DNA of 23,945 nucleotides from a virus. Below are positions 1 to 23,945 of this stretch, piece by piece. The number at the start of each line of letters is the position of its first letter. The stretch's first letter is position 1. Below the pieces are notes generated by a model. That model was not told where the DNA came from. It did no database searches and saw nothing but the letters and a program-made list of their open reading frames with translations. The translations under genes and the position numbers were made by a program. Location: positions 1-23,945 of IMG/VR virus record IMGVR_UViG_3300031877_000010; one strand, given 5' to 3'.

Positions 1-649
1 GTCCGCAGTACTTTTCAAAAATTTCGGGCATCATTTTTTCTATCTTTGCTTTAGCTTCAATGAGACTCTTGCGTGTTTCTCCGTCACATGTTAGGTTTTC
101 ACAAAGAACTCGCAGGATCCCGGTGCCAAAAGGCTCTCCATTTACCGGGTTCCAACAGAAATGAATAATACTCTCGGGTGCCAAGGTTTTTCCGCCATAA
201 GTCGCCGTTTGCTTATAGCCCTTAACTTCACCGTAGGCATCCCGCAAAACCTTCTCAATGCTCGTGATAGGCAAAATTTTAAGATTTTCCAGTTTGGCAG
301 GTGTGACTTTCTCCCAAAAACTATTTCCATAAGCCACTACCTCCCTCGCGCCTATCTGCAACAAACCATCAAGATTTACGGCTTCATTAAACTTATCGAT
401 GATTTTCTTAGGTTTACCACTGTAATATTCTTCATTTGCCGTGGTGTAAAACCCCGCCCCCACAGCCTGATCCGCTAAAAAGTCCACAGCAGCCTTCGCC
501 GCATAATCAGCAACATAAACCGCTACTTGATCTGCCAATGCAACCTTCGCCGTCTCTCCAACAACTTCTTTCCAAGCGGGTAGGAGGGTGCCCTGCGGTC
601 CCTTTTCCCGCAAAGAAAATTCTTTAATACGCCTAAAAAATGAACTCAT
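1..649 (-). CDS. Phage portal protein, N-terminal part (runs off left edge)
   Basis: The reverse strand is open from an ATG at 649 to the window edge, giving 216 residues with no stop. The protein starts MSSFFRRIKEF. It has an Ala-rich helical stretch (about 35-65), then the portal-like segments AREVVAYGNSFWEKV (about 101-115), ILPITSIEKVLRDAYGEVKG (about 124-143) and NPVNGEPFGTGIL (about 167-179). These match the clip/wing region of dodecameric portal proteins, the ring at the capsid vertex through which DNA is packaged. The start codon overlaps the stop of the upstream ribbon-helix-helix gene (TAATG), so the two are probably translationally coupled. The gene lies on the strand opposite to the protease, capsid and terminase genes, which is unusual. 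The C-terminal half is outside the window. Family assignment is from motif recall and is fairly secure. Confidence 0.85.
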   Translation of the reverse strand, partial: MSSFFRRIKEFSLREKGPQGTLLPAWKEVVGETAKVALADQVAVYVADYAAKAAVDFLADQAVGAGFYTTANEEYYSGKPKKIIDKFNEAVNLDGLLQIGAREVVAYGNSFWEKVTPAKLENLKILPITSIEKVLRDAYGEVKGYKQTATYGGKTLAPESIIHFCWNPVNGEPFGTGILRVLCENLTCDGETRKSLIEAKAKIEKMMPEIFEKYCG

Positions 650-861
650 TAAATTGCACTCCTCAAGGCGGGGGCCGGGGCCTTCTCAATTTCCCCCGAA
701 CTTTTGAAGTGTTCCTCCAGGATAATTTGAATGTATTCTGATCGCGATCGTCGAGCCTTAAGGCTTGCTTCGTCAACCTTAGCAATAATCTCCTTCGTCA
801 ACGCAATAGAAATTCTGTCCTTTCTCAAAGTCCTTTCAATGAATAATTTAATTATTAACAT
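649..861 (-). CDS. Ribbon-helix-helix (CopG/Arc-like) DNA-binding regulator
   Basis: A 70-residue protein. The segment RKDRISIALTKEIIAKVDE followed by ASLKARRSRSEYIQIILEEH is a typical ribbon-helix-helix fold: a short beta strand (about 14-21), helix 1 (about 22-35), a turn with RRSRSEY, then helix 2. Such proteins bind DNA as dimers through the paired strands, usually at inverted repeats. A perfect 9-bp inverted repeat lies 9-29 bases upstream of the ATG, so autoregulation is likely. The gene is the first of a two-gene minus-strand unit with the portal gene, overlapping it by one base (TAATG). It is divergent from the zinc-ribbon gene at 934. Residues 1-12 (MLIIKLFIERTL) are hydrophobic and outside the core fold, so a later start is possible. 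Confidence 0.85.
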   Translation of the reverse strand: MLIIKLFIERTLRKDRISIALTKEIIAKVDEASLKARRSRSEYIQIILEEHFKSSGEIEKAPAPALRSAI

Positions 862-869
862 TTAATACT

Positions 870-890
870 TGTTGTGAATGTTTCACAACA
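870..890. promoter_or_regulatory. Perfect inverted repeat, probable operator
   Basis: The arms TGTTGTGAA (870-878) and TTCACAACA (882-890) are exact reverse complements with a 3-nt spacer. The site lies just upstream of the ribbon-helix-helix start (861), where the minus-strand transcription start would be expected. It is inferred to be the binding site of that regulator. The T-rich tract after it on the plus strand (891-899) also resembles a hairpin terminator, but no plus-strand gene precedes it. Confidence 0.6.
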
Positions 891-899
891 TCTTTTTTT

Positions 900-916
900 A
901 ATTTAGAGCCTAAATT
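900..916. promoter_or_regulatory. Second inverted repeat overlapping an AT-rich promoter region
   Basis: The arms AATTTAG (900-906) and CTAAATT (910-916) are exact reverse complements with a 3-nt spacer. The sequence includes TATA-like AT-rich DNA between divergent genes. A TATA element near 898-905 would place a plus-strand start a few bases before the ATG at 934, which has no clear ribosome-binding site, suggesting a short or absent leader. Occupation of this site could control both directions. Confidence 0.45.
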
Positions 917-933
917 TTCTTTTGTTGATTGAA

Positions 934-1086
934 ATGTCTAAAAAATCTGTTTCTACTGAAGAAAAACCGAAGGGTTTAGTTTGTCCATTTTGTGGCAAAC
1001 CCATGAGAATCACCCTCGAGGAAGCTAACCTTTACGTATGTGACGGATGCGGATTCCTGGCGTATTTTGCCAAACTTAAGCCTTAA
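934..1086 (+). CDS. Small zinc-ribbon protein
   Basis: A 50-residue ORF from ATG to TAA. It has two CxxC knuckles, CPFC (17-20) and CDGC (36-39), separated by 15 residues, the arrangement of a zinc ribbon that binds one Zn ion. The N-terminus is short and Lys/Ser rich. No Shine-Dalgarno sequence precedes the ATG, but an AT-rich element about 30 nt upstream fits a near-leaderless archaeal transcript. It is the first gene of the plus-strand head operon; the next gene begins 10 nt after its stop behind GGAG. Function is unknown. It could bind nucleic acid or regulate transcription. The two intact knuckles and the operon position support a real gene. Confidence 0.75.
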   Translation: MSKKSVSTEEKPKGLVCPFCGKPMRITLEEANLYVCDGCGFLAYFAKLKP

Positions 1087-1096
1087 GGAGTAAACC

Positions 1097-2716
1097 ATGC
1101 CAATTCACCAAGACTATCACGGCATGCTTGACGGCATGACAGACCAGTATTGCGACGGAAAAACAGAGGACACAACCACAGGTCAGACCGCTGAAGGATA
1201 TTCGGGCAAAACTTGTCAAAAGGCTCTAAGCGTTTTTTATGCAACATGCAAGGAAAAAGGATGGGACTACACTAAGCCTCGCCCAAAAGAACGCCTTACT
1301 GAGCGCTTCCAATGGGCCATGCCAATCGAAATCATGGACAAGGAACGCATGATAAAAGGCATCGCGATTAAAGTCGGTAAAAGTCGCAATCGAATTAATT
1401 GGGCACAAGAAGAATTACAGAAATCAGCTCGCACCCTTGCAGGCATGCCCATACGCATTAATCACGACCCTAATTTGGGCGATATGGGAAAAAGCAGCAT
1501 TAGGTTTTCGGAATTTGAAGATGACCAAATTGAATATTTCGGGTGGATAGATCCTGCCGCCCGCATTCCATTTGAAGGAAAAATGCAGGATCCATACGAT
1601 CTTATTAAAAAAGGGGTCATTACTCATGGAAGTGTAGGCGCCCCGCCGCCTGCCTGGTGGTCCGATCCAGAAACACCACGATATTTTGTGTTCGATGAGT
1701 ACAGCCTAATTTTGCCACCGGCAGAACCCGGAGCTTGGGGTACTTCCGTTGAGATTATGGAGAAATTATTGGGTGATCCGCCCATCACGGTTAAGGAGGC
1801 AAAAGAAAAAATGAGTTTAGAAGAGAAAATGGCTGAAGAGATAAGGCCCTTCATTGAAAAAATCCTTGACGAGAAAATTCAGCGACAAACCATTAAAACA
1901 AGCAGTGCCTTCCAAAAAGAAATTGATAGTCTCCACGAAAAACTAACACAGAATGAATCCACTCTTAAGAAGGAAATCGATGATTTAAAACAAAAATCAA
2001 CAGAGACTATATCTGGCTTCCAAAAAGAAATCAAAGAGACAAAAGAAGCCCTGACTGCCTCAATTCAGAAAGGCGTCGATGAAAAATTAGGCGAAAGCAC
2101 AAAACAACTTCAAAGCCTTCAGACAAACATAAAAAACCTTGAAGAAACATTACCTGAAACCATTAAGAAAAACATTTTGCGGGAAGTTGAGTGGACAACC
2201 GAGTACATTAATGATTTGCCCGACAGCTGCTTCGCCTACATTGAGTCTGGTGGCGAAAAAGAGGAAGGAAAAACTGTTCCCCGATCCTTGCGTCATTTGC
2301 CTTACAAAGATAGAGAAGGCAACATTGATAGAGAACATTTGGCTGCTGCTCTCCAGGCTTTAGGCGGAGCCAGAACTGGCAAGCCTCTTCCATATGCGGA
2401 CGAAGCTAAACCTGTGCTTTGTAGAGCTGCTAAAGAAATAGAATTGGAAAGCGAAGTGTGCGGAGAAACTGAAATATGCCACATAAAATCCGACTTGGAA
2501 GCTGTAAAGACTAAATTGAATGAGCAGCTTTCCGAGGAAAAAGTCCGCAAAATCATCGAAGAACTTCTTGATAAGCATCGGATTGAGGAGAAATTCAAGG
2601 GCGAAAAACCTCCGGGCGAAGGCGTAATCGAGCCTAAAGAGGAGGAACCCATTTTCAAAATTCCCTTCAGCCAGAAACGATTGGCTGACGTGGTTCAATC
2701 ACAGTCACAAACGTGA
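1097..2716 (+). CDS. Capsid maturation protease fused to scaffold
   Basis: A 539-residue protein that appears to combine protease and scaffold. The N-terminal domain (about 70-225) resembles HK97/S78-type prohead proteases: GMPIRINHD puts the likely catalytic His at 123, and HGSVG puts the likely Ser at 179. A long Lys/Glu-rich coiled coil covers about 240-360, as in scaffolds that guide capsid assembly. Residues about 371-450 (DLPDSCFAYIE, then PRSLRHLPYKD) match a domain often seen in phage capsid-associated proteins (I recall it as DUF6582). The rest is another charged helix. It stands directly before the decoration and major capsid genes, the expected place. An in-frame AGGAGG (1794-1799) followed by ATG 1811 could start a scaffold-only form from residue 239. 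Start chosen: ATG 1097 behind GGAG. Confidence 0.85.
   Translation: MPIHQDYHGMLDGMTDQYCDGKTEDTTTGQTAEGYSGKTCQKALSVFYATCKEKGWDYTKPRPKERLTERFQWAMPIEIMDKERMIKGIAIKVGKSRNRINWAQEELQKSARTLAGMPIRINHDPNLGDMGKSSIRFSEFEDDQIEYFGWIDPAARIPFEGKMQDPYDLIKKGVITHGSVGAPPPAWWSDPETPRYFVFDEYSLILPPAEPGAWGTSVEIMEKLLGDPPITVKEAKEKMSLEEKMAEEIRPFIEKILDEKIQRQTIKTSSAFQKEIDSLHEKLTQNESTLKKEIDDLKQKSTETISGFQKEIKETKEALTASIQKGVDEKLGESTKQLQSLQTNIKNLEETLPETIKKNILREVEWTTEYINDLPDSCFAYIESGGEKEEGKTVPRSLRHLPYKDREGNIDREHLAAALQALGGARTGKPLPYADEAKPVLCRAAKEIELESEVCGETEICHIKSDLEAVKTKLNEQLSEEKVRKIIEELLDKHRIEEKFKGEKPPGEGVIEPKEEEPIFKIPFSQKRLADVVQSQSQT
1811..2716 (+). CDS. Possible nested scaffold protein (internal in-frame start)
   Basis: The site AGGAGG at 1794-1799 is followed 11 nt later by ATG 1811, in frame with the protease gene at residue 239 (MSLEEKMAEE). 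Initiation here would give a 301-residue protein made of the coiled coil and C-terminal domain without the protease. Lambda makes its scaffold Nu3 this way from within C. The break falls exactly between the protease domain and the coiled coil, which favours function. The spacing is a little long, and the purine run also encodes ordinary residues, so chance is possible. Confidence 0.45.
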   Translation: MSLEEKMAEEIRPFIEKILDEKIQRQTIKTSSAFQKEIDSLHEKLTQNESTLKKEIDDLKQKSTETISGFQKEIKETKEALTASIQKGVDEKLGESTKQLQSLQTNIKNLEETLPETIKKNILREVEWTTEYINDLPDSCFAYIESGGEKEEGKTVPRSLRHLPYKDREGNIDREHLAAALQALGGARTGKPLPYADEAKPVLCRAAKEIELESEVCGETEICHIKSDLEAVKTKLNEQLSEEKVRKIIEELLDKHRIEEKFKGEKPPGEGVIEPKEEEPIFKIPFSQKRLADVVQSQSQT

Positions 2717-2749
2717 CAAATAAGAAAACGAAAAATGGAGTGAATTCGA

Positions 2750-3160
2750 ATGCCAACAGACAATTGGCCTGAGCAAGAAGGACTGATTGAGAGAAGCGGC
2801 ATATATTCCTTCAGAAGCGACGCAGCCATAACACTTGGCAATGTAGTCAAAGCTGGCGACGCTGACCTTGACGTGGCAGTAGGAACACTTGAGGCCACCA
2901 CATGCGTCGGAGTAGCCCTCGAAACCGTAAGCGCAGTCAACAAACAGCTCAGCGTGGACCTTTGTGGATCCGGCCACATCGTTAAGGTTGTTGCAGCCGG
3001 GGCGATTTCAAGGGGTGCCAGAGTTTACGCGGCTGCCAATGGTAAAGTTAACAGCGGTCCAGTAACGCCCGCCATAGGAGACGAGAAGAAAGTGTTGGGC
3101 TACACTTTGCAGGCGGCAACAACAGACGGCGACGAAATACTTATTGTCCTGGGCATTTAG
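2750..3160 (+). CDS. Capsid decoration (cement) protein, DUF2190-like
   Basis: A 136-residue Gly/Ala/Val-rich beta protein. Segments VVKAGDADLDVAVGT (about 33-47), GVALETVSA (about 54-62) and VVAAGAISRGARVYAAANGKV (about 80-100), followed by GDEKKVLGYTLQAATTDGDEI, are characteristic of the DUF2190 family. These small proteins bind the outside of HK97-type capsids or sit next to the capsid gene. It is encoded between the protease-scaffold and the major capsid gene, the usual location. The start ATG 2750 has GGAGTGA about 8 nt upstream; the next gene begins 4 nt after the stop. It probably stabilises the expanded shell, which is inferred from the family. Confidence 0.85.
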   Translation: MPTDNWPEQEGLIERSGIYSFRSDAAITLGNVVKAGDADLDVAVGTLEATTCVGVALETVSAVNKQLSVDLCGSGHIVKVVAAGAISRGARVYAAANGKVNSGPVTPAIGDEKKVLGYTLQAATTDGDEILIVLGI

Positions 3161-3163
3161 GAG

Positions 3164-4138
3164 ATGTCAAAGTTGAGCGAACGCGTAAGAATTTTGGAAA
3201 GAGAGCCGAAACCCAGTGGAAGTTTAATGCGCCTGGAAGAAACATTGAAACAGAAAGGCAAAATAAGTCTGACGGAGGGCAAAACTGTTGACCAGAGCCT
3301 CGCCCTTTTAAGGCAAATGATGGAGGCCGACATCAAAGATAAGGGCCTGCGAGAAGTATTAGTTGCGGACACCAACATTCAAATCGCCAAAGTCATGGAT
3401 ATCGTTTGGAGCGCCTTAGTGCCTGAACTAATCGGCAGAAATCTAATAACAGTAATGACAGGCATTTCGCCAGTTCTCAGAATTCCTAAGGCAGTGGTGG
3501 GCAAAGTTTACAAAGTCGGCCAGCTTGGAGGGGCGCCGGTAGGCGGCGAAACCTATGAATTCACGGATATTACGCCAGAACTTTACGGTGTCAACGTTGC
3601 AGTGCCACGAACACTCATTGAAGACGCAAGTTGGCCCGTTATAGAGAGGCAACTTGGAGAGACAAGTAGGGCAATGGCAGAGAAAGAGACTGAGGTTATA
3701 GTTGCAGCATTGGAGGCAGCGGCTTCAACTCAAAGCTACGCCACAAGTGTTTATGATACAATGTGCAATGCCATGAAGACTATGGGAGCAAATAATGCAA
3801 GACCCACTGTAATGGCATGCCATCCAAACGATTATTGGGGCAAAGTTATGCTCGACGCCGTCATCAAGAACTGGTATCAATGGGGTGGGCAACCAACAGT
3901 ACCCTCAGGAGTTGTACCTCAAATTCTCGGCATGAAACCCTTCATAAGCACAAAGGTTACATCGGGCACCATGCTCTTCGTGGATCCAGCTCGCGTGGGA
4001 GTACATTATGTTCGCAGAGACGCAACGCTTGCCGATTGGGAGGACCCCATCAACGACCTTGTCGGATCTGTGTTAACAAGCCGCTTTGGATGTGGTGTGC
4101 TCCGCGCAAACGCAGTCCTTAAAGTGGCCACAGCATAA
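3164..4138 (+). CDS. Major capsid protein, HK97 fold
   Basis: A 324-residue protein that would form the icosahedral shell. The N-terminal 60 residues are helical and charged, as in a delta-domain or N-arm. They are followed by VADTNIQIAKVMDIVWSAL, LIGRNLITVMTGISPVLRIPKA, a Gly-rich loop with GGAPVGGETYEF (E-loop-like), and NVAVPRTLIEDASWPVIERQLGE, which reads as the spine helix region. The A-domain part ends with SVLTSRFGCGVLRANAVLKV. Gene order (protease, decoration, capsid) supports the call. GGAG directly abuts ATG 3164, so TTG at 3173 (residue 4), 9 nt after GGAG, is an alternative start. Pyrimidine-rich sequence after the stop (about 4160-4178) may attenuate or end transcription. Confidence 0.92.
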   Translation: MSKLSERVRILEREPKPSGSLMRLEETLKQKGKISLTEGKTVDQSLALLRQMMEADIKDKGLREVLVADTNIQIAKVMDIVWSALVPELIGRNLITVMTGISPVLRIPKAVVGKVYKVGQLGGAPVGGETYEFTDITPELYGVNVAVPRTLIEDASWPVIERQLGETSRAMAEKETEVIVAALEAAASTQSYATSVYDTMCNAMKTMGANNARPTVMACHPNDYWGKVMLDAVIKNWYQWGGQPTVPSGVVPQILGMKPFISTKVTSGTMLFVDPARVGVHYVRRDATLADWEDPINDLVGSVLTSRFGCGVLRANAVLKVATA

Positions 4139-4188
4139 GCTCAGAAACCGTTAACTAAGCATTCTTCCCTATTTTCTTAGGTGATAAA

Positions 4189-4407
4189 ATGAAGCCAGCC
4201 TTCGGAACGCCAGTTGGACAATGCGTCAAATGCCGCCAAGTTAAGATTGGCGGCGACTTCTTTAAAATGAAAAGCAGAGAAGTAAATGCCGAAGGCAAGC
4301 ACATGCAACGATTATACTTTGTCTGCTCAGACTGCCTACAAAATCATCCTCGCCAAGAGATCCGGGAACTAATCGTCAAAATCAACGACGGAGAATCCAA
4401 TACTTGA
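4189..4407 (+). CDS. Small zinc-binding protein
   Basis: A 72-residue protein with paired knuckles CVKC (about 12-15) and CSDC (about 46-49), consistent with one Zn site stabilising a beta-rich domain. The start ATG 4189 follows AGGTGA by about 8 nt. Its stop overlaps the TTG start of the glycosyltransferase (TTGA), so the two are probably co-translated. I do not recognise a family. Its place in the modification cassette (glycosyltransferase, methyltransferase, another zinc protein) suggests a structural or partner role there, but nothing in the sequence fixes a function. Confidence 0.75.
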   Translation: MKPAFGTPVGQCVKCRQVKIGGDFFKMKSREVNAEGKHMQRLYFVCSDCLQNHPRQEIRELIVKINDGESNT

Positions 4408-5081
4408 AACTCATTGCGGCGTATATTGTCTACAACGAGGCGCCTTTTTTAGCCATGAGTTTGAGCGCAATTAATGGGCTGGTTGATGAAGTTCTTATTG
4501 TGGATGGCTGCTTTGAAGGATTTGAGCCTGAAGCCAATGGCGCCAGTTACGACGGAACATTAAAAGTCATTAAGAAATTTCCCTTCAAGCAACCTCTTCG
4601 TTTAATTGAGGCACAAACTCCCTGGAAATCGGAAATGGATAAACTTAATCAATGGTGGCAATTCGCCGATGAAGACGATTGGCTTCTCGAACTAAGCGCT
4701 GATGAAATTGTTTTGCGGGGCCTTATGGCATATCGATGTTTTCCTTTAAAATACAAACTTGAGCATCAATACCGCGATTTAGATGTAGTTTTCACACAAA
4801 ACCTTAACACTTATTTTTACCTGCCAAATGATGTTGATTTCGGCGTCACATGGTACCCTAAACTCATCCACGTTAAACCAGGCATTCATTTCGCTGAAAA
4901 CCATTACACATTGAGGGACAAAGACGGCGGACAAATACCGGCACCAGGAAAATACACTAACGACCCCGACATAGAAATTTTGCATCTTCACCATTTAAGA
5001 AGCCCTGAACGGTTGAAAATGAGAAACGAATATGATAATTGGCGCTTTGACCATGAAAGGGGCGTCGAAAAACGTGAATGA
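4404..5081 (+). CDS. GT2-like glycosyltransferase (GT-A fold)
   Basis: A 225-residue protein. The N-terminus KLIAAYIVYNEAPFLAMSL and then VDEVLIVDGCF are the first two beta-alpha units of a GT-A glycosyltransferase, with NE (residues 11-12) typical of family 2. EDDWLLELSADEIV (about 91-104) carries the acidic metal/nucleotide-binding motif. A late His-rich segment (EILHLHHL) and a charged C-terminus follow. It would transfer a sugar from a nucleotide sugar to a protein, glycan or base; the acceptor is unknown. The start is TTG 4404, overlapping the previous stop, with GGAG about 10 nt upstream. No transmembrane segment is seen, so it acts in the cytoplasm. Possible targets are virion proteins or host envelope glycans. 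Confidence 0.88.
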   Translation: MKLIAAYIVYNEAPFLAMSLSAINGLVDEVLIVDGCFEGFEPEANGASYDGTLKVIKKFPFKQPLRLIEAQTPWKSEMDKLNQWWQFADEDDWLLELSADEIVLRGLMAYRCFPLKYKLEHQYRDLDVVFTQNLNTYFYLPNDVDFGVTWYPKLIHVKPGIHFAENHYTLRDKDGGQIPAPGKYTNDPDIEILHLHHLRSPERLKMRNEYDNWRFDHERGVEKRE

Positions 5082-5466
5082 ACATCCTGACGATTTCTGG
5101 GGACGAGTGCATCGAGCCGATGAATTATTTGGTTTTGGCTTAGATATTGGGGCCGGCGCAAACAAAGTTACTTTTGTCGGGTGTGATCTGCGGAAAATAA
5201 GCGACGTACAATGCGATGCATGTTATCTCCCCTTCCGTGAGAAAGCCTTTGTTATAACTGTTTTTCGCCACAGCCTTGAACATGTCAAGCAGTGGCCAAT
5301 GGCTCTCCAGGAGGCAAAGAGGATTTCAAGTTTCATTTTCATAATTCTGCCCAAAAAAGAAATTTGGGGAAATAGTGAGCATGTTCCCTATTTTGAGTTA
5401 GACGCTAAGAAAGTCAAAGATTTCGAGTATGGCATATGCTTTTTCCTGGAGGCTCATAATGGCTAA
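5074..5466 (+). CDS. Class I SAM-dependent methyltransferase, short
   Basis: About 130 residues. Motif I is GLDIGAG, followed by VGCDL (motif II-like) and DACYLPFREKAFVITVFRHSLEHV, the DxxxLPF...LEH signature of type-11 methyltransferases. The SAM-binding half is complete. The usual C-terminal strands are short, ending after an ILPKKEIWG strand, so it is a minimal form. The reading frame is open upstream to ATG 5032 and ATG 5053. GTG 5074 is preferred because AGGGG (5058-5062) lies 11 nt upstream and it would leave only an 8-nt overlap with the glycosyltransferase. The pairing with a glycosyltransferase suggests modification of a glycan or protein, perhaps O-methylation of a sugar. The substrate is unknown. 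Confidence 0.78.
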   Translation: MNEHPDDFWGRVHRADELFGFGLDIGAGANKVTFVGCDLRKISDVQCDACYLPFREKAFVITVFRHSLEHVKQWPMALQEAKRISSFIFIILPKKEIWGNSEHVPYFELDAKKVKDFEYGICFFLEAHNG

Positions 5467-5758
5467 AATAGGCTGGGCAAAGGGCACATGCAGCAGATGT
5501 AACCGCACCTATTTTTTGCCGAGACCAGCCTTTCCCATTGTTTGCGATTGTTGGCTAATATGCCCTCTCTGTGGATTGACTATGGTACCATATACTCCGC
5601 CGAAACTCTTTCCCCCTGTTTATTGGCCCAAACCTAAGCCTGAAGGAACTTCCACATTAAGAGATAAAACCGAGAAACCAACCATAAATACTCTGGCGTA
5701 CTGCGAAAGCTGCGACTATTATAGCGAACAACCCCCCGTTGAGGTCAATTTAAGTTGA
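5459..5758 (+). CDS. Cys-rich zinc-ribbon protein
   Basis: A 99-residue protein from ATG 5459, chosen because GGAGG at 5449-5452 (CTGGAGG context) lies just upstream; the frame is open to an earlier ATG at 5429 inside the methyltransferase gene. Cysteines come in pairs: CSRC (about 11-14), CDCW and CPLCG (about 29-38), and CESC near 82-85. A Pro-rich linker (PYTPPKLFPPVYWPKPKP) lies between them. This suggests two zinc knuckles or ribbons joined by an extended arm. It overlaps the methyltransferase end by 8 nt, and its TGA overlaps the TTG of the next gene. No family recognised. It could be a nucleic-acid or protein adaptor. Confidence 0.75.
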   Translation: MAKIGWAKGTCSRCNRTYFLPRPAFPIVCDCWLICPLCGLTMVPYTPPKLFPPVYWPKPKPEGTSTLRDKTEKPTINTLAYCESCDYYSEQPPVEVNLS

Positions 5759-6000
5759 GGCATAAGATTGATTTGGACCTCTGCAGGGCCGCCTTAGAAA
5801 AATTGGCGAAGGAGCCCACATGCTATGAGAACCTTCGTAAACACATCATTCGAGTTACAGCTTGTGGATCCCCTGGCAAAGTCAACCGCGTAATAAAGGA
5901 TTTAGTTGTTAACGAATGGATTGAAAAGATGGGCCCCCGAGGCACAAAAACACCCTATCGAATAAGTGAAAGGGGTAAAGCATTTTTGAGGGGTTTATAA
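5755..6000 (+). CDS. Winged-helix DNA-binding protein
   Basis: An 81-residue protein. Helices at LDLCRAALEKLAKE and TCYENLRKHIIRVT are followed by a recognition-type helix PGKVNRVIKDLVVNEWIEK, then a wing with PRGTKTPYRISERGKAFLRGL. This is the layout of archaeal winged-helix regulators (YRISERGKAFL is typical of the wing and last helix). It probably binds DNA and regulates transcription. The start is TTG 5755, which overlaps the stop of the previous gene (TTGA). It is the last gene before a 182-nt non-coding gap with a likely promoter for the next module, so it might control that promoter. Confidence 0.8.
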   Translation: MRHKIDLDLCRAALEKLAKEPTCYENLRKHIIRVTACGSPGKVNRVIKDLVVNEWIEKMGPRGTKTPYRISERGKAFLRGL

Positions 6001-6009
6001 ATTTAAAAT

Positions 6010-6084
6010 GGGGGACTATGGGAATTGACGCATCCCTGAAAAGGCGGCATGCGGTGCGCGTCGAGTGCGGTCGCCGCGTCCCCC
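6010..6084 (+). ncRNA. Candidate structured RNA or complex terminator
   Basis: The sequence can close with GGGGGAC (6010-6016) pairing to GTCCCCC (6078-6084). Inside are two hairpins: GGGA (6020-6023) with TCCC (6033-6036), and GCGGC (6044-6048) with GCCGC (6073-6077), which stacks directly on the outer stem. This makes a three-way junction. The block is far GC-richer than its AT-rich surroundings and is followed by T-rich runs (6095-6141), as a terminator would be. It starts 10 nt after the winged-helix stop, so a terminator is the simpler reading; a small RNA is possible. No known RNA family is recognised. Confidence 0.35.
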
Positions 6085-6151
6085 TATTACTGTCATTTTT
6101 GGCTTCTATTTTTTGAGTATCATTTTTTCGTAGTCATTTTTTGAAAAAATC

Positions 6152-6161
6152 CTTTAAAAAA
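6152..6161 (+). promoter_or_regulatory. TATA-box-like promoter element
   Basis: CTTTAAAAAA at 6152-6161, in an AT-rich context, is centred about 27 nt upstream of ATG 6183. An archaeal transcript would then begin at or next to that ATG, giving a leaderless mRNA. No Shine-Dalgarno sequence precedes the ATG, in agreement. Confidence 0.5.
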
Positions 6162-6182
6162 GCCTATTTTCCAGATTAAAGT

Positions 6183-6344
6183 ATGGAATTAATACGTAAT
6201 GCGGATTGGGTTTTAACCAAGGAAAAAGACGGCTCTCTTTCGATTGTCTCCAGTGATGGCCAGAAACAACTCAAAGAATTGCGGAAGAGGCAAGTTGCCA
6301 GCCTTGAGAGCATTGCGGATTTTGCGGAGCACATGGAGGAATGA
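6183..6344 (+). CDS. Small protein of unknown function (53 aa)
   Basis: An ATG-to-TGA frame encoding MELIRNADWVLTKEKDG and then a helical, charged segment ending ESIADFAEHMEE. It has no recognised domain, no cysteines and no membrane segment. The C-terminal half is likely a helix (KQLKELRKRQ). The start is supported by a TATA-like element at leaderless distance. Its last codons contain GGAGG (6335-6339), which serves as the ribosome-binding site of the next gene at 6349, a sign that the two are arranged together. It may be a small regulator or minor structural protein; the sequence does not decide. Confidence 0.6.
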   Translation: MELIRNADWVLTKEKDGSLSIVSSDGQKQLKELRKRQVASLESIADFAEHMEE

Positions 6345-6348
6345 CGAG

Positions 6349-6897
6349 ATGGAGAGAAGCGATTTTGGAAAGGGCGAAGATCATGTAGCAGTGAGACGCT
6401 GCCTTAACATTGAGGATATTATGCATTTTAAAACGGAGTGGCGAATCGAAAAATACCACTCCAAAAGCCTCGCTGAAGCCATGGCCATCGGTGAAAAACC
6501 TTACGAGGTCATCGATTTTGAAGGCAACCTTCTGCTAAACGAAGGCATCCAAGCCTTCGAGGACCTGCTTGCCGGTTTGGCTACGCCGACAAAATGGGAT
6601 AATACTAACGCTCGCTTGGGCGTAGGAGACAGCTCTGTCGCCGAAAGCGCCTCTCAAACAGGGCTGCAGGGCGCCAATCAAGTCTTTAAGGGCATGCTGA
6701 CGAGTTATCCTTCGCGTTCAGGACAAAAAGTCAGCTGGAAAAGTGAGTTCACGGAGACTGAAGGCAATTTTGCATGGAACGAGTTTACTGCGGATAATGG
6801 CGCCACTGAGAACAAAAATCTAAATCGAAAAGTTCAGGCGAGCGGAACTAAAAGCGGCGGAACTTGGACCCTGACCTTGGGCATCACAATCAGTTAA
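6349..6897 (+). CDS. Phage structural protein (tail-fiber-associated type)
   Basis: A 182-residue protein starting at ATG 6349, 9 nt after GGAGG; the frame is open further upstream but without signals. The core contains ARLGVGDSSVAESASQTGLQG (about 84-104), followed by FKGMLTSYPSRSGQKVSWKSEF and NFAWNEFTADNGA. Then LNRKVQASGTKSGGTWTLTLGITIS ends the protein. I recognise this pattern (IGVGDS...TGLQG...NFAWNEW...LNRK) from proteins in phage tail or fibre modules, where it forms a beta-rich virion component. The exact role is not established. The N-terminal 70 residues are charged and may connect to a partner. It precedes the protease/glycoprotein pair in the same direction. Confidence 0.82.
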   Translation: MERSDFGKGEDHVAVRRCLNIEDIMHFKTEWRIEKYHSKSLAEAMAIGEKPYEVIDFEGNLLLNEGIQAFEDLLAGLATPTKWDNTNARLGVGDSSVAESASQTGLQGANQVFKGMLTSYPSRSGQKVSWKSEFTETEGNFAWNEFTADNGATENKNLNRKVQASGTKSGGTWTLTLGITIS

Positions 6898-6927
6898 AAC
6901 CGTTTTGCCTCGAGGAGAGTTTCATTG

Positions 6928-7569
6928 ATGCGGTGGCCGTTTACCAGAGCGCAGTCCAAAGAGGATTATTGGAACAGCAAATACCCTAAAGCAACGATCA
7001 TTTACGAGGCACGCTCCATTCCCAACGTTGGAACATATCCACTTGACGTGCGAGCGTTTTTCGTGAATCCTCGGTGTGAGGAACTCCAGAAAATCGTTAG
7101 ACATTGGCGCAATGACAAACAGGATAAACAAGCGCTTGCGGCTCAACTTTGGGTTGCATTCAACATAAAGTACATTTCAGACAAAGAAGAATTCGGACTT
7201 GAAGAATTTTGGTCTTATCCGTCTGAATTGCTCAAGACTGGCAAAGGAGACTGCGACGACGGCGCCATATTAATAGCAAACCTAATGATCGCTTGTGGAA
7301 TTCCCTACTGGAAAGTTCGCTTGACTGCTGGTATGACTCCGTTTGGCGCCCACGCCTACGTCACCTATTTTTGTGATGAGTTAGACCATTGGGTTGCAAT
7401 GGACTGGTGCTACAAACCAGATTTTAGTCTAATCTCAGATCGTCCAGACTACAAGGACTCTCCCATTTACGGCGAAGTCTGGTTCAGCTGGAACAGGAGA
7501 TACGCATTTTCCAAAGGAGTGAAAGAAGAAAATGAGCAAGCAATTAAGGCATGTGTGGAAAAAATTTAA
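6928..7569 (+). CDS. Transglutaminase-like cysteine protease
   Basis: A 213-residue protein with a transglutaminase/NlpC-like catalytic core: GKGDCDDGAILIANLM gives the nucleophile Cys109, GAHAYVTYF gives His142, and VAMDWCY gives Asp159. The order Cys-His-Asp and the GDCDD context are standard for archaeal and viral transglutaminase-like proteases. No signal peptide is seen. ATG 6928 is chosen; TTG 6925 directly before it is equally near the GAGGAG site. Its 3' end overlaps the giant glycoprotein gene by 38 nt, so the two are likely coupled. It could process or cross-link virion or host-surface proteins, or cleave the cell envelope; the neighbour is an obvious candidate substrate, which is inference. 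Confidence 0.87.
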   Translation: MRWPFTRAQSKEDYWNSKYPKATIIYEARSIPNVGTYPLDVRAFFVNPRCEELQKIVRHWRNDKQDKQALAAQLWVAFNIKYISDKEEFGLEEFWSYPSELLKTGKGDCDDGAILIANLMIACGIPYWKVRLTAGMTPFGAHAYVTYFCDELDHWVAMDWCYKPDFSLISDRPDYKDSPIYGEVWFSWNRRYAFSKGVKEENEQAIKACVEKI

Positions 7570-10500
7570 GATTGCAATTCTTCTTTTCCTGCTCTTTATT
7601 GCGACTTTATTAGGATTGCAGTTTCTGCCTAAACATTATCCGCCAACAGGAGCGAGTGTTACCCTTGTTGTTAATAGTTGTAATGATGCGAAAACTGGCT
7701 GGACAAGCGTTGACCCGCATCCCCATTTAGAGGGCACAGGTAATGGCTATGTCTACACCAACACGCAGGCGGCGACAGTCGGCGACTTTGGCTTCCAAGA
7801 CACGACTGAAACTGGAACGATAACCTCAGTTTACGTTAAAGTCTACGCCAAAAGTGATAACGTCATGAGTGATAACATTAGAATCTATATTTCTGATGGC
7901 GCAACTTGGACGGATAAAGGAACCATCTCCACCACGCAAACTTACACTTGGTATAGTAAAGATGTTACCACGCAATTGAACACTTGGACGAAAATAAACG
8001 CTGGAATGCTCTATTTAAAATATGAGTATATCAGCACGCCCTATACCACTTACGCTGATGCCGCAAAACTTGAAGTAACATATACACCGCCACCACCAAA
8101 ACCGCCACAGTATAGTAATGTTGGCTATAATAACACTGTCATCAACAAGCAGACTGTTTTTACTTGTAAATGGGTGAATGGTTCCTTTTCGCCTGCGTTG
8201 CTTGATACCGCCATATTTTCGTGGAACGGAACCGCTCCATACTCTTGGGTAAACATGACAGTTTGGGAGCTTGCAAAAGTGACAAACAAATGGTCTAATG
8301 CATCTAAATTTTTGCTCACAGCTTTCAAGAAAATCGGTTTCAAGTTTTACTGCAAGGACACGTCGGGGCTATGGAATGCAACCACCACTACCGCTTTCAC
8401 GGTAAGCCCGCTGATTCTCAGACCTAACGCAGATGGCGACATCAACGAGTGGACGGGAACTTATGCGAGCGTAAACGACCAAAGCGACTCTACCTATGCA
8501 AGCACTACGGCGGCAAGCAAGAAGAGTATATATAATCTGCAAGACATTTCAAACGTAGCAAGTGTTTCAAGCATTGTCGTGAAAAACAGAGCATGTGGCG
8601 GAACTTCTGGTTGGTATTATAGAATTACGTGCAGAAGTGGAACGGATGATTATTACAGTGGTGACATATATGTATCAACATCCTACCAAGACTTTTCATA
8701 CAACATCACCACCTTAAAAACTTGGACTACATCACTCATCAACGCTCTTCAGGCGGGCGAGTATTCCGTATTTACTCAAACGCATTACGTTTCAGAAGTG
8801 TGGGTTGAGGTCTGCTACACACTCTATGATGTTACGCCACCCACAATCAAGTTAAACTTGGCAGGGAACAAAGCGGAAGGAAACTACACTGCCTTATCGC
8901 GGCAGAAAGAGAATTTCCTCTATGTAAATGCCACAGTGACGGATAACATTTATGTCATCGATGTCTTGTTGAGTTGGTACAGTGGCACGTGGACTAATTA
9001 TACAATGACAAGGGATTATCCTAAAAGTTTCTACTGGAAAAACATGACGAATCAGGCTTCAGGCATTGACTACACCTTTAAAATTTATGCTTACGACATT
9101 AAAAATAATCTCACATCTTATACTTGGAAAAAGCCGAATGTAACTCAACAATATCCCGCCGAGGTGCCTTGGATAACGAAATATTGTAGGCTCGGTTATT
9201 CCCTTGGAGATTTGGCTTACAAGCACTATTTCTATCATTATGCGGGATTTTACAGTTCAGTCGTGCAAGCAATGCCAGTTCTTCCACATGAGCAGCTCGT
9301 GGATTATGGTGGCGAGGACACGGGGTTCTTGCTTGAGAAACGCCCTACGTCTACTTACACCATTACTTGTTCACAGTATATCTGGTTCTGGATGGAGAAC
9401 AACTTAACGGCTGAAGACACAATTGACAATGTGTATTGGCACCTATGGTGGAGAGCCATCCCGAATAGCGTAAGCCTAATTTACATGAAGAATGAGGAAA
9501 GAACGGGGTCGCTGGGAGGCATTTCGAAACAAGAAAGCGTTACCGTAACTAAAACCGATAAAACATTTAACAATGAGCAACAAAACGTTACCCTTGGTGG
9601 CGTAGTTTATCATTTAAGCGGAAAACGCCTCATAACATCACTATCAGTTTCAGTGGATGACAACGATGTTTATGAGTTGGGCACCGCATTATCGGGCGCC
9701 AGTGGGTCATACCCCCAGATTCTCGAACACCCGAACATGACTTCATTCATAATCTTCAACTTGCCAAGCAACGCCACCCTTCAAGGTTTAGATACAGATA
9801 ACGACGAAATAAGCGATTATGCAGAGTTGTTTACTTATTGGACTGACCCCTTTGACAATGACACAGATAACGATTACATGAACGACAAATGGGAAATAGA
9901 TAACGGATTTAATCCATTACTATGGACGCAGGTAGCGGCAGATTTAAGTCTCAGAATCAAAGACTGGGACTTAACCGACAATATTCAGGGCGCAAAAGTT
10001 TATCTCGACGGAGCACTCAAAATTTCCGACCCCAATGGTTGGGCAAATTACACTCGCCCTTCTGGTCAAAATTATATTATTAAAGTTTCACATCTCGGCT
10101 ATTGGATTAACAACTCACTCATTCTGTTGGACCAAGACAAAATTGTAGATGTGAAATGCAAACTTCACGATGGAGAAGCGTGGATAAGAGATTATGAGAA
10201 TTTTACAAATATTGTTGATGCCCCAGTCAAATTTTATAACTCAACTAATCACGAGCTTGCAAGCGGAACGACAGACGCCAACGGCAAATGTTCCTTCACG
10301 AATTTGCCTAACGCCACGTTAATATTTAAAGTGTGGAGAAACAACACGCTTGTCTTCAGCGGCTACACGCCCGTTCTAACCGAGAACATTATATTTCAAA
10401 AACATGTCAACATAAGCTACTGCATCACAAACGAATGGTGCCCCCGAGCCGTCTTCTCAACGGATATAGGCAAAAACTTGGGGCAAGTCAACGCAAGCCT

Positions 10501-10669
10501 ATGGAGTTTCGTTCAATATACAGCCTTCGTAATTGAGTGGACAAACGGCTCCAGAACGGTCTTCATGCGAGGAGAAACATGGAACGTAAATGTTGTTTTA
10601 ACGGCTGATGCGAAATACATCTGGACTTGGACAACTCAAACAGGAGTGTGGGTGCACAAATATGAGTAG
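7532..10669 (+). CDS. Giant membrane-anchored glycoprotein with beta-sandwich repeats
   Basis: 1045 residues. After a basic N-terminus, one hydrophobic segment (about 13-32, KIAILLFLLFIATLLGLQFL) is a signal anchor. Two related beta-sandwich domains lie at about 40-185 and 297-433, separated by a PPPPKPP linker (about 186-192) and an Ig-like stretch. A further Ig-like region starts near 435 (VTPPTIKLNL). Residues about 753-795 form a Ca-binding DTDNDEISDY/DNDTDNDYMND motif of thrombospondin-3 type. Two carboxypeptidase-regulatory-like domains occupy about 806-870 and 887-953. Many NxS/T sequons suggest archaeal N-glycosylation. It probably decorates the virion or infected-cell surface and binds host receptors or blocks superinfection; which one is not determined. 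The start ATG 7532 overlaps the protease gene. Confidence 0.9.
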   Translation: MSKQLRHVWKKFKIAILLFLLFIATLLGLQFLPKHYPPTGASVTLVVNSCNDAKTGWTSVDPHPHLEGTGNGYVYTNTQAATVGDFGFQDTTETGTITSVYVKVYAKSDNVMSDNIRIYISDGATWTDKGTISTTQTYTWYSKDVTTQLNTWTKINAGMLYLKYEYISTPYTTYADAAKLEVTYTPPPPKPPQYSNVGYNNTVINKQTVFTCKWVNGSFSPALLDTAIFSWNGTAPYSWVNMTVWELAKVTNKWSNASKFLLTAFKKIGFKFYCKDTSGLWNATTTTAFTVSPLILRPNADGDINEWTGTYASVNDQSDSTYASTTAASKKSIYNLQDISNVASVSSIVVKNRACGGTSGWYYRITCRSGTDDYYSGDIYVSTSYQDFSYNITTLKTWTTSLINALQAGEYSVFTQTHYVSEVWVEVCYTLYDVTPPTIKLNLAGNKAEGNYTALSRQKENFLYVNATVTDNIYVIDVLLSWYSGTWTNYTMTRDYPKSFYWKNMTNQASGIDYTFKIYAYDIKNNLTSYTWKKPNVTQQYPAEVPWITKYCRLGYSLGDLAYKHYFYHYAGFYSSVVQAMPVLPHEQLVDYGGEDTGFLLEKRPTSTYTITCSQYIWFWMENNLTAEDTIDNVYWHLWWRAIPNSVSLIYMKNEERTGSLGGISKQESVTVTKTDKTFNNEQQNVTLGGVVYHLSGKRLITSLSVSVDDNDVYELGTALSGASGSYPQILEHPNMTSFIIFNLPSNATLQGLDTDNDEISDYAELFTYWTDPFDNDTDNDYMNDKWEIDNGFNPLLWTQVAADLSLRIKDWDLTDNIQGAKVYLDGALKISDPNGWANYTRPSGQNYIIKVSHLGYWINNSLILLDQDKIVDVKCKLHDGEAWIRDYENFTNIVDAPVKFYNSTNHELASGTTDANGKCSFTNLPNATLIFKVWRNNTLVFSGYTPVLTENIIFQKHVNISYCITNEWCPRAVFSTDIGKNLGQVNASLWSFVQYTAFVIEWTNGSRTVFMRGETWNVNVVLTADAKYIWTWTTQTGVWVHKYE

Positions 10670-11627
10670 TCAAGCTCCCTTCCTCATCTATGGACACGTA
10701 AAGAAAAACGGGGTTGACCAAGCAGGTATCTCGGTTACGGTTAAAGATGAAACAAACAATGAGTCTTCAGTGGTCGTAACGAATGTTAATGGATTTTATG
10801 CAATAGACTTAGGGGACATTACAAGGTATCCATCTGGCTATGGCATAACCGACAATATTAAGGCATCTTGCACCGTTGAAGGCGCATACATTTACAAAAC
10901 TACAACCGTGAGCACCGCACTCATGGGGCGAGAATTACATCTTCTCCTTACCACAAAGGAAATTGACGACCAAGGAAGCGGCGTGGATGACGTTTCCCTT
11001 ACAAAACCCGTGCAGGTTGACGATATAGGCAGCGGAACGGAGAGCCTTATCTTAGATAAAATGTTCACCATAGAGGACGTGGGCCAAGGAGCAGACGAAA
11101 TCACTTTAACCATTAGCGGCGGCAACGTCGTAATCAATGACCTTGGGCAAGGCATAGATGTGATTGAGCAAGTGAGAGCCTTCATTGAAAGAAATGATTT
11201 TGGCAACGGCATAGATGAAGTAACCGTTGTCGGAGTAACGGAGAAAGAAATCGCTGAATATGGAGTTGGAATAGACGAAGTAATTGTTCTACCCGCCATT
11301 ATTCAGATAAGCGATTATGGAATGGGACAAGATGCAATCTTAATTGATAAACCAGTTGATGTTTCCGATTTTGGAAGCGGCGCCGAAGAAATAGTGCTTG
11401 AGAAGGGATTAGGAGACAAAGTAATCGAAGACGTCGGCCAAGGCTTAGACAGCATTGCAATCGATAAGGCTGTTGATATTCTCGATGTTGGCCAAGGTCT
11501 GGATGAAGTAATTGTCTCTACTGCCTCCTTCCCATTCTCTATGGCAATGGAGGAAATTTCGCCGATTACGATGGAAATGGAGGAAATCGCGTTGATTAAC
11601 ATGAAAATGGAGGAAGTAATAGCGTGA
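10662..11627 (+). CDS. Repeat-rich structural protein with ten short beta repeats
   Basis: A 321-residue protein from ATG 10662, inside the last codons of the glycoprotein gene (ATGAGTAG). Residues about 6-50 form a carboxypeptidase-regulatory-like beta domain (FLIYGHVKKNGVDQAGISV). From about 100 to 290 there are ten copies of a roughly 20-residue unit with core D-x-G-x-G-x-D-E-I-x-V (for example EDVGQGADEITL, NDFGNGIDEVTV, LDVGQGLDEVIV). The end holds three copies of a MxMEEI motif. Comparable DxGxGxD repeats occur in phage minor tail and fibre proteins, where they form elongated beta structures; this assignment is by resemblance. The last repeat contains GGAGG, which serves as ribosome-binding site of the GTG start at 11624. 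Confidence 0.85.
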   Translation: MSSQAPFLIYGHVKKNGVDQAGISVTVKDETNNESSVVVTNVNGFYAIDLGDITRYPSGYGITDNIKASCTVEGAYIYKTTTVSTALMGRELHLLLTTKEIDDQGSGVDDVSLTKPVQVDDIGSGTESLILDKMFTIEDVGQGADEITLTISGGNVVINDLGQGIDVIEQVRAFIERNDFGNGIDEVTVVGVTEKEIAEYGVGIDEVIVLPAIIQISDYGMGQDAILIDKPVDVSDFGSGAEEIVLEKGLGDKVIEDVGQGLDSIAIDKAVDILDVGQGLDEVIVSTASFPFSMAMEEISPITMEMEEIALINMKMEEVIA

Positions 11628-11905
11628 TTAAGCATCCAGAGGATACCATCCGCATAAAAAACACATTTAAAGACGAAAACAAAGCACTTTTTGACCCTGA
11701 CACTCAAGTAGTCAAAATTTATGATCCTGCAAAATCCCTGAAAGCCACGATCAGTAATCCCACCAAGGTATCCTTAGGCGTTTTTTACATTGAATACGAT
11801 ATTCCAAGCGACGCAACGGAAGGTGAATGGGTCGCTAAATGGAAAGCCGTGAAGGGCACCTACAAGGAAACCGAGCCTTTTTACTTCAATGTGGAGGCTG
11901 ATTAA
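11624..11905 (+). CDS. Small beta-sandwich virion-associated protein
   Basis: A 93-residue protein starting at GTG 11624, which overlaps the previous stop (GTGA). It begins IKHPEDTIRIKNTFKDENKALFDPDTQ and ends VFYIEYDIPSDATEGEWVAKWKAVKGTYKETEPFYFNV. The alternation of hydrophobic residues and the final strand pattern fit an Ig-like or macroglobulin-like beta sandwich. No catalytic motif or membrane segment is visible. The next gene starts directly after its stop (TAAATG). Its place between the fibre-like repeat protein and the head-tail adaptor suggests a small virion component, perhaps of the fibre or neck; the specific role is unknown. Confidence 0.8.
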   Translation: MIKHPEDTIRIKNTFKDENKALFDPDTQVVKIYDPAKSLKATISNPTKVSLGVFYIEYDIPSDATEGEWVAKWKAVKGTYKETEPFYFNVEAD

Positions 11906-12229
11906 ATGGCTGTTTACTGCGCTATAACCCAGGTCAAACGAGCCCTTGGCTTAACTGAACTGGATTCTGCAGAGCTCGGCGAAATAGAGGACTTGCGAGA
12001 CGAAATCAAAGACTTCATCGACAGCAAACTTGAGCCCCACACAACCGTTCCTCTCACAACGGTTCCCTCAGCCATAAGCCGCATAGCAGCCAAACTCGTA
12101 GCAGCAGAATTCAGATTAGCCAGGGCACCCACAGACCAAACTCTCCTGGCCCAACATAAAAAATGGGAAGACGAATTGAACGCCTACATCGAAGCAAAAT
12201 ACAAACAACCCCTTTTCAAGGTGGCTTAA
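11906..12229 (+). CDS. Head-tail connector (adaptor) protein
   Basis: A 107-residue, almost entirely helical protein: ITQVKRALGLTELDSAELGEIEDLRDEIKDFIDSKL, then VPSAISRIAAKLVAAEFRLAR, then KKWEDELNAYIEAKY. This helical arrangement, with a first segment like V-x-x-x-LG-L and a central I-x-x-I-A-x-x-L-x-A helix, matches the HK97 gp6/DUF1320-like adaptor family that binds below the portal. It starts at ATG 11906 immediately after the preceding stop and ends one codon before the gp10-like gene. It begins the canonical neck order adaptor, gp10-like, tail terminator, tail tube. Function is by family resemblance and synteny. Confidence 0.83.
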   Translation: MAVYCAITQVKRALGLTELDSAELGEIEDLRDEIKDFIDSKLEPHTTVPLTTVPSAISRIAAKLVAAEFRLARAPTDQTLLAQHKKWEDELNAYIEAKYKQPLFKVA

Positions 12230-12676
12230 ATGAGCATAAGACCCCAAATCATGTATGACGACCAGAAACTTAGGGTTTGGCTCCATGACGGCCCCAAGCG
12301 TAACGAAGAGGCTAAAAGGCTTTTTCAAGTTTTGGGATCCGCCTTAGTTATTGACCGGATGCGTCTTTTTGCTCCCGTCCGGACCGGATTTCTCCGCGAA
12401 AGTATTGATGTTGACTTTACTGATGAGGGATTTGTAGTTTATCCCAAGGCTCCTTACGCTGTGTATGTTGAGAAAGGAACTGAGCCTCACACCATTTTCC
12501 CACGAACAGCTAATGTACTCCGCTGGTACGACGAAGCAGGCCGGCCGAGATACGCAAAATATGTTAGGCATCCGGGGACCGTGGGCGCAGGCTTCATTGT
12601 GCGGACCTGGGTTGCCGTGAAGGATCTGCTTGTCGATTTAATGAACCAAATTTGGGAGGACGTCCACCGTGACTGA
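12230..12676 (+). CDS. HK97 gp10-like neck/tail-completion protein
   Basis: A 148-residue protein. APVRTGFLRESIDVDF (about 44-59), followed by VYPKAPYAVYVEKGTEPH (about 65-82) and FPRTANVLRW, is the signature of HK97-gp10-like proteins: a P-x-x-T-G-x-L-x-x-S motif, then Y-A-x-Y-V-E-x-G-T. They sit at the head-tail interface and help complete the neck. YVRHPGT and an Arg/Trp-rich C-terminus end the domain. The start ATG follows the previous stop by one base. The gene overlaps the next one by 8 nt (GTG 12669), as in similar phage neck operons. Confidence 0.87.
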   Translation: MSIRPQIMYDDQKLRVWLHDGPKRNEEAKRLFQVLGSALVIDRMRLFAPVRTGFLRESIDVDFTDEGFVVYPKAPYAVYVEKGTEPHTIFPRTANVLRWYDEAGRPRYAKYVRHPGTVGAGFIVRTWVAVKDLLVDLMNQIWEDVHRD

Positions 12677-13085
12677 CACAAAAACTATCCGAAACAAAAT
12701 AATTGACATTTTGAAGGCTTACTCGGCCTTATCCGCCGTCAAATCCTGGCTTATCGGAGAGCCTCCTCGAGCCAAATATCCATCATTTCCCTTCGGATGG
12801 GTCGAATGGAACCGAGGGCCTCTCAGCGCCCCGATTGGATTAAGCCAAATTTATGAGGACGAATTTTTCGTAGTGATTGTGGACCGGCATCCCGACGCCG
12901 ACAAAGCTGAAAATAATGTGGAAACTTTTGTGTCGAAAATTGAGGATGCTTTGGCTGCGGATCCCAGCATCAACGGATTAGTGGCAGCCAGCTATGTTAA
13001 GCTGCGGGAGAAAACCAAAGTTTTCGAGGCTGACGCAAGCCTCGCAGCTGTCAGACTTACGCTTTGGTCAAGGCGTAAAGAGTAA
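12669..13085 (+). CDS. Tail terminator/completion protein
   Basis: A 138-residue protein from GTG 12669, which overlaps the end of the gp10-like gene. Helix IRNKIIDILKAYSALSAVKSWLIGEP is followed by strands FPFGWVEWNRG, DEFFVVIVDRHPDADKAENNVETFVSKIEDALAADP and AAVRLTLWSR. The alternation of an N-terminal helix, a central strand with Asp-rich edge and a helix-strand end fits the gpU/gp17-like tail terminator family, which caps the tail tube and joins it to the neck. Assignment is mainly from position directly before the tail tube gene and overall fold pattern. It carries no catalytic motif. Confidence 0.82.
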   Translation: MTDTKTIRNKIIDILKAYSALSAVKSWLIGEPPRAKYPSFPFGWVEWNRGPLSAPIGLSQIYEDEFFVVIVDRHPDADKAENNVETFVSKIEDALAADPSINGLVAASYVKLREKTKVFEADASLAAVRLTLWSRRKE

Positions 13086-13093
13086 AAGGAGGA

Positions 13094-13177
13094 ATGAAAA
13101 ACGGCGATAAAAAGATATGTTGGCCCCGGAAAAGAATCAATTTACGGAGGAGCAATGCCAGCCAATCGGTACATTGA
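13094..13177 (+). other. Displaced start of tail-tube gene (27-codon out-of-frame ORF)
   Basis: ATG 13094 lies just behind AAGGAGG (13087-13092), the better initiation site in this gap, but reads only 27 codons to TGA 13177. In the frame of the tail-tube gene the same stretch reads KTAIKRYVGPGKESIYGGA from 13098 with no stop up to ATG 13155. Removing one A from the A5 run (13097-13101 region) would fuse ATG 13094 to that reading. The peptide resembles the N-terminus of tail-tube proteins, so this looks like a one-base disruption rather than an independent gene. Confidence 0.6.
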
Positions 13178-14048
13178 GGCAATAGCATCTCTTAAGCCAG
13201 ATCAAGGATGGATTATTCCTTCACCAATCGCAGATCGAGCATTTCGTAAGCGAAACCTTGGACCTTATAGAACGAGGGGAACAATTGGCGATTTTCCAGT
13301 TGAACCCGAAAATATAGGCGAGCTACTTTATGGGGCATTTGGTAATGTCCTAACGACTAACCCAGCATCAGGAGTTTATCTCCACACGTTTTCGCCTGCG
13401 GACTCATTGCCATCTTATACATTTCACATTGGCAGTGAACAAAAGGAAAGACTGGTGCGCGGGAGTCTTGTTGAAGCCTTAACAATTAAATTTGCCCATG
13501 ATGACGATTTGAAAGCGAGAGCCGAGATTCTAAGCGGTTGGGTTGAAAGCTCACAAAATTTGGAGACAGTGGCTTTTTCAACGTTGCAGGCTCTCAACAT
13601 GCTAACGGCAACTAACATTCTAACCATCGATGGCATAAGTAAGAAATATGAGATCTACGATTTGGAGATAACGATTAAAAACAACATTCCTTTCGACCGC
13701 GGCAACTTAGGTTCAAGACAATTTACGATAAAACGTTATGGAGCCAGAGAAGTCACCGGCAAATTAAGCGCATATTTTGATAACACAGAGGAATATGACA
13801 GGTTCATTGCAGGTAACGAATTCACTTTAATTATCCATGTTGACGGACCAGTAATTACAGGTGCATACAAGTATTACCTCGAATTTGAACTCAGAAAATG
13901 CATTTACCTGCGGGATGTAGCCCCGGACATTGCCGCTATCAACGAACCTTTAGTAGTTGATGCACCCTTCAAAGCCTTCTATGACACATATGGCGGTTTT
14001 AATGCCGAAGCTAAGGCAAAACTGCAAAATGCCATTTCAGCCTATTAA
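13155..14048 (+). CDS. Major tail tube protein
   Basis: 297 residues as read from ATG 13155, which has GGAGGAGC just upstream. Segments RYIEAIASLKPDQGWIIP, IGDFPVEPENIGELLYGAFG, SYTFHIGSEQKERLVRGSLVEALTIKFA and QFTIKRYGAREVTGKLSAYFDN alternate beta strands in the pattern of siphovirus and myovirus tail-tube proteins, which polymerise into the hollow tail. The C-terminus holds FELRKCIYLRDVAPDIAAINEPLVVDAPFKAFYD, typical of the last strands. It lies between the tail terminator and tail chaperone. The true N-terminus is probably about 20 residues longer (KTAIKRYVGPGKESIYG, starting near 13094), cut off by a one-base difference in an A run. Confidence 0.85.
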   Translation: MPANRYIEAIASLKPDQGWIIPSPIADRAFRKRNLGPYRTRGTIGDFPVEPENIGELLYGAFGNVLTTNPASGVYLHTFSPADSLPSYTFHIGSEQKERLVRGSLVEALTIKFAHDDDLKARAEILSGWVESSQNLETVAFSTLQALNMLTATNILTIDGISKKYEIYDLEITIKNNIPFDRGNLGSRQFTIKRYGAREVTGKLSAYFDNTEEYDRFIAGNEFTLIIHVDGPVITGAYKYYLEFELRKCIYLRDVAPDIAAINEPLVVDAPFKAFYDTYGGFNAEAKAKLQNAISAY

Positions 14049-14060
14049 GAGGGAGGCAAA

Positions 14061-14399
14061 GTGAAGAAAAAAATCGAAACCATCGAATATAACATTATTC
14101 CTATATCGCCTCACTTGTCACCCTACGCAACCAGAATCGGCGAACTACTGCAGAAGAAACCCCAAAGTGTGCAGGAAGTTGAAGAAACCAGCGGCGAGAT
14201 CAATGTTTTGATGGATAAATTACTCTCAGAAACCGTTAAACCTAAACCAACAAAAGAGCATCAAACCCAAGTTTTCAATATTCTATGTGAATATACTAAC
14301 GCTGTTATCCAAGAGGCCCAGTTTTTTCGCAAAAATAAAGGATCCAACTCTGCAAAAGGCAACACAGCTCGCCATGGCGATTCAGAAGCGGCCAAGTGA
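14061..14399 (+). CDS. Tail assembly chaperone, short form
   Basis: A 112-residue protein starting at GTG 14061, with GAGGGAGG a few bases upstream. It is mostly helical: ARIGELLQKKPQ-like and QSVQEVEETSGEINVLMDKLLSE, then HQTQVFNILCEYTNAVIQEAQFF. It lies between the tail-tube and tape-measure genes, the conserved position of the chaperone pair (lambda G/GT type) that coats the tape measure during tail assembly. At 14322-14330 the codons TTT TTT CGC offer a +1 slip (TTT to TTC) into the frame at 14329-14547. After that point the zero-frame tail (RKNKGSNSAKGN...) looks non-domain-like and ends at TGA 14399. GTG start and synteny are the main support; sequence families here are poorly conserved. 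Confidence 0.8.
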   Translation: MKKKIETIEYNIIPISPHLSPYATRIGELLQKKPQSVQEVEETSGEINVLMDKLLSETVKPKPTKEHQTQVFNILCEYTNAVIQEAQFFRKNKGSNSAKGNTARHGDSEAAK

Positions 14400-14547
14400 A
14401 ATTCTGGGATTGAGGGGGTCGTCATTATGGCTCCTCGAAGTGGACTATCAACTCGTCATGGATGCATTAGAAAAAGCGTCAACTGGACAAGAGGAGACGA
14501 CGGAAGAGAAAATTAGGAAGATGAAGGAATGGCATCGCCAGAAGTAA
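14329..14547 (+). CDS. Tail chaperone downstream half, reached by +1 frameshift
   Basis: This open frame, one base ahead of the chaperone gene, continues past its stop: AKIKDPTLQKATQLAMAIQKRPSEILGL, then WLLEVDYQLVMDALEKASTGQEETTEEKIRKMKEWHRQK. It has no good start of its own; ATG 14287 lies inside the upstream gene without a ribosome-binding site. Joining 14061-14327 to 14329-14547 gives about 161 residues, an expected size for a fused chaperone (gpGT-like). The zero frame has TTT TTT CGC at the join; a Phe tRNA can slip from TTT to TTC before the CGC codon. Most such shifts in phages are -1, and +1 or -2 forms are rarer. A real or sequencing indel is the alternative. Its 3' end overlaps the tape-measure start. 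Confidence 0.68.
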   Translation, partial: AKIKDPTLQKATQLAMAIQKRPSEILGLRGSSLWLLEVDYQLVMDALEKASTGQEETTEEKIRKMKEWHRQK

Positions 14548-15140
14548 CGATTGGAGTCAACCTCGAAGGTCTTGAAGAGGTTACCGCAGGCTTCAATCAA
14601 ATTGGAGAAGCATCAACTCAAATGGGAAATAAGATAACTCATTCTTCAAGTCAAATAGAGGTAAGCAACAGACGTTTAGCCTTTAGCATGGCAAGCGTAA
14701 TCGCCAACAGCGTGCAATTAACTGACATCATCGGACGCATGTACTCTGGGCAATTGAATCTGGGCAAAGGGGCCCTTCTGCTTGCTATGAATTTTCTTCA
14801 GTTGATCCCAGCCATTACCACAGTAGTCACCGCTATCAAGGCCATGGGCATCGCGTCAGCCATAACACAAGCCATTTCAAGCATGGGCGCCGCCATACCT
14901 TTAATAATCGCAGCAGCCGCAGCAGCTGCAGGCATAGCAATCGCGGCTTACGCCTCATCGGTTCCCAGTTACCAATTTGGCGGTCCAATCTATCAAACTC
15001 GTCCGTATTTGCTTCATGCAGGCGAATATGTTCTGCCGCGGGGCGCTTCGGCCGTAACTATTAATGTTTATGGCGCTGGTTCACCTCGCGAGACAAGCGA
15101 CGTCATCATTGATGCGCTTCGTCGGCAAAGGGTGATTTAA
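14529..15140 (+). CDS. Tape measure protein, very short (203 aa)
   Basis: The N-terminus TIGVNLEGLEEVTAGFNQIGEAS is the usual tape-measure opening. Residues about 76-145 form a highly hydrophobic helical region (LLLAMNFLQLIPAITTVV, then a run of Ala/Ile). The C-terminus FGGPIYQTRPYLLHAGEYVLPRG, then VTINVYGAGSPRE and DVIIDALRR, is the common tape-measure ending. It sits between chaperone and hub genes. Tape measure length sets tail length in siphoviruses and myoviruses at about 0.15 nm per residue, so about 200 residues imply a tail near 30 nm or less, far shorter than typical. Both ends are present, so a large truncation is unlikely unless internal. The ATG overlaps the frameshifted chaperone frame by 19 nt. 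Confidence 0.83.
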   Translation: MASPEVTIGVNLEGLEEVTAGFNQIGEASTQMGNKITHSSSQIEVSNRRLAFSMASVIANSVQLTDIIGRMYSGQLNLGKGALLLAMNFLQLIPAITTVVTAIKAMGIASAITQAISSMGAAIPLIIAAAAAAAGIAIAAYASSVPSYQFGGPIYQTRPYLLHAGEYVLPRGASAVTINVYGAGSPRETSDVIIDALRRQRVI

Positions 15141-17146
15141 TGAGCCAAGTTGCGCCCGCCAAATGTAGAGTAGAAATCTTCCGTGGTCCACCATATTTTT
15201 TCGATGACCACTTCCTAAAATACACATGGGAAACTCAGCAGGCTGTTGCCTACAAGTACGGCGACACTGTTCTCGTTGAAATTTACGTTGGCACATTTGG
15301 CTTGATAATCCATCCTTTTGGAGAGACAATTAACACTAACCCAAATCGCTATCTCATTGTTCGAGTAACAGCCTTAACCGGGGGGTCCTGGTTTGTTCAG
15401 GCAAAATTGGGCGCCACAGTTCAAGTCAGCAAAACCTTCACAGACCTGGGATTAAAAATAATAGACCTCTACACAGAAAAAGGAAGTCATTTTGACTATG
15501 ACCGCGTAACCTTAGGCGTCAATGGTGCAGTATATGATGATGTTACGGCCGATTACTACGCGATATGTAAACAGACTCTCCTTGTTCCAATTGACACCGG
15601 CGACGTTGTTGAACAATTAACCATAACGAAACCCGTTTTATCCCAAGGAATCGGAGGAGCCAAGTTAACTCTGCCTAACTTCGGCGGAGCCCTAAACGGA
15701 GAGATCAACAAGTTTGATAATATCATAATTTGGCTAAGCAGAACTGCGGTTGATCTTGGAAAGCCTGACGCTAAGGTTTTCGGCGGCAAAATCATTAAAA
15801 TGACGAATAGAGCTAATGAATATGGAGCGTTTTTCATAGACCTTGACTGCCACAGCTACGCCCACGAATTAAATGTTCCACCGAGTCTTTTGCAGCAGTC
15901 ATATTCCGCCGTGAATGGGAGGACAATTATTGAAGATGCTTTAGCAGTTGCAAACTACATAACAAAGCATCCCTTGGGTCCCCAATGGTTTGATAGCGGA
16001 GGGGCCTCCGGGAACATGGATGATAGGATTAACAGTACGCATGATGTTGAATACGACGAAGTTCTACCTATGACCGTTATTCAGGAAATTTTGGATAAGG
16101 CAAGCAATCCTAATGCGGTGAAAGGATTTGACATTTATGAGATGCCGAGCGGTGTTTTAGTTGGGCACCTGCGTAACAGTCTGGATTTTACCAGCCAAAA
16201 TTCAATTACGCCAGAATCATACAATAAAGATGACGATATCCACCGTGTAAGGAATAAATTCAAGGTTTATGGCGCCGCTGCTAAACCTAATCCTTCTGAT
16301 CGTAAAGCATGGAACCAAACCGTAGACAACTGGGCGGGAATTAACGGCTTCGGATTAACCGTCTATGATGATGGCACAAATAAATGGATACAAGTCAACG
16401 GAAACGGATCATATACTGAGATTGGGCTTAGACGTACAAACATTGGGACCCTGAAAGCAAAATTTGAGGCCGGCTACAAAGAATTCGCGTTAGTATGGTT
16501 CGCCGACTGTAATATTGATCGTGTTGACCAGGTCATTTTTAATATTCTTTGTCCAGATACGAGTAATTACTTTAAGTTGGTGGATACGGAGGGAAGAACC
16601 TATAGTACAAATTCCGAGCGAATTACAATCGGCCCGAAAAGCAATTTAGCATGGACGTCAGTCGGAAACCCAAGCTGGGATAATATTCAAGGATTTGAGA
16701 TAAGAGTTATTCTTGACGTCGCATGGGCTTCGGGAGACCATTTTCGGGTTACTGCCGTACATTTCGACAAAGCCCGCTTCAGCTATGAAACTGCAAACTC
16801 AGAGGCTCAAGACAGCATAAACAAATATGGAGTGCGCAGAGACGAACCTACTGTTGACGAAACACTTCAGAGCGACACGGAATGCGAAACCAAAGCCAAA
16901 TCAATGCTTGACCCAGTTAAAGACCCAGTGGTTTCCATACCTGACGTTGTTATTGACGGAGATTATTACAATGGTGGCGACCGACAGAGAATCATTGTTC
17001 CCAACGACAATATTGACACTTACCTCCGCATAATTCAAGTTCAACATCAAGTTGTGGGACCTACCTGGGACAGTATTCTTCGACTTTCGTTTGAACCAGA
17101 AGTTATTGATTATGTGTTCCGAAAATTGAAGGAGGCAATTGGGTGA
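15140..17146 (+). CDS. Tail hub/baseplate protein with inserted beta-sandwich
   Basis: A 668-residue protein that would sit at the tail tip. Residues about 1-180 form two beta domains with a first piece resembling distal-tail-type beta sandwiches (VEIYVGTFGLIIHP). From about 150 to 385 (IDTGDVVEQLTITKPVLSQGIGGAKLTLPNF, RVRNKFKVYGAAA) the pattern resembles gp27/gp44-like hub proteins. Residues about 390-550 are an inserted jelly-roll-like domain (WAGINGFGLTVYDDGTNKWIQ, FALVWFADCNIDRVDQVIF), which may bind carbohydrate. The hub resumes at NKYGVRRDEPTVDETLQSDTECETKAKSML and ends with GGDRQRIIVPNDNIDTYLRIIQVQH. It starts at ATG 15140 overlapping the tape-measure stop (TAATG). Confidence 0.85.
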   Translation: MSQVAPAKCRVEIFRGPPYFFDDHFLKYTWETQQAVAYKYGDTVLVEIYVGTFGLIIHPFGETINTNPNRYLIVRVTALTGGSWFVQAKLGATVQVSKTFTDLGLKIIDLYTEKGSHFDYDRVTLGVNGAVYDDVTADYYAICKQTLLVPIDTGDVVEQLTITKPVLSQGIGGAKLTLPNFGGALNGEINKFDNIIIWLSRTAVDLGKPDAKVFGGKIIKMTNRANEYGAFFIDLDCHSYAHELNVPPSLLQQSYSAVNGRTIIEDALAVANYITKHPLGPQWFDSGGASGNMDDRINSTHDVEYDEVLPMTVIQEILDKASNPNAVKGFDIYEMPSGVLVGHLRNSLDFTSQNSITPESYNKDDDIHRVRNKFKVYGAAAKPNPSDRKAWNQTVDNWAGINGFGLTVYDDGTNKWIQVNGNGSYTEIGLRRTNIGTLKAKFEAGYKEFALVWFADCNIDRVDQVIFNILCPDTSNYFKLVDTEGRTYSTNSERITIGPKSNLAWTSVGNPSWDNIQGFEIRVILDVAWASGDHFRVTAVHFDKARFSYETANSEAQDSINKYGVRRDEPTVDETLQSDTECETKAKSMLDPVKDPVVSIPDVVIDGDYYNGGDRQRIIVPNDNIDTYLRIIQVQHQVVGPTWDSILRLSFEPEVIDYVFRKLKEAIG

Positions 17147-17472
17147 ACATGGTAACGCTTAGAAAAGGCTTTGTCATTTGCTTCTTTTGTGTTTTGGCGA
17201 GTTTACTTGTGGCTTTAGGCTTCAACACGCTTGACTGGATCGTCTGGACCCATACATCTCCTTCGCAAATTTGGATGATGGCCCCCTGGCTCATCTTGCC
17301 AATCTGGTGGGCCTACTTGCTATGTGGCATTCTACCCTTATTCATCGGCGGACTTTTAGCCGGCGCAGCCATAGGATTAGTGAGTTCAGAGACAAAAACT
17401 GCAGTTCAAACCGTTTATTGTCGTCTGCGTCGTCTGCGACGTTTAAGGAGGGAGGCAAACGAGATCAGTTAA
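17143..17472 (+). CDS. Small membrane protein, holin-like
   Basis: A 109-residue protein from GTG 17143, which overlaps the hub stop (GTGA) and has GGAGG 8 nt upstream. Three hydrophobic segments are visible: about 10-29 (FVICFFCVLASLLVALGF), about 44-60 (WMMAPWLILPIWWAYLL) and about 62-85 (GILPLFIGGLLAGAAIGLV). The C-terminus is an Arg-rich repeat (RLRRLRRLRRE) that would be cytoplasmic. Placement after the tail genes and before the terminase, with another two-TM protein nearby, fits a lysis or membrane-disruption role such as a holin, but no family match supports this. It may instead be a membrane protein acting in assembly or egress. Confidence 0.75.
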   Translation: MNMVTLRKGFVICFFCVLASLLVALGFNTLDWIVWTHTSPSQIWMMAPWLILPIWWAYLLCGILPLFIGGLLAGAAIGLVSSETKTAVQTVYCRLRRLRRLRREANEIS

Positions 17473-17482
17473 GGTTGAGGAG

Positions 17483-17827
17483 TTGAAGAAGGGCGACCTC
17501 ATTCTGGTGCGTTGGAATGACGCCAGCGAGTTCAGGGCTTCTCTTAATCAGCATGTGCAGCAGCCAAGCGTTCACGTTAAGGACTGGGGCGTCTTTTTAG
17601 GCGTTACAGGCAAAAAACGTAGGCATATCGTTATCGGTAAGGATGTTGTTGAGTTGTTCAATGAGTGGAGCGCGGCGAGGATCCCCCTGGAACTTGTTAA
17701 CAACATTGTTTTAGTTATGAAGGGCAGGGAACTATCTAAAGTTTTAACTGAAATTCAACTTTTGACGAGGCGAGTGAGGTTGAGACGATTGAGGTTTGAT
17801 AGATATGCGAGGATTCAGATGGCTTAA
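17483..17827 (+). CDS. Conserved-looking protein of unknown function, SH3-like
   Basis: A 114-residue protein from TTG 17483, preceded by AAGG at 8 nt and GAGGAG directly adjacent. The first two thirds, KKGDLILVRWNDASEF, then VHVKDWGVFLGVTGKKRRHIVIGKDVVEL, and RIPLELVNNIVLVMKG, have the strand spacing of a small SH3-like beta barrel. The end (LTEIQLLTRRVRLRRLRFDRYARIQ) is a basic helix with the same RxRRLR wording as the previous gene's C-terminus. It has no cysteine or membrane segment. I do not recognise a function. The basic tail suggests contact with nucleic acid or an acidic surface. The gene overlaps the next by 23 nt. Confidence 0.78.
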   Translation: MKKGDLILVRWNDASEFRASLNQHVQQPSVHVKDWGVFLGVTGKKRRHIVIGKDVVELFNEWSAARIPLELVNNIVLVMKGRELSKVLTEIQLLTRRVRLRRLRFDRYARIQMA

Positions 17828-18083
17828 GAGGGCTTTGACAAAACGGGTTACTACGTACATAGGGGAAGGGGATATACGTAGTAAAAAAGTCCGAATGAAA
17901 GAAGTCCCTCCGAGTGAGCGCCTAATTTTAGGTGTGTCCTTCGCCATTGCCTCTCTGCTATGCCTCACAGCCCTCGAAATAGCCTATATGGTCGTAGTAA
18001 AGTCCTTCTCGAGCGAAATTTTCGCTGCAATCACACTTGTGATCGGCACTATTTTAGGCAGTTTCTTCGGAGCGAAAGCATAA
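17805..18083 (+). CDS. Two-TM membrane protein, holin-like
   Basis: A 92-residue protein. ATG 17805 is chosen because GAGG lies 10 nt upstream; TTG 17796 is in frame but too close to that site. The N-terminal 40 residues are basic (MRGFRWLKRALTKR), followed by two hydrophobic helices at about 42-65 (LILGVSFAIASLLCLTALEI) and about 70-88 (IFAAITLVIGTILGSFFGAK). The Gly-rich ending IGTILGSFFGA is seen in small two-helix phage holin-like proteins. The position, just before the terminase pair, and the partner membrane gene at 17143 support a membrane role in lysis or release. No match proves this. Confidence 0.75.
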   Translation: MRGFRWLKRALTKRVTTYIGEGDIRSKKVRMKEVPPSERLILGVSFAIASLLCLTALEIAYMVVVKSFSSEIFAAITLVIGTILGSFFGAKA

Positions 18084-18406
18084 TGACAATGAAAAAGCGT
18101 GATTCACGAGGGCCCCCCGTACCCCCCGAGGGAGGGGGGAGGGGTATAGAGGACTTGATCAAAATAGAATGGGAAATCATGGAAGATCTAAGGGATTTAG
18201 CCTTAAAAGCAAAGGATGAAAGATTAAAAGCCCTTCATTATCAAAATCTTTCAAGCCACGCCCGAACCTTAGCCTATCTTATTGGTCAATGCGGAGGAGG
18301 CATTAAGGAAGGTCAGGATTTGGCTAAACTTTTGGCGCGAATCAATAGGAAAGCACGTAAGTTTGTGAGGGATATCCGTCGTGGAAAAATCGTTACGGCG
18401 GCTTAG
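18083..18406 (+). CDS. Small terminase subunit candidate
   Basis: A 107-residue, strongly helical protein encoded directly before, and overlapping by 26 nt, the large terminase. ATG 18083 shares a base with the previous stop (TAATG); ATG 18089 is an alternative. A Pro/Gly-rich N-terminus (PPVPPEGGGRG) precedes helices IEDLIKIEWEIMEDLRDLALKAKDERLKALHYQNLSSHARTLAYLIG and GQDLAKLLARINRKARKFVRDIRR. Small terminases recognise viral DNA and are often short, helical and just upstream of the large subunit, but have little sequence identity. No clear helix-turn-helix is visible. The assignment rests on position and helical content. Confidence 0.72.
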   Translation: MTMKKRDSRGPPVPPEGGGRGIEDLIKIEWEIMEDLRDLALKAKDERLKALHYQNLSSHARTLAYLIGQCGGGIKEGQDLAKLLARINRKARKFVRDIRRGKIVTAA

Positions 18407-19661
18407 AGATGACCCCGTGTTCTTCGCTAAAACTTTCATGGATTTTGAGCCCTTCGATTACCAGAAAAAATTGCTGCTGGACTCCAGCCCGAGAATTGTA
18501 AGTTGCATGGGCCGTCAAACGGGAAAAACTACGACTATTGCTGTTAAGGCTATTCATTTTGCTTGGACCCACCCCAAAACCACTACATTGATCACAAGTC
18601 CTTCGTTAAGACAAAGTATGATCATGTTCGACCGCATCTTAAGTTTCATTTATGCTAACTCCTATCTGCCAAAAAGTGTGGTCCGCAAAACCCGCACCAT
18701 AATTCAATTGAGCAACGGCAGCCAGATCGTAGCCCTGCCCTGCAGCCAAAATTTACTACGTGGATACACCGCAAACCTGATTATAGCGGATGAATGCGCC
18801 TTCATGCCCGAAGAAGTGATCACGCAGGTTATTTTTCCCATGCTTAGCACAACCCAGGGATCCGCCATTTTCCTAAGCACGCCTTGGGGTAAAGACCACT
18901 TCTTTTACCGGGCCTTTATGGATCCTAATTATAGCGTGCACCGTGTCAGAAGCGAGGAATGCCCCCTAATCACAAAGGAATTTCTCGAAGAAATGCAGAG
19001 GAACATGACGGAAGACGCTTTTACCCGCGAATATCTGGCCGAGTTTAGCGAGGCGGCGAGCTGCTACCTTCCTCAGGACCTCATTCGCAGCTGCGTGGAT
19101 CCAGAGCTTGAATTTATGCCCAGCCTGGAAGTAGACGTCCCCTCAGGCGAATATTATGGGGGCGTCGATTTTGGCAAACTGGAAGACTATAGCGTCCTTT
19201 CAGTATTAAAACGCGAAGGAGACATTCTTAAATTGCTTCATCTTCGCGAGTTTCCAATCGGAACCCCCTATAGTAACGTGATAGGCTACTCAGTGAAAGC
19301 TAATCAAAAATTCAAATTCCGAAAAATGCAAGTCGACCAGACGGGAGTCGGCGAGCCTGTGCTCGAAGAATTGAAGGCTCAGGGCGTGCCTGCCGAAGGC
19401 TTAACTTTCACCATAAAAACCAAAGAAGAACTGCTCAGCTGCTTAAAAATTGCCATGGAACAGAAACGCCTCAAAATGCCCTATGACCGGCGCCTATGCG
19501 AACAGATCAACGAGCAGCAATACGCCTACAGCAAAAGCGGTCATCTACAATTCAGCCATCCTCAAGGTAGCCATGATGATATGTTATGGTCTCTGGCGCT
19601 TGCGGTTTATATTGCAACGATGGGAAGGGAGGAGCCCAGCCATTTAGTGAGGGCCTACTAA
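18381..19661 (+). CDS. terL: Terminase large subunit (ATPase and nuclease)
   Basis: A 426-residue packaging motor. The N-terminal ATPase has an adenine-motif-like DYQKKLL (about 26-32), Walker A GRQTGKT (44-50) and Walker B LIIADE (133-138), with coupling motif FLSTPWG (164-170). The C-terminal RNase-H-fold nuclease has the acidic residues D263 (GVDFGKLEDYS), D319 (VDQTGVGE) and D399/D400 (SHDDMLWSLALAV). It pumps DNA into the prohead through the portal and cuts concatemers. The GTG start at 18381 lies in the small subunit gene, and the stop is one base before the next ATG. The length is near the usual 420-550 for this family, so it is complete. Confidence 0.95.
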   Translation: MEKSLRRLRDDPVFFAKTFMDFEPFDYQKKLLLDSSPRIVSCMGRQTGKTTTIAVKAIHFAWTHPKTTTLITSPSLRQSMIMFDRILSFIYANSYLPKSVVRKTRTIIQLSNGSQIVALPCSQNLLRGYTANLIIADECAFMPEEVITQVIFPMLSTTQGSAIFLSTPWGKDHFFYRAFMDPNYSVHRVRSEECPLITKEFLEEMQRNMTEDAFTREYLAEFSEAASCYLPQDLIRSCVDPELEFMPSLEVDVPSGEYYGGVDFGKLEDYSVLSVLKREGDILKLLHLREFPIGTPYSNVIGYSVKANQKFKFRKMQVDQTGVGEPVLEELKAQGVPAEGLTFTIKTKEELLSCLKIAMEQKRLKMPYDRRLCEQINEQQYAYSKSGHLQFSHPQGSHDDMLWSLALAVYIATMGREEPSHLVRAY

Positions 19662-19662
19662 A

Positions 19663-21165
19663 ATGCGTGAGTTTTTTCGTGTTAAGAAGATCACTCGGAA
19701 GTGGGACCGGTCCACTGGCAAATTTCATTATGATATCCGATTTAAGACACGAACCGAGGTTACGCCCAGAACCGTAGCGGTGGCTGAGGCTTTCGGTTTA
19801 GGTGTTGACGAATACCAGGAGCACATAATCTACGACAACGTGGAGTTAAAAATCGGCCCTCAAGACATTGTTTACATCACGGGGGAGTCAGGTTCAGGTA
19901 AAAGCGTTTTGCTAAAGGCTTTAGAAAAGGACCTGGGCGATCAAGCTATAAACATCGGTAACGTCACCGATGGAGTTACTGATGGAGAGAAACCATTAAT
20001 TGACACTATTGGCGAGACTATGGAAGAAGGCCTCGAGCTCCTTTCCCGCGTAGGCTTAAATGATGCCTTTCTCTTTGTGAGGCGTTATAGCGAGCTTTCC
20101 GATGGACAGAAATACCGTTATCGAATAGCTAAGTTGATTGAGAGCGGCAGGCAGTTTTGGGTTATGGATGAATTCTGCGCCACGTTGGACCGGGATACAG
20201 CTAAAATTGTTGCTTTCAATGTGCAGAAGCTGGCTCGGCGCTATGGGAAAGCTGTTCTGGCTGCCACAACTCACACTGATTTATTTGAGGACCTATATCC
20301 TTCCGTGCACATTCACAAACGTTTCGGAAAGGAGATCCATGTGGATTACTATCCCAATGAATCAGCTGAAAAGTGCAGCCTAACTAAAGAAATGCACCTT
20401 GTAAAAGCCTCTCTAAAAGACTATAAAACGCTTGCTCACTTTCATTACCGAGACTCTAAAGGCATTCCCGTAGTGCAGAAAGTCTTCGCTTTAAAACGTG
20501 AAGAAGAAACCGTTGGCGTAATTGTTTACAAGTCTCCTGGAGTGATGGCTTTAGGTCGATCCTTAGTCTCAGGCCGCAAAATCGAATTAAATGAATTGAA
20601 TAAGGATTGGACCCTAATCGCTCGAGTTGTCATCCATCCAAAATACCGCACCATAGGCTTAGGCGCCAAAATAGTGAAGGATACGCTCTTCAAATGCGGA
20701 AGGCCATATGTTGAGAGCATCGCAGTTATGGCCCGCTATAACCCATTTTTCGAACGAGCAGGCATGCAAAAAATAATTGAGAGCACTCCGGACAAGCGGA
20801 TCCTCCAAACCCTCCTCGGCCTCGAGGAAATCGGCTTCGACTTAACCTTCCTCAGCAGCGAAGCCTACAACCTGCATAAACTCCATGCCTCCATGGAGAC
20901 ACGAGAAAAGGTCAAAAAAACGCTACGAGAATTGGGCTGTAAAAGCGGCATCTACCGCAAACGTTTAGCCTCATCCGGCCAAGCCTTCCTAAATAAAAAC
21001 GAATTTGAAATGGTCCTCGAGAAAGCCGACGAAGAGAAACTCGCCAAAATGCTCCGCATACTCAGCTTCCTGGCGCAACCCAAGGTCTATTTATTCTGGA
21101 AAAATGAGCCAGCTATTAGTTTCACACAATTTCTGAGCCAAAATACATTACAAACCATTGCCTAA
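19663..21165 (+). CDS. ABC-type ATPase fused to GNAT acetyltransferase domain
   Basis: A 500-residue soluble protein. The ABC ATPase has Walker A GESGSGKS (74-81), signature LSDGQ (145-149), Walker B FWVMDE (165-170), D-loop ATLD (173-176) and switch His204 (TTHTD). It lacks transmembrane segments, so it is not a transporter. Residues about 245-385 form a GNAT fold: motif A RVVIHPKYRTIGLGAKIV (321-338), with RxxGxG for acetyl-CoA, and the later YNPFFERAGM (359-368). A basic helical C-terminus (about 400-500) follows. It starts one base after the terminase stop, so the two are co-transcribed. The acceptor is unknown; possibilities are nucleobase modification linked to packaging, as in Mom-like phage GNATs, or protein or translation targets. 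Confidence 0.9.
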   Translation: MREFFRVKKITRKWDRSTGKFHYDIRFKTRTEVTPRTVAVAEAFGLGVDEYQEHIIYDNVELKIGPQDIVYITGESGSGKSVLLKALEKDLGDQAINIGNVTDGVTDGEKPLIDTIGETMEEGLELLSRVGLNDAFLFVRRYSELSDGQKYRYRIAKLIESGRQFWVMDEFCATLDRDTAKIVAFNVQKLARRYGKAVLAATTHTDLFEDLYPSVHIHKRFGKEIHVDYYPNESAEKCSLTKEMHLVKASLKDYKTLAHFHYRDSKGIPVVQKVFALKREEETVGVIVYKSPGVMALGRSLVSGRKIELNELNKDWTLIARVVIHPKYRTIGLGAKIVKDTLFKCGRPYVESIAVMARYNPFFERAGMQKIIESTPDKRILQTLLGLEEIGFDLTFLSSEAYNLHKLHASMETREKVKKTLRELGCKSGIYRKRLASSGQAFLNKNEFEMVLEKADEEKLAKMLRILSFLAQPKVYLFWKNEPAISFTQFLSQNTLQTIA

Positions 21166-21218
21166 AACTTTCACTTACCTCTCTCTGTCTCCACTTCGCC
21201 ACTATGCGTTGCGACACT

Positions 21219-21229
21219 CAATTTAAAAC
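21219..21229 (+). promoter_or_regulatory. Possible TATA element upstream of 21266 gene
   Basis: CAATTTAAAAC near 21219-21229 lies about 40 nt before ATG 21266, and GGAG lies near 21254. A transcript starting near 21250 would carry the ribosome-binding site in a short leader. It is a plausible but weak promoter; the pyrimidine-rich stretch before it (21175-21195) may end upstream transcription. Confidence 0.3.
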
Positions 21230-21265
21230 CGCCAAAGATCAACGAGCCCTTTTGGAGATGATGGA

Positions 21266-21451
21266 ATGAAAGACTATATTAGAGGAGCCTTTCAAGCCTT
21301 AGCCTGGGTCCGCATGCTACTATCCAACATAAAAGACCTCGCAGATCTGGAGAAAGCACTCGCCCAAATCGACCAAACCTTAGAAACGGTGAGAACAGCA
21401 GCAGCTAAAGACTTCCAACAAGATATACAAACAGAAATCAAAATTCAGTAA
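21266..21451 (+). CDS. Small helical protein (61 aa), unknown
   Basis: A 61-residue protein starting at ATG 21266 behind GGAGATG. It is predicted helical: MKDYIRGAFQALAWVRMLLSN and then DLADLEKALAQIDQTLETVRTAAAKDFQQDIQTE, with heptad-like spacing of Leu and Ile, which suggests a coiled-coil dimer. No enzyme motif, cysteines or membrane segment. It is the last gene of the plus-strand late block and is followed 20 nt later by a strong hairpin. The role is unknown; coding status is supported by its clean start signal and composition. Confidence 0.6.
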   Translation: MKDYIRGAFQALAWVRMLLSNIKDLADLEKALAQIDQTLETVRTAAAKDFQQDIQTEIKIQ

Positions 21452-21471
21452 GGATAGTCGTAGCAACTGAA

Positions 21472-21491
21472 GTGTATACTCAAGTATACAC
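21472..21491 (+). terminator. Hairpin terminator at end of late operon
   Basis: The arms GTGTATACT (21472-21480) and AGTATACAC (21483-21491) are perfect reverse complements with a 2-nt loop, followed by pyrimidine- and T-rich CTCTCTTTTTCTATTT. It lies 20 nt after the last plus-strand stop and before a minus-strand gene. A terminator is the best reading; an operator with the same symmetry is possible. Confidence 0.55.
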
Positions 21492-21519
21492 CTCTCTTTT
21501 TCTATTTGATAAGGCCCTA

Positions 21520-21687
21520 TTAAGTGGAAGCTTCAAGACTTCCCAAAAGAGCGAGGTCTTCCTTTAGTTTCGGCAGCACTTTTTTACCTCGATGACGGAG
21601 CACATGGATGAAATCATTTGGAACACGGTCCTGCAGAAACTTCTTAATTGCCTCCCTCTCCCTTTCAGTGAGAATATACTCCCTCAT
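21520..21687 (-). CDS. Small conserved-looking archaeal protein (55 aa)
   Basis: On the minus strand, ATG 21687 to TAA 21520 encodes a 55-residue protein beginning MREYILTEREREAIKKFL and containing VLRHRGKKVLPKLKEDLALLG. I recall a widespread family of short archaeal proteins starting MREYILTERER with a later LxHRxKKxLPxLKED; the function is unknown. It is basic and helical. A TATA-like element (CTTAAATATT on the minus strand, about 21716-21726) lies about 34 nt upstream, giving a short leader, and there is no strong Shine-Dalgarno. It is alone on its strand, between the late-operon terminator and the inverted-repeat region, and may be a small regulator. Confidence 0.68.
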   Translation of the reverse strand: MREYILTEREREAIKKFLQDRVPNDFIHVLRHRGKKVLPKLKEDLALLGSLEAST

Positions 21688-21715
21688 ACGAACCACAGTC
21701 AGAATGTTGGCATGT

Positions 21716-21726
21716 GAATATTTAAG
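21716..21726 (-). promoter_or_regulatory. TATA-like promoter for minus-strand small gene
   Basis: Read on the minus strand this is CTTAAATATTC, an archaeal TATA-like sequence about 34 nt upstream of ATG 21687. A start about 26 nt downstream would leave a leader of roughly 8 nt. A second AT-rich box (TATAAAAGG on the minus strand near 21746-21754) lies further upstream. Confidence 0.45.
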
Positions 21727-21756
21727 ACTTACTGTGATAGAAGGCCTTTTATACAG

Positions 21757-21779
21757 CCACTTACAATAGTAGTAAGTGG
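21757..21779. repeat. Inverted repeat, 8-bp arms
   Basis: CCACTTAC (21757-21764) and GTAAGTGG (21772-21779) pair around the loop AATAGTA. It sits just after a TATA-like TTTTATAC (21747-21754), so a plus-strand transcript would begin inside it. Confidence 0.55.
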
Positions 21780-21840
21780 ACTCCCGTTCCCAGCGGAGGG
21801 ATCAATCCGGGGGATGTGAGGTCCCAACATACTCTTCGGA

Positions 21841-21857
21841 AGCTCAGTCACTGAGCT
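21841..21857. repeat. Inverted repeat, 8-bp arms, 1-nt centre
   Basis: AGCTCAGT (21841-21848) and ACTGAGCT (21850-21857) are perfect reverse complements around one C. The almost zero spacer favours a protein-binding palindrome over an RNA hairpin. Confidence 0.55.
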
Positions 21858-21990
21858 CCTCTTAAATAGCTCCATTATTTTTTCAGAGCGTTTTTCAGGC
21901 TCTTTCATCAGTTCAATGGTGGGGCGGAATTCCACCTTGCCCGAGTGTCGTTGGTTGTTTATCGAACTATGTCAGGCTTACATTTGACAG

Positions 21991-22011
21991 TACCTCCCCC
22001 TGGGGGAGGTA
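21991..22011. repeat. Perfect palindrome, 10-bp arms
   Basis: TACCTCCCCC (21991-22000) and GGGGGAGGTA (22002-22011) pair around a single T. It is the strongest symmetric element in the window and lies 4 nt before a TATA-like CCTATATAAC (22016-22025), where a regulator or origin-binding protein could control transcription. Confidence 0.6.
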
Positions 22012-22015
22012 GTTA

Positions 22016-22025
22016 CCTATATAAC
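22016..22025 (+). promoter_or_regulatory. TATA-like element in the non-coding region
   Basis: CCTATATAAC matches an archaeal TATA box and would start plus-strand transcription near 22046. The first plus-strand gene downstream begins at 22223, so the transcript would have a long leader containing the GC hairpin at 22070-22089, or be a separate RNA. Confidence 0.4.
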
Positions 22026-22069
22026 AACTCATAAAGGAAGACTTGAGAGCACCCCTGGCTTGACGGTGG

Positions 22070-22089
22070 GCCAGCGCATGTGCGCTGGC
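22070..22089. repeat. GC-rich inverted repeat, 9-bp arms
   Basis: GCCAGCGCA (22070-22078) and TGCGCTGGC (22081-22089) pair with a 2-nt centre. Just upstream, CACC (22050-22053) can pair with GGTG (22065-22068). The T-rich run TATTTTCC follows, so an RNA hairpin or terminator is possible, although protein binding is not excluded. Confidence 0.5.
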
Positions 22090-22179
22090 GGTGTATTTTC
22101 CCCCGCAAACTCCCTCTTTTTTGTTAGTTTCATTTTCAGTGATCTCTGTCTGCTTTGTGGTTGTTTGTTGCGTGATAGG

Positions 22180-22190
22180 TTTTTTAAAGG
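22180..22190 (+). promoter_or_regulatory. TATA-like promoter for 22223 gene
   Basis: TTTTTTAAAGG at 22180-22190 lies about 38 nt before ATG 22223. Initiation near 22211 would leave a leader of about 12 nt next to GAGGTG (22206-22211). Confidence 0.45.
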
Positions 22191-22222
22191 TTGTAATTCT
22201 ACTGAGGTGTTTTGGTGTTGCT

Positions 22223-22402
22223 ATGGTTGATGTGGAGTATGCCAGGGGATGGGATGATTGCTTAGAGGCTGTGAATACCATTTTGACAAAGGCTAAGGAT
22301 ATGGCTGAGATTAAGAGGAAGGTTAGGACACTTCAGGAACTTGTCAAGGATAAGAAGTTTGAGAAGATCAGGTATGACTTAGGCGTTTTCGATGTTTTTT
22401 AG
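22223..22402 (+). CDS. Small conserved-looking archaeal protein (59 aa)
   Basis: ATG 22223 to TAG 22402 encodes a 59-residue protein starting MVDVEYARGWDDCLEAVNTIL and ending KKFEKIRYDLGVFDVF. The frame is open further upstream, but that stretch reads as hydrophobic non-coding sequence and lacks signals. Two amphipathic helices (EYARGWDDCLEAVNTILTKA and MAEIKRKVRTLQELVKDKKF) are visible; I recall similar E-Y-x-x-G-W-x-D-x-L-E-A short proteins in archaeal genomes and mobile elements, of unknown function. GAGGTG 12 nt upstream is the likely ribosome-binding site, behind a TATA-like box. Its stop overlaps the convergent gene at 22399 by 4 nt. Confidence 0.75.
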   Translation: MVDVEYARGWDDCLEAVNTILTKAKDMAEIKRKVRTLQELVKDKKFEKIRYDLGVFDVF

Positions 22403-22512
22403 TGTTTAGTTTCCTTTTCCTCTTTCCACAGCCAAGAACCAATCCAGATTCCAAGTATGCCTCCTACGGTGAAGCCAGCCATGAACACGCCAAACACAAA
22501 CAGCAAATCCAT
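22399..22512 (-). CDS. Small single-TM protein (37 aa)
   Basis: On the minus strand, ATG 22512 to TAA 22399 encodes MDLLFVFGVFMAGFTVGGIL followed by GIWIGSWLWKEEKETKH. One hydrophobic, Gly-rich helix (about 3-28) ends in a charged tail, the plan of a small membrane protein with its C-terminus in the cytoplasm. It lies 14 nt downstream of the Ada-like membrane protein on the same strand, so it is probably the last gene of that operon. The ribosome-binding site is weak (AGGA about 15 nt upstream). It converges on the 22223 gene. A chance ORF is possible, but the composition favours a real peptide. Confidence 0.5.
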   Translation of the reverse strand: MDLLFVFGVFMAGFTVGGILGIWIGSWLWKEEKETKH

Positions 22513-22526
22513 GCTTTCACTTCATT

Positions 22527-22814
22527 CTATCCTGGGTTGCATACTTCGCATGGGCGGTATCCGGCTGCTCTGGCTTCTGCTGGGCTGTCAAACCATATCT
22601 TATTTTCAGATTTGATTTTTTCAGCGTAGCGGCATGATGGCTTATGGTATACGTTGGATTCTTTGCTGGCGACAACCCGCTCAATTGTGGTTTGTTGATT
22701 TTGTGATGGGGTGCTCGTAGTAGGCGGCTTAGGTAGAGAGAGTAAATACAATGGGATAATCGTGCCTATCGCTATTAAAGACAAAGACGCAAAAATAATG
22801 TATTTTCGCTTCAT
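22527..22814 (-). CDS. Membrane-anchored Ada-type metal-binding protein
   Basis: A 95-residue protein. An N-terminal hydrophobic helix (about 5-27, IIFASLSLIAIGTIIPLYLLSL) anchors it or acts as signal peptide, followed by a Ser/Thr/Pro-rich linker. Residues about 46-93 read VVASKESNVYHKPSCRYAEKI and SPAEARAAGYRPCEVCNPG, the fold of the Ada N-terminal metal-binding domain, with Cys62 and the CxxC pair visible; the spacing Y-H-x-x-x-C fits. In Ada this domain repairs methyl phosphotriesters, but stand-alone versions, often membrane-linked, probably have other roles. The start ATG overlaps the stop of the upstream ribbon-helix-helix gene (ATGA), so the two are co-translated. Confidence 0.84.
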   Translation of the reverse strand: MKRKYIIFASLSLIAIGTIIPLYLLSLPKPPTTSTPSQNQQTTIERVVASKESNVYHKPSCRYAEKIKSENKIWFDSPAEARAAGYRPCEVCNPG

Positions 22815-22972
22815 TTCTGACCCTTCATAATTTCTTCGTATTTGAGGGTCACGAGAAGTCTAATTAGATCCGCATTTTTCTGAAGGCCATAGAATCTTTT
22901 GACTGCTTGGAACTTTTTTGCCATTTCACTTTCGAAAAGAACTCTTACGTTATATTCCTCTTTTTTCGTCAT
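22811..22972 (-). CDS. Ribbon-helix-helix regulator, paralogue of 23082 gene
   Basis: A 53-residue protein from ATG 22972 to TGA 22811. EYNVRVLFESEMAKKFQAVK, then GLQKNADLIRLLVTLKYEEI, align with the divergent gene at 23082 (LNVRVEFKEEMIQKFEAVK, then GLEINAEVLRLLVSDKFKEI) over the whole core. That is strand, helix 1, turn and helix 2 of a ribbon-helix-helix protein. It is the first gene of a minus-strand operon with the Ada-like and small TM proteins, overlapping by 4 nt. A TATA-like CAATATTTAAATG (minus strand) lies about 40 nt upstream. It probably binds the GTTACTC-type sites in the shared intergenic region. Confidence 0.77.
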   Translation of the reverse strand: MTKKEEYNVRVLFESEMAKKFQAVKRFYGLQKNADLIRLLVTLKYEEIMKGQK

Positions 22973-23081
22973 TTTGTTTCCATGTGTTACTCTCCGTTAC
23001 TCATCATTTAAATATTGTGTAATTATCTTAAGGAAAAGGCTTATATAGTTATTTAAAGTAACTTAGATGCACGGTGAGTAA
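22973..23081. promoter_or_regulatory. Divergent promoter region with repeated GTTACTC motif
   Basis: This 109-nt gap separates two paralogous ribbon-helix-helix genes. A plus-strand TATA box GGCTTATATAG is at 23038-23048, and a minus-strand one (CAATATTTAAATG) at 23005-23017. GTTACTC occurs at 22986-22992 and 22996-23002, 10 bp apart, so on the same DNA face. The reverse form AGTAAC is at 23057-23062 and GAGTAA at 23076-23081 just before the ATG. The four motif copies flank both start regions, as expected for operators. Confidence 0.6.
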
Positions 23082-23270
23082 ATGGGCGAAAAATTAAACG
23101 TGAGAGTTGAGTTCAAGGAAGAAATGATCCAAAAATTCGAGGCCGTCAAAAAATATCTGGGCTTAGAAATCAACGCAGAAGTCTTGCGATTGCTTGTAAG
23201 CGACAAGTTCAAAGAGATCCAGGATGAAGCCAGAAGTTTTGCAGCTATTGCCCAGGCGAAGGAGGTTTAG
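23082..23270 (+). CDS. Ribbon-helix-helix regulator
   Basis: A 62-residue protein. KLNVRVEFKEEMIQKFEAVKK, then YLGLEINAEVLRLLVSDKFKEI, form strand, helix 1, turn and helix 2. The strand residues (NVRVEF) would lie in the DNA major groove. The C-terminal 15 residues are Ala-rich and helical. It is divergent from its paralogue at 22972. The start ATG 23082 follows a GGTGAG site and a TATA box about 38 nt upstream. The next gene begins 7 nt after its stop, so it heads a plus-strand early operon of zinc-finger and zinc-binding proteins. Confidence 0.85.
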   Translation: MGEKLNVRVEFKEEMIQKFEAVKKYLGLEINAEVLRLLVSDKFKEIQDEARSFAAIAQAKEV

Positions 23271-23276
23271 GGGTTT

Positions 23277-23528
23277 TTGCCTAATCGTTTCTGCTATACC
23301 TGTAGGCACTACGTCAAAGATGGCAGCGGATTATGTACGGCGAAGGCTGAGCAACATGGACCCTACCACACATGCGATCAGCACGAATATTTCGGCACAA
23401 TTTTGGAGTGTCCACTCTGCGGATGGCCTCCGCAAAGGTTCTTCAGCCGATCAGCCTTGAAACGGCACATAACGAGGATGCACACGAGATCCCGCGCCCT
23501 TGAAGTCTTGCCAATCAAGGAGGCTTAA
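23277..23528 (+). CDS. C2H2 zinc finger protein
   Basis: An 83-residue protein from TTG 23277. The C-terminal part CPLCGWPPQRFFSRSALKRH then ITRMH is a C2H2 finger: the CxxC pair, the hydrophobic F and L positions, and the HxxxxH pair. An N-terminal part has CYTCRHY and further C/H residues (CTAKAEQHGPYHTCDQH), suggesting a second zinc site. C2H2 proteins are common in archaeal viruses, usually as transcriptional regulators. The preceding purine-rich AGGGG ends 3 nt before the TTG and GGAGG lies about 13 nt away. It follows the ribbon-helix-helix gene in the same operon. DNA binding is probable; targets are unknown. Confidence 0.8.
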   Translation: MPNRFCYTCRHYVKDGSGLCTAKAEQHGPYHTCDQHEYFGTILECPLCGWPPQRFFSRSALKRHITRMHTRSRALEVLPIKEA

Positions 23529-23531
23529 GCG

Positions 23532-23606
23532 TTGTCTGGTAAGTCGAAGTTGGAGCAGATCCGCAAGCGCCTTGCACAAAGGAAAGCCACAGGTCGAGGG
23601 GCGTGA
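23532..23606 (+). CDS. Possible basic micropeptide (24 aa)
   Basis: TTG 23532 to TGA 23606 encodes MSGKSKLEQIRKRLAQRKATGRGA... in two parts: an N-terminal KLEQIRKRLAQRK basic helix and a short Gly end. An AGGAGG at 23518-23523, 8 nt before the TTG, is among the best ribosome-binding sites in this operon. Its stop overlaps the GTG of the next gene (GTGA). It may be a real basic peptide or a leader that couples translation. Confidence 0.42.
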   Translation: MSGKSKLEQIRKRLAQRKATGRGA

Positions 23607-23945
23607 CTGACAAATTGACCGTCAAAACGACTGACAAATTTAAGCCAGGAGACAATGTTATCGTAATATCGCCTTATGCCTATGCACGCGGACCTTTCAC
23701 AGTCAGAAAATTCATTGACGACCTCATATTCGTTAAAAGGCGAAATGCTCCATTTGTGCAAAGCCAAGTGATACGGCTTAAACCTGGTCAAACAATGCAA
23801 GAGGCTTTGTTGGCTGAACTCCCGGAGAATCAGCGTTGCGAAGTCTGCGGTTGGAATCCGGCTCCTGAGCGTCATTTCCTAACGATTCCGGTTCCAGAAG
23901 CCTTTACACGAGTATGTATGGAGGATATGGCTGCTATCAAAAAGG
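23603..23945 (+). CDS. Zinc-binding protein, partial (runs off right edge)
   Basis: The frame from GTG 23603, which overlaps the preceding stop, is open to the window end (114 codons visible). It starts MTDKLTVKTTDKFKPGDNVIV, in which the DNA has an 11-base direct repeat (ACTGACAAATT) giving the doubled TDKL/TDKF. A small beta barrel (VIVISPYAYARGPFTVRKFI) follows, then CEVCGWNP near residue 79, in which CxxC could bind zinc, and a later Cys (VCMED). The C-terminus is outside the window. No family recognised; the CxxCGW motif also occurs in the C2H2 protein just upstream (CPLCGW), so the two may be related in that part. Confidence 0.72.
   Translation, partial: MTDKLTVKTTDKFKPGDNVIVISPYAYARGPFTVRKFIDDLIFVKRRNAPFVQSQVIRLKPGQTMQEALLAELPENQRCEVCGWNPAPERHFLTIPVPEAFTRVCMEDMAAIKK

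Follow-up and report, generated by a model that had tools for sequence, protein, structure and literature searches.

Acetyltransferases of the GNAT superfamily that are coupled with an ABC ATPase were earlier predicted to acylate a DNA base, and Tenacibaculum phage pT24 was named as a carrier (Iyer et al. 2013, NAR gkt573, as cited in PMC7824862). Two further systems invite comparison. Mom of phage Mu (PF25680) has a GNAT fold with an invariant His-Tyr (HY) pair after the first helix, but lacks an ABC domain and has SFAD and YQAxN motifs of its own. TmcA and NAT10 (COG1444) combine an ATPase with a GNAT domain and a helical tail, yet their ATPase is a RecD-like helicase and their substrate is RNA. 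The ABC-coupled GNAT family is presumably the one named COG2401 or MK0520-like. The MK0520 label occurs in the annotation of Cyrano; the literature searched contained nothing on MK0520 or COG2401. We know of no modified base or product reported for any member of this family and, to our knowledge, N-acetylation of the exocyclic amine of a viral DNA base has not been demonstrated for any virus.

Here, we analyzed a gene of this kind in a window of 23,945 bases, meaning the whole stretch of an IMG/VR virus record under study. The domain pair and motifs of its product are the same as in the pT24 system, and pT24 is among its sequence matches. With homologous ABC and GNAT halves, which in this family lie in one chain or in adjacent genes, the protein belongs to a known and previously predicted family.

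Domain structure of the protein

The ABC ATPase/GNAT fusion gene (19663..21165; all features are on the plus strand unless stated otherwise) encodes 500 amino acids, as supported by ORF calling, Pfam, alignment and an AF2 model. Its start codon lies one base past the end of the gene for the large terminase subunit, terL (18381..19661; phrog_2 9e-43, Terminase_6N 6e-15). The preceding ORF (18083..18406) overlaps terL and, by this position, probably encodes the small terminase subunit. Family searches of the window proteins gave no match for its product, and similar proteins form a small cluster in related loci.

The ABC half (residues 1-235; 19663..20367) matches Pfam ABC_tran (2e-11), phrog_293 (4.5e-36) and ABC ATPase folds in the PDB. 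It has a complete and conserved set of ATPase elements, namely the Walker A motif GESGSGKS (residues 74-81; 19882..19905), the signature LSDGQ (residues 145-149; 20095..20109), the Walker B motif with the catalytic glutamate, FWVMDE (residues 165-170; 20155..20172), and the switch His204 (20272..20274). In an alignment of 155 relatives, G74, S76, G77, G79, K80, L145, S146, G148, Q149, D169 (1.00), E170 (0.99), D176 and H204 are essentially invariant, with no exception for the four signature residues and the switch histidine. A transporter would have a membrane domain, whereas this protein has no hydrophobic or transmembrane segment (highest 19-residue hydropathy 1.19). An ABC-F ribosome factor was considered and rejected, as the NCBIfam and PDB matches fell far under the family cut-offs and were generic to ABC ATPases. 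A search of known defence systems returned weak ABC-type matches to MADS and others, and nothing stronger.

The GNAT half (residues 236-375; 20368..20787) is the more basic part of the protein (pI 9.8). Its signal in the single sequence is weak and below the Pfam cut-off (E 0.014-0.056), but 54 of 57 diverse relatives match Acetyltransf_1, and the GNAT fold is present in the AF2 model. The acetyl-CoA binding loop RTIGLG (residues 329-334; 20647..20664), which follows the Q/RxxGxG/A pattern of the superfamily, is kept across the alignment (R329 1.00, G332 0.93, G334 0.95). Also essentially invariant among the 155 relatives are H261, Y262, R299, R321, E351, M356, Y359 and F362; the last two (both 1.00) belong to a family-specific motif, YNPF (residues 359-362; 20737..20748). 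As the motifs of both halves are strongly constrained across the 155 relatives, they are not there by chance, and the sequences lead us to expect catalytic activity from both halves.

The C-terminal part (residues 376-500; 20788..21162) carries the conserved Y476 and W479 in the alignment and the AF2 model. An earlier note on this DNA had described it as a long basic C-terminus. It is indeed basic (pI 9.3), but only mildly so, with 19 K/R against 15 D/E, and for the most part it is a folded, helical domain. The other structural readings of that note, which were made from the letters alone, agree with our results: each motif it named is found at the residues it gave, the protein is soluble, a GNAT domain is present, and the gene directly follows the large terminase gene. 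A loss of the acetyl-CoA-binding residues in relatives, which the note had named as a point against its idea, was not seen, for these residues are retained.

Several other genes of the window are worth recording. A 339-aa protein (10608-11627) contains nine copies of D-x-G-x-G-x-D/E, many of them about 18-21 residues apart, and had no match in Pfam. In the structural region, a glycosyltransferase-like gene overlaps a methyltransferase-like gene (4404-5466). Near the end lie genes for two small proteins. One has a hydrophobic N-terminus and carries an Ada-type metal-binding domain (22527-22814, minus strand; E 7e-11), and the other weakly matches a C2H2 zinc finger (23277-23528).

Distribution and gene neighborhood

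Fused, full-length relatives were found in Bathyarchaeota genomes (up to 64% identity), in Nitrososphaeria genomes (about 40% identity), with 80 of 113 encoding archaeal loci kept, and in 364 IMG/VR stretches (up to 66% identity) by an alignment search, where a single-sequence search had returned one. Because such relatives occur both in the genomes of these archaea and in several hundred IMG/VR stretches, the gene is, by sequence kinship, an archaeal virus gene, and the host of the window virus was probably a Bathyarchaeia archaeon. Among genomes of the same class, 42 of 151 have the gene, in up to nine copies. These copies are mostly proviral, since many adjoin terminase and virion genes. 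Several copies in the Bathyarchaeia genomes G001-G153 have internal stop codons, and one genome holds nine copies; the stops and multiple copies represent many decaying proviruses. The ABC-GNAT protein is better conserved than its neighbor, with a median identity to the window of 54% versus 33% for the adjacent TerL, and the higher value of the two in 72 of 76 loci.

The earlier note had called for a survey of terL linkage in other genomes, and this linkage is recurrent, so that the idea of the note withstood this check as well as that of the acetyl-CoA residues. A same-strand TerL lies upstream of ABC-GNAT in 68 of 83 viral entries, a set that includes two entries each for the window and for one contig. 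In 45 of the 83 it lies within about 60 nt, which underestimates the immediately upstream cases because the python gene calls over-extend starts; in the remaining 23 of the 68 it is farther away, up to 5.6 kb. Many related TerL genes have no ABC-GNAT gene, and the close relatives among them are often directly followed by a gene of portal-like length. ABC-GNAT is therefore an accessory gene in a slot behind TerL.

In bacterial phages, the order is ParB (one or two genes), ABC and GNAT, usually just before TerS and TerL. The ABC and GNAT parts are split genes in SSU5-type, Rhizobium, Pseudomonas, Stenotrophomonas and Acinetobacter elements. Compared with the window protein, the ABC half of the SSU5-type phage-plasmids, Pseudomonas phage nickie and the Rhizobium phages is 43-50% identical, and the split-type GNAT half matches with an HH probability of 99.9% (E 1e-32). 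The split type also lies near terL in Rhizobium, Pseudomonas, Stenotrophomonas and Acinetobacter records, as in the window, but is made up of separate ABC and GNAT genes preceded by one or two ParB genes, whereas the window has a single chain. Fusions occur in the phages Leptospira LE4 and Pasteurella Pmp13. The window protein is about 135 residues longer than that of LE4, with the helical C-terminal domain added, and its gene follows TerL in an archaeal virus, whereas the LE4-type gene stands after ParB and before TerS.

One locus (L286) has a compact run of ParB, ABC-GNAT, TerS and TerL with overlapping or abutting ends, and in a Bathyarchaeota bin a single ORF of 646 aa (L090:5422-7362) unites ParB, ABC and GNAT. 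This triple fusion strongly indicates that the three act in concert. No ParB gene was seen in the window, itself a fragment.

The earlier note had taken the coupling to terL to suggest an action on viral DNA at packaging. The linkage is insufficient for this, as many phage homologues sit in a ParB-ABC-GNAT block upstream of TerS/TerL and some archaeal loci are kilobases away from TerL. The tight terL coupling and the ParB neighbors would also suit an accessory of packaging or chromosome partition, with an ABC half that moves DNA or holds it in a clamp and a GNAT half whose part is structural. We consider such a role very unlikely, for the acetyl-CoA loop and the HY pair are conserved throughout, the two halves are separate genes in many phages, and close TerL relatives do without the gene, several being followed by a protein of portal-like length. 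Instead, we favor an enzymatic role in which the GNAT half modifies the viral DNA.

The HY pair and relation to Mom and TmcA

The candidate active-site pair of the GNAT half is His261-Tyr262 (20443..20448), which sits after the first GNAT helix, as in Mom. Besides being invariant in the 155 relatives, it is kept in 10 of 10 phage homologues checked and in every subtype. In profile alignments it corresponds to the HY of all 11 aligned Mom sequences and to AHYR or AHYQ in five TmcA sequences; the alignment of E. coli TmcA with NAT10 places SHYK of NAT10 at the same position. By counting along the alignment, the NAT10 histidine is about residue 537, which we take to be a catalytic residue. The HYR and SRxxVHP motifs of TmcA/NAT10 both align with the window GNAT half.

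The profile of the window GNAT family matched those of TmcA (HH probability 95.6%, E 1.2e-8) and Mom (63-75%, E 7e-5 to 3e-5) with HY aligned, and that of RimI (88%, E 3e-6). With the first 65 GNAT residues alone, Mom reached 68% and RimI 14%. Column-shuffled control profiles scored at most about 22-24, versus 62.5 for TmcA and 39.6 for Mom. RimI and TmcA match each other with a score of 69.0, above the 62.5 of window and TmcA, the split phage-type GNAT matched TmcA weakly (25%), and the short-type GNAT matched RimI better than TmcA. Single-sequence searches of the window protein gave no signal for Mom, for which the family profile was required, and a weak one for TmcA. A sequence search with the GNAT profile at E 0.01 yielded no protein of known structure, PF25680 was absent among the 25 of 26 Pfam families listed for the window protein at E 1, and the Mom-like phrog_1384 was reached by only 9 of 57 relatives (best E 0.002). 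The SFAD motif of Mom is absent from the window protein.

The full-length AF2 model, built with 57 relatives, has a pLDDT of 90.2 and a pTM of 0.86, and its best match in a viral fold library is the LE4 ABC-GNAT protein (379 columns, E 1.3e-17). With the GNAT half modelled alone (pLDDT 91.9), the top three PDB folds were TmcA (8.6e-5), Mu Mom (1.9e-4) and NAT10 (1.9e-4), followed by ordinary N-acetyltransferases (E 4e-4 to 1e-3). Given this narrow margin, the ranking of the modelled fold serves as a pointer and does not amount to proof.

The proposition that HY proves base acylation was rejected, because RimI also matches in fold and profile, and the pair is suggestive only. In RimI itself, HY occurs in 3 of 17 sequences, at differing positions, and is no conserved feature. 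Since RimI and TmcA match each other well, the sequence data do not define a base-acylating clade, and by themselves do not establish a base-acylating ancestor common with TmcA or Mom. The match to RimI and the intact generic GNAT motif would agree with acetylation of a protein, such as the host RNA polymerase, a nuclease, or the terminase or capsid. There is precedent in phage GNATs acting on host proteins, as proposed for Rac (cited in PMC7824862). We hold this to be improbable here, as it leaves the ABC partner, the ParB partner and the HY pair of base acyltransferases unexplained.

An RNA substrate, tRNA or rRNA, would be in line with TmcA, which comes closest among the three GNAT families we compared, is the top fold match and is likewise an ATPase-GNAT fusion. 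Acetylation of this kind could tune translation in infected cells, and the role would be unfilled in the host group: PF13718, the TmcA GNAT family, was not found in 11 of its genomes (G001-G011), but was found in the Haloferax and Sulfolobus controls. However, the recurrent terL and ParB neighbors point to DNA, the tRNA-binding domain of TmcA was not recognized in the window protein, and the ATPase is of the ABC type rather than a helicase, with both PF13718 and the helicase family absent among the 25 of 26 Pfam matches listed. RNA acetylation thus seems unlikely to us, and acylation of viral DNA remains the reading that we prefer.

For the Mom family, phage Appa offers a likeness to the ABC-GNAT loci in its ParB neighbor. 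In this Microbacterium phage (L209:3469-4621), a ParB gene is directly followed by the Mom gene, which overlaps its end; ParB is also the partner of ABC-GNAT in other phages.

Proposed function in viral DNA modification

We consider it reasonably probable that the protein is a nucleobase acyltransferase which works as a single chain, depends on ATP and acts on the DNA of the virus itself, the most likely purpose being protection from host nucleases. On ATP, the ABC half would dimerize head-to-tail, close around DNA as a gate or clamp, and present a base to the GNAT half. With acetyl-CoA or another acyl-CoA and His261-Tyr262, the GNAT half would then acylate the exocyclic amine of that base, the model chemistry being that of Mom on adenine and of TmcA/NAT10 on cytidine. 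Co-expression with the terminase, as suggested by the operon linkage, would allow the DNA to be modified before or during packaging, and the modification would protect it from host nucleases. The protein would thus follow the TmcA plan of ATPase, GNAT and helical tail, with a different ATPase.

Base acylation is the best-supported reading, in view of the strong conservation of both halves, the conservation of the gene above that of TerL, the linkage to terL and ParB, the HY profile alignments, the fold ranking and the published prediction (PMC7824862). Against it stand the small fold margin, the RimI match, the missing Mom SFAD motif and Pfam match, the failure to find a ParB gene in the window, and the accessory nature of the gene. 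The earlier note had likewise raised the possibility of a Mom-like modification of viral DNA, and the linkage, the HY pair and the Mom fold speak for it. Its novelty did not survive: the note saw a candidate for an undescribed activity, whereas acylation of a base by ABC-coupled GNATs had already been predicted and published in outline (Iyer et al. 2013, via PMC7824862). We found no description of how the gene is spread through viruses of Bathyarchaeia, of its place behind terL, of the triple fusion or of the HY link to Mom and TmcA, some of which Iyer et al. 2013 may include. More tentatively, we suggest as a possible but doubtful extension that the protein could be an ABC-driven DNA counterpart of TmcA/NAT10, widespread in Bathyarchaeia viruses and producing, for example, N4-acetyl-deoxycytidine in viral DNA.

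This family has been predicted since 2013, and the HY pair, the relation to Mom and TmcA, and the homologues in phage-plasmids, whose hosts are ordinary laboratory strains, now make the question directly testable. If acylation is confirmed, it would constitute a new DNA base modification, would suggest HY as a mark of base-acylating GNATs, and would help to explain how archaeal viruses evade the nucleases of their hosts.
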